Below, in pieces: positions 1 to 64,000 of a DNA stretch of 64,000 nucleotides. Each line of letters begins with the position of its first letter. Position 1 is the first letter of the stretch. The notes under the pieces were generated by a model, which worked only from the letters and a program-made list of their open reading frames with translations, was not told where the DNA came from and made no database searches. The stretch is from positions 806,001 through 870,000 of the forward strand of contig NC_019745.1 of assembly GCF_000317555.1 (NCBI RefSeq). The letters run 5' to 3'. Source of the stretch: Gloeocapsa sp. PCC 7428 (lineage in GTDB: Bacteria > Cyanobacteriota > Cyanobacteriia > Cyanobacteriales > Chroococcidiopsidaceae). Both the position numbers and the translations under genes were made by a program.

Positions 1-197
1 AATAACTTTATAGGTGAAATTGTCACGTTTTCTTGACTCCAGCAATATTTATTAATATTATAGTAGAAAGGAAAGGATGAAAATAAAAAAAGTTCAGTAT
101 AGCAAACTACAAATAGCAAAATTACAATAAAGATCATTAGCTAGTCTGACTTAATGCTTTGAATACTATATTCCCAACTATTTCTGGGTCAAAAATC

Positions 198-431
198 ATG
201 AGTGTGAATACATTGCCACCTGTTCGGTACTCGTTAGACGTGATTCAAGACGAGGTGCGTCGTCTGGTGCAAAAAGGAGTGATCAGCCGTCAACAACCAA
301 TCTACACATTGTGCCAATTCATTCCGCCCCGCGAATGGGTTTGTCTGGAAGGAGAACTAGAAAAATGCGATTTCCTGCTACGCGATCGCATTGGCGATCT
401 TCTAGGTCACGAGGAATGGGACAACGATTAA
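198..431 (+). CDS. DUF4327 family protein
   Basis: This is a small soluble protein of 77 residues that I recognise as the cyanobacterial DUF4327 family; its function is unknown. The conserved stretch includes 'SRQQPIYTLC', 'PPREWVC' and a charged C-terminus ending in 'LLGHEEWDND'. I chose the ATG at 198 because family members begin 'MSVNTLPP'; an in-frame ATG at 159 would add 13 residues unlike the family. It stands alone. A hairpin with a T-run at 601-629 lies downstream and may end the transcript. The family call is from memory of conserved residues; the role cannot be inferred from the neighbours. Confidence 0.8.
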   Translation: MSVNTLPPVRYSLDVIQDEVRRLVQKGVISRQQPIYTLCQFIPPREWVCLEGELEKCDFLLRDRIGDLLGHEEWDND

Positions 432-600
432 GTTGTCTGTCCTTTGGCTAAAAGAGTCAATTTGATGTGGCGATCGCTAACCTACAAGCGAAGTTATATA
501 ACAAATTCATTTAGCACATAAGCCATTTACATCCTATTACCAAGTTCTACCCCACCTGACAATCACTGAGACTTGTTATAGCTATTCATCAGTTGATAGA

Positions 601-629
601 TTGTTTTGCTTAAGGCAAAGCAATTTTTT
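601..629 (+). terminator. Putative rho-independent terminator after the DUF4327 gene
   Basis: The sequence TTGTTTTGC, loop TTAAG, GCAAAGCAA forms a nine-pair stem with one G:U pair, followed by six T residues at 624-629. It lies 170 bases after the stop at 431 and just before the convergent gene ending at 674. Confidence 0.55.
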
Positions 630-673
630 ATTTGACAAGTTTTAGTAGAACTAGCGATCGCAACCGTTAGGCT

Positions 674-1021
674 TTAACTAACCTGTTCCAAATAGAGGTT
701 GAGGTCTTCGCTAATGCGAGTCAGTTCAGCTTCAGTCGTAAGACGAATATGCGCATCGCGCAGCGTAATCAACACTTTAGCGGCAAAAGGTGTCGCCCAG
801 ATATTAGGATTACAAAAAATCTCTAGAAAGACTTCACCCGTATAACGATACTCCAAAGACTGTTGCGGAGTCGCTTTAGCACCAGGAGTCATTTTAGTAC
901 TAACAGCTTTGAGACTTTGCATCAATTGGGCGATCGCACTTTGTAACTCGCGCGCAGCTTCTGGAGAAAAACTAAAAGAGACTGAACCCTCAACCAAGTT
1001 CAAAGTCAGCTTAGAGGACAT
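674..1021 (-). CDS. Conserved hypothetical protein (115 aa)
   Basis: This predicted soluble protein of 115 residues has no signal peptide, membrane segment or cysteine motif. The N-terminal half, beginning 'MSSKLTLNLVEGSVSF', looks like a beta-strand followed by an amphipathic helix ('ARELQSAIAQLMQSLKAV'). The C-terminal half is acidic and ends 'SEDLNLYLEQVS'. Codon use resembles the neighbours and it contains a GCGATCGC site, which supports a real gene. I do not recognise a named family. It faces the DUF4327 gene tail to tail and its start is 114 bases from the divergent transporter gene at 1136, so the two may share a promoter region. Confidence 0.65.
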   Translation of the reverse strand: MSSKLTLNLVEGSVSFSFSPEAARELQSAIAQLMQSLKAVSTKMTPGAKATPQQSLEYRYTGEVFLEIFCNPNIWATPFAAKVLITLRDAHIRLTTEAELTRISEDLNLYLEQVS

Positions 1022-1135
1022 AAGCGTAAATTATCGAAACGTGCTACTTTATGTTACCTGTTATGCTGCATTTCCTCAGGTGGTTTGTGCGTATATCAAG
1101 CAGTTTTCTAGCCAAAATGAAATGAGAAAAATTAT

Positions 1136-2056
1136 ATGGTTAGAGATCGCCGTGCAACGGTGCAAAAGGTGTTACTCATCACGCTGATACTCAATCTATT
1201 CGTAATGACATTAAAAGCTGTCGTGGGTTGGTGGAGTGGTTCCCTAAGCTTACAGGCTGATGCATTACATAGCGTGACAGATGGCGCTAATAATATCTTA
1301 GGACTAATTGCCAGTCGTTTTTCGTCACCTCAACCCGATCGCGACCACCCTTACGGACATCTCAAATTTGAAGCTGTAGGTGCGTTAGGAATTGCTGCGT
1401 TTTTAGGTATTGCTTGCTTTGAAATTCTTCAGAGTGCGATTGAGCGAATTCTCAATGAGGGTGAACCTGTAAGGATATCCTCGTCAGAATTATGGTTACT
1501 GCTAATTGTACTCGGTGTTAATATCTTTGTTGCCTTCTACGAACGTACCGTCGGTCAACGCGTAGGTAGTCCAATTTTAATTGCTGACGCCAAGCATACA
1601 ATGAGCGATGTTTGGGTAACGATTACTGTACTTGCTGGATTAGTTGGGATATGGCAAGGAAACGTTTTAAACTTGCCACAACTGCAATGGTTGGATGTAA
1701 TTTTAGCTTTTCCGGTAGCGTTACTCGTCTTTAAAAGTGGTTGGTCAGTACTCAAAGAAAATCTACCTTGGCTTGTCGATGAAATGGCGATCGCACCCGA
1801 AGCAATTTATAAACTTGTCATGCAAGTTCCTGGTGTCATTAACTGTCACGATATTGCCTCAAGAGGCGTTGTCGGGCGACAAGTTTTTATTGAAATGCAT
1901 TTAATCGTTGATGCAATAGACGTAGAAACAGCGCATAAAATAACTGAAGAAGTTGAAGCTAAGCTCATAGAAAAATTTAGCCCTGTACGCATTTCTATTC
2001 ATATTGAACCGCCGGATTATCAAAGCGATCGCATCAGCTATGAAGCTAAATCATAA
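1136..2056 (+). CDS. Cation diffusion facilitator (CDF) family transporter
   Basis: This 306-residue inner-membrane protein should export divalent metal ions by proton antiport. The family signature is clear: 'LQADALHSVTDG' at residues 39-50 supplies the helix-II Asp and His ligands, and 'LIADAKHTMSDVW' near residue 150 supplies the matching helix-V ligands. About six hydrophobic helices are followed by a cytoplasmic dimerisation domain ('VQVPGVINCHDIASRGVVGRQ' region, then 'EMHLIVDA'). The HD...HD pattern in helices II and V (H at both first positions) fits a zinc-, iron- or manganese-type member, but the metal cannot be fixed from sequence alone. It is not linked to the copper genes at the far end of the window. 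Confidence 0.9.
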   Translation: MVRDRRATVQKVLLITLILNLFVMTLKAVVGWWSGSLSLQADALHSVTDGANNILGLIASRFSSPQPDRDHPYGHLKFEAVGALGIAAFLGIACFEILQSAIERILNEGEPVRISSSELWLLLIVLGVNIFVAFYERTVGQRVGSPILIADAKHTMSDVWVTITVLAGLVGIWQGNVLNLPQLQWLDVILAFPVALLVFKSGWSVLKENLPWLVDEMAIAPEAIYKLVMQVPGVINCHDIASRGVVGRQVFIEMHLIVDAIDVETAHKITEEVEAKLIEKFSPVRISIHIEPPDYQSDRISYEAKS

Positions 2057-2144
2057 ACTTGAGAAATGAATTCGCCGCTAAACAAAGTTTAGATGGTGCG
2101 TGGACTACTTCAGTGAGAGGGTGTCTGCGATCGCTGCTTAAGAA

Positions 2145-2576
2145 TTAACTTGCACGTAATGCAGGAGAGTTCACTATACCTAACTGTTGCATTAAAGCCA
2201 TCACATCAGCTTGCCCCCAATGTTCCACAACTTGACCATTGACGACGCGATCGATATGAACGACTGAAAATGTCACCTGTTTTCCTGTTGGAGGAACACC
2301 CATAATTTCTGCCAAATGAGTTCCACTGAACATTCCACGCGTAACGACTTTATCATCTTCAGCGATCGCATCTTCAAACGTGTGGCGACCATCAGGAAAA
2401 GCATCACGCATTTTTAGCGCATACTCGAAGAAAGCATCAGCCCCCTTAAGTGTGTAACTCCCCATTACGCAGCCAGTGATATCCGAAGCGATTAACGCTT
2501 TACCTGTTTCGATATCTCCGCGATCAAAAGCTTCATAGGCTTGTAGGACAATTGATTTATTCTGTTCTAATGACAT
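2145..2576 (-). CDS. SnoaL-like / NTF2-fold ester cyclase family protein
   Basis: This 143-residue protein has the NTF2-like fold used by SnoaL-type polyketide cyclases and many small hydrolase-like proteins. Visible features are the N-terminal helix 'NKSIVLQAYEAFDRGDIETG', the central 'DAFPDGRHTFEDAIAEDDKV' and the family's strand 'FSVVHIDRVVNGQVVEHWGQAD'. The HxD and 'EHWGQAD' residues line the pocket in related proteins. There are no polyketide genes nearby, so a role in secondary metabolism is not supported; stress-linked stand-alone members are common. It lies downstream of the Crp-type regulator in the same orientation with a gap of 69 bases, so the two may be co-transcribed. Confidence 0.8.
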   Translation of the reverse strand: MSLEQNKSIVLQAYEAFDRGDIETGKALIASDITGCVMGSYTLKGADAFFEYALKMRDAFPDGRHTFEDAIAEDDKVVTRGMFSGTHLAEIMGVPPTGKQVTFSVVHIDRVVNGQVVEHWGQADVMALMQQLGIVNSPALRAS

Positions 2577-2645
2577 CGTAAGCTCTTTTTGAAATATCCT
2601 GCTGCAAATTTACTTGGCAAAGCCCATAACTCGCATTGACTTGAG

Positions 2646-3224
2646 TTAAGAATTTCTTTTCTGGTAAATTCTCCGTTTCAATCGGCTTAGTGATTCAGGC
2701 TCAATACCAAGATACGATGCTAAATAATATTGAGGAATACGCTGCAACTCTGGTTCCGTTTGAATTAGGTCTAGATAGCGCTGTTCTGGCGAATCTCTAA
2801 AAAGAGAAAGCAATTTGTCTCGTAGCATAAACGCGAGATTCTCTGCATGAAGTCTCAATAATTTTTGACCGTCTGGTAATTCTTCAAAAGCATTAAGTAC
2901 TTGATGGTTGACGAGCAAAACTTCTGAATCTTCAATAGCCTGACATGAGAAACACGCAGGTTTTTGTTTGCGAAAACTTTCATAATCACCTACTGATCGG
3001 TGTTCAGGGTGAAAAAATAGAGTATATTCTTTTCCATCTTTTATAAAAAAGGTTCTCAGAAAACCTTTTAGTGTGAAGCCAACAAATTCACAAATATCAT
3101 TTTCCCGAAACAGAAATTCTCCCTTATAAATTAATTTTGACTTGAGCAGCGGTTCAATACGCACAACATCCACTTTAAAGTCAGGCGAAAGCTGTTGGAT
3201 AAATTTATAAAATGGTTCATACAT
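2646..3224 (-). CDS. Crp/Fnr-type transcriptional regulator
   Basis: This protein of about 192 residues has an N-terminal cyclic-nucleotide-binding-type beta barrel ('YKGEFLFRENDICEFVGFTLKGF') and a short C-terminal helix-turn-helix ('IPQYYLASYLGIEPESLSR'). The layout matches the compact Crp-like regulators with the recognition helix near residue 175. The barrel lacks the phosphate-binding R-[ST] pair of true cAMP receptors, so cAMP need not be its ligand. I chose the ATG at 3224; an upstream start at 3278 adds 18 residues unlike the family. It precedes the SnoaL-like gene on the same strand and may control it. Confidence 0.82.
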   Translation of the reverse strand: MYEPFYKFIQQLSPDFKVDVVRIEPLLKSKLIYKGEFLFRENDICEFVGFTLKGFLRTFFIKDGKEYTLFFHPEHRSVGDYESFRKQKPACFSCQAIEDSEVLLVNHQVLNAFEELPDGQKLLRLHAENLAFMLRDKLLSLFRDSPEQRYLDLIQTEPELQRIPQYYLASYLGIEPESLSRLKRRIYQKRNS

Positions 3225-3382
3225 TGAGCTTACATTACCAACATATCTACAAAGTTTCCACCAATACCCTAAAAACATGAGTTTCTAACGGAATGTCTTC
3301 ACACTCTAACTCAAAAGAGAATTTAGAATACTTTGTAATGGCAAATACTGAACCACTGTAGATAACCTTCAACTTGCACAGA

Positions 3383-3637
3383 TCAATCTTTATCGGTCGG
3401 TTTCAACACAGTGTTAGATTGCTGATCGATGTCACTTCTTGCCGCTTCTAGCTTTTGGCGAATTGCTGCTTGAACTTTCTCATCAAAATCGGGATCGCTG
3501 GGACTTGCAATAATTCTACGCGGACGCTGATTGATTCTGTCTAAGTATGCTTGAAAAGCATCTCGATCCCCACGATGTTTGAGAAAATACTGCTTTAATT
3601 CCTCATCAGACATTGAATTATAGTCAACTCTGTTCAT
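3383..3637 (-). CDS. DUF6887 family protein
   Basis: This protein of about 84 residues matches the cyanobacterial DUF6887 family: 'YNSMSDEELKQYFLKHRGD' at the N-terminus, then a Tyr-rich helix 'AFQAYLDRINQRP' and a charged tail. The family is typically found beside DUF6888, as here. The ATG at 3637 gives the family-like start and overlaps the end of the upstream gene by 14 bases, which implies translational coupling. Function is unknown; the tight pairing resembles toxin-antitoxin and other two-gene modules, but no toxin motif is visible. Confidence 0.75.
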   Translation of the reverse strand: MNRVDYNSMSDEELKQYFLKHRGDRDAFQAYLDRINQRPRRIIASPSDPDFDEKVQAAIRQKLEAARSDIDQQSNTVLKPTDKD

Positions 3638-3821
3638 CAAAAAGCTCCCCAGTAGGCAAGATTTGAAACTCAAGCTCTTCGTTATAGCCAGCTAGTATGT
3701 ATATGTTACGAGTTCGATTATCAACACAAATGAGATAAATCGGCTGAAGCATGATGTAAGTCAGTTGGTAGCTGACCCGATATAAACTCTCTAGTTGAGC
3801 AGCAGTAGGCATTCCGGTCAC
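3624..3821 (-). CDS. DUF6888 family protein
   Basis: This 65-residue protein matches the cyanobacterial DUF6888 family: the N-terminal helix 'LESLYRVSYQLTYIML' followed by the diagnostic 'PIYLICVDNRTRNIYILAGYNEELEFQILPTGE' block, which predicts a small beta-sheet. An in-frame ATG at 3812 is an alternative start. It overlaps the DUF6887 gene by 14 bases and is transcribed first. The conserved Cys and the 'DNRTxNIYILAG' motif are the family hallmark. No biochemical role is known to me. Confidence 0.75.
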   Translation of the reverse strand: MTGMPTAAQLESLYRVSYQLTYIMLQPIYLICVDNRTRNIYILAGYNEELEFQILPTGELFDEQS

Positions 3822-3841
3822 TCACTCCACCTACCGCCTAT

Positions 3842-4180
3842 TTTAAGTTTCCTGCGTGCCAGAGACAAATCCATAACTTCTTGAATTTTATCCCTACAGC
3901 CCTTTCCAACAAAAGCCAAAGAATAAGCACTCTTCGACTAAAGCCTTTCCGACCATGCTTTAACCCGCGCTTCTGTCTACGGGTGCGATCGCTCCCTTTA
4001 ACAATCTTCCAATCATGCCGTGGCAGAGGTCTTTCACTTACTTAAGCATTGTTACCCACATATACGCTTTCAACTGCGCCCCAAGCCAGGTCTGGCAGTC
4101 TAACGCCCAAATTAAGCCAACGCACGCAAACATCATCTCGATCCTACCCAATAGCCTCTCGCACCTTCGGCTCTAATGAT
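3842..4180 (-). pseudogene. Possible decayed coding remnant between DUF6888 and the TIGR02391 gene
   Basis: No intact gene is present in these 340 bases. On the minus strand one frame (about 4179 to 4043) reads 'SLEPKVREAIG', a stop, 'DRDDVCVRWLNLGVRLPD', 'LAWGAVESVYVGNNA' and a stop; after a change of frame, 'SERPLPRHDWKIVKGS' and a basic stretch stay open to about 3842. The composition looks protein-like, and the stop replacing one codon in the first block mirrors the broken gene next door. I cannot name the family. It could also be chance open sequence. Confidence 0.35.
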
Positions 4181-4183
4181 TTG

Positions 4184-4990
4184 TTATACAGTAGTTGTAT
4201 TTGACGGTGCGACAGTTGCATCATCAAGCATACGCATTAGCAAACTGGCAAAACTGAGGATTTCAAAAGTCTTGATTGGGTCACAATTGTTTAGAAATCG
4301 ATGGCTGAGTGGATTCTTGAAACTGGCAATTGCGCCTCTATATATCGAGTGAGCAGCTTCTTGTTCAGCACTAACGGAACTAAAGATCAGTTTGGGTTGG
4401 TTGGGATTCATAACCTTAGAAACAAGATTTACTCCCAAATCAGTAGGAGTTGCACCTGCTCTGCTACGGATCTCTTCTTCAACCGTTTTCATCGCGTCAA
4501 AGATTGCGTTATCATACTGACCAGTTTCAAAAAGTTGCCGACATCTTTGAACAATTTGGGGATAAAGATCATCAAACGCCAACTTAAAGCTACTCTGTAT
4601 TTCAGAAGTAGTATGATTTAATCGACGTTAAAGATCATCAATCAAATCCTCAACTGATATCGAATTCTTACGATGTTTGTAGAGAGTGTCTTCAAGAGGA
4701 GTGAGAACTTTCGCATATAGTTCACGAATATACTGCCTACGCGAAGCATAGCTGTCAAGATTACTAGACCAGTAATTCTACCAATCCCAAAGCGATCTGA
4801 AAGAATTTGGATTGCTAATGTTGAACCCTTCTTCTTGGAGGGATTCTAACTCTGAACTTACCTCCATGTAGAGTCGTTTATACTCGTCGTCCGCATCTTG
4901 GATTCGCGCCTGACCAGTTGCGACATCTTCCATAATTGATTGAAGATATTGGATCTTTTGGACGAGTTGCTCAAGCCATTGTGGTGTCAT
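4184..4990 (-). pseudogene. TIGR02391-family gene interrupted by two in-frame stop codons
   Basis: A single reading frame runs from the ATG at 4990 to the TAA at 4184, broken only by TAG at 4778-4780 and TAA at 4628-4630. The first part ('MTPQWLEQLVQKIQYLQS', about 70 residues) is a coiled-coil-like helix. The middle ('NYWSSNLDSYASRRQYIREL') continues it, and the last part holds the TIGR02391 (Ymh) domain ('YPQIVQRCRQLFETGQYDNA', 'SFKNPLSHRF'). Without the stops it would be a 268-residue protein of ordinary length. TIGR02391 proteins often sit in phage or defence contexts, but their activity is not established. The last 132 codons could still be translated from a TTG at 4582. Frame preservation suggests recent loss, read-through or sequencing error. 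Confidence 0.75.
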
Positions 4991-5240
4991 GGTCGAAATT
5001 AGACTCTACGCTCAATCAATTCTGGGTTCTGCTATCTAACTACTATTTAGTATAGGAAAAGTTTGTATGTAATCTTTTTCTACATAAAGATATGTAAGCG
5101 TTACACTCCTTTGCTATCAGAATATACAGAAAACTTCTTTTTTACGCTGCTATTTGTATATTATCCAGAATTTTTCCGTATATCGCTTGGTGCTATCAAG
5201 CATTTTTCTATCCAACATCTTGCTCTAGAATATTAACTGA

Positions 5241-5987
5241 TTATGCGGCACTACGGCGACCCAAGACGATTGGTTGATGCAGTATTCCGTCTAAACGTTG
5301 GACATCGGTAAAGCCTACGTCTCTAAATAGAAACATTAGCCGCTCTATAGTAATCGCATAATAACGAGATAAGCCAGCAGTAACACTAGCAGGAGTACCT
5401 TGCTTTACTTCACGCACAAAATACATTGCAACGTCGTAAGCATCGTCATTCCAATCACGAGTTTGAAATACAAAGTAGCGATCGCTGCCGTCATAACGAA
5501 ACCCATACGACCACATTTGCGGAGACGATCGGTCCTCATCTTCAAGATACTCGCGCAAGCTCACAATAGCGACTCCATCGTGCCGCAAACACTGGTAGAA
5601 ACCCTGAAGTGCAACGCGAATCTCATCTCCAGGAAGATGTGGTAAAGAGTTATCGGCGCTTAATACGACATCAAATCCAGAACCATGCATTTGGGCACAC
5701 TGACGCATATCTGCTACTTTGAATGTCATTTCGAGTCCGCGTGACAGCGCTTCTTTGTGCGCCCGTGCAACCGCTGCTGCTGATAAATCAGATGCTGTAA
5801 CGTTATGTCCTAAAGCTGCGAGTCCTAGGGCTTGCGTTCCAATACCGCAGGAAACATCCAGAATCGATAGTGGTACTGAACCTAAGAAATTGCTAACGAC
5901 ACCGTTTAGTGCAGAACCCTGCTGTTTGATAGCTTCATTCCAGTCGGGGTATACAAGATGATAAAGACTCGCAATGTCGTCATACAT
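5241..5987 (-). CDS. Class I SAM-dependent methyltransferase
   Basis: This protein of 248 residues is a Rossmann-fold methyltransferase. Motif I is 'ILDVSCGIGTQALGLAALGH', where the GxG loop binds S-adenosylmethionine. Motif II follows at 'VTASDLSAAAVARAH', and 'GFDVVLSADNSLPHL' is motif IV. The N-terminus 'MYDDIASLYHLVYPDW' is typical of glycine/sarcosine-type and related small-molecule methyltransferases, but the substrate cannot be assigned. I prefer the ATG at 5987; a GTG at 6017 would add ten residues. The gene stands alone between the TIGR02391 remnant and the secreted amidase. Confidence 0.85.
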   Translation of the reverse strand: MYDDIASLYHLVYPDWNEAIKQQGSALNGVVSNFLGSVPLSILDVSCGIGTQALGLAALGHNVTASDLSAAAVARAHKEALSRGLEMTFKVADMRQCAQMHGSGFDVVLSADNSLPHLPGDEIRVALQGFYQCLRHDGVAIVSLREYLEDEDRSSPQMWSYGFRYDGSDRYFVFQTRDWNDDAYDVAMYFVREVKQGTPASVTAGLSRYYAITIERLMFLFRDVGFTDVQRLDGILHQPIVLGRRSAA

Positions 5988-6226
5988 AATTATGTATTGG
6001 GCGGAGAATCTAGACACTGCTACATCTCATAGTATGCAATACTCCCACGCAGTTGCTCAAATCTTTAACTCTATAGTTGGGTTAGCTTTGTCGTGGCGAA
6101 TGACTCAATTGCTAAAACCAAGAAGCTAGAGAAGGCGATCGCTACAAATGCAATACCCCTATTAAAAGATCGCCCACAGAATACTCTTCTTTTTGTAAGA
6201 TTATGTGAAGATTAACATAGCTACAT

Positions 6227-7303
6227 TTAGTTTTTTACTGATGGCAGAAAAGCAAAAGGTTTAGTCGGTTGAAATTTTGCTGCTACATTCCCTGCATAAA
6301 CAGCACCGTTTGTGAGTGTCAGTTTCATCGTTGGTGCGCCTTTCGTAAAATTGAGATCGGACAGATTTACCCAGAATACATTAGGACTGCGCGTTGATTC
6401 AAAGAAATAGCGCTTACTTTTGTGATCTGCAACCGTACGCCAGAGTGTTGAGGCAATATTGGGCTGTCCAGGCGTGGAAATTCCTCTAGGAACAGATACA
6501 TTGCGAATGACCGAAAAAACACTAGCAGTTGCCTCATTAATGTCAGCCGTTTGTGGAATTGCTTTGATATAAAATGAAGCACGCACAAAGCGATCGGCAG
6601 CACGATTCGTTCCTGGTAACATTGTCAGTCCACCAATCGCTTCCCAATAATCATTGAGAGCAAGCTGCTGTTCGTAGATCGGCGAGTTGGTCATCACCTG
6701 ATAATTACGGTTGTGGTGAATCTGAAGTTTTCCATCTACATATTCAAAAATGGCTGAGTCACCAGTAGCATCCGAGATAGACAAGTGCAACTGCCCAGGT
6801 TGTCCGTCTGGAGTCATTGTCGTAACGACATAAAAGGGTTCCTGGCGCATCGCTTGCACGGCTTCCGCAACAGTGGCGTAGTTGTCGAGGAAGTACTGTG
6901 CCCATAGGGAAATTGATAGGGGTTTACGCTGGTCATTTCTTGTTGGAGTAACATACTCTGACTCCACAAGATAAAGTAGGTTGGCAACTAAGCCCTTCTC
7001 GTTCATACCGTCTGCTGTGCCAGCATCAAAGCCCGATGCAATGACACTACCATATTTGGCAGTCCATACAATTGAGTTTGAACCAGCAATACCATTACGC
7101 TCTACACCACGTGGGAAAACCCAAAGGTTGGTTGGCATTTCACTTTTCCAATCCATAGTGCGTGCAGTAAAAATCGTATTGTTTGGTCCAAGATAAACAA
7201 CACGAGTACAGGCGATCGCCGCAGGTATCTGCTGCATTACCCCCAGCGTCAATGCAAACATTGTGCTGACTACAGACCGATAAATTGTAATTGCTCGCAT
7301 CAT
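6227..7303 (-). CDS. Secreted linear amide C-N hydrolase (choloylglycine hydrolase / penicillin V acylase family)
   Basis: This 358-residue Ntn hydrolase should cleave linear amide bonds such as N-acyl amino acids, N-acyl homoserine lactones or penicillin V. An N-terminal signal peptide (residues 1-31, ending 'IPAAIA') is followed directly by Cys32 of 'CTRVVYLGPNN', the nucleophile exposed by cleavage. 'FTARTMDW' supplies the conserved Arg and Asp, and 'DGMNEKGLVANLLYL' and 'YQVMTNSPIYEQQL' supply the Asn and Gln/Arg region of the pocket. The length fits the family. Periplasmic location and the Cys placement are visible; the true substrate is not. In cyanobacteria such enzymes may act on acylated signals or on host-independent acyl amides. 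Confidence 0.88.
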   Translation of the reverse strand: MMRAITIYRSVVSTMFALTLGVMQQIPAAIACTRVVYLGPNNTIFTARTMDWKSEMPTNLWVFPRGVERNGIAGSNSIVWTAKYGSVIASGFDAGTADGMNEKGLVANLLYLVESEYVTPTRNDQRKPLSISLWAQYFLDNYATVAEAVQAMRQEPFYVVTTMTPDGQPGQLHLSISDATGDSAIFEYVDGKLQIHHNRNYQVMTNSPIYEQQLALNDYWEAIGGLTMLPGTNRAADRFVRASFYIKAIPQTADINEATASVFSVIRNVSVPRGISTPGQPNIASTLWRTVADHKSKRYFFESTRSPNVFWVNLSDLNFTKGAPTMKLTLTNGAVYAGNVAAKFQPTKPFAFLPSVKN

Positions 7304-7820
7304 AAGTGGTGTTTCTCTTAAATACCTCGATGTTTTTTGTAAAATAAGCTACTTGCTGACTAAAACTTAATCGCAGCAAAGTCTTAATAAGAAACTGAAA
7401 TATTTCTAAGCTCAGCATAGCGCAGACTAATTCCAACATTTAGCTGACTAGAGTGCATATTTACTTATATATTTATTAGCAGGATTTAGATGGCTAAACT
7501 GCATAATTTCAGCAATTCTTCCGTTTTAGCTCCTGATTTTTGCAACCTAAAATTAATTTTTACAGAATAATAAATAAACAATTTTTTGCTATAACTATTT
7601 TGCTGGTACTTATATTATTTTTGAGAAATTAAGTACTATTAAGTTTAAGCGTTAGTAAGATCTATATGATATGAAATCAGGATGCCCCAGGCTTTTTTAA
7701 ACAGTATTGAGAGAATTTATTAAGTCAAAAACCTTATTTTTGCAAGCATCCAAGCAATCAAACATTCTGACCTACCAATGGTAATGATAAGGTCATTTTT
7801 ACGATTTATAATTTAATAAA
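7304..7820. other. Gene-free spacer between the amidase and guaA
   Basis: These 517 bases are strongly AT-rich, especially 7440-7680. They must hold the promoter of the amidase gene (transcribed leftward from 7303) and the 3' end of the guaA transcript. No strong rho-independent terminator, RNA gene or coding remnant is visible. Short low-stability complementarity exists at 7771-7796 ('gacctacc' with a partly matching 'ggtc' arm), which is too weak to call. Confidence 0.5.
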
Positions 7821-9461
7821 CTACTCCCACTCAATCGTTCCTGGTGGCTTGGAAGTAATGTCGTAAACGACGCGATTCACGCCGCGAACTTCGTTGACAA
7901 TGCGGTTAGAAATCGTCTCTAATAAGTCATATGGAACCCGCGCCCAATCCGCAGTCATCCCATCTTCGCTGGAAACTAAACGTAAAACTATGGGATACGC
8001 ATAAGTACGCTGATCGCCCATCACGCCAACGCTACGAATTGGTAACAATACTGCAAACGCTTGCCACAGTTGATTGTAGATACCGTTACGGTTAATTTCC
8101 TGACGGACAATTAAATCGGCATCGCGTAAAATTTCTAAACGCTCTTCTGTCACTTCGCCTAAAATCCGAATGGCTAAGCCTGGACCTGGAAATGGCTGTC
8201 GTTGTACAATTTCATCAGGTAAACCAATTGAACGCCCAACTTTACGCACTTCATCTTTAAATAATTTCCGCAGTGGTTCGACAAGCTTAAAGCGTAAGTC
8301 TTTGGGTAAGCCGCCGACGTTATGGTGACTCTTGATTTTGACTGCGACACGTTCCCCCGTTTTCGGATCAACATTGGTATCCGCCGATTCAATCACATCA
8401 GGATACAAAGTTCCTTGGGCTAGATAATCAAAAGGTCCTAAGCGCTTGGAAGCATCTTCAAAGGCTTTAATAAATTCGTGTCCGATGCGGCGGCGTTTTT
8501 CTTCAGGATCGGTGACACCAGCGATCGCCGCCAAAAAGCGATCGCGCGCCTTAACATACTCCACTGGTATGTGAAACTGTTCTTGAAATAACTTGACTAA
8601 CCGTTCTGGCTCTAGCTTACGCATAAAGCCTTGGTCAATGAATACACACGTCAACTGATCGCCAATTGCTTTATGAAGTAAAAACGCTAACGTTGAAGAA
8701 TCGACACCACCAGAAAGCGCAAGTAAGACCCGCTTATCACCTACTTTGGCACGAATTTCGCGAATTGCTTCATCAACAAAAGCTTCCGTCGTCCACGTTG
8801 GTTCGCAGTCGCAAATGTGATAGACAAAATTCCGAATCAACGCCATTCCACCCAACGAATGCACAACTTCTGGATGAAACTGTACGCCATAAAGTTTTTT
8901 CTCGTGGTGCGCGATCGCTGCACAAGAAGTATTTTCTGTGTGTGCTAAAACCTCAAACCCTTCTGGCAATGCGGTACACGAGTCTCCGTGACTCATCCAC
9001 ATGATTGTGCCATCTTCGACGTTTGTCAGTAAATCAGTCGGATCGTCAATCAAAAGTGAGGCTTTGCCATACTCACCCCGTTCAGCACGCACGACATTTC
9101 CACCGAGTTGATTCACCATCAACTGCATTCCGTAACAAACACCCAGAATCGGAATACCCAACTCCCAAATTTGGGGATCGCATTGCGGAGCGCCGACGTC
9201 GTAGACTGAATTAGGTCCTCCTGAAAGGATAATTCCCTTAGGGTTGAGTTGCTGTAGTTGTTCAACAGTCGTGCGATAGGAAACCACCTCTGAATATACT
9301 TGCGTTTCCCGAATGCGACGGGCGATGAGTTCAGAGTATTGAGAGCCGAAGTCCAAGATGACGATCATTTGGCGATCCAGCTGCTTTGAAGTCGTTTGAG
9401 GCGGTGTTTGTGTCTGGATAGTCACAGATGGAGTCCCGATGGAGAAGGTTTGCAGCGGCAA
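7821..9461 (-). CDS. guaA: GMP synthase (glutamine-hydrolysing)
   Basis: GuaA converts XMP, ATP and glutamine to GMP, the last step of guanine nucleotide synthesis. Residues 33-225 form the class I glutamine amidotransferase domain with nucleophile Cys109 in 'GVCYGMQL' and His196/Glu198 in 'FHPEV'. Residues from about 240 form the ATP pyrophosphatase domain with the PP-loop 'SGGVDSS' at 250-256. The C-terminal dimerisation domain ends with the family's 'KPPGTIEWE'. Length (546) is normal, with a Thr/Gln-rich leader of about 30 residues before the amidotransferase domain; the leader makes the exact start slightly uncertain. The gene is a single transcription unit. Confidence 0.98.
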
Positions 9462-9564
9462 AGGTTAAAAATTTCTATCTTGGTAGTACGTACTATTAAA
9501 CACCTACCAGGCGATAGATCCCTAAAAAGCTATTTATTGGTATTTAATATATATTTTTCTTAAG

Positions 9565-10671
9565 TTAACACAAATGGGCGAGCAAAGTGGAACCTATTTC
9601 ACTTTTGACGATGATTTGGCGATCGCGGTCAAATAATACTGAACCAACCTGAAGTTGGCGAGTGCTTTGCTTAAAAATATATTCTTGAGCGCGGCGATCA
9701 ATACTGTGGGCGATCGCACTATACACAGTATTTACCCAGTTGCTGCCTTCTTGTACGTCCACTTCTCGCAAATACTTCAGTGCAGCTTCTGCTGTGGAAC
9801 TTGTAAATAAAGTTTGTAGCACTGGTGTCGGTAAACCAACATTTGCTGCATACGCTGTGAGAATTTCCCGACGTCCATCTGCAAGGTGGTGATGTGTGTG
9901 AAAAATTCCTCCCGCAAGTTTCATTAGCTTACCGTGATAGCCAAAGAGTAAAATTGCGTCTACTTGTTGTACCGCAGCTTCCACAAGTAAAGGTCCAAGC
10001 CAATTCGCAGTTTTCACTAATCGCTTAGATTCAATTCCCATTTGTGTTGCTAAATCCAAGCCATTTTCCCCGATACAGAACACCAAACAATGAAAATGAC
10101 GTTTAGCTTGTAATTCCTCGCGAAAGGCTTCGAGTTGCCCAGGAGCGCTTAATGGTTGGGCAATTCCACTCGTTCCTAACAAAGAGAGTCCTTCAACAAC
10201 ACCAAACGCAGCATTCGACGTCCGCTCGGCTAATTGTCTTCCTTCAGGGAGAATAATCGTCACGGTGATTTTTTCGCCTGGTTGTAGCAACTGCGTTAAG
10301 TTCTCCTGGATCAATTGCTGTGCATAGCTATAAATCGCCGCTTCTCCTGTCGCACTCAGCTTGCCAATTCCTTCACCACCTTGGATGATGAGCGCTTGCC
10401 CTTCCTCGCGCGGTTCTACCAATGCCCAAATTGGCGTATTCCGAGTTAAATCAAGGTTATCACCAGGGTCGCTGCGCGTAATTGCCAACGCACCTTGCGC
10501 AATTCCTGAAACTTGTTCAATCGGAATTTCTACGGTTTCTGCGGGATGAATGAGATTGACGTCAACTGATGTTGTACCTTGCTTTTTGTGTAGCCAATGC
10601 AAAGCAGCGATCGCCGCCGCACAAGCAAACACCGGCAACGTGTATCCAGAACGAATTTCACCAGAATTCAT
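9565..10671 (-). CDS. cbiD: Cobalt-precorrin-5B (C1)-methyltransferase
   Basis: CbiD methylates C1 of the corrin ring during anaerobic-type cobalamin (pseudo-B12 in cyanobacteria) synthesis. The protein opens with the family signature 'SGYTLPVFACAAA', followed by 'SVDVNLIHPAETVEIP' and the glycine-rich 'IIQGGEGIGKLSATG' region, and carries the 'LLFGYHGKLMKLAGGIFHTH' block that is highly conserved in CbiD. Length (368 from the ATG at 10671; a TTG at 10677 is the alternative) is typical. No riboswitch is visible upstream in 10672-10883. It is separated from other cobalamin genes, as is usual in cyanobacteria. Confidence 0.95.
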   Translation of the reverse strand: MNSGEIRSGYTLPVFACAAAIAALHWLHKKQGTTSVDVNLIHPAETVEIPIEQVSGIAQGALAITRSDPGDNLDLTRNTPIWALVEPREEGQALIIQGGEGIGKLSATGEAAIYSYAQQLIQENLTQLLQPGEKITVTIILPEGRQLAERTSNAAFGVVEGLSLLGTSGIAQPLSAPGQLEAFREELQAKRHFHCLVFCIGENGLDLATQMGIESKRLVKTANWLGPLLVEAAVQQVDAILLFGYHGKLMKLAGGIFHTHHHLADGRREILTAYAANVGLPTPVLQTLFTSSTAEAALKYLREVDVQEGSNWVNTVYSAIAHSIDRRAQEYIFKQSTRQLQVGSVLFDRDRQIIVKSEIGSTLLAHLC

Positions 10672-10883
10672 AAACAATCACAACTAGCAGTGAGTAAGTA
10701 GAACTTTATTCCTAATTACCCTAACCTCTTCCTTTCTTCCAAAGATTTGTAATTGTAACCAACGACAGAGAGAATATTATCTTTATTTTTTGTTTCAATA
10801 GATTGAGAAACGTATCTTGCTACACTGCCTCTGTTGTGTAGTTGGCTAAGCCCAAAGCTGCTCTCAAACTTGGATAATGCCTA

Positions 10884-12350
10884 GTGGAAACCATCTCTCC
10901 TCCCACCATAGAAATTAGAGAACACCATCACGCGATAGCGGTATCACCCAGCGAACTACCGCCTAAAATTTCGCCGCAAGAAATTCGGACAAGCCTTAGA
11001 GCATCAACGATTGATGGAATCTTTGCAGCAATATTCTCTAGTATTACCAGTGGCGTCTTGCTCACCAATTTTCTTTTACAACTGGGGGCAAGTTCTGTAG
11101 AGATTGGGATGCTTTCGTCGATTCCGATGGTAGTCAATTTGCTACAGCCTTTAGGAGCTTACTTTGCCGACAGAACCACAAGTCGCCATAACTATTGCTT
11201 ATGTATTTTTGGCGTATCTCGGCTACTATGGTTAATTTTAGTTGTCGGAATTGGTTGGGTATGTTGGTCAGGAGCCAATCTACATCAACTTGTTAGCTGG
11301 ACGTTAGGCATGGTGCTAGTAACGCATATCCTGAATGCCTTAGGTGGTTCGTCGTGGGTAAGCTGGATGGCAGCGCTAGTTCCCCATCGCCTGCGCGGAC
11401 GTTACTTTGGCTTTCGTAACAGTGCCAGCAGCCTGACAACATTACTTAGCGTACCCATCTTTGGTTTTGCAGTTTCTGCATGGCCTCATAGCAGTATTCA
11501 AGGTTATGGCATCGTGCTGTTTTTAGGTATCGTGGCTGGATTAATTAGCATGGGATGCCAGTTTTTTATGGCAGATGTTAATCCGCTACAACCGAGAGAT
11601 GCTGCTTCGTATCGCGCTAAAGCAAAAGCGGCGGAGAATCTGAACGTTGTGGATGAAAGTTCGCGTTTACAAGTCAGTATTTTTCAAGATGCTAATTTTT
11701 TAAAGTTTTTACTTTACTTTGGCTTGTGGACGTTTGCAGTTAACTTGAGTGCGCCGTTTTTTAATTTGTATCTGTTAGATAATTTACATCTTAATTTAAG
11801 CTGGGTAACAACCTACACGAGTTTGACGGCAGGGGCGAACCTTGTGATGCTGGTATTGTGGGGCAAAATGGCAGATCGCATCGGCAATCGTCCTTTGCTG
11901 ATTCTTGTCGGTGTTTTAGCCGCAATTACACCTATATTCTGGTTGGGGGCTGGTAGTGATTCGCTGTCGCGCTGGATTTGGTTGCCCTTGATTCATATTT
12001 TTAGTGGTGGAACTTGGGCAGCAATTGATTTATGTAGCAATAATATTCAAATGGAAGTTGCTCCTGTCGAACACCCGTCAAAATACTTTGCGATCGCAGC
12101 AGCAATATCTGGTGTTTGTGGCGCTTTTGGCACAACTACAGGCGGCTTTCTCGCCCAACTGTCGATCATTGGTGGTTTACCTGGCTTATTTGCGCTTTCG
12201 GTTATCGTCCGGTTAATCGCGCTCTTGCCACTTGTTTTTGTCCGCGAACCACGCAGTCAATCAGTTCTCAAGATTCTGCGCAACTTGCTTCCCTTTCAAC
12301 CGCAACTCGCACCTGTTCCTGTTGGAGAAATTGGCGATCGTTCAGAATAA
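10884..12350 (+). CDS. MFS transporter
   Basis: This 488-residue integral membrane protein belongs to the major facilitator superfamily. About twelve hydrophobic segments can be followed from residue 45 to residue 460. 'GAYFADRTTSRHNYC' after helix 2 and 'WGKMADRIGNRP' in the second half are the two loop-2/3 MFS motifs. 'GRYFGFRNSASSL' is typical of the subfamily with a 'RGRYFG' motif found in many uncharacterised bacterial members. The start is GTG at 10884. The C-terminus is a short cytoplasmic tail. The substrate is unknown; adjacency to moaA and cbiD is not informative because of a 137-base low-complexity spacer after it. Confidence 0.85.
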   Translation: METISPPTIEIREHHHAIAVSPSELPPKISPQEIRTSLRASTIDGIFAAIFSSITSGVLLTNFLLQLGASSVEIGMLSSIPMVVNLLQPLGAYFADRTTSRHNYCLCIFGVSRLLWLILVVGIGWVCWSGANLHQLVSWTLGMVLVTHILNALGGSSWVSWMAALVPHRLRGRYFGFRNSASSLTTLLSVPIFGFAVSAWPHSSIQGYGIVLFLGIVAGLISMGCQFFMADVNPLQPRDAASYRAKAKAAENLNVVDESSRLQVSIFQDANFLKFLLYFGLWTFAVNLSAPFFNLYLLDNLHLNLSWVTTYTSLTAGANLVMLVLWGKMADRIGNRPLLILVGVLAAITPIFWLGAGSDSLSRWIWLPLIHIFSGGTWAAIDLCSNNIQMEVAPVEHPSKYFAIAAAISGVCGAFGTTTGGFLAQLSIIGGLPGLFALSVIVRLIALLPLVFVREPRSQSVLKILRNLLPFQPQLAPVPVGEIGDRSE

Positions 12351-12487
12351 GAATTAGGAGTCAGGCGAATAAGATCTGAGCAAGCTAAAGGAAAGAGGAT
12401 AGGCGGGTAGGCAGGAAAAATAGCATTTTCGTCTCTCCCACACTCTCACACTCCTACTCTTCCACTATCAACTAGCCACTAATCATT

Positions 12488-13474
12488 ATGAATGCAGTAG
12501 ACTACCTCCGGATCAGCTTAATCGACCGCTGTAACTTCCGGTGTCAGTACTGTATGCCGGAAGGTGCTGAGTTAGATTATATTTTGCGGCAACAGCTATT
12601 AACTGATGCAGAACTACTCAGCTTAATTGAAGAAGTCTTTATTCCCGTTGGCTTTACGCGGTTTCGGTTAACGGGCGGCGAACCGTTACTGCGTCCTGGG
12701 GTCATTGAAATTGTCCGCGCGATCGCTGCTTTTCCTCAAACTCAAGACCTGGCGATGACCACTAATGGTTTTTTGCTCGCGGGTATGGCACAAGCGCTTT
12801 ACGATGTCGGACTGCGGCGGATTAATATTAGTCTAGATTCGCTCGATCCTGACACTTTTAACCAAATTATTGGCAATCGCAGTCGTTCGCGCTGGCAACA
12901 AGTTTGGCAAGGTATTCAAAGTGCGTATCAAGTTGGTTTTGATCCTTTAAAACTGAATGTCGTGGTCATTCCTGGTGTGAATGACCACGAAGTTCTCGAC
13001 CTTGCTGCCTTAACGATTGACCGTGAATGGCACGTCCGCTTTATTGAATTTATGCCAATTGGCAATTCGCAACTTTTTGGCGATCGCGGCTGGATTGCTT
13101 CCGAAGAACTCCGCCAACGCATTCGCGATTCGTTCGGCTTGACAGAATCGCAAGTACGTGGTAGTGGACCTGCGGATGTCTTTCAGATTCCTGGGGCGAA
13201 AGGGACGTTGGGATTTATTAGTCAGATGTCCGAATGTTTTTGCGATCGCTGCAACCGGATGCGGCTTTCTGCCGATGGCTGGTTACGTCCGTGCCTACTC
13301 AATGAAGGTCATCAAATCGACCTCAAAACGCCCTTACGCGCTGGTGCTGACATGGCACAGTTACGCAAAGAAGTACGTCAACTGCTCGCAATTAAACCTG
13401 AAATCAACTTTAAACAACGCGAATCAGGAACAACTGGCGCATACAGCCGCACAATGTCACAAATTGGAGGTTAA
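12488..13474 (+). CDS. moaA: GTP 3',8-cyclase (molybdenum cofactor biosynthesis protein A)
   Basis: MoaA is the radical-SAM enzyme that, with MoaC, converts GTP to cyclic pyranopterin monophosphate at the start of molybdenum cofactor synthesis. The N-terminal cluster is formed by Cys15, Cys19 and Cys22 ('[14 protein letters not shown]'). The C-terminal cluster that binds GTP is 'CDRC' followed 13 residues later by Cys in 'LRPCLLNEG'. '[12 protein letters not shown]' is the SAM-binding GGE motif. The protein ends in Gly-Gly, the catalytically important MoaA tail. Length (328) is normal. No moaC or other cofactor gene is adjacent in this window. Confidence 0.97.
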
Positions 13475-13514
13475 TTCAATTTCAGATTTTGGATTGACTG
13501 CGATTATTGAAAAC

Positions 13515-13628
13515 CTAGCGGTTGAAACCGCAGTTATCAAACAAAACCTACCTTCGTAGGTTTATAAAAAGATTCTTTAGTCCGCGAAGGTGGACTTAGC
13601 CTGTTAAGCCGCAACTTTACTCGCTAGG
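13515..13628. repeat. Dispersed hairpin repeat, family R1 (copy 1)
   Basis: Between moaA and rpsD lies a chain of small palindromes: 'gcggttgaaaccgc', 'cctaccttcgtagg' and 'gtccgcgaaggtggac', followed by 'agcgagtaaag'-like sequence in inverse order. The same units recur near 33283, 41386, 52197 and 54949. Several could fold in RNA and may act as terminators for the converging genes. Confidence 0.7.
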
Positions 13629-13633
13629 CTAAT

Positions 13634-13654
13634 AATCCAAAATCCAAAATCCAA
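13634..13654. repeat. Tandem heptamer repeat (AATCCAA x3)
   Basis: Three exact copies of AATCCAA lie head to tail directly after the rpsD stop region, followed by AATC. This is a short tandemly repeated repetitive (STRR) sequence of the type common in cyanobacterial spacers. Confidence 0.85.
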
Positions 13655-13659
13655 AATCG

Positions 13660-14268
13660 TTATGCTTGTCGTGAGTAGTACTCAACGACCAACAATTCGT
13701 TAACTTGTAGCGCCACCCACTCGCGCTCAACCAAACTATTCACTCTACCTTCGAGCTTGTTTTTATCAAACTCTAAATGGCTAGGAAGGTTCGCAAGTCC
13801 TGGATATTGTAGATTATTTTCTACTAACTTACGTGAAGCTTCGCGGTCTCTGACTTTAATCTCGTCGCCAGGACGACACTGATAACTTGCAATATCGACA
13901 ACTCGACCGTTAACTGTGATATGACCGTGATTCACTAATTGCCGTGCAGCAGGAATCGTCGGAGCCATTCCCATACGGAAAACGGTGTTATCCAGCCGCA
14001 TTTCTAATAGTTGCAATAGAACTTGTCCTGTTGAGCCAGTCACGCGTCTAGCACGGCGGACGTAACGTAACAACTGCTTTTCGGTCAAACCGTAGTTAAA
14101 ACGCAGCTTCTGCTTCTCTTCTAGACGAACAGCATATTCAGAACGCTTCTTACGGTTTTGTCCGTGCTGTCCTGGTGGATATGAGCGACGAGCGCTTTTA
14201 CGAGTTAATCCTGGTAACTCTCCTAAGCGGCGAACAACTCTTAATCTTGGTCCTCTGTATCGGGACAT
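13660..14268 (-). CDS. rpsD: 30S ribosomal protein S4
   Basis: S4 is a primary 16S rRNA-binding protein that nucleates assembly of the small-subunit body and represses its own operon in some bacteria. The 202-residue protein begins '[20 protein letters not shown]', the cyanobacterial/plastid form lacking the zinc-binding cysteines. It holds the S4 RNA-binding domain ('[20 protein letters not shown]', '[17 protein letters not shown]') at residues 90-150. It ends with '[11 protein letters not shown]'. In cyanobacteria rpsD is usually a single gene outside the main ribosomal operons, as here. The 174-base spacer up to 14442 must hold the promoter. Confidence 0.98.
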
Positions 14269-14442
14269 GGGTTCCTCTTTACTACCTTGTCAAACTTCTC
14301 CCAAATTGACCATTATAAATCTGTAATAATCATATTGGCAAAATTAAGAGTCAATTAAACTCCATCAAATGCTCATCTGGGCTTTAATATAGCGGAAAAT
14401 AAAATTTTATCGCTTTGAAATACTAATTCAAGTGAAGGTGAT

Positions 14443-15054
14443 ATGGCAATAGAAAAAAAGCGTATTCGTGTCGCTGCTACTCCTTTAGCTGTTGCAGCAC
14501 TCGTCATGTCTACTGTTCCTAGCGCTACGGCAACAATTACAACTTCTTACCGCAATAGCTTTCGTGTTTGTACAGCCCGTCTTTTGAGTGTTGGTATTAC
14601 CGATATTGCCGCAGCTAACGCTTGTGCCGCAGCACTCAATCCGCGATCGCTATCGAGTTGTGTTTTAAGCATTGATCAGCGCACAGAAATTGCCGCAACC
14701 GATGCACTGGCAACGTGTAGACAAGTACGCCGTCAAGATGATTTAGCCACTTGTGTCGTCGGAATCAGCCAAACGAGCGAACAACAACCGGCGAATGTTT
14801 TAGATTACTGCGGTCGTAGCTTATTGCCAGTACGCTTTGCTGAATGCGTTGTTGGTTTGCGCAGCGAAATTAATTTTACGCCTGTTCAAGCGATGGATAG
14901 CTGTATCGATGCTAGCGATCCGATAGGAAATCTTTCTCCTACGTTTATCCCAGAAGGGCAAACACCTGCAATTCAAACAACTCCCGAACCCGTCAGCCCA
15001 GTACCACCAGAGGCTCAGCCTTCTCCACCACCGACGACGCCAGTGACTCCGTGA
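14443..15054 (+). CDS. Secreted protein with a 31-residue paired-cysteine repeat
   Basis: This 203-residue protein has a signal peptide (residues 8-30, 'PLAVAALVMSTVPSATA') and a Pro-rich tail from residue 165. Between them eight cysteines lie at 43, 61, 73, 92, 104, 123, 135 and 154. From 61 onward spacing alternates exactly 12, 19, 12, 19, 12, 19, giving a 31-residue unit C-X11-C-[VI]-X2-[IL]. The first cysteine is one residue out of phase. Such regular pairs suggest a disulphide-linked helical repeat in the periplasm or outside the cell. I do not recognise a named family or function. It stands alone downstream of rpsD on the opposite strand. Confidence 0.8.
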   Translation: MAIEKKRIRVAATPLAVAALVMSTVPSATATITTSYRNSFRVCTARLLSVGITDIAAANACAAALNPRSLSSCVLSIDQRTEIAATDALATCRQVRRQDDLATCVVGISQTSEQQPANVLDYCGRSLLPVRFAECVVGLRSEINFTPVQAMDSCIDASDPIGNLSPTFIPEGQTPAIQTTPEPVSPVPPEAQPSPPPTTPVTP

Positions 15055-15300
15055 GTTAGAGCAGGGGAACAGAGGTGCAAGGGAGAATATTTTTTCTGCT
15101 AGTTATAGCCCTAGTCAAAAGAGTTAGGACAATATAAAAGCTCGTCGTGATTTCCCTGAACCCTGACCTCTGATCTCTGACCCCTACTATAAACTGACAA
15201 GCTCTACCTCAGGAATGAGCATAAGTTGTAGTGCGACAGTGATAATAAATACCAAAAAGCCTTTAGCTGTACGATTTGCGCTCTTGGTTATGGCAAGGAC

Positions 15301-16521
15301 TTGAAGGAGGATATTATTACTACACAACTTTCACTCAGCGTTATCCCTGATAGTTGGCACGAGCCAGCAATTGCAGAAATTTTATCGCGGGTTGTCGATA
15401 TCGCTGATTTTGCATTTGCTAACGCTGCGACGGTAGATTGTCATGGAGCCTTTCCCGCAAAGGAATTTGAACTCATTGCGCAAGCAAAACTCTTGAGCGC
15501 ACCATTACCTCGCGAATTAGGCGGGTTAGGGTTAGGGATACAAGCAGGTGGAACGCTACCTTTATTGCTGTTACTTAAACAATTAGGTCGCGGTAATTTA
15601 TCTGTTGGACGCGTTTATGAAGGTCATGTTAATGCGCTACAACTGATTAACACGTTTGGCACTCCCGAACAAATTGAGGCTTTTGCGGAAGCCGCACGCG
15701 ATCGCCATAAAATCTTTGGTGTCTGGAATGCTGAAGCCGCTGATGGTGTCAAAGTGATTCCGTTAGACAATGGCAATTATCGGCTAGAAGGCTCGAAAAC
15801 TTTTGCTTCGGGTTGTGGTTTTGTCGAACGTCCATTTGTGAATGGAACGCTACCTGATGGTAGTTGGCAAATGTGTATTGTGCCGATGGACGAAGTTGAA
15901 ACAGTTGTCGATCCTGCATGGTGGCAACCTTCAGGAATGCGCGCATCGGCAAGTTACAAAGTAGACTTTACAGGTGTGGAACTTGCTCCACTGTACGTTA
16001 TCGGCAATCCTGGCGATTACTTCCGTCAACCCTGGCTAACAGGCGGTGTGATTCGCTTTGCGGCGGTGCAACTTGGTGGTGCAGAAGCGTTGTTTAATTT
16101 AACGCGGGAATATTTACAGTCACTCAATCGGACGCCAGATCCTTATCAAGAAGAACGTTTAGGAAAAATGGCGATCGCTATCGAAAGTGGGCATCTTTGG
16201 CTACGCGGTGCAGCAACTTTAGTCGATGAGTACGCGCCAGTATTTGGTGGTTATGCGGCTGAAGTCCATCCCCAAGCCAGCAAAATTGTTGCCTATGGCA
16301 ATATGGTACGCACCGCGATCGAGCAAATTTGTATGGATGTGATGCAGTTATGCGAACGCTGTGTTGGTACTCGCGGCTTACTCCCGCCAAATCCAATAGA
16401 ACGCGTTATTCGTGACTTGACGTTGTACCTACGCCAACCCGCATTTGATGCGGCGATCGCCAATGTCGGGCAATACGCGTTAGGAAGTGAGGAACCTGCA
16501 AGTTCGCTGTGGATGCTATGA
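15301..16521 (+). CDS. Acyl-CoA dehydrogenase-like flavoprotein
   Basis: This 406-residue protein has the acyl-CoA dehydrogenase fold: an N-terminal helical domain, the mid beta-domain ('FGVWNAEAADGVKVIP', 'GSKTFASGCGFVERPFV') and a C-terminal four-helix domain. Fatty-acid beta-oxidation is generally absent in cyanobacteria, so a specialised acyl or amino-sugar substrate is more likely. No ATG exists at the 5' end. The TTG at 15301 is used, but an AAGGAGG-like site sits just inside it, so the true start may be slightly downstream. It is followed by a PIG-L deacetylase gene with an ATGA overlap, so the two are surely co-translated. Confidence 0.85.
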   Translation: MKEDIITTQLSLSVIPDSWHEPAIAEILSRVVDIADFAFANAATVDCHGAFPAKEFELIAQAKLLSAPLPRELGGLGLGIQAGGTLPLLLLLKQLGRGNLSVGRVYEGHVNALQLINTFGTPEQIEAFAEAARDRHKIFGVWNAEAADGVKVIPLDNGNYRLEGSKTFASGCGFVERPFVNGTLPDGSWQMCIVPMDEVETVVDPAWWQPSGMRASASYKVDFTGVELAPLYVIGNPGDYFRQPWLTGGVIRFAAVQLGGAEALFNLTREYLQSLNRTPDPYQEERLGKMAIAIESGHLWLRGAATLVDEYAPVFGGYAAEVHPQASKIVAYGNMVRTAIEQICMDVMQLCERCVGTRGLLPPNPIERVIRDLTLYLRQPAFDAAIANVGQYALGSEEPASSLWML

Positions 16522-17267
16522 CTCAGATTGTGTCGCAAACGTTATTAGCTCCAGAGCAAATACCACTCTATCCCGCAAGTGCGATCGCTGATTTTGGTTC
16601 GACGCTGATTGTTGCGCCGCATCCTGATGATGAATCGCTTGGATGTGGTGGGGCGATCGCTTTATTACAGCAGCTTGGCGTCCCCGTAGAGGCGCTTGTT
16701 ATCAGTGATGGGACTCAATCGCATCCTAACTCGCGTTGCTACCCTGCACCCGCCTTAAGAGACTTACGTGAAAGTGAAACTCGCGCTGCACTCGCGGTGC
16801 TTGGCGATCAAGTCGCAGTGACATTTTTCCGCCTTCAAGATGGTGCTGTTCCTAATCGAAATAGCGCTGATTTTAATTTTGCGGTGACTCGCCTGCGAGA
16901 CTACCTATCCAGCCGTGATGTACAAACAATCTTTCTACCTTGGCGATTTGATCCGCACCCCGATCACCGTGCGACTTGGGAACTACTCACAACCGCAATT
17001 GACACGGCAAACTTATCACTGCGGCAAATTGAATATCTAATTTGGGATTGGGACCCTTTACAACGCAAAGATAGCAATTTACCCCCAAATATTAAGCCGT
17101 GGCGGTTGGATATCGGTACAGTCGTCGATTTAAAACAACAGGCGATCGCGGCATATCGTTCGCAAACAACTGATTTAATCGACGATGACCCAGAGGGTTT
17201 TCGTTTAACACCAGAAATGCTGGCAAACTTTGCCCATCCTTGGGAACTTTACTTGGAGCAAGCTTGA
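16518..17267 (+). CDS. PIG-L family deacetylase
   Basis: This 249-residue protein belongs to the PIG-L/MshB/BshB zinc-dependent N-deacetylases, which remove acetyl groups from N-acetylglucosaminyl lipids or pseudo-disaccharides. The zinc site is 'VAPHPDDESLGCGGA' (His-Pro-Asp-Asp) with the later histidine in 'PWRFDPHPDHRAT'. The ATG at 16518 overlaps the preceding stop (ATGA); another in-frame ATG at 16509 is possible. Its end overlaps the start of the next gene by one base (TGATG). Together with the flanking dehydrogenase-like protein, methyltransferase and glycosyltransferase it suggests modification of an amino-sugar-containing glycoconjugate. The substrate is inferred only by family. Confidence 0.9.
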   Translation: MTQIVSQTLLAPEQIPLYPASAIADFGSTLIVAPHPDDESLGCGGAIALLQQLGVPVEALVISDGTQSHPNSRCYPAPALRDLRESETRAALAVLGDQVAVTFFRLQDGAVPNRNSADFNFAVTRLRDYLSSRDVQTIFLPWRFDPHPDHRATWELLTTAIDTANLSLRQIEYLIWDWDPLQRKDSNLPPNIKPWRLDIGTVVDLKQQAIAAYRSQTTDLIDDDPEGFRLTPEMLANFAHPWELYLEQA

Positions 17268-17863
17268 TGAATCAACCAAAGCCACCTATGGAGTCACTGC
17301 AACCTCAATATTTTAACGATCTCTATACTGCTGATGAAGATCCTTGGCAGTTTGAGACGAGCGAATATGAGGCGAATAAATACGCAAATACTCTAGCCAC
17401 GCTACCAAAACAACGCTACCGCTCTGCGCTCGAAATTGGTTGTTCGATTGGTGTTCTGACTTCGCGTTTAGCCGAACGTTGCGATTCACTGTTTTCTATT
17501 GATGCATCGGAAGTTGCTTTGAATCGCGCCATGAAGCGCTGTCAGCATCAACCTCATGTTAAGTTTCAACTGATGCAAGTGCCACTTGATTACCCGCAAG
17601 CAACTTTTGATTTAACTTTAGTTTCCGAAGTTGGTTATTACTTATCGTGGGATGATTTAAGAAAAGCGCAAAAACTGATCCTAGAGCATCTAGAATCAGG
17701 AGGGCATTTGCTGCTTGTCCACTGGACGCTATATGCCGAAGATTACCCCTTGTGGGGCGATGAAGTTCACGATTCGTTTATGGAACTAACCGATTCGCAC
17801 TTGCGGCATTTGCACGGACAGCGGGAAGATCAATATCGGCTTGACTTGTTCGAGCGAGTTTAG
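17267..17863 (+). CDS. NodS-like SAM-dependent methyltransferase
   Basis: This 198-residue methyltransferase resembles NodS, the N-methyltransferase of de-N-acetylated chitooligosaccharides. The N-terminal 'YFNDLYTADEDPWQFETSEY' is the signature of that group. Motif I is 'ALEIGCSIGVLTSRLAERC', and 'LVSEVGYYLSWDDL' follows as motif IV. In Nod-factor synthesis NodB deacetylates and NodS methylates, and here a PIG-L deacetylase directly precedes it, so a similar deacetylate-then-methylate logic can be inferred. The start ATG at 17267 overlaps the previous stop. Its last 78 bases overlap the 3' end of the convergent glycosyltransferase gene. Confidence 0.88.
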   Translation: MNQPKPPMESLQPQYFNDLYTADEDPWQFETSEYEANKYANTLATLPKQRYRSALEIGCSIGVLTSRLAERCDSLFSIDASEVALNRAMKRCQHQPHVKFQLMQVPLDYPQATFDLTLVSEVGYYLSWDDLRKAQKLILEHLESGGHLLLVHWTLYAEDYPLWGDEVHDSFMELTDSHLRHLHGQREDQYRLDLFERV

Positions 17864-19075
17864 ATGAACTGGAGTTTTGCGTAAGTGACTTAAACGCGAT
17901 CGCAGATCGGCGATCGCCTGCGAAATTTCTTGATGACAATCGCGTTCTAACTCAATTGCTTGCTTTTCTTTCACGCGTTCTCGCAACAAACCAAACGTTG
18001 GTGACTGATACAGTTCTGCGGTGAGCCAAGCCAGCGAGACTCCCCATTCTTGCGCGCACTGTGCAATTTCATATTCACTGAGTTGGTGAAGCCGCGATCG
18101 CATCCACAGCGATCGTAACTTCCGACGTGCTTGCAGTTTTTGTTCGCTTCGCGCTACTGATTCAACAATAAATGGCTGATGTTTATGTCCCATCGCCGTC
18201 CATTCGCGTAACTGATTTGCTAAACCATTTTTGGCGCGTCCGGTTTGTCGTGCTGAAGTGATGACTTTCACCGCTGGGCTATGACGAAACCTTGCATCAA
18301 CACGTACTAATGCCTGATAGAAAGCAACGTCTTCGGGTGTTCGTACCGCAGGTATCCCACCTACACGAGCATACATTTGGGCTGTTACGGCTACACTTGC
18401 ACCATAATGCTGATAATGCCGAGGCCAAGATTCGCACGGTTCAGGATCGAGATAAGTTTCGAGTTCGGTTAAGAGATAGCGATAGCCTACTTCACGCAAG
18501 TGACATAACCGTGCATAAGGATCTAATCGACTGCGTTCGGGACGATCTGTAATAATTCTCCCGCCAACAGCATCCGCACCGCGAGTGATTTCCTCTAATG
18601 TAGCAGCGATCCAAGTCGGGGCTACGCGAGTATCGCCATCGGTTGAAGCAATCACGCCGCGATCGCGTCCAATACTCATCAAGCGACGATACGCTTCATT
18701 CATCAAAAGACGCCGCACTTTACCGATATACGCTTCCGATTTGGGCAAGGTGATTTCTACGACGTGGAGTGCTAATGATGCGTTTTGCTGAGCAAATTTT
18801 CGCGCGATCGCCGCCGAATCATCACCGCAGTTATTTGCCAGTAGAATAATTTCGTAGCGGCTGTGATGCAGTGGTTTCCCGTGTAAATCGATTTGATGCG
18901 CTAAGGCATTGAGCGTCGCAACTAAGTGTTCAGCTTCATCTCGCACTGGTACAACAACGCATACTTCGCATTCTATAGCAGGAGGCTCGACGACTAAAGG
19001 CTCAACAGATGCTTCCTCTAACACTGAATCTGCGCGGGCTGCTGTTTGCTTCCCAAAACGCTCAATCCCCTGCAT
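17786..19075 (-). CDS. Family 2 glycosyltransferase
   Basis: This 429-residue protein has a GT-A fold glycosyltransferase domain: 'CEVCVVVPVRDEAEHLVATL' opens it, and 'GVIASTDGDTRVAPTW' holds the metal- and nucleotide-binding Asp motif. 'PEDVAFYQALVRVDARF' corresponds to the acceptor/catalytic base region. Residues 290-429 form a helical, basic C-terminal extension. No transmembrane helices are evident, so it probably acts at the cytoplasmic membrane face. It converges on the dehydrogenase/deacetylase/methyltransferase operon and overlaps its last gene by 78 bases. I infer that it supplies the sugar that those enzymes modify. Sugar donor and acceptor are unknown. Confidence 0.85.
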   Translation of the reverse strand: MQGIERFGKQTAARADSVLEEASVEPLVVEPPAIECEVCVVVPVRDEAEHLVATLNALAHQIDLHGKPLHHSRYEIILLANNCGDDSAAIARKFAQQNASLALHVVEITLPKSEAYIGKVRRLLMNEAYRRLMSIGRDRGVIASTDGDTRVAPTWIAATLEEITRGADAVGGRIITDRPERSRLDPYARLCHLREVGYRYLLTELETYLDPEPCESWPRHYQHYGASVAVTAQMYARVGGIPAVRTPEDVAFYQALVRVDARFRHSPAVKVITSARQTGRAKNGLANQLREWTAMGHKHQPFIVESVARSEQKLQARRKLRSLWMRSRLHQLSEYEIAQCAQEWGVSLAWLTAELYQSPTFGLLRERVKEKQAIELERDCHQEISQAIADLRSRLSHLRKTPVHLNSLEQVKPILIFPLSVQMPQVRIG

Positions 19076-19480
19076 ATTAATTTATTCCTATACCTACAGC
19101 AATTGCCTCAGTGTATCGATCTCTACTTTATTTTTAATCTACTTTTAAGCTGATTTTGTTATATTAAAAACGCCAATATTAGGTATTTTCTACTACAACT
19201 AATCAACACAATTTCGCCTAGTTAATTTAAAGTTTGAGCGCAAAAAATGAAATGATAAGAATAACCGCTAAAGCCATAAATTAAATTACACTTTGGTAAA
19301 CCACATATTGCCAGCAATAGCAAGCATCAGCTAATTTCATTTATACTTTGGCAGTGAAAGTCTTTGCTGTTTTTTTCTGTAACTAGATAATTTTCTTGAT
19401 AATACTAAAAAATCAAGTTAAGTAGATGTAAGCGATTTGATGTCACCTATTCCTAGCACAGAGAATCAAAAAACGAGGTG
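19076..19480. other. Divergent promoter spacer, glycosyltransferase / HAD phosphatase
   Basis: This 405-base spacer is AT-rich and must contain the promoter of the leftward glycosyltransferase gene and of the rightward HAD gene. No palindrome, RNA gene or coding remnant stands out. The last bases before the HAD gene contain an AACGAGGTG ribosome-binding-like sequence. Confidence 0.45.
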
Positions 19481-20359
19481 ATGGGGAGTTTCAATTATCA
19501 ATTACCAATGACCAATTACCAATTCAAAACTCAAATAAAACTGCTGGTACTCGATATCGATGGTACAATCGCCGGAGAATCAAACACAATTCGTCCGGCG
19601 GTACGTCATGCGATCGCAGCGGCAAAAGCTAAAGGTGTTGAAGTCGCACTAGCGACAGGTCGAATGTATTGCTCTGCCTTACGCTTTCATGAAGATATTA
19701 ACTCAACAATGCCATTGTTAGCGTACCAGGGCGCTTGGATTCAAGATCCGCATACGCAAAAAATGCATCGTCATTTACCCGTTGCCAAAGCGACTGCGCA
19801 TCAGCTGTTAGATTACTTTGAGCAACCGCAACTGCGATCGCTACTATCGGTTCACTTTTATATCCGCGATCGCCTATATGTGCGCGAACTCACCCCAGAA
19901 ACTCAACTCTACTCAGAACGTTCGGGAATTGAACCAATTGCTGTTGGCGATTTGCGTCAAGTTCTCACCGACGAACCGACAAAAGTGCTAGCCCTCAGCG
20001 ATGATATTGCTTTGATTGATCGTCTTTTAGGCAGTTTGCGCCAGCGCTATACGCCTGCGGAACTGTACATGACAAAATCAGTTGCAACTTTTTTTGAAGC
20101 AACCAATCCATTAGTCAATAAAGCTGCGGCTGTGCGTTACTTAGCCGAAGAATGCTTGGGTATTCAAGCGGCAAACGTGATGACAGTTGGCGATAATTTT
20201 AATGATGTGGAAATGCTGGAATATGCGGGGATTGGCGTTGCCATGGGTAATGCACCATCAGCCGTTAAAGATCTTGCGCAATGGGTCGCGCCAACTGTTG
20301 AAGAAGATGGCGTAGCAGCAGCAATTGAAGAATTTATTTTGCGAGACAAGGCAATTTAA
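19481..20359 (+). CDS. Cof-type HAD-IIB family hydrolase
   Basis: This protein of about 292 residues is a haloacid-dehalogenase-type phosphatase acting on small phosphorylated metabolites. 'LLVLDIDGTIAGESNTI' is motif I with the nucleophilic Asp. 'ALATGRMY' supplies motif II, and the Lys of 'NPLVNKAAAVRYLAEE' together with 'TVGDNFNDVEMLEYAG' supplies motifs III and IV. A type IIB cap lies between. The N-terminus is odd: the first 15 codons consist of the spacer repeat 'caattaccaatgacc'. Starts at GTG 19478, ATG 19481 or ATG 19508 are possible. The catalytic Asp lies soon after, so the repeat adds only a nonconserved leader. The substrate is unknown. Confidence 0.9.
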   Translation: MGSFNYQLPMTNYQFKTQIKLLVLDIDGTIAGESNTIRPAVRHAIAAAKAKGVEVALATGRMYCSALRFHEDINSTMPLLAYQGAWIQDPHTQKMHRHLPVAKATAHQLLDYFEQPQLRSLLSVHFYIRDRLYVRELTPETQLYSERSGIEPIAVGDLRQVLTDEPTKVLALSDDIALIDRLLGSLRQRYTPAELYMTKSVATFFEATNPLVNKAAAVRYLAEECLGIQAANVMTVGDNFNDVEMLEYAGIGVAMGNAPSAVKDLAQWVAPTVEEDGVAAAIEEFILRDKAI

Positions 20360-20416
20360 TTTTTGCCAGTTAATTAAAAGCTTTGAAAGGCGTACGTTAT
20401 TTTGTAACAATGCCTA

Positions 20417-20500
20417 CAAACTCAGAAAGGGTACCGACGACTGGCCGTGTTTCGTCTCGGTACCCTGACTGGTTCGCTCCTCACACACTTGCAATATTAT
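20417..20500 (+). ncRNA. Candidate structured small RNA with a Yfr1-like core
   Basis: Downstream of the HAD gene is a strong hairpin: AGGGTACCGA..CGA pairs with TCGTCTCGGTACCCT (20428-20466), with a two-base bulge and a loop of about 12. About 10 bases later comes CTCCTCACAC, matching 10 of the 11 bases of the Yfr1 core ACUCCUCACAC. A possible promoter (TTGAAA near 20382, TAACAA near 20404) precedes it. The usual second hairpin and T-run of Yfr1 are not obvious after the core, so the call is tentative. The 66-codon open frame across it looks like a shadow. Confidence 0.25.
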
Positions 20501-20653
20501 ATGAACTCTGTTTATTTGTCACTGCCTTACACAAAATTTTCTATCTAAAGGCAGAAGTTACAAATGTCATATCAAAAAAATAAAACTTTTATATGATTAT
20601 TGTTTACAATCTATAGTTTTGACAATATTTTCTGATCCCTAACGGCTTCTATC

Positions 20654-21472
20654 CTATAGTTCGGTTGGTGCATAAATTCCCAACTTGTCGTTTAGGAGTA
20701 CAGCTAAAAGACGTTGAGTCAATAGCGTTAAGCCCAATCGTGCTTGCGCCAAATGTAGATTATCGCGTTTAACTTCACCCCAAATCCGACAGTAGGTATA
20801 AAATTTTTGCCAAGCTTGACATAAATCGACTGCTATTTTTTCCCAGTGCGGTTTTAAGTTAGGACTGGGGCAGTATAAGTTATCGAATGATATCATTAAA
20901 TGCTTAATTAAAGCTTGTTCAGCTGCGTGACGGCAAAGAAGTTGCTGTTGAGAATCTAGAAAAGAAATTAGTGTAAGCGTGGGTGGAATTATCTCTTCAC
21001 GCACAGCTAGCTGTAATACCGAGTAACAACGAGCATGAGTATATTGAAGGATAAACGGAGGCGAGAAGTTATTGTCTTTTTGCAAGCAATATTTTTCTAT
21101 TGTTGGAGGGTTATTAATTGAATACTGTAGCCAAGCTGCGATCGCGCAATCTGTTAATTCTAAATAAATTAACCCTGGCGATACTATACGCGTAGCGATC
21201 AATGTTAAGCCAGTATTTTCTGTTGCTAATTTTTGCCGTATGTCATCCGCAATCGCTTTAGTGTTAATGAAGTCAATCAATCGCATCGCAATTTGGATCG
21301 CCGGTAGCTTTTGTACTGCACTCAACTGCAAAGCGATCGCCCATACATAAGTAAATCCACAGTCTTTTTTTTGGCACCAAGAAACATTCAGTTGCGGCTG
21401 TAGTGCCAGTCTGTAATTTAGTAAGTATAAATTGAGTGCTACTTGCAGGTGCGGCAATAACACTTGTTTCAT
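20654..21472 (-). CDS. Stand-alone DALR anticodon-binding domain protein
   Basis: This 272-residue protein has the C-terminal DALR anticodon-binding helical domain of arginyl-tRNA synthetase: 'AWQKFYTYCRIWGEVKRDN', 'AQARLGLTLLTQRLLAVLL' and a terminal 'KLGIYAPTEL'. It lacks the HIGH and KMSKS catalytic motifs and the Rossmann fold, so it cannot charge tRNA. The N-terminal half has cyanobacterial-specific sequence with 'YVWAIALQLS' and a region like the tRNA-synthetase insertion. I know this as a conserved cyanobacterial DALR-domain protein without assigned function. A tRNA or ArgS-partner role is an inference. The ATG at 21472 is preferred; a TTG at 21496 is possible. Confidence 0.8.
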   Translation of the reverse strand: MKQVLLPHLQVALNLYLLNYRLALQPQLNVSWCQKKDCGFTYVWAIALQLSAVQKLPAIQIAMRLIDFINTKAIADDIRQKLATENTGLTLIATRIVSPGLIYLELTDCAIAAWLQYSINNPPTIEKYCLQKDNNFSPPFILQYTHARCYSVLQLAVREEIIPPTLTLISFLDSQQQLLCRHAAEQALIKHLMISFDNLYCPSPNLKPHWEKIAVDLCQAWQKFYTYCRIWGEVKRDNLHLAQARLGLTLLTQRLLAVLLNDKLGIYAPTEL

Positions 21473-22011
21473 TACGCGATAGTCAGCGGATGACAAAGTT
21501 CGCTCTAAAATTTGTTATAAACGGTCATCGTTACAACAACTCTAAATATGTCACTGGTTATTGCTTGTACAGATCTACAGCGTAGCGCGGTTATGGCTTC
21601 ATACTTAGTAAGTTACAATCGCTACCAAAATTTTACTGAGAATATTAAGTGATTTTTATTACATATTTATTGTGACGAAGATCACTGACAGAATAATTTG
21701 TCAGGATAAATATTCCAGGCAAGATGTCGTACTCTTGGAAGAGACATTGCTTGTATCGAGAATGTTTCACTTTTACCAAACTTTATGTTGCTTTAAGATT
21801 GAAATACGCGATCGCTAAAATAAAAAACTGCAAAATTTAGTAAATAATAAGTAACATCTAATACTAGGATTGCTTTGCAAGACCTATAAAACAAATGTAG
21901 AGTTAAGCTAACTAGTAGCCGATAATTACACTGGTCTGTTAAGTGCTCTTTGTCGCATTAACACACCCGTAACGGCTGCATCTTGTTGTAACGTTTTCGG
22001 CTAAAAGCCAA
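21473..22011. other. Divergent spacer with a CRP-like site
   Basis: These 539 bases separate the leftward DALR gene and the rightward Crp-family gene. The middle is AT-rich and no coding remnant is seen. The one notable signal is TGTGA-N6-TCACT at 21671-21686, described separately. Confidence 0.5.
21671..21686. promoter_or_regulatory. Putative cAMP receptor protein (SyCRP1-type) binding site
   Basis: TGTGACGAAGATCACT matches the CRP consensus TGTGA-N6-TCACA at nine of ten defined positions. It lies 326 bases upstream of the Crp-family gene at 22012 and 199 bases upstream of the divergent DALR gene start. Cyanobacterial cAMP receptor proteins recognise this consensus. The distance to a promoter is not known. 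Confidence 0.45.
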
Positions 22012-22758
22012 ATGCTTCGACTTATGCATTCTCCATCTATGCAGTCCCCAACATTTTCAGAAACACCAAGACCATTTTTGACTTGGCAACGAATTCTCGA
22101 TTGGGCGCAAGAACACTACCGAGTTCGTTCATTTAACAAAGATGAGCGAATTCCTGCACGACCAGGGCTACTGTATTTAGTACAACGTGGTGCAATTAGA
22201 CTTGTCGGTACTGCCCAAGTCAGCGCTACAGCCAGCCAGTTAACTTCTCGCCGAGTTAACCGAACTCCAGAGGAAGCTTTTTTAGGCTTTGTTGGTGCTG
22301 GACAGCCCTTTGAAATTGTTGCTCAATCGCCGTTTACACTCCAAGCCTATGCTCATGTTGACCAAACTTCCGTAGTGTGGATGTACTGGCACGATCTAGA
22401 TAATTGGCCGCATTTTCGACGCGAAGTTCTCGATGCTTTTCGTTATCAGCACCAACGAAAATTATTGTGGCTGAGTGCGTTAGGACAACGACGGACAATC
22501 GATCGTTTATTAGGATTTCTGACACTCTTGGTTGAGGAGTACGGCGAACCGTCTTTTAGTCCAGAAGATCCGGAAGTGCTGCGTGGCTATTGCTTACCAT
22601 TTCCACTGACACACGCCCAAATCGGGAGTGCAATTGGTTCGACACGAGTCACTGTTACTCGGTTGATGGGTAAATTACGTCAACGTAACTTGTTGATTAC
22701 TCAGGGTGATAATTTAATTTGTTTGCCAGCCGAGTCAGTGAATATTGCCAAACGGTAA
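22012..22758 (+). CDS. Crp-family transcriptional regulator
   Basis: This 248-residue protein has a degenerate cyclic-nucleotide-binding barrel (about residues 35-125, 'RPGLLYLVQRGAIRLVGTAQ') and a C-terminal winged helix with 'LTHAQIGSAIGSTRVTVTR', the Crp-type recognition helix. The barrel lacks the cAMP-contact residues, as in NtcA and relatives. It is too diverged from NtcA to use that name. Alternative starts are ATG at 22024 and 22039. It converges on the tandem PstS genes with only 41 bases between stops, and similar regulators lie beside phosphate-binding protein genes in other cyanobacteria, so a phosphate-related role is possible but unproven. Confidence 0.85.
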   Translation: MLRLMHSPSMQSPTFSETPRPFLTWQRILDWAQEHYRVRSFNKDERIPARPGLLYLVQRGAIRLVGTAQVSATASQLTSRRVNRTPEEAFLGFVGAGQPFEIVAQSPFTLQAYAHVDQTSVVWMYWHDLDNWPHFRREVLDAFRYQHQRKLLWLSALGQRRTIDRLLGFLTLLVEEYGEPSFSPEDPEVLRGYCLPFPLTHAQIGSAIGSTRVTVTRLMGKLRQRNLLITQGDNLICLPAESVNIAKR

Positions 22759-22799
22759 AATTATCTGTGCGCGACTCAATGCGCTTAACACGCATAATG

Positions 22800-23861
22800 T
22801 CAGCGAATTCTGACAAAACCCGTTTGCTCGATCAGTTCTTGCCCTTGTCCTGTCAGGAGAAAATTAGCATAAGCATTTCCAGCTTGCTCGTCGGTTTGAC
22901 CGTTTTGTTTGACGACGACAAACAAGTTACGTGTAATCGGATAGTCACCCGTTTGAAAAGCTTCAAGATTGAGGCGATTACGTAATCTTGGGCATTGAGA
23001 TAAAGGAACAAAAGGTTCTTGATAAGGCGGAACAAATTTACCTGATGCACGCCCTATCGGTAGGGATTTGACGGTACATTGCGGGACAACTTCTGGTGCT
23101 GAGGCATAGTAAATACCACCAGGAGTTACCGCTAATCTGCGCAGCGCTTGAGTCGTGTCGGCAACAAATTCTACATTAGACCCCAATGATTGATTCGCAA
23201 GGATATCTTGCACAAAAAACTCAACTGTGCCACCATCACTCATTTGGCGCGAAAGCGGTACTATTGATAGATTTGGACCACCGAGTTGATTCCAATTGGC
23301 GATTTTGCCAGTGTAGATGGCGCGAACTTGTTCGATAGTCAGTCCAGGAAGATCTAAATTCGGGTTAACAGCGATCGCCAATCCATCAATCGCAACGGGT
23401 ATTTGGCTCAAACCAAAGCCTCGTTGTTGCGCGCGGGCAATTTCCTGATCTAGCAGTGGTCTAGAAGACTGAGCAAAAGCAATTCTACCGTCAATCAGCA
23501 TCCGAATTCCGCTGGCTGAGCCTGGTGTTTCGCCCGTAGGATCGACATAGCGTAAGCGAAACTCTGGTCGCGCCGCTTGGATTGCTGAGTCAACTGCTAA
23601 GCGAATTGGTGCCCAAGTCGTACTACCACCATAGTTAAATAGTCCATTAGGTACATCTTGAACTGTCGCAAAATTACTGCTAGATTCAGTTGAAAGCAGC
23701 GGTGGTGCATTGGCATCAGGATCGGTATCTTCCGATTGCGAGTCCGTAACTATTCCCAGGTTAATACCACGATTGGTAAGCCACCACAAACCACCACCGA
23801 CGATTCCTATTGTAATTAAGAAAGCTAATACAAGAACCGCAGTTTCATTCTTTTGAGACAT
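22800..23861 (-). CDS. PstS-family phosphate-binding protein (copy 2 of a tandem pair)
   Basis: This 353-residue protein belongs to the PBP-like/PstS family of periplasmic phosphate-binding proteins. The N-terminal hydrophobic segment (residues 9-28) has no lipobox and probably serves as an uncleaved membrane anchor. 'LFNYGGSTTWAPIRLAV' holds the phosphate-contacting Ser/Thr residues, with 'IAFAQSSRPLLDQEI' and 'IYTGKIANWNQLGGP' as further family blocks. The residues 30-55 linker is acidic and differs from its paralogue. No pstCAB genes are present in the window, so it may deliver phosphate to a transporter elsewhere or act as a sensor like SphX. It lies 124 bases downstream of the related gene. 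Confidence 0.9.
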   Translation of the reverse strand: MSQKNETAVLVLAFLITIGIVGGGLWWLTNRGINLGIVTDSQSEDTDPDANAPPLLSTESSSNFATVQDVPNGLFNYGGSTTWAPIRLAVDSAIQAARPEFRLRYVDPTGETPGSASGIRMLIDGRIAFAQSSRPLLDQEIARAQQRGFGLSQIPVAIDGLAIAVNPNLDLPGLTIEQVRAIYTGKIANWNQLGGPNLSIVPLSRQMSDGGTVEFFVQDILANQSLGSNVEFVADTTQALRRLAVTPGGIYYASAPEVVPQCTVKSLPIGRASGKFVPPYQEPFVPLSQCPRLRNRLNLEAFQTGDYPITRNLFVVVKQNGQTDEQAGNAYANFLLTGQGQELIEQTGFVRIR

Positions 23862-23913
23862 AGGATTTGATAAGTAAGTGGGTGTATATAAGCGTCAATT
23901 AAGGACTGGTAAT

Positions 23914-23938
23914 GGGTAATTGTGCTGACTAATTACCC
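23914..23938. repeat. Hairpin of the GGTAATTG spacer repeat
   Basis: GGGTAATT and AATTACCC form an eight-pair stem around a nine-base loop between the two pstS-type genes. The same sequence family occurs at 19490-19520 and 63585-63640. Confidence 0.65.
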
Positions 23939-23985
23939 AAATACGCTCTCTACGGATGCTTATCACTGTACATTTTTAGCCTTTT

Positions 23986-25014
23986 CTAGCGAATACTGAC
24001 AAATCCTGCTTGTCTAATTAATTCTTGTCCTTGATCGGTGAGGAGTAAGTTAGCGTAAGCTTCACCAGCTTGAGCCGCGATTTGCTCGTTTTGTTTGACA
24101 ATCACAAATAGCCGACGTGTAATTGGATACTCATCAGATTGAAATGCTGCTGTATTAAGTTGATTGCGTTCTTGCGGACAACGCGACAGTCGAACAAATG
24201 GGACTTGATAAGGAGGAGTTAGATTATTGAGTGTTTGACCGAGTGGTAGCGGCTTAACTGTACACTGCGGGACTACTTCTGAGGCAGAAGCATAGTAAAT
24301 ACCACCAAGATTATTAGCAACTTCGCGTAGCGCTTGAGTTGTTGTGGGAATGAACTGTACATTCGTAGCAAACGCTTCGTTTTCTAAAACGTTCTCCGCA
24401 AAAAATTCAACTGTACCTCCTTCTTCGATTCGGCGCGAATAAGGAGTAATGGTTAAGTTTGGTCCACCAAGTTGATTCCAGTTCGCGATCCTACCTGTGT
24501 AGATTTCCTTGAGTTGCGCTACGGTGATTCCAGTGACATCAAGCGTAGGATGAACCGCGATCGCGATCGCATCAACTGCCACCGGAATTTCTTGAAGTGT
24601 GAATCCGCGTGTTTGGGCTTGTTGGTACTCGCGATCGTTCAGCGGACGTGAAGATTGCGCAAACGCAAGTTGGTTATTGAGTAGCATTCTAATTCCAGTA
24701 GCGGAACCTGGCGCACCTGTTGTTGGGTTGGTATAACGCAGGCGAAACTCTGGCCAAACACTTTGAATTACTGGGTCAACTTCGCTGCGAATCGGTGCCC
24801 AAGTCGTACTACCACCGTAGCTAAATAGTCCAGACGGGACATTTTGTACCCTAGCAAACGTAGCTACATGACTTACAGACTGCAATTGATTGTTGGCTAC
24901 ACCTCCCAAGTCAACGTTTAAACGTTCCGTTAACCACCAAAAAACACCACCGATAATTCCCAAAGCGATCAGGAAGGCTAAGACAAGAACAGTAGTTTCA
25001 TTTCTTTGAGACAT
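23986..25014 (-). CDS. PstS-family phosphate-binding protein (copy 1 of a tandem pair)
   Basis: This 342-residue paralogue of the next gene shares its architecture: an N-terminal anchor ('TTVLVLAFLIALGIIGGVF'), 'FSYGGSTTWAPIRSEVD', 'LAFAQSSRPLNDREY', 'IYTGRIANWNQLGGP' and a matching C-terminus 'QELIRQAGFVSIR'. Identity is high across the ligand domain but low in the linker, so the duplication is not recent. It is transcribed first. Family members bind inorganic phosphate, and the SphX-type subgroup of cyanobacteria is induced by phosphate starvation, although I see no clear Pho box in the 197-base upstream region. That region does contain a stable hairpin at 25118-25149. Confidence 0.9.
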   Translation of the reverse strand: MSQRNETTVLVLAFLIALGIIGGVFWWLTERLNVDLGGVANNQLQSVSHVATFARVQNVPSGLFSYGGSTTWAPIRSEVDPVIQSVWPEFRLRYTNPTTGAPGSATGIRMLLNNQLAFAQSSRPLNDREYQQAQTRGFTLQEIPVAVDAIAIAVHPTLDVTGITVAQLKEIYTGRIANWNQLGGPNLTITPYSRRIEEGGTVEFFAENVLENEAFATNVQFIPTTTQALREVANNLGGIYYASASEVVPQCTVKPLPLGQTLNNLTPPYQVPFVRLSRCPQERNQLNTAAFQSDEYPITRRLFVIVKQNEQIAAQAGEAYANLLLTDQGQELIRQAGFVSIR

Positions 25015-25117
25015 ATAGTCGGGTTCAAAGGTCAGGTAAGAAGGAGCAAGAAACGAGTATGGAAGTCTTATGGAATATTTATATTTAAGTTTAAATTTGT
25101 ATCTTTTCTAACCCTTA

Positions 25118-25149
25118 ACGCCTGCGGCTAGCAGCTGATGCTCAGGCGT
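25118..25149. repeat. Stable hairpin between the kinase and the pstS pair
   Basis: ACGCCTG at 25118-25124 pairs with CAGGCGT at 25143-25149, and AGCA/TGCT pair inside. No T-run follows on the minus strand, so it is not a classical terminator for the kinase gene; it could be an RNA-processing or 5'-leader structure. Confidence 0.5.
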
Positions 25150-25211
25150 CCCTTCTATAATGTCCTAACTTTATCAACCATTGCTCTAAAATTTTTCCTG
25201 CCACAATTGAG

Positions 25212-26576
25212 TTAAAAGATTGAAGCAAGTAGTTTGTATATCAGCCTAAATAAAGCTGTTAGCGCGATCGCAGCTGCGCCTGCAACTAAGGCTAAGAACA
25301 GAATATTGTGTATTGTTAATTCACTTTGTAAAGCGGGAACAAACAAAACGATCGCCAAGAGAATACCGACGAGAATTAACAGATCTTTAGCATCAAGCCA
25401 ACGTCGAGTTTGGGCAAAAATGAGCATCCCCAAAATGAATCCGGCTACCCCCATTGTGACGACTGGCGATTGCACTAGGCTGTAAAGTGCGATCGCGATC
25501 AATCCTCCAGCAAAGCCACTTATTCCCGCACCCGCTAAGACTTCCAACAGCGAAAATGCTGCTGGTTGATGAAAGTAGGATACGGTAGCTGGAGTTGGAG
25601 GTGGCGTTACTGGCGGTGGTGCGGTTGTCGCAGCAGCGATCGCGGTTAATACTTCTTGGGCAGAGTGAAAGCGTTGGTTGGGTGTGATTGACAGCATTCG
25701 ATCGAGAATGTCTGCGATCGTAGGGGCAATATCGGCGTGTGTTCTCCAGTGCCAGCGATTATTGTAAACATCAAACAATTCAACCGTTTTTTTACCCGTA
25801 AGTAAAACCAGCGCAGTAACGGCTAAAGCATACAAATCTGTTGATGGATAAACATCCCCGCCAGACATTTGTTCGGGTGGTGCGTATCCCTGCGAATAGA
25901 TTCCTGTCGATCCTTTTGTTTGCGTAGCTGCGGTTGTGACTTGTTTGACTGCACCAAAATCGAGCAAATAAAGCCGCCCGTTGCGATGGCGCATAATATT
26001 AGAAGGTTTGATATCGCGATGAATCGAACCGTGTTCGTGAACAAATTGCAGTACAGGCAGAATTGCTTGCAATACTTCCACGACTTCGGTGGATGAAAAC
26101 TTCCCTTTTTCTTCTAATTCCTCCTCTAAATTTTTGCCATCAATGTATTCCTGGACCAAGTAGAAAAACTTGTCTTGTCCACCAGGCTGCAAACTCGGTA
26201 CTGTTAATTCAAAAAAAGCATACAAGTCAGGAATTTGGTCATTTTGACTGCCAAGTTCCTCTAAAACTGCGGCTTCCCGTTCAAATAATTGCTGTGCAAT
26301 TTGTAGTTGAGTTAGTGTTAAATAGCCAGCAGGTTGAAATTGCTTAACAACACAGCGACGCATTCCTGGAGTATAGCGATCGCGCGCCAAAAAAGCTGCA
26401 CCGAAACCCCCTTTTCCGAGCAGATGAAGTGGCAAATAGCGCCCCACCAAAATCAACGGCATCCCACAGGCAGTGCAGTATTTTTGTTGAATTGTTTTTA
26501 ACGTTGCGCTGTCGTCTAAATCCGCAAAATGATTTTGGGGGCGGGGGCAACTGGAACGAGTGCAGTAGACTTTCAT
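25212..26576 (-). CDS. Membrane-anchored serine/threonine protein kinase
   Basis: This 454-residue protein is a bacterial Hanks-type kinase. Cys5, Cys10, Cys34 and Cys37 form a probable N-terminal zinc ribbon, as in many cyanobacterial Spk kinases. The catalytic domain spans about 45-310: 'LLGKGGFGAAFLARD' is the glycine-rich loop, 'RCVVKQF' holds the ATP-binding Lys, 'GSIHRDIKPSNIM' the catalytic loop and 'YLLDFGAVKQV' the DFG motif. A Pro/Thr linker follows, then four membrane helices at about 340-454. Unusually the membrane part is at the C-terminus without an extracellular sensor domain. Its substrate is unknown. The ATG at 26576 is preferred to the TTG at 26579. Confidence 0.92.
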   Translation of the reverse strand: MKVYCTRSSCPRPQNHFADLDDSATLKTIQQKYCTACGMPLILVGRYLPLHLLGKGGFGAAFLARDRYTPGMRRCVVKQFQPAGYLTLTQLQIAQQLFEREAAVLEELGSQNDQIPDLYAFFELTVPSLQPGGQDKFFYLVQEYIDGKNLEEELEEKGKFSSTEVVEVLQAILPVLQFVHEHGSIHRDIKPSNIMRHRNGRLYLLDFGAVKQVTTAATQTKGSTGIYSQGYAPPEQMSGGDVYPSTDLYALAVTALVLLTGKKTVELFDVYNNRWHWRTHADIAPTIADILDRMLSITPNQRFHSAQEVLTAIAAATTAPPPVTPPPTPATVSYFHQPAAFSLLEVLAGAGISGFAGGLIAIALYSLVQSPVVTMGVAGFILGMLIFAQTRRWLDAKDLLILVGILLAIVLFVPALQSELTIHNILFLALVAGAAAIALTALFRLIYKLLASIF

Positions 26577-26630
26577 CAATGGGGGGTTAGGGGCTAGGCA
26601 TAGTTTTCACTCCAAATTCCCATCACACAA

Positions 26631-27644
26631 TTAACCGCCAGCGGGGTTGGGTGTGACTTCTTCTTCATCAAAAGTCTCTGGTACAATTGGTCGTTGCGAT
26701 TTCAACACATCTTTGTTCCAACCTGGTTTAGCAAATTGCGGTAAGATTTCGTTGATAAAGGCTTCTGCGGCTTTTGAGCGGTAACGATTTGGGTTAACAA
26801 TGACCGATAAAGTCCGCTTGACAACCACACCTTCAATATTGGCACAGTGTAATCCTCCCATTTGCAATTCTTTAGCGATCGCTGTAATGGAAACGAAAGC
26901 AGCACCTAACCCTGATTGCACGGCATTTTTGATCGCTTCGATCGAATTGAGTTCCATTTCGATTTTGAGACGACGCGTATCAATATCGCAGCGCGTCAAA
27001 ACTTGATCGATAACTTTACGAATTGTTGATTGCGAGTCGAGCGCAATGAACTGTAACTTGTAAAGATCGTCTTTGTAAATTGTGTCTAGCTTCGCAAACG
27101 GGTGCGATACAGGCAATATCAGTGCTAGTTCATCTTCCGCATAGGGAATAATTTCTAGCGAATCTTGCAATTCAGATGGGACTTCACCACCAATAATCGC
27201 AAGATCGACTTGCCCATTCGCGACACTCCAAGCTGTACGGCGTGTTGAGTGAACGTGTAATTGCACGGCGACGTCAGGATATTGTTGTCGAAATAAACCG
27301 ATCATCCGTGGTAAAAGATACGTTCCGGTCGTTTGCGAGGCACCAACAATCAGCGTACCGCCTTGGAGATTTTGCAGGTCTTCAATGGCGCGACAGGTTT
27401 CCTGGCAAAGTGTGAGAATTTTTTCACCATAGCTCAGCAGAAGATAACCTGCTTCGGTTAGTTGTGCTCGGCGTCCTCCTCGGTCGAATAAAGGAACATC
27501 CAACTGTCGCTCTAGGTTTTGTACTTGGAGACTGACAGCAGGTTGTGAGACATATAGACTATCAGCAGCACGCTTGAAGCTCCCTTCGGCGGCGATCGCT
27601 TTGAGAATGCGTAACTGATCTAAAGTAAAAGGAAGGTCAGACAT
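26631..27644 (-). CDS. rbcR: LysR-type regulator RbcR (carbon-assimilation regulator)
   Basis: RbcR/CmpR-type regulators control RuBisCO and CO2-uptake genes in cyanobacteria and plastids (Ycf30). The protein begins '[20 protein letters not shown]', has the winged-helix motif '[20 protein letters not shown]', and its effector domain carries '[20 protein letters not shown]' and '[20 protein letters not shown]', all diagnostic of this orthologue group. I chose the ATG at 27644; the upstream start at 27719 adds 25 unconserved residues. It lies about 1.8 kb upstream of and divergent from ndhF, an arrangement I recall from filamentous cyanobacteria. The gene name rests on similarity; the closest paralogues NdhR and CmpR cannot be fully excluded. 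Confidence 0.85.
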
Positions 27645-27831
27645 ACGGCTAAACCCACGAAGATGAAAGGAGACTTCAGGCAACCAATTCGGCTTAGCGG
27701 TCACACCTAAATGGTTCATAGCCTGCTTATTAGGAGACTTAATCTAGAACTTGACACTATCACAACTCATTTCATTCTGATTAAATCGCTCCTGTTGAAT
27801 ACTTTGTGCTATTCGCTGTACTACACGCTAG

Positions 27832-28493
27832 TTTTCTTCTAACAATTTTATTTACATAGTTTTCACTTGGTCTTTTCAGCGACGCGATCGCCCCAGTTAT
27901 TTAGCTGCGTTGTCACTTTGGGTAGAAAAACGCCTTGGTGCGCAACTTTATTGTGTCGTCTTTGCTTTGGTAAGTTTGCCATTGCTAGTTGTCTTCATCA
28001 TTTACGCTCTTGATTACACTATGAAACTTGGCACTTGTGACAATTTCAGGGGGTTTTGAGGGTAGAATCAGTCGTTTGGGTGTTGTCAGTTTTGTATTTC
28101 TTATATACGGCTACGTTCAATCTACTAGAAATTGCCACCATTCAGAAACCCCAAGTTCGTCTTTATGAAACTGGCATGATTTGCGGCACTGCGCCTACCT
28201 TGTGGTTGGCAGCTTTAAACGCATCCTGCATCGTTGATTTGGCGTTTGGCGTAGCGATCGCACCTTCATAAATCGTTACAAAATAGCTTTTGCTCGCGTT
28301 ATTTATTATTCATTGTCTAGCGATTCGTCGAGGCAAACAAACGCTGAAACACCAAGAATTACTCTGCGCTGCTTTTCTAGGTGTTGCTGTTTTTGTAATT
28401 TTACTGTGGTGGTCTTACCCACTTTTATGCAAGTACCTAGTAAAGGGAATTGGTGATGTATGCTCCCAAAAGGATAGATATTGCTTACTATAA
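27832..28493 (+). pseudogene. Probable decayed membrane-protein gene
   Basis: No intact gene fills this interval, but protein-like frames follow one another. A frame open from 27832 to a TGA at 28057 reads 'SYLAALSLWVEKRLGAQLY' and a membrane helix 'VVFALVSLPLLVVFIIYAL'. A second frame overlapping it from 28056 to 28271 reads 'VESVVWVLSVLYFLYTATF'. The same frame resumes after two stops, from 28290 to 28493, with 'AAFLGVAVFVILLWWSYPL'. Together they suggest a multi-helix membrane protein broken by one frameshift and two stops. The family is not recognised. The middle and last pieces could instead be tiny real genes. Confidence 0.4.
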
Positions 28494-28779
28494 GCGATCG
28501 CTAAACGCATTCATTTAGAATGTTCATGAACTTTGCCCGAATTTGTCAAAACCGCTACAACAATTGATCCCGCCCTTTTGACTATAAAGTATGAATCAAA
28601 AATTTCAGTCTACCAATTGATCCCAAATTGATGTAGCATGGTTCAAACTAGCTACTAAAAATGAGCAGCAACGCATGATTTCAAGACAAATGTTGTCAAA
28701 GTTTTAATATATTATTTCAACGGCTAAGGTCAGGTAGCTAATTTAATAACAAAACTCGATAGATGTACTTAGAGGAAGC

Positions 28780-29187
28780 ATGGTGTTGTCGGTTAGTGAG
28801 CGGACATTTACTCAAGAAGTTTTAGAATCTCCTATCCCTGTTCTTGTGCATTTTTGGGCACCTTGGTGTGGTCTATGCCGCAGCATTGAACCTCTGTTGT
28901 TACAATTCCAAGATCAATATCAACGTCAAGTCAAAGTTGTTGGCGTTAATGCTGATGAAAACTTTAAACTTGCTAATTCGTTTCGGCTGACGACACTGCC
29001 AACATTGATTTTGCTCGACAAGGGAAGCCCCAAGCACCGCTGGGATAGTTTCCACGGCTACGCCGAACTGCGTGCGGAACTAGAAAAAATTCAACTTCAA
29101 TACAGCGAAAATCAAGAAAATAAGCTTTGTTCGATTGCGCGCGCTAGCACATCTTTAAGCGCTGAGTGGGAATGTCGCCTAGCTTAA
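28780..29187 (+). CDS. Thioredoxin-domain protein with a CGLC active site
   Basis: This 135-residue protein has the thioredoxin fold: 'PIPVLVHFWAPWCGLCRSIE' around residues 19-38, then 'VVGVNADENFKLANSFRLTT' and the cis-Pro 'LPTLILLDKG'. The active site is WCGLC rather than the usual WCGPC. Replacing the Pro usually alters redox potential, so it may act on specific partners. The C-terminus carries a 30-residue extension with two more cysteines ('LCSIARA', 'EWECRLA'). It lies just upstream of ndhF on the same strand, with 261 bases between, and downstream of the rbcR region; a redox link to NDH-1 is only suggested by position. Confidence 0.9.
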   Translation: MVLSVSERTFTQEVLESPIPVLVHFWAPWCGLCRSIEPLLLQFQDQYQRQVKVVGVNADENFKLANSFRLTTLPTLILLDKGSPKHRWDSFHGYAELRAELEKIQLQYSENQENKLCSIARASTSLSAEWECRLA

Positions 29188-29448
29188 GCAAAGATATACA
29201 GACACAGGCACAAAGGAAACTGAAAGACTAGGAATGATGAGCCACAAATAAAAAGATTCTACTCAAAACTGGCGACTAACCGTCAATCAGTGTTTGAATC
29301 ACAAGTTGCATGGCTCAAAACCGACAACTATTTTGAGGAATCCCACTGATATTTCAGTCATGTGGGCTATTTTATGGTAAAACCCTTGTGTCACAATTGT
29401 TAACAGTTTGGTCAAAATAGAAAAGAATTATAAAAGTAGGCGTCAGTG

Positions 29449-31530
29449 ATGGAAGCAATCTATCAGTATGCCTGGCTCGTTCCGGTGTTACCTTTGGTCG
29501 GGGCAATGCTGGTCGGTCTTGGGTTAATCTCGTTTAATCAGGTGACGAACCGCGCGCGACAATTAAATGCGGTATTTGTCGTCTCCTTGCTAGGTGCAGC
29601 AATGTTTCTCTCTGTAGCATTGCTTGTCAGTCAATTCCAAGGACACGCGCCTTACGTCCGCACGTTAGAATGGGCAGCCGCAGGAAACTTTCACCTGACA
29701 ATGGGCTACACCATTGACCACCTTACCGCTCTGATGTTGGTAATCGTCACCACAGTCGCTTTTTTGGTGATGGTATACACCGATGGCTATATGGCTCATG
29801 ACCCAGGGTATGTACGCTTTTATGCATATCTGAGCCTGTTTAGCTCATCGATGTTAGGTTTGGTTGTTAGCCCCAACATCGTTCAGATTTATATTTTCTG
29901 GGAACTTGTAGGGATGTGCTCGTACCTACTCGTTGGCTTCTGGTACGATCGCCCAGCCGCAGCAGATGCGTGCCAAAAGGCATTTGTTACCAACCGTGTC
30001 GGCGACTTTGGCTTACTACTGGGAATTCTAGGCTTGTACTGGGCAACCGGTAGTTTCGAGTTTGAGGCAATCGGCGATCGCTTGCAAACGTTAGTAGAAA
30101 CAGGATCGCTTAGTAGTATCCTTGCTGCCCTCTTTGCAATTCTCGTCTTCTTAGGTCCTGTCGCTAAATCGGCTCAATTTCCACTGCACGTTTGGCTACC
30201 AGATGCAATGGAAGGTCCGACTCCAATTTCAGCATTAATCCACGCCGCGACAATGGTTGCTGCTGGAGTATTTTTGATTGCGCGGATGTACCCCGTCTTT
30301 GAAGGTATACCCGCCGCGATGAATGTCATTGCTTTTACAGGCGCGTTTACTGCGTTTTTAGGGGCAACGATCGCCATCACGCAAAATGACATCAAAAAAG
30401 GCTTAGCCTACTCGACAATTTCTCAGTTGGGCTACATGGTGATGGCAATGGGCGTCGGCGCATACAGCGCGGGCTTGTTCCACCTGATGACGCACGCGTA
30501 TTTTAAAGCGATGCTGTTTCTCGGTTCAGGTTCTGTGATTCACGGTATGGAAGCCGTTGTCGGACACGATCCTGCTTTGGCGCAAGATATGCGAATGATG
30601 GGGGGATTGCGGAAATTTATGCCAATTACCGCCGTAACCTTTTTGATTGGCACGTTGGCAATTAGCGGTATTCCACCCTTCGCAGGTTTCTGGTCTAAAG
30701 ATGAAATTTTGGGTTCTGCCTTTGCCGCCAATCCCTTTTTGTGGTTTGTTGGTTGGTTAACAGCGGGAATCACTGCCTTTTATATGTTTCGGATGTACTT
30801 TTCCACGTTTGAAGGTAAATTCCGTGGCAATCAAACCGAAATTCGCCAAAAGCTGCAATCTGCCGCAGCAAATACGTTAATGAGTCCTTCGCCGCTTGCA
30901 CCTAACTTTGGTCCTGGGGCAATGGATACGCGCGAACTCGCAACTTTATCCGATGCGCACGGTCATGGACACAGCGAACATCCCCACGAGTCCCCTTGGA
31001 CGATGACGCTACCGCTAGTAGCCCTCGCCATTCCTTCAATCTTTATCGGTTTGGTAGGCACTCCTTATGCTAACTACTTCGAGGAATTCATCTATCCTCC
31101 GAGTGAAACGCTAGCCGAAGTGATCGAAAAAGTCGCCGAGTTCGATCAAACCGAATTTTTCATCATGGCAGGTAGTTCAGTCGGTATTTCCTTGATTGGC
31201 ATTACCTTAGCGTCGTTGATGTACTTGTTCGGTAAGATTGACCCCGCCGCGATCGCCTCATCAATCAAGCCACTTTATGAACTTTCCCTCAACAAGTGGT
31301 ACTTTGATGACATTTACCATCAAATCTTTGTCTTAGGTAGCCGCCGTCTTGCGCGACAAGTGATGGAAGTTGACTATCGCGTTGTTGATGGTGCGGTTAA
31401 CTTGACAGGCTTCTTCACACTCATTAGTGGTGAAGGCTTGAAATACCTAGAAAATGGTCGCGCTCAATTCTATGCCCTGATTGTATTTGGGGCTGTGTTA
31501 GGCTTAGTGATTGTTTTTGGTGTGACGTAA
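29449..31530 (+). CDS. ndhF: NAD(P)H-quinone oxidoreductase subunit 5 (NdhF)
   Basis: NdhF is a large proton-pumping antiporter-like subunit of the thylakoid NDH-1 complex, used in respiration and cyclic electron flow. The 693-residue protein begins 'MEAIYQYAWLVPVLPLVGAM' and holds the conserved 'WELVGMCSYLLVGFWYDRP', 'GPVAKSAQFPLHVWLPDAMEG' (channel Lys and His) and 'SRRLARQVMEVDYRVVDG' blocks. A lateral amphipathic helix lies near the C-terminus. The histidine-rich loop 'AHGHGHSEHPHESP' is typical of the NdhF1 form. A GTG at 29446 directly before the ATG is unlikely to be the start. It is followed by ndhD after a 95-base repeat-filled spacer. Confidence 0.97.
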   Translation: MEAIYQYAWLVPVLPLVGAMLVGLGLISFNQVTNRARQLNAVFVVSLLGAAMFLSVALLVSQFQGHAPYVRTLEWAAAGNFHLTMGYTIDHLTALMLVIVTTVAFLVMVYTDGYMAHDPGYVRFYAYLSLFSSSMLGLVVSPNIVQIYIFWELVGMCSYLLVGFWYDRPAAADACQKAFVTNRVGDFGLLLGILGLYWATGSFEFEAIGDRLQTLVETGSLSSILAALFAILVFLGPVAKSAQFPLHVWLPDAMEGPTPISALIHAATMVAAGVFLIARMYPVFEGIPAAMNVIAFTGAFTAFLGATIAITQNDIKKGLAYSTISQLGYMVMAMGVGAYSAGLFHLMTHAYFKAMLFLGSGSVIHGMEAVVGHDPALAQDMRMMGGLRKFMPITAVTFLIGTLAISGIPPFAGFWSKDEILGSAFAANPFLWFVGWLTAGITAFYMFRMYFSTFEGKFRGNQTEIRQKLQSAAANTLMSPSPLAPNFGPGAMDTRELATLSDAHGHGHSEHPHESPWTMTLPLVALAIPSIFIGLVGTPYANYFEEFIYPPSETLAEVIEKVAEFDQTEFFIMAGSSVGISLIGITLASLMYLFGKIDPAAIASSIKPLYELSLNKWYFDDIYHQIFVLGSRRLARQVMEVDYRVVDGAVNLTGFFTLISGEGLKYLENGRAQFYALIVFGAVLGLVIVFGVT

Positions 31531-31531
31531 T

Positions 31532-31620
31532 GAGGAGTGAGGGGTGAGGGGCGAGGGGCGAGTTAAAGAGTTAAAACCCTAAGTTCCCTACTTCCTACTC
31601 CCTACTCCCTACTCCCTAGT
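31532..31620. repeat. Two tandem heptamer repeats between ndhF and ndhD
   Basis: GAGGAGT/GAGGGGT/GAGGGGC/GAGGGGC occupies 31532-31559, and CCCTACT, TCCTACT, CCCTACT, CCCTACT, CCCTAGT occupies 31586-31620. They are cyanobacterial STRRs. The second block ends five bases before the ndhD ATG and so replaces any normal ribosome-binding site. Confidence 0.9.
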
Positions 31621-31625
31621 TAACT

Positions 31626-33197
31626 ATGAATATCGCTAATTTCCCCTGGCTGACGACAATAATTTTGTTGCCGATCGCCGCGTCACTGTTGATTCCCTTT
31701 TTACCTGATAAAGATGGTAAAACAGTACGCTGGTACTCCCTCGTCGTGGGATTGATTGATTTTGCACTGATTGTTTGGGCGTTTTATTCTCAGTACGATT
31801 TGGCTAATCCCAATTTACAGCTAGTGGAAAGTTACTCCTGGGTACCGCAGCTAGATTTAAATTGGTCGGTGGGCGTAGATGGCTTGTCCATGCCTTTAGT
31901 GATTCTAACTGGGTTTATCACAACGCTCGCAATGTTAGCAGCTTGGCCTGTAACGCTCAAGCCGCGCTTGTTTTACTTTTTGATGCTGGCAATGTACGGC
32001 GGTCAAATTGCTGTGTTTGCTGTCCAGGATATGCTACTGTTTTTCCTGGTCTGGGAACTCGAACTTATCCCTGTATACCTATTGCTGGCAATTTGGGGCG
32101 GTAAAAAGCGGCAGTACGCCGCCACAAAGTTCATTTTGTACACAGCAGGTGGTTCGCTATTTATCTTGGTTGCAGCCCTGACAATGGCGTTCTACGGCGA
32201 TACCGTGACGTTTGATATGCGGGCGATCGCCGCCAAAGACTACGCCTTGAATTTTCAATTGTGGGTGTATGCGGCTTTCTTAGTTGCCTACGCGGTAAAA
32301 CTTCCCATTTTCCCGTTACATACCTGGCTACCTGATGCTCACGGTGAAGCAACTGCCCCAGTGCATATGTTACTGGCAGGAATTCTCCTCAAAATGGGCG
32401 GCTATGCCTTAATTCGGATGAATGCGGGAATGCTACCCGATGCTCATGCTTATTTTGCACCCGTATTAGTAATTTTGGGAGTCGTCAACATCATCTACGC
32501 TGCGCTAACATCGTTTGCACAGCGTAACCTCAAGCGAAAAATTGCTTACTCTTCAATTTCGCACATGGGGTTTGTTGTGATCGGTATTGCGTCATTCACC
32601 GACTTGGGCTTGAATGGTGCAATGCTGCAAATGATCTCGCATGGCATGATTGGTGCAAGTTTATTCTTCTTGGTAGGCGCAACTTACGACCGCACCCATA
32701 CCCTAATGTTGGATGAAATGGGTGGTGTCGGGCAAAAAATGCAAAAGATGTTCGCCATGTGGACAACGTGTTCAATGGCTTCCTTGGCTTTACCTGGAAT
32801 GAGTGGTTTTGTCGCTGAATTGATGGTCTTCGTTGGCTTTTCTAATAGCGATGCTTACAGCCCCACGTTTAAAATCATCGTTGTCTTTCTCATGGCAGTT
32901 GGTGTCATCTTAACGCCAATTTACCTGCTATCAATGCTCCGCGAGATCTTCTACGGACCAGAAAATAAGGAACTAGTTTCGCACGAAGTCCTTGTTGATG
33001 CAGAACCACGCGAAGTGTTTATCATTGCTTGTTTGTTAGTACCAATCATCGGCATTGGTCTGTATCCCAAAATCTTGACTCAAGTCTACGACGCGACAAC
33101 GATACAACTTACCGAAAGGTTACGCGATTCTGTACCAACTTTAGCGGCTCAAAAAGCTTCAACTTTGTCCTTCCGCGCGCCAGCGATCGGAAATTAA
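31626..33197 (+). CDS. ndhD: NAD(P)H-quinone oxidoreductase subunit 4 (NdhD1 type)
   Basis: NdhD is the second antiporter-like subunit of NDH-1, pumping protons across the thylakoid membrane. The 523-residue protein has about 14 membrane helices. '[21 protein letters not shown]' holds the helix-5 Glu, and '[20 protein letters not shown]' the channel Lys/His block. '[19 protein letters not shown]' is the conserved helix-8 region. Pairing with ndhF next to rbcR matches the NdhF1/NdhD1 form used in respiration and cyclic flow rather than the CO2-uptake forms, although paralogue assignment needs a tree. No Shine-Dalgarno is visible because the leader is a heptamer repeat. A good terminator follows at 33239. 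Confidence 0.96.
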
Positions 33198-33238
33198 GTA
33201 ACAAGCATAGTTCTAAAGTCTGAAATACAATCTACAAG

Positions 33239-33261
33239 GCAGGTTATCAAAACCTGCTTTT
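33239..33261 (+). terminator. Rho-independent terminator of the ndhF-ndhD unit
   Basis: GCAGGTT (33239-33245), loop ATCAA, AACCTGC (33251-33257) followed by TTTTCTT. It lies 42 bases after the ndhD stop. Confidence 0.8.
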
Positions 33262-33282
33262 CTTGTGCATAAAAACCCTGTT

Positions 33283-33350
33283 CACCTTCGTGGACAAACA
33301 ACAAACAAATGTGTAGCTGCGGTTGAAACCGCTGAGTTCTTGTCGGTTTG
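33283..33350. repeat. Dispersed hairpin repeat, family R1 (copy 2)
   Basis: 'caccttcgtgg' and 'gcggttgaaaccgc' units recur here, in the 400-base gene-free spacer between the ndhD terminator and the kinase gene at 33624. The rest of the spacer to 33623 is AT-rich and shows no gene; it must hold the kinase promoter. Confidence 0.6.
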
Positions 33351-33623
33351 TCTGTATTAAACCTATGCCCAAGTGTGATATATGAGTTTTTAAGGCGATG
33401 AAATCCAATATTTAATTCATAAATTGCTCAAGCTTCGGTAGCCTAGCTCATATAAATCTGATCAACAAATATCCGTAAATTCTCTAAGCGCTAAAAAAGC
33501 TTTCTACTGGTTTTCTCGGATTACAGCTAACCCACCTGCGGAATACGATTGAGCGGATAATCACAGTCTTTTAATAAATTCATCCGCCTTTCAACATACA
33601 AAAGTATCCGCAGGGGTAAAACG

Positions 33624-35813
33624 ATGATTGTAGATAGAGATAAATTGCTAAACCAGCATAACCAACGAGCAACGCAGTGTAGTTTAGCCGATTCACAATC
33701 TCATACAAACCCCTCTCATTCTCACTTTGTAGCTACAACACAGACCAGCAGTAATTCTAACGGTACAACTATAGAAAAACGTATGCTTGAACTTGAAAAA
33801 GCTAACAAGCAATTGCAAGCCGAAAATATCGATTTGCGACGCGCTGAGAAAGAAGTCCTTTTTTTACAAAGGATGACACAAGCAATTAGTGAAGCTACAG
33901 ATTTTCATTCAGCATTAGGAATTGCTTTACGCAAGGTGTGCGACTTCACAGGTTGGAAATTTGGTGAAGCATGGATTCCTAAAACAAATACTAACGTTTT
34001 AGAATACAGCCCTGCTTGGTACGGTGTTAGCCCAGAATTAGAGAAATTTAGAACATTAAGTGAAAAATTTACTTTTTCCCTAGGAGTTGGTATCCCAGGG
34101 CGTGTTTGGGAATCAAAGCATCCTGAGTGGATTCAAGATGTTTCTAGTGCATCAGCAGAAGTTTGTCAGCGCCATCAAGTTGTCAAAGAAGTTGGATTTA
34201 AAGCGGGAGTCGGTATTCCTATTATTAATCGCAACGAAGTATTGGCTGTCCTCGTCTTCTTTATGTTTGAAGCTTACGAAGAGGATCAGCGATTAGTTGA
34301 AATTATTTCAACCGTCGCTATTCAATTAGGTTCTTTGATTCAACATAAACAAGCAGAAGAAGCATTACGTTCTAGTGTGGCAACAAACCGCGCATTAATC
34401 AATGCACTACCGGATCTCCTGCTACGAATCAACAAAGAAGGTTACTTCGTTAACTTCAAAGCCGCAAAAAATGAAAGTTTGATAATACCTGACAACAATT
34501 TTGTAGGAAAACATTTGTGTGAAGTTCTTTCTTCAGAAATTGCTTTACCCGCGATGGCTTGTATCGAACAAGCATTAGCAACTGGAGAAATTCAAATCTT
34601 TGAATCGCAAGCTTATGTAGACAACCTATTACGCTACTACGAATTTAGAATTGTCGTAAGTGCAGAAAATGAGGTCATGGCGATTGTTCGCGATGTAACT
34701 GAAACCAAGCTTTTTTTAGAGTTACTACAGCAACAAGAACGCCAGCTAAAGGCAATTTTAAATAATATTCCTGGTAGCGCTTGGCTCAAAGACAGTGAAA
34801 GTAGATATATTGCTGTTAACGAACCTTTACTAAAATTATTTAACAAAAAGTTAGAAGACGTTATCGGTAGAACAGATTATGATTTGTTTCCTCCTGATTT
34901 GGCTCAAAAATGCATCGATGACGATCGCGAAGTTTTAGCAACAGGTCAAAGAAAATATTTTGAAGAATTTTCGCTTGCTTCAGATGGTAGTGAAGTTTGG
35001 TTTGAAACAATCAAAACACCAATTTATAACGAAAATAATGAAATTATCGGCACAACAGGAATTGCTTATGATATCACAGAGCGTAAACGAATTGAGCGCG
35101 ATACATTTAACGCCTTAAAAAAAGAAAGAGAACTTAGTGAACTCAAATCACGCTTTGTGACCATGACATCACACGAGTTTCGTACTCCATTAGCAACAAT
35201 TTTATCTTCAGCTGAATTACTTGAATATTACAGTCATAAATGGAGTGATGAGAAAAAGCTTAATCATCTCCATAAAATTCAATCTGCTGTTAATCACATG
35301 ACGAGTTTGTTGAATGATGTTTTATTAATTGGTAAAGCCGAAGCCGGTAAGTTAGAGTTTAATCCTCAACCCGTTGATCTCATTAATTTCTGTTCTAGTT
35401 TAGTAGAAGAACTACAAATTAGTACGACAAAACATCAAATCATTTTTCAAGCTCAAGAGCAAAGGCTTTTAGTACGCTTAGATGAGAAGTTGTTGAGACA
35501 TATCTTAACGAATTTGTTATCAAATGCTATTAAATATTCTCCCCAAGGTGGGGTTATTCATTTTGATTTAATTCTTGAAACAGATGAAGCCATTTTTGTG
35601 ATTCAAGATGAAGGAATTGGAATTCCAAAATCAGAACAAGAGCAGTTATTTAATTCTTTTCATCGAGCGAGTAATGTAGGTATCATTTCAGGTACTGGGT
35701 TAGGATTAGCTATTGTTAAAAAATCTGTTGATTTACATGGAGGTAAAATCGTTGTAGATAGTGAAGTGAATGTCGGAACAACTTTTACAGTAACAATACC
35801 ATTAAATAATTAA
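33624..35813 (+). CDS. GAF/PAS sensor histidine kinase
   Basis: This 729-residue soluble kinase has a short coiled coil near residues 50-80, a GAF domain (about 85-240, 'FCDFTGWKFGEAW'-like block), two PAS domains (about 250-360 and 370-495, 'YDLFPPDLAQKCIDDDREVL'), a HisKA domain with phosphoacceptor His near residue 517 ('MTSHEFRTPLATIL') and a HATPase domain ('LLSNAIKYSPQGG', 'DEGIGIPKSE', 'GTGLGLAIVKKSVDLHGG'). There are no membrane helices, so it senses a cytoplasmic signal. Its GAF domain lacks an obvious bilin-binding cysteine. It is followed after 11 bases by a response regulator gene, its likely partner. Confidence 0.95.
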   Translation: MIVDRDKLLNQHNQRATQCSLADSQSHTNPSHSHFVATTQTSSNSNGTTIEKRMLELEKANKQLQAENIDLRRAEKEVLFLQRMTQAISEATDFHSALGIALRKVCDFTGWKFGEAWIPKTNTNVLEYSPAWYGVSPELEKFRTLSEKFTFSLGVGIPGRVWESKHPEWIQDVSSASAEVCQRHQVVKEVGFKAGVGIPIINRNEVLAVLVFFMFEAYEEDQRLVEIISTVAIQLGSLIQHKQAEEALRSSVATNRALINALPDLLLRINKEGYFVNFKAAKNESLIIPDNNFVGKHLCEVLSSEIALPAMACIEQALATGEIQIFESQAYVDNLLRYYEFRIVVSAENEVMAIVRDVTETKLFLELLQQQERQLKAILNNIPGSAWLKDSESRYIAVNEPLLKLFNKKLEDVIGRTDYDLFPPDLAQKCIDDDREVLATGQRKYFEEFSLASDGSEVWFETIKTPIYNENNEIIGTTGIAYDITERKRIERDTFNALKKERELSELKSRFVTMTSHEFRTPLATILSSAELLEYYSHKWSDEKKLNHLHKIQSAVNHMTSLLNDVLLIGKAEAGKLEFNPQPVDLINFCSSLVEELQISTTKHQIIFQAQEQRLLVRLDEKLLRHILTNLLSNAIKYSPQGGVIHFDLILETDEAIFVIQDEGIGIPKSEQEQLFNSFHRASNVGIISGTGLGLAIVKKSVDLHGGKIVVDSEVNVGTTFTVTIPLNN

Positions 35814-35824
35814 GGATAAGTTCA

Positions 35825-36490
35825 ATGAAAAAGATTTTAGTTATTGAAGATGAACCGGATGTTAGAGCTAATATTATTGAGTTACTTGAAGCAGAAGAGT
35901 TTCATGTTGTTGGTGCAGAAAATGGCTTTTTTGGTGCATTGTGGGCGCAAGAATATCTACCTGATTTAATTATTTGTGATGTAAGAATGCCCGAATTAAA
36001 TGGTTATGACGTGCTAACAGCATTACGTCAAGATGCCGCAACAGCAACAATTCCCTTTATTTTTTTAACAGCAAATGCGGATCGTTCAGATATGCGACGA
36101 GGGATGGAATTAGGCGCAGATGATTATTTAACTAAGCCGTTTTCACGGACAGAATTATTAAATGCGATCGCCTCTCGATTTGCAAAACAAGAAGTAGTGA
36201 TGCAGCAGTATAATAACGAGCGCGAACGCGCTGATTCTTTGAAACAAAAAGTTCAAGAATTAGAAAATTATGCTAGCGCTAAAGCTAGTATTGTGCCAAA
36301 ATTGAATATGGCAATGTCTATAGTTAAGAATTTGCCTCCAGGTTTGCAACGCGAGCGCTGTTTAGAAATTTTGCGACAAGTTTGTAACGAAGAGATCAAA
36401 ACTCTGAATAATACACCTGCTTTACAAAAACTTTTACCTGCTGAAAGCATTACTTTTCTTCGGCAATTTAATTTGGTGTCCAAGCAATAA
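35825..36490 (+). CDS. Response regulator with a helical output region
   Basis: This 221-residue protein has an N-terminal receiver domain with phosphoacceptor Asp52 ('LIICDVRMPELNG'), acidic pair in 'VIEDEPD', Thr in 'FLTANAD' and Lys in 'YLTKPFS'. Residues 130-160 form a coiled coil ('NNERERADSLKQKVQELENY'), and the last 60 residues are helical without a known DNA-binding motif ('PGLQRERCLEILRQVCNEE'). It may therefore act through protein contacts. It lies 11 bases after the GAF/PAS kinase and is surely co-transcribed; a strong terminator at 36542 ends the pair. Confidence 0.92.
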   Translation: MKKILVIEDEPDVRANIIELLEAEEFHVVGAENGFFGALWAQEYLPDLIICDVRMPELNGYDVLTALRQDAATATIPFIFLTANADRSDMRRGMELGADDYLTKPFSRTELLNAIASRFAKQEVVMQQYNNERERADSLKQKVQELENYASAKASIVPKLNMAMSIVKNLPPGLQRERCLEILRQVCNEEIKTLNNTPALQKLLPAESITFLRQFNLVSKQ

Positions 36491-36541
36491 AAATTTGTTA
36501 ATCTAGAACAACACGAATCAATAGTTTCGCTTCAGGTTATC

Positions 36542-36572
36542 GGCACTTCATCAAACTATGAAGTGCCTTTTT
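36542..36572 (+). terminator. Rho-independent terminator after the kinase/regulator pair
   Basis: GGCACTTCAT (36542-36551), loop CAAACT, ATGAAGTGCC (36558-36567), then five T residues. The ten-pair perfect stem lies 52 bases after the stop of the response regulator gene. Confidence 0.9.
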
Positions 36573-36766
36573 GTATATATAGCAATGAGGCATTTATTAC
36601 TAACTGCGTTGTCTAACAACATGAAAGCAGAAGTACACTCGCTAGAGAAATTTTCCAAATTGCCATAAATAGCGAGAATTTAACTGCTCCTATTATGATT
36701 GGCAAGGCGAGTGTCAAAACATTCATTCTGCGTACATAAATTGTCTCTTCTCTGCCTTTGTATTCG

Positions 36767-38509
36767 CTAAATTTGCTCCACTGTACCTTTTAAACCCCGA
36801 TTGTTGAGTAACTGCAAAACTTCGTTAGCATTCACGCGATCGCCAAAGGCTCCCACCTGCATAAAAACTTTACCATTCGAGAACGTCCGAAAAGCTCCAG
36901 GAACAATTGATCGCACCATATCTTGCTTACTCTTACTTTCCGCTTCGACGATGACTCGATAGCGCAAACCCAAAGCCGATTCACGCGTTGGGGGAAGTGG
37001 TGGCGTACCAGGCGCTGGCGCAGTTGTCGGTAAGTTTATTTTCGGTAGGTTACGCGCGTTTCCGAGTGGAATATTACCACTAGGTACAGGAAGTAAATCA
37101 GCTTCGGTAATTTGTGCAGATTGCAGCACAGGAACATTGATTGCACCAGGATTAGGATTTGATGGTGGCGGTACGATAGTTGCAGAAGTTGTCGGCGGTG
37201 GAACAGGAATGACAATTGCCGTATCCGAACCTGTTGCGGGAGGTGATGGAAGAGATCTGGCGCGAGAATTGTTTGTATTCGCTGGTGGTACAGGAATCGC
37301 GATCGCTTCGGGCGCTACACTCCGCGCCATCGTATTCGTAGGCGTTGTCGATCTGACGGGTGCGACTGTTGGTGGTTTTGTCGCTATATTTGCGGGTACT
37401 GCTTGCGGTATTGCAGCTAATACCTTACCGGATAAATCGAGATTGCCAACTGTACGCGCGTCAGCAGCTAAAGTATTACCAAATGCTGAAATTGTTTGAC
37501 GCGCCGCCTTGCTGTTAATGTCGTAACGTCCATTTTGGCGAAAGATATTGCCCCCTGGTTGTGCGGAAGTGCCTAAATCAGGTAAGCTGGCGGCGATCGC
37601 TACGACACCATCTTCGATATTGCCTTCAATTGTATTACTTCTGAGGACTGGTTGCGCTTGCGCTTGTACGACGATACCCGCACGATTTTGTGTGATGCGA
37701 TTACCAATTAAGAGTGGTGCGGCTTTCTGCGACACATTAATGCCAAATCCAGTTTTTTCAAAAATATTTTCGCGAACTTCGGGTCGAGAAATTCCGTAGA
37801 TGGTAATACCATTTGCCCCATTTTGGTGAAAGTAATTGTTGCGAATTAATGGTTTACTGTCACCCGTTACAGAAATACCATCGTGAGCACTGCCAGTAAA
37901 TGTATTATCAGTAATTCTGGGGCTACTCGACTCGATCCACAAACCGTAACCGCGAGGATTGGAATTAGTGATTGTGACACCTGTTAGCGTCGCTTGGTTG
38001 GCTCCCAAAATTGTCACGTTTTGCTGCGCAAAAGTCGGACTGAGGAAAACGCCGCCGCCTTGAATAATAACGCCGCTTCCACGCGTTTGCGGATCGCCTT
38101 GAATTGCTACACCCGATTTTAGCTGGAGTGGAAACGTTTCCCCAGTTTCAGCACTATATGTCCCTTTTGCCAGCATAATTACGCTATTTACAGAAGCGAC
38201 TTTTAATGCTTGGGTAATCGTTTTAAATGGGGCGCGATCGCTACCGTTGGCTTGCGCAGCATTTTCGACATTGGGGTTGACAAATAGTACTTTCGCTGAG
38301 GCTATCTGATTGGCGCGCGCATCTTTTAGATACAGCGGTAGCGCTTCTGAAGTCAAACCAGTATCGCTCAAACCAAGCAAAGCAATACTTGATAGTCCAA
38401 GCGCGATCGCATACGAACTGGGATGCGAAATTTTCGTTATGCTCAAAATAAAAGGAGCAAGGTCAAAATAGGTATCAGGGCGGGTTAAATTCACGGCACT
38501 CCTCCGCAT
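36767..38509 (-). CDS. DUF1565 right-handed beta-helix protein with C-terminal SPOR-like domain
   Basis: This 580-residue exported protein has an N-terminal hydrophobic segment (residues 28-50), then a DUF1565/pectate-lyase-like parallel beta-helix (about 80-340) with repeated short strands such as 'GISVTGDSKPLIRNNYFHQN' and 'GIVVQAQAQPVLRSNTIEGN'. A long Pro/Ala/Thr linker (about 350-510) follows. The last 65 residues ('YRVIVEAES', 'FMQVGAFGDRVNANEVLQLL') form a SPOR-like domain, which in other proteins binds denuded peptidoglycan. It is probably anchored to or lodged in the cell wall. The combination of a beta-helix and SPOR suggests a polysaccharide-interacting envelope protein. GTG at 38512 is an alternative start. 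Confidence 0.88.
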   Translation of the reverse strand: MRRSAVNLTRPDTYFDLAPFILSITKISHPSSYAIALGLSSIALLGLSDTGLTSEALPLYLKDARANQIASAKVLFVNPNVENAAQANGSDRAPFKTITQALKVASVNSVIMLAKGTYSAETGETFPLQLKSGVAIQGDPQTRGSGVIIQGGGVFLSPTFAQQNVTILGANQATLTGVTITNSNPRGYGLWIESSSPRITDNTFTGSAHDGISVTGDSKPLIRNNYFHQNGANGITIYGISRPEVRENIFEKTGFGINVSQKAAPLLIGNRITQNRAGIVVQAQAQPVLRSNTIEGNIEDGVVAIAASLPDLGTSAQPGGNIFRQNGRYDINSKAARQTISAFGNTLAADARTVGNLDLSGKVLAAIPQAVPANIATKPPTVAPVRSTTPTNTMARSVAPEAIAIPVPPANTNNSRARSLPSPPATGSDTAIVIPVPPPTTSATIVPPPSNPNPGAINVPVLQSAQITEADLLPVPSGNIPLGNARNLPKINLPTTAPAPGTPPLPPTRESALGLRYRVIVEAESKSKQDMVRSIVPGAFRTFSNGKVFMQVGAFGDRVNANEVLQLLNNRGLKGTVEQI

Positions 38510-38704
38510 CACTTTGGGAACATCAAAGCCAAGGGTGATGACAACGGCAATCTAGACGTTGATCTATGCTGCTTCTTATACAGCCGATGTCGCAGAAAAT
38601 CAATGGCATTAAACACTTCTTTTTGCAAATCAGTTAAATCATACTCAAGTTGCTGAAATATGAATGCTGGCTGGTACGATGAAAACAATAATGGGTTTGT
38701 TCCA

Positions 38705-39811
38705 ATGGTCGAATCATATAACCAAAGAGGACAAGTACAACCAGCCGTTTGCCGCATCTTGGACGCTAATCTAGACCGCGCCCGTGAAGGACTGCGCATC
38801 ATCGAAGAATGGTGTCGCTTTGGTTTAAATAATGCCCAGTTTAGCGGAGAATGCAAACAACTACGGCAAGAACTCGCAACTTGGCACAGCCCAGAATTAC
38901 GCGCAGCGCGAGATACTCTTGGCGATCCTGGTACGCAACTGACACATCCACAAGAACAACAACGTGCTGACCTCAAATCACTCCTCCAAGCAAATTTCTG
39001 TCGTGTGGAAGAAGCCTTACGCGTATTAGAAGAATACGGTAAACTTTATCACCCGCAGATGGGCAGTGTATTTAAGCAAATGCGATATCGCGTTTACACG
39101 CTCGAAAGTCGCTTACTCGGTTACGAACGCCATCAGCGATTGTTGCGATCGCAGTTATATCTTGTGACTTCTCCCACAAAAGATTTGTTATCGGTGGTAG
39201 AAGCCGCGCTGACTGGAGGACTGACTCTTGTACAATATCGCGATAAAAATGCTAGCGATGGCGAACGGTTGTCGTACGCTCAGCAATTATGTCAGTTGTG
39301 TCACCAGTACGGTGCATTATTTCTTGTCAACGATCGCGTAGACATTGCGTTGGCAGTAGACGCGGATGGCGTGCATCTCGGACAGCAAGATATGCCGATC
39401 AACGCTGCACGACAGCTGTTAGGACCGCATAAAATCATCGGTAGCTCAACGACAAACCCAGAAGAAATGCAACGCGCGATTCAAGGCGGTGCTGATTATA
39501 TCGGTGTGGGTCCAGTTTATGAAACACCTACTAAAGCCGGTAAGCCAGCCGCTGGATTAGAATACGTGCGCTATGCCGCCCAGCATAGTCCGATTCCGTG
39601 GTTTGCGATCGGTGGTATCGACGTGAATAATATTAACGATGTCATCTTGGCAGGTGCGGAACGCGTCGCAGTTGTGCGGGCGCTGATGGAAGCGGAACAA
39701 CCTACCCTAGTCACGCAATATTTCTTATCGCAATTTACTCGCGTCCATATCAAAAACAACAAACCAGAATTGACTCAATCTTATGTCCGAGCAAATCACC
39801 CTGGAAGTTAA
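38705..39811 (+). CDS. thiE: Thiamine-phosphate synthase with N-terminal helical domain
   Basis: ThiE joins the thiazole and pyrimidine moieties to make thiamine phosphate. The 368-residue protein has the cyanobacterial N-terminal domain (about residues 1-140, 'RILDANLDRAREGLRIIEEW') and the C-terminal TIM-barrel synthase (about 150-350) with 'GGLTLVQYRDKNASDGE', 'LFLVNDRVDIALAVDADGVH', 'IIGSSTTNPEEM' and 'WFAIGGIDVNNI'. The ATG at 38705 is preferred; one at 38660 adds 15 residues. The N-terminal domain is unknown in function but typical of cyanobacteria. Its 3' end overlaps thiS by 29 bases, so the two genes are coupled. No TPP riboswitch is visible upstream. Confidence 0.95.
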   Translation: MVESYNQRGQVQPAVCRILDANLDRAREGLRIIEEWCRFGLNNAQFSGECKQLRQELATWHSPELRAARDTLGDPGTQLTHPQEQQRADLKSLLQANFCRVEEALRVLEEYGKLYHPQMGSVFKQMRYRVYTLESRLLGYERHQRLLRSQLYLVTSPTKDLLSVVEAALTGGLTLVQYRDKNASDGERLSYAQQLCQLCHQYGALFLVNDRVDIALAVDADGVHLGQQDMPINAARQLLGPHKIIGSSTTNPEEMQRAIQGGADYIGVGPVYETPTKAGKPAAGLEYVRYAAQHSPIPWFAIGGIDVNNINDVILAGAERVAVVRALMEAEQPTLVTQYFLSQFTRVHIKNNKPELTQSYVRANHPGS

Positions 39812-39995
39812 CGGCGAAACGCGTCAGTGCGCAGCGCCTTCTCAAATTCCAGATGTCCTACACCAACTCGGCTACAATCCGCGTTTAGTTGCAGTCGAAT
39901 ACAACGGCGAAATCCTCCACCGTCAGTATTGGTCAGAAACTTATGTTAAACAAGGCGATCGCTTAGAAGTCGTCACAATCGTCGGTGGTGGGTAG
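39783..39995 (+). CDS. thiS: Sulfur carrier protein ThiS
   Basis: ThiS carries sulfur as a C-terminal thiocarboxylate for thiazole synthesis. The 70-residue ubiquitin-like protein ends in Gly-Gly-Gly ('EVVTIVGGG'), whose Gly-Gly tail is the site of activation by ThiF-type enzymes. The family blocks 'ITLEVNGETRQC' and 'LVAVEYNGEILHRQYWSETYV' are clear. Its start lies inside the end of thiE (29-base overlap), an arrangement seen in several cyanobacteria. Other thiamine genes are not in this window. Confidence 0.96.
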   Translation: MSEQITLEVNGETRQCAAPSQIPDVLHQLGYNPRLVAVEYNGEILHRQYWSETYVKQGDRLEVVTIVGGG

Positions 39996-40321
39996 ACAAC
40001 AGAAGAGTGAGTGGCTAGTGGTGAGTGATGAGTGGTGAGTTATCTAAAACACTATTCTTCCTCTGCACCTCTGCTTCCTCTGCTCCCTCTGCTTTCAAAA
40101 GGTACGGTATTCATATCCGGTTATCCACCCTCAGGTTACTGCTATAGGTAGAGCAGAAACGATAGATTAAGGATGTAGCTTGTATAGATAGATGTCGCGA
40201 AAGAGAACACTCTGTTCTACTTTGCTGATGATGTCTCAGGCTATCGGCTGGTGTTATTGAATAAACATAAAATATCCTCATAGGATATAGCAAAGCCGAT
40301 ATTGTCTTTTAGGCACATACT
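39996..40321. other. Spacer with low-complexity repeats and a palindrome
   Basis: This 326-base spacer begins with a GAGTGG-rich tract (40005-40040) and a CTCTGCT-rich tract (40060-40098), both STRR-like. A short palindrome ATATCCT-CAT-AGGATAT lies at 40272-40288, about 34 bases before the DUF1517 start, where it could be an operator or a leader hairpin. No gene is seen. Confidence 0.55.
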
Positions 40322-41290
40322 ATGCTCAAGAAACTGCTCTCAGCCATGAAACCGCTCGTGAAACCCCTATTTCTCTTTGGGCTTGTTGCAGCCTTAGCAT
40401 TGGGTCATTCTGATGCAGCCTTGGCGGCGCGTAGTGGAGGTCGCATCGGCGGCGGTTCATTTAATCGCCCAGCGCCCAGCCGTCCTTATGCTCCTCCTGG
40501 TGGCGGCGGAGGATACTATGCTCCTTACCCTGGTGGTGGATTTGGTTTCCCCTTCGTCTTCCCCTTCTTTGGAATCGGCGGTTTTGGCAGTCTATTTTCC
40601 ATTTTGATATTCTTTGCGATCGCAAACTTCGTTCTCCAATCTTTCCGTCGTGTTGGTAGCGGAGATTCAGCAGGCTATGATACTGGATATAGCAGCAATC
40701 CTAATGTCTCGATTACCGAATTACAAGTCGGGTTGCTAGCGCAAGCACGCGGTTTGCAAGAAGACCTGAACCGCATTGCAGAAACTGCTGATACAAATTC
40801 TCCCGAAGGTCGGGCAGCAGTTTTACAAGAAGCAAGCCTGGCATTACTACGCCATCCAGAATACTGGGCGTATGCGGGTAGCAAAAACGGTCAAGCACGT
40901 TTAAACGCAGCCGAAGCTGAATTCAACCGTTTATCGCTTGCTGAACGCAGTAAGTTTTCTGAAGAAACACTGACCAACGTTAACAATCAACTTAGAGGTA
41001 CGAATCCAAGAGGAGTTCTACCAGGTTCAGACCTTGATAATCCTACTCGTCTGATTACCGAAGGTCCTGGAGAATATATTGTTGTAACGCTGTTAGCAGC
41101 AACATTAGGAAACTTCCAGATTCCACAAATCAACAGCGCAGAGGATCTCCGTCAAGCACTACGCGTTATCGGTGCGATTCCTAGCGATCGCTTGTTAGCG
41201 ATCGAGGTGCTGTGGACTCCTCAAGTAGCGGGTGATACCTTAAGTTCTGACGACCTATTAGCAAAATATGCTGATCTAAAGATGGTCTAG
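40322..41290 (+). CDS. DUF1517 family thylakoid/membrane protein
   Basis: This 322-residue protein belongs to DUF1517, shared by cyanobacteria and plastids; the plant relative FLAP1 takes part in acclimation to fluctuating light. A signal-like hydrophobic start (residues 13-35, ending 'ALAA') is followed by a Gly/Pro/Tyr-rich linker and a membrane helix ('FGSLFSILIFFAIANFVLQSF', about residues 88-108). The soluble DUF1517 domain with 'SITELQVGLLAQARGLQEDL' and 'EYIVVTLLAATLGNFQIP' completes it. It stands alone with its own terminator at 41325. The link to photoprotection is known for the plant protein and inferred here. Confidence 0.9.
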   Translation: MLKKLLSAMKPLVKPLFLFGLVAALALGHSDAALAARSGGRIGGGSFNRPAPSRPYAPPGGGGGYYAPYPGGGFGFPFVFPFFGIGGFGSLFSILIFFAIANFVLQSFRRVGSGDSAGYDTGYSSNPNVSITELQVGLLAQARGLQEDLNRIAETADTNSPEGRAAVLQEASLALLRHPEYWAYAGSKNGQARLNAAEAEFNRLSLAERSKFSEETLTNVNNQLRGTNPRGVLPGSDLDNPTRLITEGPGEYIVVTLLAATLGNFQIPQINSAEDLRQALRVIGAIPSDRLLAIEVLWTPQVAGDTLSSDDLLAKYADLKMV

Positions 41291-41324
41291 ATTTTGTCAC
41301 GACAATGATTGACTAAATACACTG

Positions 41325-41347
41325 GGGACTCTATGAGTCCCTTTTTT
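41325..41347 (+). terminator. Rho-independent terminator of the DUF1517 gene
   Basis: GGGACTC (41325-41331), loop TAT, GAGTCCC (41335-41341), then six T residues. It lies 34 bases after the stop. Confidence 0.9.
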
Positions 41348-41385
41348 AGTTGTATTAGACATCTGGCATAGATGCGAGTGCGAAT

Positions 41386-41436
41386 CAATTCGCCGTTCAA
41401 TAAACTAAGCCCACGAAGGTGGGCTTAGTTATAAGT
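41386..41436. repeat. Dispersed hairpin repeat, family R1 (copy 3)
   Basis: 'gaatcaattcgcc' and 'aactaagcccacgaaggtgg' followed by 'gcttagtt' form palindromic units like those near 13515, 52197 and 54949. Confidence 0.65.
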
Positions 41437-41469
41437 CAAGCGTTGCTGAGTTGCTGAATAGAGTATGAT

Positions 41470-41612
41470 TTGCCCCTTAGCCCACACCAGTTCAACGCCA
41501 TTTGCTTCAACCGAGGGAACTAACGTTGAAGTCCCCCACGTGTCGAGAGCCACTGCGTTGCGGAGGTGTCCTCGTTGAGTGCAAGTGGCGTGGATTTAGG
41601 GGGCTAGACACA
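41470..41612. repeat. GC-rich dispersed repeat, family R2 (copy 1)
   Basis: This gene-free block reads 'cccacaccagttcaacgcca', 'gcggaggtgtcc' and 'aagtggcgtggatttagggg'. Its reverse complement resembles 54840-54935 ('gccccctaaatccacgccac', 'gcagtggctc'), and its forward strand resembles 49480-49590 ('cccacgccagtttgacgcca', 'ggacacctccgca' inverted). Confidence 0.65.
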
Positions 41613-41623
41613 CTGAAGTCAAT

Positions 41624-42922
41624 TTAGAGACTCGACATGACTTCTTCAGCTGCTGCTAATGTCCTGTCAATATCTTCTTCGGTATGCGCTACAGACGTAA
41701 ATCCTGCCTCAAACTGAGATGGTGCGAAGTAAATTCCATGTTCGAGCATTCCTCGGTGGAAACGGCTGAACTTGTCTAAATCCGAGTGTTTCGCATCTTC
41801 GTAATTATGAACTGGCCCAGCAGTGAAGAATAAGCCGAACATACCACTGATTTGACCGCCACAGGCTGCATGACCTGTTTTCTTGGCAATTTCTAACAAG
41901 CCATCGCTCAGTTTTTTGGTAATTTTGTCCAAATACTGATATGTGCCTGGTTTTTGTAAAAGTTCGAGTGTTTTGATTCCCGCAGTCATTGCTAGAGGAT
42001 TACCCGATAACGTCCCAGCTTGATAGACAGGTCCTGCTGGTGCAATCATCGACATAATCTCTCTGCGACCGCCGTAGGCTCCTACAGGTAAACCACCACC
42101 GATAATTTTACCCAGAGTTGTTAAATCAGGCGTCACATTAAACCTTTCCTGTGCGCCACCGTAGGCGATCCGAAATCCGGTCATCACTTCATCAAAGACG
42201 AGTAATGCACCATACTCGTGGGTCAGTTCGCGCAGACCTTCAAGAAACCCTGCATCTGGAGTAATAAAACCGGCATTACCAACGACAGGCTCTAAAATAA
42301 CGCCAGCAATTTCGTCAGGGTTTTCGGCAAATAAGGCTTTAACAGCTTCTAGGTCATTGTAAGGTGCGGTTAAAGTGTTGCTAGTCGTTGATTTGGGTAC
42401 TCCTGGGGAATCAGGTAAACCTAAAGTGGCAACTCCAGAGCCTGCTTTTACTAAAAACATATCAGCATGACCGTGGTAGCAGCCTTCAAACTTGATCACT
42501 TTGTCGCGTCCGGTAAAAGCCCGCATTAAGCGCAATACTGCCATACAAGCTTCAGTACCTGAGTTGACAAATCTCACCATTTCAATGCTGGGAACCGCAT
42601 CAATCACCATTTCGGCTAGGACGTTTTCTAGCGCACAGGGCGCGCCGAAACTTGTGCCTTTTTCCAACGCGGCGTGTAACGCTGCAATCACCTCTGGATG
42701 CGCATGACCACAAATCGCAGGTCCCCAAGTGCCTACATAATCAATGTATTGATTGCCATCAACGTCCCAAATGTAAGCCCCTTTAACGTGGTCAAAGACA
42801 ATCGGCTGTCCTCCGACTGATTTAAAGGCTCGTACTGGAGAACTGACACCACCAGGCATCAAGTGTTGTGCAGCTGCAAAAATTTCTTCTGATTTTGTTG
42901 TTTTAATCGTGGTCTTAACCAA
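41624..42922 (-). CDS. hemL: Glutamate-1-semialdehyde 2,1-aminomutase
   Basis: HemL makes 5-aminolevulinate, the first committed tetrapyrrole precursor, from glutamate-1-semialdehyde. The 432-residue PLP enzyme shows '[17 protein letters not shown]', '[20 protein letters not shown]', '[16 protein letters not shown]' and '[18 protein letters not shown]', whose Lys forms the Schiff base. Length and ends are those of the family. It should supply chlorophyll, haem, bilin and corrin synthesis in the cytoplasm. It is monocistronic, with an R2 repeat just downstream. Confidence 0.98.
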
Positions 42923-43033
42923 GATTCTCTCCTTAATGAGATGTCTAAACGTCTATCTGCGGACGGTGGTACGTGTTATTTGAAAGTCCTATCGTATCAA
43001 GTATTCCCGTCCGGAACTCCGGAAAATAAAACT

Positions 43034-43222
43034 ATGTTATATAAAACGAATCAAGATTTACCTTTAGAAATCCGTGCGAGTTTTTCTGAAAGTGCTCAGG
43101 ATTTGTACCGCGCCGCCTACAATTGTGCAATTCATTGGTATGGCGATACAACTAAAGCACATAAAGTTGCGTTAAGTGCTGTTAGAATGCACTCGGCAAG
43201 AAATATGAGCGTACTTGTTTAA
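43034..43222 (+). CDS. ChaB family protein
   Basis: This small protein of 62 residues has the ChaB fold signature: 'MLYKTNQDLPLEIRASFSE' followed by 'AQDLYRAAYNCAIHWYGDTT'. ChaB was described beside a cation antiporter in Escherichia coli, but its molecular role is unclear. I set the start at the ATG at 43034 because the family begins there; an upstream ATG at 42941 would add 31 residues without similarity. It is divergent from hemL and precedes hisIE, without obvious functional ties to either. Confidence 0.85.
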   Translation: MLYKTNQDLPLEIRASFSESAQDLYRAAYNCAIHWYGDTTKAHKVALSAVRMHSARNMSVLV

Positions 43223-43351
43223 TCTTGGGTTAGCTATGCTACTGACTCTAGCTAACGCGATCGCAAATTACCTTCTCACTTCATCACCCAACTGACCCAC
43301 ACATTAAATGATATCTTGAACGGGTAGGTGTTGCCTGGCAAAATAATTTTT

Positions 43352-43999
43352 ATGTCTGTGGATCGAGAGATACTGAATCAAGCTATCCCTATTGAAAAAA
43401 TTCGCTACGATGACCGAGGTTTAGTCCCCGCAATTGTTCAAGATTATCTAGATGGCACAATTTTGATGATGGCTTGGATGAATCGCGAGTCATTACAAAA
43501 AACGATGGAAACCGGAGAAACATGGTTTTGGAGTCGTTCGCGTGCCGAGTTATGGCATAAAGGCGCAACTTCAGGACACATCCAAAAAGTGCGATCGCTG
43601 CGTTATGACTGTGATAGCGATGCCTTACTCGTGAGTGTCGAACAAATTGGTGATGTTGCGTGTCACACCGGCGAACGCAGTTGTTTTCACCGCGTTGATG
43701 GGCAGGTTGTCCCTCCTCCTGCGGATACTTTATCACAGCTTTTTGCAGTCATTTGCGATCGCCGCGATTATCCTACAGAAGATTCTTATACCTGTAAACT
43801 TTTAGCGAATGGCGACAACAAAATCTTGAAAAAGCTCGGTGAGGAAACTGCCGAAGTTGTCATGGCTTGTAAGGATGATGACCCTGATGCGATCGCCTCT
43901 GAAGTTGCTGACTTGCTTTATCACACGCTTGTCGCCCTAGCACATCACAAAGTTGAACTCAAAGACGTTTATCGCAAGCTGCAAGAACGCCGTCGTTAA
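43352..43999 (+). CDS. hisIE: Bifunctional phosphoribosyl-AMP cyclohydrolase / phosphoribosyl-ATP diphosphatase
   Basis: HisIE carries out steps two and three of histidine synthesis. The N-terminal HisI domain (about residues 10-115) shows '[20 protein letters not shown]', '[19 protein letters not shown]' and the zinc-binding '[10 protein letters not shown]' with a later Cys in '[10 protein letters not shown]'. The C-terminal HisE domain (about 125-215) shows '[19 protein letters not shown]' with its acidic metal site, then '[13 protein letters not shown]'. I chose ATG 43352 over GTG 43328 for the family-like N-terminus. The gene is not in a his operon, as is usual in cyanobacteria. Confidence 0.97.
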
Positions 44000-44013
44000 T
44001 GTGTTATGGGGGT

Positions 44014-44123
44014 AAGATTTCTTGAGTATGTGATATAATCTGTTTATATCATAATGGAGATCTAATCATTTTTAAAATTTTTGGACAGATTTCCATTATG
44101 AAGAACATCATATCAGAAATCTT
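44014..44123. repeat. Long imperfect inverted repeat, MITE-like or hairpin terminator
   Basis: Outer arms AAGATTTCT (from 44014) and AGAAATCTT (to 44123), middle TGATAT/ATATCA, and inner CATAATGGAGATCT (44050-44063) with AGATTTCCATTATG (44087-44100) form nested complementary segments around an AT-rich 23-base loop. It fills the spacer between the convergent hisIE and MFS genes. Confidence 0.7.
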
Positions 44124-44144
44124 GATTGATGTCTAGCTAGACCT

Positions 44145-45422
44145 CTAAAATAATTTTTGTTTTTCCTTAGAGCGTTTGTATACAAGTTGGTTGAGGTAGT
44201 GCAAGATGGCGATCGTGAGGAAAACACTAGCAGCCAAACCGAGCCAATAGCTGTAGACAAAAACACGCGATTGATCTAAAGCCCAGCCGCCTAATGGTGG
44301 ACCGATGAAATAACCAACAGCCCAGCAGAGGGAACTCATTGAAAAGTAAACTCCGCGTTGAGATTCAGGCGCGAGTTCTGTTACCAAAGCAGCGGCAGAG
44401 GGAGTATAAGAAACGATCGCTAGACCAAAAATACTCATTGCAACGATTGCCCAGAATAGTTGATTGACAGGAGTAATGCCAGTAAACCAAACACAGCTAA
44501 AAGCTACTGCCCAGATCAAAGCAGAAACAATGAGCGCATGAGGATGGGTAAAGCGTTTTAAAACACGTGCGATGGGTAATTGGCACAAAATGGCAACTGC
44601 CATGTGGCAAGCGAATAAAGCACTGAGAGTCGATTCGGTGAATCCTTGAGTTGAGCGAGAAGACACGAAATTTCGCAAATAAAGCGGTAACGTGCTGTGG
44701 AGTTGCGACGTATAAGTTGTGAAAATAATATTTACCAGAACGTAAACCAAAAGACGGCGATCGCGAAGTGCTATAGCCCAATTACTTTTTGCGGATAAAT
44801 CAGACGCATTCGCTAGAGGTTGATAAGTTTCTTTGATTGCCAAATAAATGACGACAAAGAACACTATAAACGAAGTTGCATCGATCAAAAATAGCGCGCG
44901 GTATGCTCCCGTGGTACTCACTAACGCACCACCAAAGATAATTCCTGTACCTAATCCAAGATTGTCTGCGAGTCGCGTTAAGGCATAAGCTTCGCGTCGA
45001 TTTGCAGGTGTTGTTAAATCGGCAACAACCGCCTCGGTTGCAGGCCAATACAATCCTTGTCCAAGACCGGAAAGCAAGTTACCAACAATTAAAATGGGGA
45101 AAGTGATTGTGCTAGCTAAGACTAAAGACGCGATCGCTGCAACCGCCGCAGAAAGCAGTAAAGTATAGCGACGTCCCCACTTTGGCGAATCAGACAACGA
45201 TCCACCTAAAATTCGTCCAAAAATCCCTGAAATCGAAGCACTACCTAAGGCAAAACCTACCGCAGTTGCCGAAAAGCCCACCTGATTGACAAAAAAAATC
45301 GGGGCGTAGAATAGTGTAAACCCTGTACCAACTTCGGATAAAAAACGACCAAAACCCAGAATCCAGACTTGTGGATCGAGTTGTGGCAACCACGAAGATA
45401 ACTGTCGCTGGAAAAACTTCAT
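44145..45422 (-). CDS. MFS transporter
   Basis: This protein of about 425 residues is a twelve-helix major facilitator. The loop-2/3 motif is 'GRILGGSLSDSPKWGRRYTL', and 'PATEAVVADLTTPANRREAY' and 'ITPVNQLFWAIVAMSIFGLA' are typical of the DHA1-like drug/metabolite exporters. The start is uncertain: the ATG at 45422 gives a normal N-terminus, whereas TTG codons at 45446 or 45452 lie closer to an AAGGAG sequence. The substrate is unknown. It is convergent with hisIE and divergent from the sucrose phosphatase gene. Confidence 0.85.
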   Translation of the reverse strand: MKFFQRQLSSWLPQLDPQVWILGFGRFLSEVGTGFTLFYAPIFFVNQVGFSATAVGFALGSASISGIFGRILGGSLSDSPKWGRRYTLLLSAAVAAIASLVLASTITFPILIVGNLLSGLGQGLYWPATEAVVADLTTPANRREAYALTRLADNLGLGTGIIFGGALVSTTGAYRALFLIDATSFIVFFVVIYLAIKETYQPLANASDLSAKSNWAIALRDRRLLVYVLVNIIFTTYTSQLHSTLPLYLRNFVSSRSTQGFTESTLSALFACHMAVAILCQLPIARVLKRFTHPHALIVSALIWAVAFSCVWFTGITPVNQLFWAIVAMSIFGLAIVSYTPSAAALVTELAPESQRGVYFSMSSLCWAVGYFIGPPLGGWALDQSRVFVYSYWLGLAASVFLTIAILHYLNQLVYKRSKEKQKLF

Positions 45423-45565
45423 GCAATTAATAAAAGGAGCAATCAATAGCAATTCTCCTTTCGTTTGCAGTTATGGAGCATCTCCAGAAGTAAAGATATC
45501 TATAGCAGCCCTGCTATATTGTCATAAGCCAATCGCGATGTACCTTTATTTTTAAAGTAGAAGCT

Positions 45566-46315
45566 GTGTCACCATTTTTATTCGTAACCGACTTAGATAA
45601 CACTCTTGTAGGCGATGACCAAGCGCTAGCAACACTTAATCATAAACTGAGTCAGCACCGCCAGGAATACGGCACAAAGATCGTCTATGCTACAGGGCGA
45701 TCGCCAGAATTATATCACCTATTGGCAACGGAAAAATCTCTGCTCGAACCTAATGCGTTGATTTGTTCGGTGGGAACCGAAATCTATCTTGACGGTAGCG
45801 ATACTGCTGATTCTGGATGGAGTACAAAAATTGCGCAAGGTTGGAATCGCGATTTAATTGTGGCGACAAGCGCGCATTTTGCCGACTTGGTTGCGCAACC
45901 TGATTCGGAACAGCGTCCGTTTAAAGTGAGCTTTTTCTTAACAAAGGAAGCTGCGGGTGAAGTTATTCCGCAGTTAGAGTCGTTGTTGCAAAACCGAGGA
46001 TTAGATGTCAAGCTCATCTACAGCACGGGTCAAGATTTAGATATTTTGCCGCGCAATAGTGATAAAGGACTCGCCGTGCAATTTCTGCGTCAACAATGGG
46101 AAATCGCACCAGAAAAAACTGTTGTATGCGGCGACTCTGGCAATGATATTGCTTTGTTTTCTAGCGGACAAGAACGCGGAGTAATTGTGGGAAATGCGAG
46201 TACAGAACTTTTAGAATGGCATTCTGCTAACCCTAGCGATCGCCGTTATCTCGCGCAAGCTGCGTGTGCAGGTGGTATCTTAGAAGGCTTACATTATTTT
46301 GGGTTTTTGGGATGA
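45566..46315 (+). CDS. Sucrose-6F-phosphate phosphohydrolase
   Basis: This 249-residue HAD phosphatase removes phosphate from sucrose-6-phosphate, the last step of sucrose synthesis. '[20 protein letters not shown]' opens with the nucleophilic Asp9, '[15 protein letters not shown]' is motif II, and '[16 protein letters not shown]' is motif IV. The S6PP-family cap lies between. The start is GTG at 45566. Sucrose is a compatible solute in desiccation- or salt-exposed cyanobacteria. The gene ends with an ATGA overlap into ruvA, so the two are co-translated, although they share no pathway. A glucosylglycerol- or mannosyl-phosphatase activity is the alternative. Confidence 0.88.
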
Positions 46316-46938
46316 TTAGTTATCTCAAAGGTATCGTTGCCAGTGTCGATAAAAGTAATAGCAATCGTGTCATTCTGACTTTGGATGTCAATCAAGTAGG
46401 TTACGATTTACAAATTCCGGCGCGTTTTGCGCAAGAATTACCTGCTATTGGAGAAACAGTACAAGTTTTTACGCATCTGCAAATACGCGAAGAACAGCCT
46501 TTACTTTATGGTTTTAGTTCAGCAGCGCAGCGTGACTTATTTCGCCAGTTGATTAGTGTGAGTGGAATTGGCGCACAACTGGCGATCGCGTTATTAGATA
46601 CGCTAGATTTACCCGACTTAGTGCAAGCAATTGTCAGTGGAAACACGCAATTACTCATTCAAGCGCCAGGCGTTGGCGGAAGAACAGCGGAACGCATTTC
46701 CTTAGAATTGAAAAAGAAACTTGCTGATTGGCGCACGACTGCTGGCGTTGTTGCTGTCACATCGGGTGGTCCACCACCGGCAATTCTCGAAGACGTGCAA
46801 ATGACGCTACTCGCACTAGGATACACGGCAAGCGAAGTTTCGCAAGCAATTACTACGGTTAGTGAAAGTGCGATTTTGCAGCAAAACGCCAATGCGGAAG
46901 AGTGGATTCGTCAGGCGATCGCGCATTTAAGCTCGTAG
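46312..46938 (+). CDS. ruvA: Holliday junction branch migration protein RuvA
   Basis: RuvA binds Holliday junctions and loads the RuvB helicase for branch migration. The 208-residue protein starts at ATG 46312 with '[17 protein letters not shown]', has the OB-fold domain, two helix-hairpin-helix motifs ('[19 protein letters not shown]', '[19 protein letters not shown]') and the small C-terminal RuvB-binding domain ('[20 protein letters not shown]'). The start overlaps the sucrose phosphatase stop by four bases. ruvB is not in the window, as usual for cyanobacteria. Confidence 0.97.
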
Positions 46939-47015
46939 ATTGTCAGCCTTTCGATAGACAGTTTCTTGTACAGGGGAGTTTGTTCGTCTAGCCGCGAATT
47001 CATTCGTCAGGCTTA

Positions 47016-50000
47016 TTACTCATCACTCTTAATACAGTTAACGATCGCAGTAATTAATGTTGTTGGATCGATAGGTTTGGCTAAATGCTGGGTAAAGCCT
47101 GCGGCGATCGCCTCTTGTTGATCGGACGTACGAGCATAAGCTGTCAGGGCAATTGCGGCAAACTGCTTGTGGGAAAATTGTGCTTTGATCTGACGCATGA
47201 GAGTGTAGCCATTAATATTAGGCATACCAATATCGCAGAGCAGCACGTCAAATTCCTGTCTAGCCAAAATTTGCATCGCTTCGTTTGCCGATGCGGCAGC
47301 CACAACAGTGGCGCCAGCTTGCTCTAACATTATGGCAATCAAGTCACGGTTGTCTATTTCATCATCGACGACTAATACCTTAATACCGATCAGCGGCAAA
47401 GAAGCGACAGGACTTGCAGCAAGATTATACTGGTTGAAATATTGAGTTTGACTACCGTGTAAAATTGGCAGCCGTACAGTAAAAGTCGCTCCCTGCGCAA
47501 TACCTAGACTAGTTGCTTGCACCGTTCCACCGTGTAGTTCGACTAAGTGACGGACAATGGCTAATCCCAAACCCAAACCGCCAAATTGGCGCGTTGTCGA
47601 ACTATCTCCCTGGCGAAAATAGTCAAAGACGTAAGGTAAAAACTCCGGCGCAATTCCTTTACCTGTATCTGTGACTTGAATTTGAACATGAGAATCGATT
47701 TGCTCTAATTTGATCTTGACCTGTCCGCCTTCAGGAGTAAACTTAATGGCGTTAGAAAGCAAGTTCCAGACAATTTGTTGCAATCGACTTGCATCGCCAG
47801 AAATTTTGCTGACTTTTGGTGCAAAGCTCGTCTCAAGCTCGATTGATTTAGCGGCGGCGGCAAATCTTACTGTATCGATAGCAGCGGCGATCGCCCTTTT
47901 TAAATCAACCCAACCAATATTAAGAGTGAGTTTTCCCTGAAGAATACGCGAGATATCGAGCAAATCGTCGATGAGTTGCGCTTGTAATTTTACATTTCGC
48001 TCGATAGTTTCGAGTCCGCGAATCAGTGTCGCTTCATCCTGCTTGCGCGTTAATAGTAATTTTGACCAACCGAGGATCGGATTCAAAGGCGATCGCAATT
48101 CGTGTGATAATACTGCTAAAAATTGATCTTTGGTACGGTTTGCTTCTTGTGCTTGCGCGTAGAGTTGCGCGCGATCCAGCGCCAGGGCGACGCGGTGGGC
48201 TAATTCTTCTGCTAGGCGCAAATCTGTCTCGGTGTAATCGCGACTTGAATCCTTACTCAAACAAAGCGTCAGGGTTCCTAACCGCCGCTGCTGCACGACT
48301 AATGCCACAGTCATCCAAGAACGAATTTCACACGCGCGGAGAAACTGGAGATGCTGCGGAGTCGTGGCGATCGCCTGTAGCCACTCGTCAGAGACAACAG
48401 GAACAAAATAAGGTTTACCACTCGACAAAACAGCAGCAACGGGGTGATGCGTATCTAAAGACGGTACGTAATTTTGAACGCGATCAAACCATTGTTGTTT
48501 CGCAGGATCTTTATGCTGCCAAGCAACACGCTGGATTTCTCTGTCTACAATATCAAAAAAACAATAGTCGCCTAAAAACGGTACTGCATATTTTGCAACC
48601 TTTGTCAATACGGTTTTGTTATCTAAAGACGCAGTTAAGATCGAACTCGCATCTGCTAAAAACCGCTGTGCGGCTTCGACTTGCTTAATGTCGTGAATGT
48701 CAGTTGCCGTGCCAAACCAAGATAAAATTTGACCTTGTGCGTCTTTGAAGGGAACTACTCGTGTCAGGTGCCAGCGATAAGTTTGATCGAAGCGTCTGAT
48801 GCGATATTCGATTTCATAAGCTTCACTAGCGCGAATTCCTCGGTTGCGCATTTTAACTAAGTGTGGTATGTCCTCCGGATGAACGAGTTCTAACCAATTT
48901 AGCCCCATACTTTGCGATAAGAGGATACCAGTGTATTCTTGCCAACGTTGATTGATGTATGTCACTAGCCCTTCGGCGTTACTCATCCACACTAATTGGG
49001 GAATTGCATTGGCAAGCGTCCGGTAGCGCTTTTCACTTTGCTCTAAGGCTGCGGCGGCTTGTTGCCGCACTTGTGCTAATTCTAGCGTCGCCCGCACCCG
49101 CGCTAACAGTTCGCGCGGAGAAAAGGGTTTCGTCAAATAGTCATCGGCTTTGGCTTCAAGTCCTTCTATTTGTGCCTCTCCAGCCCGCGCAGAAAGTAGA
49201 ATAATCGGTAATTTGGCGGTGCGAGGATGGTTACGCAATTGACGCAGTAGCTCTAAACCATCCATCCTCGGCATCATCACATCAGAAAGTACTAAATCAG
49301 GAAGCCGTTGCGCGATCGCCTCTATCGCTGCGACTCCATCACTGACAGCAACAACTTCATAAGTTTGGCTTAATAACCGCTTGATATAGTTGCGCATATC
49401 CGCGTTGTCATCCACAAGAAGAATGTATGCAGACGCACCGGAAAATACTTGAGAGTTACTCTCCTCTGCCCCTCTGCCCACGCCAGTTTGACGCCACTTC
49501 TCTAAACGGGGGACTCGGGGACCCCACGTAGTGGGGATTGGGGGTAAACCCCCGCACGAGAGTGGCTCCTCGACGGAGGACACCTCCGCACGAAAAAAGC
49601 GGCTCCTCTGCCCCTCTGCTTCCTCTGCTAGCCATCCTAGAACTTCTTCAACGTAAGCATTGCGTGCGATCGCGATTGAAGCCAATTCCTCACTTCTGAT
49701 TTGTTCTGGTGGTAGGTGGGCAAACCCTAAGGGAATCGAGACTATAAACGTAGTACCGATACCTACTTGGCTCGTGACATGGATTGTACCGCCATGCAGC
49801 TTGACAAGTTCCTCAACTAATGCTAAACTAATTCCTGAACCTTCATAAGTACGCGATCGCATACTCGTGACGCGGTGAAAGCGCTGAAAAATTCGCGGTA
49901 ACTCTTCGGGAGGAATACCAACTCCGGTATCTTGCACCGTTAATTCAACCTGTTCACTTATCGTTTGCAACTTGACACTTATTTCTCCTTCAAACGTAAA

Positions 50001-51011
50001 CTTGAAGGCATTCGAGAGGAGATTAAAGACAATTTTCTCCCACATCTCGCGATCGATATATACAACTTCAGATAGCGGCGGACAATCTACAACAAAATTC
50101 AACCCTGCGTGTTCGATCGCCGAGCGAAACAGACTCGCAAGTTCTGCGGTGAAACTTGCTAAATCAATCGGCTGATAAGCAGCTTGCAATCTCCCAGATT
50201 CGAGCCGAGAAAAATCAAGGAGGTTATTAACAAGTTTGAGTAAACGCAGACTATTGCGGTGTACGACTTCGATTTGTTCGCGCTGTTGCAGAGCAATTTC
50301 AGCATCTGCGAGAAGATCTTCTAGTGGATTAAGAATCAGCGTCAGTGGCGTGCGCAACTCGTGCGAAATATTGCTGAAAAATAGTGTTTTAGCGCGATCT
50401 AGCTCGGCTAGTGCTTCGTTTGCTAGGCGTAATTGGTGATTGACTTGTTTTAAATCTTCAGCGCGTTGATAAATTTCTGCTTCCATCTGTTCAGTGCGAT
50501 CGCGCAGCGCTTGGTTTTGCTTGTACTGCTCGTTGCGCTGTTGTTTAAGCCGCACAAACTCTGTCACATCTTCAACGCGATGGATAATATAAATAATTTC
50601 TTGATTCTTACCAAAGACCGGAGAATTAACAGGACTCCAGTAGCGTTCTTCAAAGCCATTACCTTCAGATGCAGGGCGAGGAATGTCATACTTCTGAAAC
50701 GCCATGACATCACTTTGGCGGTTTTGCAGCACACTTTCTAAAGAACGTCGTAGATTTTGCACGCCAGTCGCCGCCGGATCGTTGGGATTTGCGGGGAAAA
50801 CTTCAAACAAACCGCGCCCTAAGATGCGATCGCGTTGTGTCATTGTGACGCGCAGGTAAGCATCACTCACCGCAACGATTGTGAACTTTGTATCAGGAAC
50901 TAGCACCAAATAACAACCTGGTACGGACTCAAACAGCGTTTGAAAATCGAGTTCGCGAGCCGAGTGTGTTATAGAATCTTCCACGATTGTAGGTAGCAGT
51001 ATGTTAAGCAA
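47016..51011 (-). CDS. Hybrid sensor histidine kinase with two kinase cores and two receivers
   Basis: This 1331-residue soluble protein has two complete phosphotransfer modules. In order: a PAS-like domain (about 25-155), a coiled coil, HisKA with '[12 protein letters not shown]' and HATPase with '[13 protein letters not shown]' (about 210-435). A linker from 457 to 523 follows, then a receiver ('[11 protein letters not shown]', '[13 protein letters not shown]'; about 530-650). Next come PAS (about 670-785), GAF (about 800-950), HisKA with '[14 protein letters not shown]', HATPase ('[19 protein letters not shown]'; about 975-1190) and a C-terminal receiver ('[14 protein letters not shown]'). 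The linker is oddly Pro/Arg/Gly-rich and corresponds to an R2 spacer repeat read in frame. The stand-alone receiver gene lies just upstream on the same strand. Confidence 0.93.
49440..49635. repeat. GC-rich dispersed repeat, family R2, inside the hybrid kinase gene
   Basis: The block contains 'cccacgccagtttgacgcca', 'ccccacgtagtggggattgg', 'ggacacctccgca' and CCTCTGC-rich tracts, all found otherwise only in spacers (41470-41612, 54840-54945, 40060-40098). It is read in frame as the linker between the first HATPase and first receiver domain. Confidence 0.7.
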
Positions 51012-51038
51012 AAACTATTGAAATACAGAGACTTGGAG

Positions 51039-51623
51039 TTAGTTTAATAACTGCGTAATTGTAGCGATGAGTTCCTCGACATCAATCGGTTTGAACAAGT
51101 ACCGCTGAAATCCAGCCCTAAACGCTTGTTCGCGATAGGTTTCTGAAAGCGAACTCGATAGCGCGATCGCTGGTATTTGACCCTGAGATTGTGGCAGTAA
51201 TCTAACCCTTTGAATTAAAGTATAGCCGTCTTCCTCAGGCATACAAATATCGCTGACTAAAACATCAATTTTTATCCTTTGACACCAATTGAAGGCTTCG
51301 TTTGCAGATGCTGCCAAAATGACCTCAGCACCTTCTTGCTCAAACAGGAGTGCTAACAGATCGCGATCGTCTGCGTTATCATCAACAACCAGTATTCGCA
51401 AGTTGTACAACGATCGCGCAGAAGAGGTAATCTGATCCAAATTAACCGCAGCATCTTTTAGAAAAATAGATTCTGGGAAATTGGCATTAAACTCAAAGGG
51501 TAATCCTTGGTTGTGTTCTGCTATTAAAACAAGCAGAGACGTCAAGCCACGCTTGTAAAACTGATAACGGTGAAACACACGCCGTTGAATTACCGTACTC
51601 GTTGAGTTGTTGTATAAAGACAA
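51039..51623 (-). CDS. Stand-alone receiver-domain response regulator
   Basis: This 194-residue protein carries a single receiver domain in its C-terminal two thirds ('LRILVVDDNADDRDLLALLF', phosphoacceptor in 'DVLVSDICMPEEDGYTLI', Lys in 'RYLFKPIDVEEL'). The first 70 residues ('MSLYNNSTSTVIQRRVFHRY' and following) show no known domain and could in part be untranslated leader. With no output domain it probably relays phosphate. It lies 27 bases upstream of the hybrid kinase gene on the same strand, so both are likely co-transcribed. Its receiver closely resembles the C-terminal receiver of that kinase ('AEVILAASANEAF' versus '[13 protein letters not shown]'). Confidence 0.88.
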   Translation of the reverse strand: MSLYNNSTSTVIQRRVFHRYQFYKRGLTSLLVLIAEHNQGLPFEFNANFPESIFLKDAAVNLDQITSSARSLYNLRILVVDDNADDRDLLALLFEQEGAEVILAASANEAFNWCQRIKIDVLVSDICMPEEDGYTLIQRVRLLPQSQGQIPAIALSSSLSETYREQAFRAGFQRYLFKPIDVEELIATITQLLN

Positions 51624-51839
51624 AATTCAACTTGGGCAATATTTGAAAGGGCTTTTCTAGTATTCCTAGCAAAGAGGGCGATCGCTACTGGCTAACGGAT
51701 AAAGCGATGGTGTTAGCTGACAGTAGCCGCCTGGCTACTTGCAGTGCAGTCAAAATTGTCCATTAGGCTATCTACTTGCGCGTAGCAGAAATCTGACATT
51801 CGTGTGATGCTCTGGATTACATTCCACCTCGTTTGCTCT

Positions 51840-52196
51840 ATGTGCAGCATACAGTCTGTTGACAACAGTAGAAAACAGCGCATTATCGTTATCGGGACAA
51901 GTGTGGTGAGTGTGCAACAAGTAAGCGGCTACTGCTTACAATGGGGAGCCGAAGTCTTACCGTACTATGGAATTCCTAATGAAGAGGAGATTTGTTTATT
52001 TAAACCACATATCTGGGTACTCTGCTTACCTATTCCCCAAAATTTACACCTACCGACAGATGCCGTTTTGATTATTTGGGAAGAACCCTCCACTGTGTTG
52101 CAAGCGATTAGCACTCGTGCAGAGTTAATTCTTTGTTTAGACCGCTTAGCGCAATTATCAGAATCGGATGATGATGACAGAATTTACGCAGAATAA
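51840..52196 (+). CDS. Hypothetical protein (118 aa)
   Basis: This protein has alternating hydrophobic strands and short helices: 'RIIVIGTSVVSVQQVSGYCL', 'GAEVLPYYGIPNEEEICLFK', 'HIWVLCLPIP', 'AVLIIWEEP', 'ELILCLDRLAQL'. That order resembles a receiver-like or Rossmann-type alpha/beta fold without the phosphoacceptor Asp. I do not recognise a family. The ATG at 51840 is preferred over 51804/51807. It sits between two signalling loci and is transcribed opposite to them, so a regulatory link is possible but unsupported. Confidence 0.55.
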   Translation: MCSIQSVDNSRKQRIIVIGTSVVSVQQVSGYCLQWGAEVLPYYGIPNEEEICLFKPHIWVLCLPIPQNLHLPTDAVLIIWEEPSTVLQAISTRAELILCLDRLAQLSESDDDDRIYAE

Positions 52197-52252
52197 AGCC
52201 TAGCGAATAAATTCGCGGCTAGACAGATGAAGTCCACCTTCGTGGACTAATG
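52197..52252. repeat. Dispersed hairpin repeat, family R1 (copy 4)
   Basis: 'agcgaataaattcgcggct' and 'agtccaccttcgtggact' form two palindromes in the spacer between the hypothetical gene and the convergent NarL-type regulator gene. Confidence 0.75.
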
Positions 52253-52351
52253 ATAAAACCCTTCAGATCTGAGTGTGCTGCCGTGCACACTTTGTTTCGA
52301 TGGCCCTGACTTTAGTCGAAAGGCGTCTGTGATTTTTTAGGCTAATTGCTG

Positions 52352-53014
52352 TTAAATAAGTCCTTCACGAACGGCTTTTGCTGCGGCTTGAACGCGATCG
52401 TCCACACTCAGTTTGTTTAAAATCATCCGCACATAAGACTTTACCGTTCCTAGCGAGAGATAAAGTTGCTGGGCAATTTCTTGATTGGAACATCCCTGCG
52501 CAATGAGTCGCAGAACTTCACGTTCGCGCTGAGTCAAAATTTCTAATTCAGTTGTACTTGCAGTGGGCAAGGAATGACTTGGTTTAAGCATTTGAAATAC
52601 CTTACGCGCTACGCGCGCATCCAAGTAAGTTCCGCCATTATGAATCAACCGAATGACTGCAATAAACTGTTCCCACTCGATGCTTTTGAGGCAATAACCA
52701 TCTGCACCCGCTGCCAGCATTCCGATAACTTGCTCATCGCGATCAAAAGCAGTCAAGGCGAGTATTCGAGGTGTTATGCAGTAACTTTTGATTTGTTGTG
52801 TTGCTGTAATTCCATCAATGACGGGTAAGTCAATATCCATAAGTATCACATCGGGTTGAAGTTGCTGGGCAGTTTCCACAGCTTGCACGCCATCAGCCGC
52901 CTCACCAACGATCAGAAAATCAGGTTCTATGGCAAATTGAGCTTTCATACCCCGACGCATCAGAGCATGATCCTCGACTAGTAAGATTCTGATTGTCTGT
53001 TCGCGATCAGACAT
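52352..53014 (-). CDS. NarL/FixJ-type response regulator
   Basis: This 220-residue protein has a receiver domain with phosphoacceptor Asp60 ('DVILMDIDLPVIDG'), acidic pair in 'LLVEDHALMRRG', and a C-terminal LuxR-type helix-turn-helix ('LTQREREVLRLIAQGCSNQ', 'SLGTVKSYVRMILNKL'). It should bind DNA as a dimer when phosphorylated. The ATG at 53014 is preferred; it lies inside the 3' end of the upstream kinase gene (37-base overlap), so the pair is translationally coupled and the CHASE3 kinase is its probable partner. The target genes are unknown. Confidence 0.93.
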   Translation of the reverse strand: MSDREQTIRILLVEDHALMRRGMKAQFAIEPDFLIVGEAADGVQAVETAQQLQPDVILMDIDLPVIDGITATQQIKSYCITPRILALTAFDRDEQVIGMLAAGADGYCLKSIEWEQFIAVIRLIHNGGTYLDARVARKVFQMLKPSHSLPTASTTELEILTQREREVLRLIAQGCSNQEIAQQLYLSLGTVKSYVRMILNKLSVDDRVQAAAKAVREGLI

Positions 53015-54507
53015 GATTCCTCCCGAATAACTTGTGGCACGATCGGGAGCGTAAACCAAAATGTACTTCCCTGACCTACGATACTATCTACTCCAATTGT
53101 GCCTTGATGCGCTTCTACGATTTGACGACACAAATAAAGACCTAAACCCGCACCGCCACGCCGCCCGCGCCCTTGAATAAAGCGGTGAAAAAGATATTCT
53201 TGCTCTTGAGGGGCAATTCCAGGACCGCGATCGCTGACACTTACACGCACGACGCCGCTATTTTCGGCAACAACTGCTAACTGCACTTGACTATTTAGCT
53301 TGCTAACGCGCACTGCATTACTGAGAAGATTTTGAATGACTCGTCCAATTTCTAATTCATCGCCATACACAATTGGTAAGGGCTGAGTAAGTTGCAACTC
53401 AAAGTGAAGTTTGCTTTTTGAGGCGATGCGCTCTTGATTGATTGTTTTGGTGAAGATCTTATTCCAGTCGAGAGGCTCGTAAATTAAATTTTTACTACCC
53501 GCTTCATAGCGCGAAACTTCGAGTAGCGCTTCGACAAGTTTCAGGAGGTCTTCGTTTGTTTGATAATATTCTTCAAGTATTTCGCGCCAGGTATCGCTAA
53601 CAGAACCAAACGCGCCATGTAACATTGAGCGTAAAGTACCGCGAATTGCAAGTAAAGGAGTGCGTAGATCGTGCGAAAGCGACGCAATCAGATCGTCAAG
53701 CTGGCGATTGCGTTCGTCACTGCGAGTTTGGCGCGAGTCAATTTCGCTAGCCATGCGATCGAGAATTCGCGCTAGTTGACCAATTTCATCCGCAGCTTGA
53801 AAATTCAAACGCGGCTGCATTCGCCCAGTTTCCCATGTTTGTGCTACGGATGCGAGTTGATGTAACGGGACTTCAACGCGGCGATGAAGTAGCCACAGGT
53901 TTATCCCAATACCAAGTAATAGAAGTACTGGCGCGAGAATGTTGAAAACGCGAAAGCTTTGATCGAGTCGATAAAGTTGTTGGTTGCGTCGGGCTAAAAG
54001 ATCTTCCTCGCGTTGCAGCATTGCCATAACCTGCGATCGCAGCGGATCGAATAACAGTTTTCCTGCAAGTGTCGTATTCGATTCGGGTGCTGCACCCAAA
54101 ACAACCGGCTGCGCAAATTCGCGTTGCCAGCGATTATAAAGTGTAATGATTTCATTCACGCGATGCTGTTGCTCTGGATTATCTGCTACGAGGTCGTCAA
54201 GCAGAGCAAGGGTGTTATTGAAGTCAATTTGTCCTGATTTATAAGGCTCTAGCGAAGATTCTGCCCCTGTTAGCAAGTAACCGCGTATTCCTGTTTCTTG
54301 ATCTAAAGCAGCATTGAGCAACAGTTCAGCTTGACTTTGAACTTGTAAAGTGTGTCGCACCCAACTTAATGTATCTTGACGGCGAAATTCTAGCCAAAAC
54401 CCTATCCCTGCTCTTGCACAAACGAGGATCGCTAACACCAAAACGCTGGTGTATAAAGGCGCAAGCAGCCGAGTTCTTAATAGTATAAATCCAGGAAGAC
54501 GCGGCAC
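52978..54507 (-). CDS. CHASE3-HAMP sensor histidine kinase
   Basis: This 509-residue membrane kinase has an N-terminal membrane helix ('LYTSVLVLAILVCARAGIGF'), a periplasmic CHASE3 four-helix domain (about 40-185, 'LDQETGIRGYLLTGAESSLE'), a second helix ('FNILAPVLLLLGIGINLWLL'), a HAMP linker, HisKA with 'SLSHDLRTPLLAIRGTL' and HATPase with 'NLLSNAVRVS', 'DRGPGIAPQEQ' and 'GGAGLGLYLCRQIVEAHQG'. It should sense an extracytoplasmic signal. It overlaps the NarL-type regulator gene by 37 bases. Confidence 0.94.
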   Translation of the reverse strand: MPRLPGFILLRTRLLAPLYTSVLVLAILVCARAGIGFWLEFRRQDTLSWVRHTLQVQSQAELLLNAALDQETGIRGYLLTGAESSLEPYKSGQIDFNNTLALLDDLVADNPEQQHRVNEIITLYNRWQREFAQPVVLGAAPESNTTLAGKLLFDPLRSQVMAMLQREEDLLARRNQQLYRLDQSFRVFNILAPVLLLLGIGINLWLLHRRVEVPLHQLASVAQTWETGRMQPRLNFQAADEIGQLARILDRMASEIDSRQTRSDERNRQLDDLIASLSHDLRTPLLAIRGTLRSMLHGAFGSVSDTWREILEEYYQTNEDLLKLVEALLEVSRYEAGSKNLIYEPLDWNKIFTKTINQERIASKSKLHFELQLTQPLPIVYGDELEIGRVIQNLLSNAVRVSKLNSQVQLAVVAENSGVVRVSVSDRGPGIAPQEQEYLFHRFIQGRGRRGGAGLGLYLCRQIVEAHQGTIGVDSIVGQGSTFWFTLPIVPQVIREESCLIANRQSESY

Positions 54508-54577
54508 GATCGCCGATTACACTCCATGAAGAACAAATTAACCTACCCTATACATACCAAATGCTCCTCCAATCTGC

Positions 54578-54838
54578 TTAATGACTTTTGTAATTTGAAG
54601 ATATGTTCAAGGGTAAATAGACGGCAAATGTGCTACCTTTTCCTAACTCACTGTGTACCTGTAAGTTACCTCCGTGTGCTTGCACAATTGCTCGCGCGAT
54701 CGCAAGTCCTAACCCTGAACCACCTGTATGACGCGCGCGATCGCTGCGTCACAACCAAATCTCCCTCAAATAAACCGCTCTCAACTGCAACCATGTCGCC
54801 AAAAGTGTCACCCAAGGTCACTTCAACAGGCATAGGAG
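54578..54838 (-). pseudogene. Fused remnants: RND efflux adaptor tail joined to a histidine kinase tail
   Basis: No intact gene is here, but two recognisable protein ends are. From about 54838 leftward one frame reads 'PMPVEVTLGDTFGDMVAVES' and 'GLFEGDLVVTQRS', the C-terminal part of a CusB/HlyD-type RND efflux adaptor. From about 54745 another frame reads 'RHTGGSGLGLAIARAIVQAH', 'GGNLQVHSELGKGSTFAVYL' and ends at a TAA at 54578, the final HATPase segment of a sensor kinase. The switch occurs at GCGATCGC (54737-54744). The pieces suggest a deletion that removed most of a metal-efflux operon and its sensor kinase. Confidence 0.75.
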
Positions 54839-54839
54839 T

Positions 54840-54945
54840 TACGCACTTGCCCCCTAAATCCACGCCACGTGCTACAACGGGGAACACCCCCAAGGGCGCA
54901 GTGGCTCCCCACCTGTGGGAGACTTATAATTTGATTCTCCCTAAA
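54840..54945. repeat. GC-rich dispersed repeat, family R2 (copy 3)
   Basis: 'gccccctaaatccacgccac', 'gtgctacaacggggaac' and 'gcagtggctccccacc' match, in the opposite orientation, the block at 41470-41612. It abuts the adaptor remnant. Confidence 0.65.
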
Positions 54946-54948
54946 GAG

Positions 54949-55082
54949 GGCTAGGCGGTTGAAACCGCAGCAATACATAATACAAAACCTATTTTCATAG
55001 GTTTCTACGATCCTAATTTTTCATAGTCCACGGAGGTGGACTTTGTTTGTCAAGCTTAGCGAATTTATTCGCCAAGCTCTAC
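54949..55082. repeat. Dispersed hairpin repeat, family R1 (copy 5)
   Basis: 'ggcggttgaaaccgc', 'aaacctattttcataggttt', 'agtccacggaggtggact' and 'agcgaatttattcgc' occur in order, the same order as at 13515. The last unit runs into the 3' end of the methyltransferase gene and provides its stop codon. Confidence 0.8.
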
Positions 55083-55697
55083 AGAAGCTGTAGCAATCAT
55101 TAACCCCCATACAACCCCAAAGCGAACTCTTGTAGCACGGGAAATTTGATATCCTGCGGATGTCAGTAAAGAATGAAACTCTGCTTGCGTGTAACATTGC
55201 TTGTAAGCTGGGTCAAAAATAGGCAACACCCAATCGCAGATTCTACACAGCAAATAATCTTTACACCAATCCAAAATAACGACGCAACCATTCGGTTTGA
55301 GGACGCGTTTCATCTCTAGCAAAGCCGCATGAGGATCGTCAAAATAGTGAAACGAACTCGCACACACGATCGCATCGAAACTTTGATCGGCAAAGGGCAA
55401 CTTTGATGCGGGCGCAACATAAAACGAAACCTGCGGATAATTCTGGCATTTTTCGCGGGCGATCGCGAGCATCTTCTCGGAAATATCCACCCCAACGATC
55501 TTTTGCTGAGGATTATCAACGAGTAGTAGCCGTTCAAACTCTCCTGTTCCACAGGCAACATCGAGTACAGTTGCAGTTGGTGAAATATCTGCCCAAGCTT
55601 GGAGAAACGATAACGTACTACCAACATAGTGACTCCAGCGTTGATCGTAAGTTGCTGCTATGTTGTCATATTGCTGACGAACCTTAGTTTCAGTCAT
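55065..55697 (-). CDS. UbiE-like class I SAM-dependent methyltransferase
   Basis: This 210-residue methyltransferase shows 'YDNIAATYDQRWSHYVGSTL' at the N-terminus, motif I 'VLDVACGTGEFERLLL', motif II 'VGVDISEKMLAIAREK' and 'FDAIVCASSFHYFDDPHAAL' as motif IV. The substrate is unknown. The ATG at 55697 is preferred over GTG 55724. The final 'VELGE' and stop derive from an R1 repeat ('cgaataaattcg'), so the natural C-terminus may have been replaced. It lies 39 bases downstream of a DUF305 gene and is probably in the same transcript, under the MerR-type promoter at 56432. Confidence 0.88.
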   Translation of the reverse strand: MTETKVRQQYDNIAATYDQRWSHYVGSTLSFLQAWADISPTATVLDVACGTGEFERLLLVDNPQQKIVGVDISEKMLAIAREKCQNYPQVSFYVAPASKLPFADQSFDAIVCASSFHYFDDPHAALLEMKRVLKPNGCVVILDWCKDYLLCRICDWVLPIFDPAYKQCYTQAEFHSLLTSAGYQISRATRVRFGVVWGLMIATASVELGE

Positions 55698-55736
55698 CGT
55701 GTATCGCCTTGTCCGTGTCTTCACCCTAATTCCTGC

Positions 55737-56399
55737 TTATTGCTGATACCAAGCTTGTCGCCAGGCTTGCATCTGCTTAATTTCCGCTTCTTGTGAATTG
55801 ATAATTTCTTGCGCCAATTTTCTAATTTCAGGACGCTGGGATTTATTCAAAGCATCTTGCGCCATAATTACAGCACCTTCGTGATGGGGAATCATCGCAT
55901 CGATGAAACGCCGATCAAATTCAGCATCAGCGGCTCCTAAATCGCCATGCATCATCATGCTATGCATTTGCTGTTGCGACATTGGTACCGTCTCACCTGT
56001 CTGAGGATTGTAAGCAACTGGGGTGTTACTTGCTTGCGGATACCATGCTTGTCGCCATTGCTGTAGCTGTGCAATTTCCCTCTGCTGTACTGCAATAATC
56101 TCTGTTGCTAGCTCTTTAATTTCTGCACGTTGCGATTTCTCTAAAGCTGCTTGCGCCATTTCTACCGCACCTTGATGGTGTGGAACCATTGCATCAATAA
56201 ACCGCCAGTCGTAGTTTGCATCCGCAGGACCTAAATCCATTGCCATCGCATGATTCATACCATGATGCGGCATTTGCTGTGTGCTTTGTGTGTTTGCTCT
56301 TGGTGTTGGAGTTGGCGGAACCGCTGCACAAGATGCGATGAACCCACCCGTTGCGGCGATCGCTACAATATTTAACGCAAAACGCTTTTTTAAAAGCAT
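55737..56399 (-). CDS. Double-DUF305 lipoprotein (CopM-like)
   Basis: This 220-residue exported protein has a lipoprotein signal ending 'GGFIASC' (Cys24) and two DUF305 domains: 'FIDAMVPHHQGAVEMAQAAL' and 'FIDAMIPHHEGAVIMAQDAL', each ending 'QxWRQAWY'. DUF305 proteins form four-helix bundles rich in His and Met. The Synechocystis member CopM binds copper in the periplasm. The Met/His clusters 'MPHHGMNHAMAMD' and 'QQQMHSMMMHGD' would bind soft metals. It is transcribed from a MerR-type promoter and followed by a methyltransferase gene. The copper role is inferred from the family and from the second locus at 59.9-63.5 kb. Confidence 0.9.
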   Translation of the reverse strand: MLLKKRFALNIVAIAATGGFIASCAAVPPTPTPRANTQSTQQMPHHGMNHAMAMDLGPADANYDWRFIDAMVPHHQGAVEMAQAALEKSQRAEIKELATEIIAVQQREIAQLQQWRQAWYPQASNTPVAYNPQTGETVPMSQQQMHSMMMHGDLGAADAEFDRRFIDAMIPHHEGAVIMAQDALNKSQRPEIRKLAQEIINSQEAEIKQMQAWRQAWYQQ

Positions 56400-56431
56400 C
56401 TTTGAATTCTCTCCTCAGAACAAACATTTTC

Positions 56432-56463
56432 ATCTTATATTCTCTAGTTAACTAGAGAGTCAA
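56432..56463 (-). promoter_or_regulatory. MerR-type promoter/operator of the DUF305 lipoprotein gene
   Basis: On the minus strand, -35 TTGACT (56463-56458) and -10 TAAGAT (56437-56432) are separated by 20 bases. The spacer and last -35 base contain the perfect palindrome TCTCTAGTTAACTAGAGA (56441-56458). An overlong spacer holding a palindrome is the hallmark of MerR-activated promoters. It matches the promoter at 59760-59791. Confidence 0.75.
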
Positions 56464-56571
56464 GAAATGAGGCGATCGCGCCACACCTTACTTAGTTTGC
56501 TCCACAAAAATGAAATAAAGATGAAATTGCGCTCTTCAAAGCAGCTTTCTCTCTCTTTCTTCTACTCACGA

Positions 56572-58509
56572 CTAACTTACCGGAACTGTAAAATAAAACT
56601 GGCTTCCCTGATTTTTACCTGCGGATTCAGCCCAAATTTGTCCTCCCAAACCTTGAACGATCTGGCGACAAATTGCGAGTCCTAGCCCTGTTCCACTAGA
56701 GATGCGTCGAAGATATTCTTCTTCTTGCGAAAACCGAGTAAATATAACTTCTAACTGGTTTGGTTCAATACCTCTACCCATATCCGCAACGCACACCTCA
56801 ATCATCGAAATGCGTTTAGATGCTAGCTTATTTTTTAGCGTGCGCGCGCTAACTGTCACTTTTCCACCAGGTGCAAACTTTAAAGCATTATCAATCAATT
56901 TAGTAAAAACTTGAACAAGTCCTTCGCCATCTGCTAAAACAAGCGGTAATTTTGGCGGTAGTATTACTTCTATTTGCGCTAACTGTTGTGGCGACCACCA
57001 AGCCTTGAGGCTATTCAGTGCTAAGTTAAGACATTCCTGGAGTGAAATTGGTTCTAATTGCCAGTGAATTTGACCACTTTCTAAGCGCGAGAGTGTAATA
57101 AAGTCTTGAGTGAGTTTCCGCAAACGTTCAGCATCGGTCAAAGCGGTTTGCAGCATGACTTGCTGCATTTCTAACGTCATCTCTGGCTCGGTTGCTAGAG
57201 TTTCCAAACAAATTTGGATTGTCGATAAAGGAGTACGCAATTCATGACCGACGATCGCAATTAAATTACTGCGAGTGCGTTCTAATGCGGCTAATTGATT
57301 ATTGAGTTCTTCAAGGCGAATATACGCTTGTGCTTGAATTAAAGCAACACCGACTTGATTGGCGATCGCTTCAACTAAAGCAATATCATGTTCTTGCCAA
57401 ATATAAGGTTCTGCGCCGGTGTGATGAATTTCTAACATTCCCAACAACGTTTCTTGGTAAATCACAGGAACGAGTAACCAAGAACGAATTCCCGAACGCG
57501 ATAAGAGAGTTGTTAACGCCGGATTTGCTTGTAAACTCGGAAGTTTGGTGACATCTGTAACCGCGATCGCTTTTTCGGTGGCTACCGCCGCTTGAAATAA
57601 AGGATTCTCGACTAAAAGCCAAGTTTCCCCTTGTAATGATGTCATTCCAGGCGCTAGCGCTTCGTACTCAATCGTTACATCTTGATAAATGCGATCGCAG
57701 CGGTAAAGTAAACAGCGACAATGCTCAAAAGTTTGCCCTAACTCTTGTACAGCCGTTGTGAGAATCTCGTGTAAATTCAGCGATCGGCGAATGGCGGCGG
57801 TGATCGAATTTACGAGACGTTCTTGGCGTTCTTGCGTTGCGATCGTACGATAAGCTTTCAACAGACGATACTGACTTGCTTGCAAATGCGTCACCAAGCG
57901 TTCCGTAAATGTGACAGCATCAATGTTTCCCCGCCCCACCGACGCCATCATCGGAATCGCATTTAAACCAAACCTAATTCGCACCTGTTGTATCTTCTGC
58001 GCTAATTCTGGTCGATAGACTAAAATTCTGGCGAGTAAAAGATGCGCAACTTGACAACTAATCTGGCGATCAAATGTCCAAATTCCATCAAACTGTCGCG
58101 CCTGATCGATGACTGGCGGTGTATCAGGTGTAAAATGTTCTTGACAAATTAGGCAAGCTGTGTAATCTTGACCAACAACAACTAAATGCCATTCATTAAC
58201 TAGCTGATCTTGGCGATCAAAAGGAATTGTCTCATAAGGCTCGGCAGCAGCGGCAAAGTTAGATTCTGGGGTTGCCAAAACATAAACTTGATCTGTGCGC
58301 TGCGCAATTTGCTGATAGCGTCTTGTTTCGGCACGATAAAAGCGCTCGCGTTGAAAGTTGGCGATGACTAGCGGTTTATCTTTCCCGTTGAGTACTAAAT
58401 CTTCGATCGCGTGCGATAGCGCCGTCAAGGAAGACTTAAAATATCTTTGGGTGTGTAAATCAGGTCGGGCTTGAAGTAACTCCTGGAGTGGAGAATGCGA
58501 AATTCTCAT
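56572..58509 (-). CDS. DICT-GAF sensor histidine kinase
   Basis: This 645-residue soluble kinase has an N-terminal DICT sensory domain (about 15-180, 'RYFKSSLTALSHAIEDLVLN', 'VIANFQRERFYRAETRRY'), which occurs beside diguanylate cyclases and kinases in cyanobacteria. A GAF domain (about 230-400), HisKA with 'IVGHELRTPLSTIQICLETL' and HATPase with 'LIDNALKFAPGGK', 'DMGRGIEPNQLE' and 'GTGLGLAICRQIVQGLGG' follow. DICT is thought to sense light or redox-linked signals together with GAF domains. The ATG at 58509 or 58515 is the start. It is the last of four same-strand genes (Hli, pentapeptide, DUF1830, kinase). Confidence 0.93.
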   Translation of the reverse strand: MRISHSPLQELLQARPDLHTQRYFKSSLTALSHAIEDLVLNGKDKPLVIANFQRERFYRAETRRYQQIAQRTDQVYVLATPESNFAAAAEPYETIPFDRQDQLVNEWHLVVVGQDYTACLICQEHFTPDTPPVIDQARQFDGIWTFDRQISCQVAHLLLARILVYRPELAQKIQQVRIRFGLNAIPMMASVGRGNIDAVTFTERLVTHLQASQYRLLKAYRTIATQERQERLVNSITAAIRRSLNLHEILTTAVQELGQTFEHCRCLLYRCDRIYQDVTIEYEALAPGMTSLQGETWLLVENPLFQAAVATEKAIAVTDVTKLPSLQANPALTTLLSRSGIRSWLLVPVIYQETLLGMLEIHHTGAEPYIWQEHDIALVEAIANQVGVALIQAQAYIRLEELNNQLAALERTRSNLIAIVGHELRTPLSTIQICLETLATEPEMTLEMQQVMLQTALTDAERLRKLTQDFITLSRLESGQIHWQLEPISLQECLNLALNSLKAWWSPQQLAQIEVILPPKLPLVLADGEGLVQVFTKLIDNALKFAPGGKVTVSARTLKNKLASKRISMIEVCVADMGRGIEPNQLEVIFTRFSQEEEYLRRISSGTGLGLAICRQIVQGLGGQIWAESAGKNQGSQFYFTVPVS

Positions 58510-58569
58510 CACCAATTGTGCGGTAAAACCATTACTTGAATAACCCCAGCGCAGACGGCAAGGGCTAAG

Positions 58570-58839
58570 TTAAATTATCTCTCCAGATCCTTCATGAACC
58601 TGCAAGATTGAACAAAGAATTTTATCGAATAAAGTCGCGTTAACAAGTTGACTTGTGTGGATTTCTAACTCGGCTTCTGGCGGTGCTGTAAATAAAAGCG
58701 TTTGTCCAGGAAAAACCGTTCGTTCAAAGTACCAGTTAGGGATGTTAGAAATACGGGTAATCTGCAACAGGCTAGTACGATTGACGTAGCAACACAAGAT
58801 TTGGCGATCGCATTGAGTCGTTGAGGCAATTTGAGTCAT
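58570..58839 (-). CDS. DUF1830 family protein
   Basis: This 89-residue soluble protein matches the cyanobacterial DUF1830 family: 'ILCCYVNRTSLLQITRISNI', then 'NWYFERTVFPGQTLLFTAPP' and 'ELEIHTSQLVNA'. The family is small, beta-rich and of unknown function, and it tends to occur near DICT-domain and light-stress genes, as here. The two adjacent cysteines are conserved in many members. It lies between the pentapeptide gene and the DICT kinase gene on the same strand. Confidence 0.88.
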   Translation of the reverse strand: MTQIASTTQCDRQILCCYVNRTSLLQITRISNIPNWYFERTVFPGQTLLFTAPPEAELEIHTSQLVNATLFDKILCSILQVHEGSGEII

Positions 58840-58866
58840 AGTATCAATCCTTACTTAGTTGTCCTG

Positions 58867-59346
58867 CTAATTTGCAAGTAAGTCTCCACTTAAGTTTGCC
58901 TCATTTAAAATGGTTTGGCTCAAATCTGCGCCACTAATATCGACTAATCTTATTTCTGCGTATCGCAGATCCGCACCCTTTAACTTTGCTTTGGTTAACT
59001 TTGTACGTACTAATTGTGCTAGCCGCAAATCTGCTTTAACTAGCACTGCTTCGCTCAAATCTACTTCACTGAGGTTTGCTTTAATTAAAATTGACCGACT
59101 CAAGTTTGCTTTGTGTAAAGTTGCTTGAGTTAAATTAGCCCTCCACAAAATTGCACTTGTCAAGTTTGCAGAACTCAGATGCGCTTGTCTTAAGTTTGCA
59201 GCAGTCAGGTTAGTGCGTGCTAAGTCTGCACCCCAAAGAATGGCACCTTGCAGATTAACTTCACTTAAATTAACGCCCCGCAAATTGACAAAACTAAAAT
59301 CTCTCTCACCTGCTGCATACCGCCGATTTAGTTCATCAGCATTCAT
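58867..59346 (-). CDS. Pentapeptide repeat protein
   Basis: This 159-residue protein is built almost entirely of A(D/N)LXX pentapeptides from residue 20 onward ('LRGVNLSEVNLQGAILWGAD' and so on), which fold as a right-handed quadrilateral beta-helix. It has a short N-terminal cap with 'MNADELNRRYAAGERDF', typical of a cyanobacterial subgroup. No signal peptide or enzymatic domain is attached. Functions vary widely; some members mimic DNA or act in photosynthetic membranes. The stress cluster context suggests a protective or scaffold role. Confidence 0.93.
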   Translation of the reverse strand: MNADELNRRYAAGERDFSFVNLRGVNLSEVNLQGAILWGADLARTNLTAANLRQAHLSSANLTSAILWRANLTQATLHKANLSRSILIKANLSEVDLSEAVLVKADLRLAQLVRTKLTKAKLKGADLRYAEIRLVDISGADLSQTILNEANLSGDLLAN

Positions 59347-59414
59347 AGTAATCGTGTTTCACGCCGTTTGATGTCGTGCGCTTGAGTATTTGCTGACAAG
59401 ATTGAGATTTTAAT

Positions 59415-59627
59415 TTAAGACAAATTGGTAAAAAATCCAATTAAACCCTGTCCCGTCACAACTTCTAGCACGAGTAAAGAGACAAAACCAATCATCGCTA
59501 AGCGACCATTCAGCAGTTCAGCGTGAGGTGTGAACCCAGTTTGACTTTCTTGGACGTACATTTTTGGTTCAATGGCAAATGTATTTGCTAAACCCCGCTC
59601 ATCGACTACATATTGGCGTGCGCTCAT
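59415..59627 (-). CDS. High light-inducible protein (Hli/SCP)
   Basis: This 70-residue single-helix protein has the chlorophyll-binding signature 'AELLNGRLAMIGFVSLLVLE' near residues 36-55, with the Glu and Arg ligands (ExxNxR) of the light-harvesting superfamily. A flexible N-terminus precedes it, and a short 'GLIGFFTNLS' tail follows. Such proteins sit in the thylakoid membrane and protect photosystem II assembly intermediates and chlorophyll under high light. It is the first gene of the Hli/pentapeptide/DUF1830/DICT-kinase group, and the upstream AT-rich region (59630-59750) must hold its promoter. Confidence 0.95.
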   Translation of the reverse strand: MSARQYVVDERGLANTFAIEPKMYVQESQTGFTPHAELLNGRLAMIGFVSLLVLEVVTGQGLIGFFTNLS

Positions 59628-59759
59628 AGGATTTTCCTCATGTTTGTTTAACTATGTAAATAAATGTAACAGATAATCTTAAATTTTGTAAAGATTTTTA
59701 TAAAAATTGTTACATAAAGTAGTTTTACAACTTTGGAAAAGGAATTTTTGATATTTCGC

Positions 59760-59791
59760 TTGATTCTCTAGTCAAGTAGAGAGTTTACAAT
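59760..59791 (+). promoter_or_regulatory. MerR-type promoter/operator of the copper cluster
   Basis: -35 TTGATT (59760-59765) and -10 TACAAT (59786-59791) are separated by exactly 20 bases. The spacer holds CTCTAGTCAAGTAGAGAG (59766-59783), with CTCTA and TAGAG half-sites at the same spacing as at 56441-56458. The predicted start of transcription is near 59798, about 90 bases before the DUF305 ATG. Confidence 0.8.
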
Positions 59792-59887
59792 GCAATTAAA
59801 GTAACTCTCAAACACAAAGCAGTATTTAACTGGTGAGATATACCGTGCGGTAGTCGGATAGTTGCTTTGGTGAACAAAGGGGGCAAT

Positions 59888-60505
59888 ATGCTCAAAAAAT
59901 CAGTAATTTATGGGCTTGTGGGCGTACTTGCGGGTAGTGCAATTCCAGCTTTCATCATTAGTGGTAGAGCAAATAGCCAAGCAGTGCGATCTTCTCCTTG
60001 CCATATGACCATGCATAGCGCCATGGCTGGGAGACAACAACAGCACTTCATCGAAATGATGATTCCGCATCATCAAGAAGCAGTCGATATGGCAGAGTTA
60101 GCCTTGGCAAAAGCTCAACGTCCTGAAATTAGAAATTTGGCTGAAACGATTAAAACCGAGCAAACACGGGAAATTGAGCAAATGCGATCGTGGTACAAAC
60201 AGTGGTATGGCACTGAGGTACCTGCAAACTCGATGAGTGATATGGGAATGCATCGCAGTCGAGGACAAGGAATGCAGGGAATGATGATGCGAACGGATAT
60301 GGAATCTTTGAGAACCGCATCTGACTTCGATCGAGAATTCATTCGTCAGATGATTCCACATCATCGCTCAGGAGTCATGATGGCACGAATGGTTGCTAAC
60401 CGAGCAGAACGTCCAGAAATTCGTAACTTGGCACAATCAATTATTCAGTCGCAATCGACCGAAATTGCTCAAATGCAGCAATGGTATCAAGCCTGGTATC
60501 AGTAG
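59888..60505 (+). CDS. Double-DUF305 exported protein
   Basis: This 205-residue protein has a hydrophobic N-terminus (residues 5-28, 'SVIYGLVGVLAGSAIPAFII') serving as signal or anchor, and two DUF305 domains: 'FIEMMIPHHQEAVDMAELAL' with 'EIEQMRSWYKQWYG', and 'FIRQMIPHHRSGVMMARMVA' with 'EIAQMQQWYQAWYQ'. His-His pairs and Met clusters ('MGMHRSRGQGMQGMMMR') suit copper binding. ATG 59888 is preferred; TTG at 59867 adds seven residues. It is the first gene of an operon with the HMA chaperone (22 bases after), the P-type ATPase and the cupredoxin, driven by the MerR-type promoter. Confidence 0.9.
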   Translation: MLKKSVIYGLVGVLAGSAIPAFIISGRANSQAVRSSPCHMTMHSAMAGRQQQHFIEMMIPHHQEAVDMAELALAKAQRPEIRNLAETIKTEQTREIEQMRSWYKQWYGTEVPANSMSDMGMHRSRGQGMQGMMMRTDMESLRTASDFDREFIRQMIPHHRSGVMMARMVANRAERPEIRNLAQSIIQSQSTEIAQMQQWYQAWYQ

Positions 60506-60527
60506 ATTTTTCATTCATCCAAAAACT

Positions 60528-60722
60528 ATGACACTTACACTTAAAGTTCCTAAAATGGCGTGTTCAGCTTGCGTAAACACAATTACTCAAGCAATTCGCT
60601 CAGTAGATACCAACGCAACAGTTCAAGCTGAACCAAAGACAAAACTCGTCAACATTGAGACTCAAGCATCAGCAACCGCAATTAAAGAAGCTTTAGCATC
60701 TGTCGGATATCCCGCTGCTTAA
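60528..60722 (+). CDS. Heavy-metal-associated (HMA) domain copper chaperone
   Basis: This 64-residue protein is a single HMA domain with the metal-binding Cys12 and Cys15 ('[12 protein letters not shown]'). It should carry Cu(I) to the ATPase encoded 16 bases downstream, like Atx1/CopZ. It has the ferredoxin-like beta-alpha-beta pattern and ends '[10 protein letters not shown]'. An upstream start at 60393 overlaps the DUF305 gene in another frame and is not supported. It is distinct from the HMA domain of the ATPase itself. Confidence 0.93.
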
Positions 60723-60738
60723 TCACAAGGATTCTCTC

Positions 60739-63012
60739 ATGGAGACACTTACACTAAAACTTCGAGGCATGAGTTGTGCCTCTTGTGCAAATAGTATTGA
60801 AGAAGCGATTCGCTCAGTTCCTGGGGTGACTGAATGCAACGTCAACTTTGGTGCAGAACAAGCCGCAGTTCAATATAACCCTGACAAAACCAGTATTGAA
60901 AAAATTCAAGCCGCGATTGACGAAGCAGGATACTCGTCTTACTCACTTCAAGAACAAGAAATGATAACTGGAGAAGACGACGCGGAGAAAGCCGCACGTC
61001 TCGCCGAATCAAAAAAGCTGAAGCGTAAACTTTGGGTAGGAGGCGTCATTAGCATTATCCTCGTCATTGGCGGATTACCAATGATGACAGGGCTACATAT
61101 ACCTTTGATTCCTGCGTGGCTACACAATCCTTGGTTTCAACTCGTGCTGACGACTCCGATTCAATTTTGGAGTGGTGAATCGTTTTATCAAGGTGCTTGG
61201 AAAGCATTTAAACGCCATACAGCTACGATGGATACGCTAGTTGCACTGGGGACAAGTGCGGCGTATTTCTACTCGCTGTTTCCAACATTTTTTCCAGACT
61301 TTTTTCGCGCGCAGGGGCTTGAACCAGCCGTTTACTACGAAATTTCTGCGGTTGTGATTACGCTGATTTTACTAGGGCGGTTGTTAGAAAATCGCGCCAA
61401 AGGACAAACTTCAGAAGCAATTCGCAAACTGATTGGCTTGCAAGCACGCGATGCGCGAGTGATTCGTAACGGACAAGAAATGGATATTCCAATTCAGGAA
61501 GTCCAAATTGATGATGTCATCGTAGTCCGTCCAGGGGAAAAAATTCCGGTAGATGGCGAAGTGATTGAAGGCGCTTCAACGGTAGATGAAGCGATGGTGA
61601 CAGGTGAAAGTGTTCCTGTGAAGAAGCAGCCAGGCGATGAAGTGATTGGCGCGACGATTAACAAAACTGGGAGTTTTAAGTTTCGCGCTACACGCGTTGG
61701 TAAAGATACGTTTCTCGCGCAAATTGTGAAACTCGTTCAACAAGCGCAAGGTTCTAAAGCACCGATTCAGCAACTCGCCGATCGCGTTACCGGATGGTTT
61801 GTACCCGCAGTAATTGCGATCGCAATCGCAACATTTATCATTTGGTTTAACTTCTTAGGTAACTTGACACTCGCAACGATTACCACCATTGGTGTATTGA
61901 TTATTGCCTGTCCTTGTGCTCTGGGACTTGCTACACCTACATCAATTATGGTGGGAACAGGTAAAGGTGCAGAAAATGGCATTCTAGTCAAGGGTGCAGA
62001 AAGTTTAGAACTCGCGCACAAAATTCAAACGATTGTTTTAGATAAAACAGGAACGATTACCGAAGGTAAACCGACAGTGACAGATTTTGTGACTGTCAAC
62101 GGTACAGCCAATCGTAACGAATTAAAACTGATCGAGCTTGCTGCGTCAGTTGAACGGAACTCGGAACATCCGCTAGCAGAAGCAGTTGTAAGGTACGCCC
62201 AAACGCAAGAAGTTGCGCTTAGAGATGTGCAAAACTTTGAGGCGATCGCGGGTAGTGGCGTGCAAGGAATCGTGGGCGATCGCTTGGTACAAATCGGTAC
62301 GCAGCGCTGGATGGAAGAATTAGGCATTGATACCCGCGCCCTTGTAGAACGCAAAACAACGTTAGAACATACAGGGAAAACGGCGGTTTGGCTCGCAGTT
62401 GATGGCAAAATGCAAGGACTCATGGGCATTGCAGATGCGCTTAAACCTTCTTCCGCACACGCTGTGAGCGCATTAAAACGCTTAGGTTTAGAAGTCGTTA
62501 TGCTCACGGGCGATAACCGAGCCACCGCAGATGCGATCGCGCAACAAGTCGGAATTGATCGTGTCTTTGCTGAAGTGCGCCCTGATCAAAAAGCGGCAAT
62601 TGTCAAGTCACTGCAAACAGAACGCGGTAGACATTCAAAATCTAAGACGGTTGCCATGGTAGGAGATGGTATCAACGATGCACCTGCATTAGCGCAAGCT
62701 GATGTCGGAATTGCAATTGGTACAGGAACTGATGTGGCGATCGCAGCGAGCGATATTACTTTAATCTCTGGCGAACTCCAAGGAATCATAACCGCAATTC
62801 AACTTAGTCGAGCCACGATCCGCAACATTCGTCAAAATCTCTTCTTCGCCTTTATCTATAACGTTGCAGGTATTCCCATTGCGGCGGGAATTCTTTTTCC
62901 GATCTTTGGCTGGCTACTCAATCCAATTATCGCTGGAGCAGCAATGGCGTTTAGTTCTGTATCTGTTGTTACTAATGCTTTGCGTTTACGTAACTTTCAG
63001 CCTGAAGTTTAA
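60739..63012 (+). CDS. Cu(I)-type P1B ATPase (CopA/CtaA/PacS-like)
   Basis: This 757-residue pump should move Cu(I) across a membrane using ATP. The N-terminal HMA domain has Cys13 and Cys16 ('[10 protein letters not shown]'). Then come the membrane helices, the 'TGES' actuator, the channel motif 'CPC' at residues 391-393 ('[12 protein letters not shown]'), the phosphorylated Asp435 ('DKTGTIT'), the 'SEHPLAEA' nucleotide-domain motif and 'GDGINDAP'. The last helices carry 'FIYNVAG' and '[13 protein letters not shown]', the YN and MxxSS signature of the copper (type 1B-1) class. Whether it exports to the periplasm or feeds the thylakoid cannot be told from sequence; the operon of DUF305, chaperone and cupredoxin favours detoxification. 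Confidence 0.95.
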
Positions 63013-63048
63013 TTGAGCAGAGGAAGCAGAGGGGCAGAGGGGTAAATC

Positions 63049-63555
63049 ATGTTTAGTCGAAGTCAAATTTGGGGAAGTTTTGTTGGATTGGGGTTACTGT
63101 TGGGAACTGCGTCAGCACAAATGCCTCATGAAATGCCAAGTGAAATTGCCCCAACAAATCAATTTCGTCGTATTGAACAACCTTTAGGGTTAAGAGTTGG
63201 TGTAACGCTGGGTGGTATTGCCTTGATTGGGTTAGAGTTGTGGTGGTTTTTGCTAAGTAAAACGAAAGCGCAGCAAGCAGAAGCGCATCAAGGAATTCAA
63301 GAGTTAACAATTACAGTTGATGGCGGTTATCAACCCGATCGCATTGTCGTCAAGGCAAATCAACCTGTACGACTTAACTTTTTGCGTCGCGATCCGAGTA
63401 GCTGTCTAGAAAAGGTGTTATTCCCTGACTTTCATATTGCCCAAGATTTAGAGGTAGATCGCGTCACTTCTGTTGAATTTACACCTGCAAACCCAGGGCA
63501 ATATCAATTTACCTGTGGGATGAATATGTTTCGCGGTGTGGTTGAAGTGAAATAA
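63049..63555 (+). CDS. Membrane-anchored cupredoxin-domain protein
   Basis: This 168-residue protein has a signal-like N-terminus ('SFVGLGLLLGTASA') and a Met/His stretch 'QMPHEMPSE'. A membrane helix ('VGVTLGGIALIGLELWWFLL', about residues 52-71) and a C-terminal cupredoxin fold follow, with 'SSCLEKVLFPDFHI' and 'YQFTCGMNMFRGVVEV', supplying Cys, His, Cys and Met ligand candidates. EfeO/CzcE-type cupredoxins with this ligand set bind copper in the periplasm. It lies 36 bases after the ATPase gene across a CAGAGG-rich repeat and probably belongs to the same operon. The role as copper shuttle or sensor is inferred. Confidence 0.85.
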   Translation: MFSRSQIWGSFVGLGLLLGTASAQMPHEMPSEIAPTNQFRRIEQPLGLRVGVTLGGIALIGLELWWFLLSKTKAQQAEAHQGIQELTITVDGGYQPDRIVVKANQPVRLNFLRRDPSSCLEKVLFPDFHIAQDLEVDRVTSVEFTPANPGQYQFTCGMNMFRGVVEVK

Positions 63556-63584
63556 GTTAGTGTTGATTTGTTGTTAAATTTAGT

Positions 63585-63639
63585 AATGGGTAATTGTTGA
63601 TGAAGCTTTCCTATTACCAATGACCAGTGACCAATTACC
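63585..63639. repeat. Spacer repeat of the ATTACCAATGACC type
   Basis: 'aatgggtaattg' pairs with 'caattaccaatg', enclosing 'attaccaatgaccagtgacc'. The same sequence occurs at 19490-19520 and, in part, at 23911-23938. It separates the convergent cupredoxin and MerR genes and supplies the stop codon of the MerR gene. Confidence 0.75.
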
Positions 63640-64000
63640 AATGTTTCTCTTTTTGAATATTAGGACAAATTGTGTCTTCGTGTTGTGCCGGAAAATCTTC
63701 CCAACCTGAAAGCAAGCCATTTAGCTCAGCGCGTAAAGTTAATAATTGCTTGACTTGGTGGTCTATTTGTGCTAGTTTTTCCTCTAATTTTTCCTTCACT
63801 TCACCACAGGGGAGTTCACCGCGATCGTGAACGTTGAGAATCTCGCCAATCTCTTCGAGGCTAAGACCAAGACTTTGGGCGCGTTTAATAAAAGACAGGC
63901 GCGTTAGTACGTCATGCGAAAATTGCCGAAAACCGCCTTCGGTTCGCCCTGCTGATTGCAGTAAACCTAAGCTTTCGTAGTAGCGTATTGTTCTAATCGG
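63635..64000 (-). CDS. MerR-family heavy-metal-responsive regulator (5' end outside window)
   Basis: The visible 121 residues start inside the winged-helix domain at 'PIRTIRYYESLGLLQSAGRT' and continue with 'GFRQFSHDVLTRLSFIKRAQ', a long dimerisation helix ('EKLAQIDHQVKQLLTLRAEL') and a C-terminus with Cys in 'ELPCGEVKEK' and 'DTICPNIQKEKHW'. Two cysteines so placed are typical metal ligands in this family. About 15 N-terminal residues are missing because the gene passes the window edge. It lies beside the copper operon and is the natural activator for the two 20-bp-spacer promoters at 56432 and 59760. The bound metal could be Cu(I), but Zn or Co regulators are similar. Confidence 0.92.
   Translation of the reverse strand, partial: PIRTIRYYESLGLLQSAGRTEGGFRQFSHDVLTRLSFIKRAQSLGLSLEEIGEILNVHDRGELPCGEVKEKLEEKLAQIDHQVKQLLTLRAELNGLLSGWEDFPAQHEDTICPNIQKEKHW

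Follow-up and report, generated by a model that had tools for sequence, protein, structure and literature searches.

Each of the two genes for double-DUF305 proteins at this locus, both of which are CopM copper metallochaperones by their NCBIfam name, is preceded by the same short palindrome, and the question is which regulator would read it and in response to which metal. In the window, that is, the whole stretch of 64,000 nucleotides that was analyzed, exact CTCTANNNNNNTAGAG palindromes (CTCTA-N6-TAGAG) occur twice where 0.02 are expected, and none of 100 shuffles of the window contained two of them. An earlier note had counted only these two, one before each double-DUF305 gene, and both statements hold, copM1 and copM2 being the genes downstream (Table 1). 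When two mismatches were allowed the window gave 16 matches against 18.8 expected, which is the chance level. The merR gene that the same note had placed at the window end, beside the second locus, is indeed there and is convergent to the copA operon; the host genome has a MerR paralogue on contig C5. The CopA of the window displays the CPC and MxxSS transmembrane motifs by which P1B-1 copper ATPases are recognized. Among its full-length homologues (three truncated loci were left out before motifs and upstream regions were counted) CPC is present in 42 of 42, GMSC..C in 41, M-x-[FML]-S-S in 40 and a loose N...P of the seventh helix in 36.

Table 1. Genes, promoters and operators of the copper locus (window coordinates, except operator 3)
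Feature	Coordinates	Strand	Description
copM1	55737..56399	-	DUF305 (E 5.7e-43), CopM family metallochaperone, two CopM stretches, 220 aa; NF049983 132.1 bits (cut-off 90)
copM1 promoter	56432..56463	-	TTGACT-20-TAAGAT (5/6 and 4/6 to consensus)
Operator 1	56442..56457	.	CTCTAGTTAACTAGAG, perfect palindrome
Promoter of the copM2-HMA-copA-cupredoxin operon	59760..59791	+	TTGATT-20-TACAAT (4/6 and 5/6 to consensus)
Operator 2	59766..59781	.	CTCTAGTCAAGTAGAG
copM2	59888..60505	+	DUF305, CopM family, two CopM stretches, 205 aa from ATG; NF049983 122.7 bits (cut-off 90)
HMA-domain metallochaperone (CopZ-like)	60528..60722	+	64 aa; PF00403 1.3e-10
copA	60739..63012	+	CPC-type P1B ATPase, N-terminal GMSCASC HMA domain, 757 aa; TIGR01511 661.9 bits (cut-off 397)
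Cupredoxin-like protein	63049..63555	+	168 aa; PF13473 2.3e-22
merR, 3' part	63635..64000	-	Full ORF 140 aa, reaching 57 bp past the window
Operator 3	G000:C1:870118-870133		Third exact copy, 118 bp past the window end

Throughout the host genome the exact palindrome is found at six sites, two of them inside ORFs, against three for the reversed-pattern control, and the form CTCYA-N6-TRGAG at 14 sites against nine. Seven of those 14 lie upstream of copper or merR genes, namely copM1 and a third copM, the copM2-copA operon and another copA operon, a gene for a multicopper oxidase, and two merR genes; the remaining seven look like chance matches. A one-mismatch scan of the genome (100 matches, 127 in the control) was uninformative. 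Operator 3 separates merR, before whose ATG it lies by about 60 bp, from a methyltransferase gene that is transcribed divergently, and operator 1 has a counterpart upstream of the copM1 homologue in a related genome (G005, locus L012). In its extended form the half-site reads ACTCTCYA and the full operator ACTCTCYA-N6-TRGAGAGT.

Promoters of the MerR type enclose a palindrome in a spacer of 19-20 bp, and both window palindromes had been described as lying in spacers of exactly 20 bp between good boxes. This is so for operator 2. At operator 1 the 20-bp spacing is also found, but a -10 with a good fit at that distance is not the sole reading, because TATAAG (5/6), better than the TAAGAT (4/6) at 20 bp, lies at 18 bp. 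In six of the seven host regulon sites, read in one orientation, the -35 matches 4/6 or better and, exactly 20 bp from it, the -10 matches 3-5/6; the site of merR itself offers no good boxes at that spacing, whichever way it is read. Since the core adjoins the -35 directly, the centre of the palindrome falls 8 bp downstream of it, the distance stated for the 22-bp sites of MerR/HMRTR factors (PMC5045206). Spacer length and centre position thus support the MerR activation geometry proposed for these promoters.

Conservation was analyzed with fixed patterns, whose counts were given more weight than those of an iterative position-weight scan because the matrix was trained on the loci that it scored. 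The strict pattern TTGACTCTCYA-N6-TRGAG is matched 74 times, in 48 of the 386 cyanobacterial genomes and in 36 genera, and its reversed control never, the kinship of the genomes being ignored in these counts. A MerR homologue (E<=1e-31) is encoded in all 48 strict-site genomes and in 37 of the 338 others, kinship again being ignored. The association is looser when viewed from the protein: among the 85 genomes with a MerR homologue, 37 are without a strict site and 20 without a relaxed one, and among the 40 with a strong MerR match the relaxed site is missing from two (G211 and G305). The reversed control of the relaxed pattern is itself mildly commoner in MerR genomes (31/85 versus 51/301, p 2.5e-4), also among larger genomes (31/75 versus 11/51, p 0.02; the 126 with sizes from about 3.4 Mb upward, picked by eye). 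In 80 loci chosen by MerR similarity alone the core was found 51 times, at 46 loci, against once for the reversed control, and these matches comprise 40 site-orientations with both boxes of at least 4/6 at 20 bp; for the strict sites, a -10 of at least 4/6 lies at 20 bp in 51 of 74. The half-site CTCTA alone is a minority form, since a narrow 32-base pattern requiring it together with both boxes gave eight sites in 5 of 386 genomes, against two reversed-control matches, which fell in two genomes of a single genus.

Loss of the palindrome upstream of orthologous genes, the observation that the earlier note had named as speaking against its proposal, was looked for, and conservation was found instead. 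Of 40 copA operons for which 350 bp or more of upstream DNA was available, 39 have a site, 35 as the exact core and four through the matrix only, which was trained on those same MerR loci. In the complete strict set, which was preferred for this count to 40 hand-picked loci, and with classes assigned by homology to the host copper locus, 60 of the 74 sites precede homologues of its genes (copA 16, copM 16, HMA 15, merR 10, and cupredoxin, YtkA-like and thioredoxin-like proteins one each); the genes downstream of the other 14 include a multicopper oxidase, a DUF326 protein and DUF411 proteins.

We consider it highly probable that the MerR encoded at the window end, together with its C5 paralogue, is the activator at the palindromes of a regulon for copper export and binding. 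A MerR dimer would bind the extended operator, centred as described within the 20-bp spacer, and in the absence of metal would keep the promoter off; cytoplasmic copper, once on the dimer, would lead to twisting of the overlong spacer and make the promoter usable by RNA polymerase. The export and binding would fall to three CopM proteins, the multicopper oxidase and the products of two copA operons, HMA and cupredoxin genes included; merR, itself within the regulon, would be autorepressed. The shared metal regulon suggested earlier is supported and is larger than two promoters. It is very probably MerR-controlled and copper-responsive: its metal is most likely copper because CPC-type copA, CopM, cupredoxin, multicopper oxidase and HMA genes are among the targets.

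The sensor protein is less expected. In the partial MerR (121 of 140 aa) the MerR HTH and MerR-DNA-bind domains are present (PF09278 2.8e-21, PF13411 3.6e-11), and its scores lie below the cut-offs of the equivalogs for CueR (TIGR02044, 75 bits versus 147.4), ZntR (74.3 versus 167.95; NF007069, 80.1 versus 143), CadR-PbrR (65.5 versus 151.45) and the mercury MerR (88.9 versus 150.85). Judged by the Ser77, C112 and C120 of CueR, it departs from that sensor at two of three places. A cysteine stands at the Ser77 position in every row of the alignment, in the close set (82) as in the wider one (31), the MerR of this locus being counted in both, and the equivalent of C120 (its own Cys131) is kept in all the homologues aligned. 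Between its residues 105 and 130, the region of C112, no cysteine is found in any of the 82 close rows or in 29 of the 31 wider ones, the two others (L252 and L257) having one each; by continuing the alignment, Trp119 takes the place of C112. Among solved structures the nearest in sequence is 5gpe (73.7 bits), a PbrR relative that carries the label MerR-family; CueR follows with 62.2 bits. ZntR also has a cysteine at the CueR-77 position.

It may be asked, in consequence, whether the natural inducer of this same regulon is a divalent metal (Zn, Cd, Pb, Hg or Co) or a mixture, the copper genes being cross-induced. The invariant cysteine points in that direction, serine at this position marking monovalent and cysteine divalent sensors, with the S77C mutant of CueR responding to both kinds (PMC11591864), and so does the rank of 5gpe ahead of CueR. 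The targets, however, are copper proteins (CPC ATPases, CopM, cupredoxin, multicopper oxidase), an argument that holds partly by construction because they were classified by homology to the host copper locus; 14 of the 74 were not assigned to a class in this way. On balance we regard a divalent or mixed inducer as unlikely. With copper as the inducer, this widespread cyanobacterial MerR clade could sense it through an inter-subunit bis-thiolate formed by Cys84 (CueR 77) and Cys131 (C120) of the other monomer, without C112 and with the conserved Trp119 instead; this we offer tentatively, as somewhat less than an even prospect. Within the MerR family this would be a second solution for copper sensing, and the Ser77 rule for monovalent selectivity would then have a natural exception. 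As the sensor has Cys where the family rule puts Ser for copper, the metal-selectivity rule becomes testable with a small protein.

Another regulator might occupy the palindrome, be it CopR of the CopRS system, a CopY/BlaI-type repressor or an ArsR/SmtB protein, and the linkage to MerR would then be incidental. Precedents exist: copM is under CopRS in Synechocystis (PMC4284471), and PetR, a copper-linked CopY-family repressor, and the ArsR-type BxmR have been reported in cyanobacteria (PMC10141476). Nevertheless, a 20-bp spacer with its centre 8 bp from the -35 is MerR geometry (PMC5045206), every strict-site genome encodes the MerR homologue and 10 of the 74 strict sites lie before merR itself, so that we judge this very improbable. 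Chance palindromes, or two duplicated promoters retained by common descent without function, might be imagined since both window sites lie upstream of paralogous copM genes, but we reject these readings given the 74 strict matches in 36 genera against no reversed-control match and the host sites before unrelated genes such as multicopper oxidase and merR.

Cyanobacterial copper control is described in the papers cited mainly from Synechocystis, through CopRS and PetR. The CopMRS-CopBAC system of that organism shares with the present locus CopM as a copper-resistance protein and differs in its two-component control by CopRS (PMC4284471). In the present case the regulator is of the one-component kind and its operator is defined; copper targets can be predicted with it in 48 of the 386 genomes sampled, so that such regulons become readable from sequence. 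A close parallel is the CueR/CopA/CueO system of E. coli, in which a MerR-family factor and an overlong spacer likewise serve a copper ATPase and a multicopper oxidase (PMC10141476); unlike CueR, the MerR described here has a different operator, Cys for Ser77, Trp119 at the place of C112, and CopM and cupredoxin genes among its targets.

The suggestion that the operator may be an undescribed cyanobacterial one is weakened by two sources, and the class is not wholly new. ZntR of gammaproteobacteria, an HMRTR factor of zntA, also has a 22-bp palindrome in a 20-bp spacer, and the outer half-site ACTCT of its consensus, ACTCTGGAGTCGACTCCAGAGT, is identical to that of the present operator (PMC1526738); the inner bases are CY here and GG in ZntR, and the targets are copper genes here and zinc genes there. 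The Pb/Cd regulators PbrR and CadR share the -35 TTGACT (PMC3431237) and a cysteine at the CueR-77 position, whereas their spacer is of 19 bp (PMC3431237) and its centre 7 bp from the -35 (PMC5045206). A literature search for the words of the operator sequence returned no related paper, although sites given in logos or supplements escape such a search, and among the matches listed there was no study of the cyanobacterial form of this MerR.

The second source, Korostelev et al. 2016, includes 22 cyanobacterial MerR-family factors among its site predictions (PMC5045206). Motif length and its Table 2 suggest that the present MerR belongs to the HMRTR group, and the cyanobacterial HMRTR sites of that study are very likely of the same operator class; target genes, a likely metal and sensor cysteines are given here and not in the accessible part of that paper. 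The recognition helix has I-R/K-T where CueR has A-K-M, the CueR letters being those of Table 2 placed by our own alignment. For Cyanobacteria the same table has K at residue 14 paired with a C in the fifth position of the site, and it lists A at position 13; these site and residue pairs fit the operator found here, and most rows of our alignment have R or K as residue 14 of the MerR.

Exactly two copies of CTCTA-N6-TAGAG are present in the window (0.02 expected), as the earlier note had counted, and with two mismatches permitted the number there is at chance level (16 vs 18.8 expected). Each copy lies in a 20-bp spacer between -35 and -10 boxes, as that note also described, although the operator 1 promoter has an alternative TATAAG at 18 bp. 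The DUF305 proteins of both promoters score above NCBIfam's threshold for the copper metallochaperone CopM, and the operator 2 promoter heads copM2 and the genes of an HMA-domain protein, a CPC-type P1B ATPase (copA) and a cupredoxin-like protein. The merR gene (full ORF of 140 amino acids) was found at the window end beside this second locus, where it had been placed before, convergent to the copM2 operon. In a contig scan with the MerR protein, the best named match was from Gloeocapsopsis crepidinum LEGE 06123 (94% identity), which makes a Gloeocapsopsis or a close relative the probable source of the window. The domain search revealed no copper link for the histidine kinase upstream of copM1.

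Predicted promoters and neighbouring features (window positions unless a contig or locus is named)
Feature	Position	Strand	Description
Operator 1 promoter (copM1)	palindrome 56442-56457	minus	TTGACT-CTCTAGTTAACTAGAGAATA-TAAGAT, 20-bp spacer
Operator 2 promoter (copM2 operon)	palindrome 59766-59781	plus	TTGATT-CTCTAGTCAAGTAGAGAGTT-TACAAT, 20-bp spacer
Histidine kinase gene	56572-58515	minus	DICT, CHASE6_C, GAF, HisKA, HATPase; just upstream of copM1, same strand
Small-protein gene	59415-59627	minus	start 139 bp left of operator 2, divergent from copper operon; ELLNGRLAMIGF stretch, presumably resembling high-light-inducible (chlorophyll-binding) proteins
SAM-dependent methyltransferase-like gene	locus L003, 1549-2184 (contig C1, just past window)		divergent from merR, start 33 bp from operator 3 (merR's own)
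Two operators	contig C5, 45092 and 45350 (locus L129)	opposite directions	258 bp apart, between multicopper oxidase gene and third copM
Two MerR homologues	contig C5, 103197-104803		more distant (38%, 36%)

The exact palindrome occurs six times in the 5.88 Mb of the own genome, against three for the reversed control. The third site lies about 60 bp ahead of the merR ATG, between merR and the divergent methyltransferase gene, the fourth ahead of a merR paralogue (61% identical) on contig C5, adjoining a second copA/cupredoxin locus, and two of the six fall within ORFs. The core CTCYA-N6-TRGAG gives 14 sites (reversed control, 9), seven of them preceding copper or merR genes, namely copM1, the copM2 operon, merR, the C5 merR, a multicopper oxidase, a third copM and, on C5, a weakly YtkA-like gene directly ahead of HMA and copA. 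At six of these seven a -35 box matching consensus in at least 4/6 positions and a -10 box matching in 3-5/6 stand exactly 20 bp apart; merR's own operator has no such pair at 20 bp. Six of the other seven sites lie within ORFs of 97 to 530 amino acids and the remaining one (C1:5415569) outside the listed ORFs and without boxes, the best box pairs among these seven being 3/6 + 3/6 and 2/6 + 4/6. The methyltransferase-like gene is at most a possible regulon member, since in L019 an 89% identical homologue sits about 1 kb away from the operator.

Conservation was analyzed at the best 80 of 103 candidate MerR loci (930 kb in all), where the core has 51 copies across 46 loci and the reversed core one. 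The commonest layout, with the -35 abutting the core and the -10 four bases past it, gives a 20-bp spacer (40 site-orientations), followed by a 23-bp spacer (18). Three truncated loci were omitted, which left 40 copA operons preceded by 350 bp or more of DNA in their locus. Of these, 35 showed the exact core no further than 450 bp away and 39 showed either the core or a match to the matrix; the sole exception (L044) has about 367 bp of upstream DNA. At the rest of the 80 loci, the DNA examined contained no copA homologue with an identity of 60% or more. Many Nostoc-type copA operons (L021-L073) have the boxes TAGACT and TAGGAT, so that the palindrome reaches outward over both (CTAGACTCTC...GAGAGTCTAG). 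Among 386 cyanobacterial genomes, the strict site TTGACTCTCYA-N6-TRGAG gave 74 matches in 48 genomes of 36 genera and its reversed control none; the matches are 73 distinct places, because one G296 palindrome is counted in both directions. A narrower 32-base form (CTCTA halves plus both boxes) gave 8 sites in five genomes and two control matches. The palindrome is kept ahead of orthologous genes, a point the earlier note had proposed to check. MerR homologues (E<=1e-31) occur in 85 genomes, including all 48 with a strict site (Fisher p 3e-38, genome relatedness ignored); 37 of the 85 lack a strict site and 20 a relaxed one (ACTCTCYA-N6-TRGAG). The reversed relaxed control is itself mildly commoner in MerR genomes (31/85 vs 51/301). 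In the 126 larger genomes the relaxed site was found in 59/75 with MerR vs 10/51 without, and its control in 31/75 vs 11/51 (p 0.02); genome size accounts at most for part of the control excess.

Each of the 74 strict sites was followed in promoter direction and assigned to whichever homologue of a copper-locus protein, from the window or from C5, began first within 450 bp, a classification not blind to metal because its criterion is kinship to this copper locus: copA 16, HMA 15, copM 16, merR 10, and one each of cupredoxin, YtkA-like and thioredoxin-like, with 14 sites having none. Eight ORFs behind unclassified sites (L129, L159, L182, two of L224, L152, L134, L214) were by Pfam a multicopper oxidase, DUF326, thioredoxin-like, TPR, two DUF411 and two without family; DUF326 and DUF411 are copper-linked. 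DUF411 genes (L224, L152) and N-terminal look-alikes (L225, L227) stand directly behind strict operators and are candidate regulon members. The -10 at 20 bp scores at least 4/6 in 51 of the 74 and 3/6 in 22, and the lowest score (1/6) belongs to the G296 palindrome read in reverse.

MerR-family activators are described with the palindrome in a 19-20 bp spacer and, where the site is 22 bp long, with its centre at a constant 8 bp from the -35 (PMC5045206, PMC1526738), and in PbrR a one-base spacer shortening raises uninduced activity (PMC3431237). From this geometry and the PbrR result, MerR would repress the operator promoters without metal and, with metal, activate them by distorting the DNA. 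The activation geometry invoked in the earlier note agrees with these sources in the centre for the commonest layout of the MerR loci, and in the spacer at six of the seven own sites, but not at merR's own, which is better read as autorepression because good boxes are absent there at 20 bp. The suggestion that the operator might be undescribed was weakened: the outer half-site ACTCT is the same as in ZntR (PMC1526738). Korostelev et al. included 22 cyanobacterial factors and listed cyanobacterial HMRTR proteins with C at site position 5 and K at residue 14 (PMC5045206). In our alignment that residue would correspond to MerR residue 22. Of the 82 close rows (own two plus the 80 loci), 69 carry R there and 10 carry K; of 31 wider rows (own, 28 matches of 45-64% identity from 26 strict-site genomes, and the remoter L015 and L167), 26 carry K and one carries R. 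Since these pairs fit, the operator class was probably predicted there. Neither the full cyanobacterial copper regulon, targets included, nor the two-cysteine sensor turned up among the open-licence matches listed.

In the PDB sequence alignment, MerR Cys84 aligns with Ser77 of CueR and with a cysteine of 5gpe and 4ua1; if the alignment runs on ungapped, Trp119 would fall at CueR's C112 and the loop to the last cysteine would be longer here. Cys84 and Cys131-Pro132 are invariant in the 82 close homologues, Trp119 is present in 81, the stretch between residues 105 and 130 is cysteine-free in all of them, and in 73 the sequence through residue 135 contains only two cysteines. In the wider rows Cys84 and Cys131 are again invariant (31/31), with Trp119 in 25, a cysteine in the 105-130 stretch in two (L252, L257) and three or four cysteines in all in 11. 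According to PMC11591864, CopR, a CueR, requires C112 and C120 with Ser77, and serine at position 77 is said to mark monovalent sensors. With Cys84, and C112 missing in nearly all rows, the sensor would therefore carry the divalent mark while controlling a regulon of copper genes. Most simply, Cu(I) might be bound in a two-coordinate site that pairs Cys84 of one subunit with Cys131 of its partner. A response to copper and divalent metals together is a viable alternative, as S77C CueR reportedly responds to monovalent and divalent metals alike (PMC11591864). The two more distant MerR homologues share contig C5 with the second copper locus.
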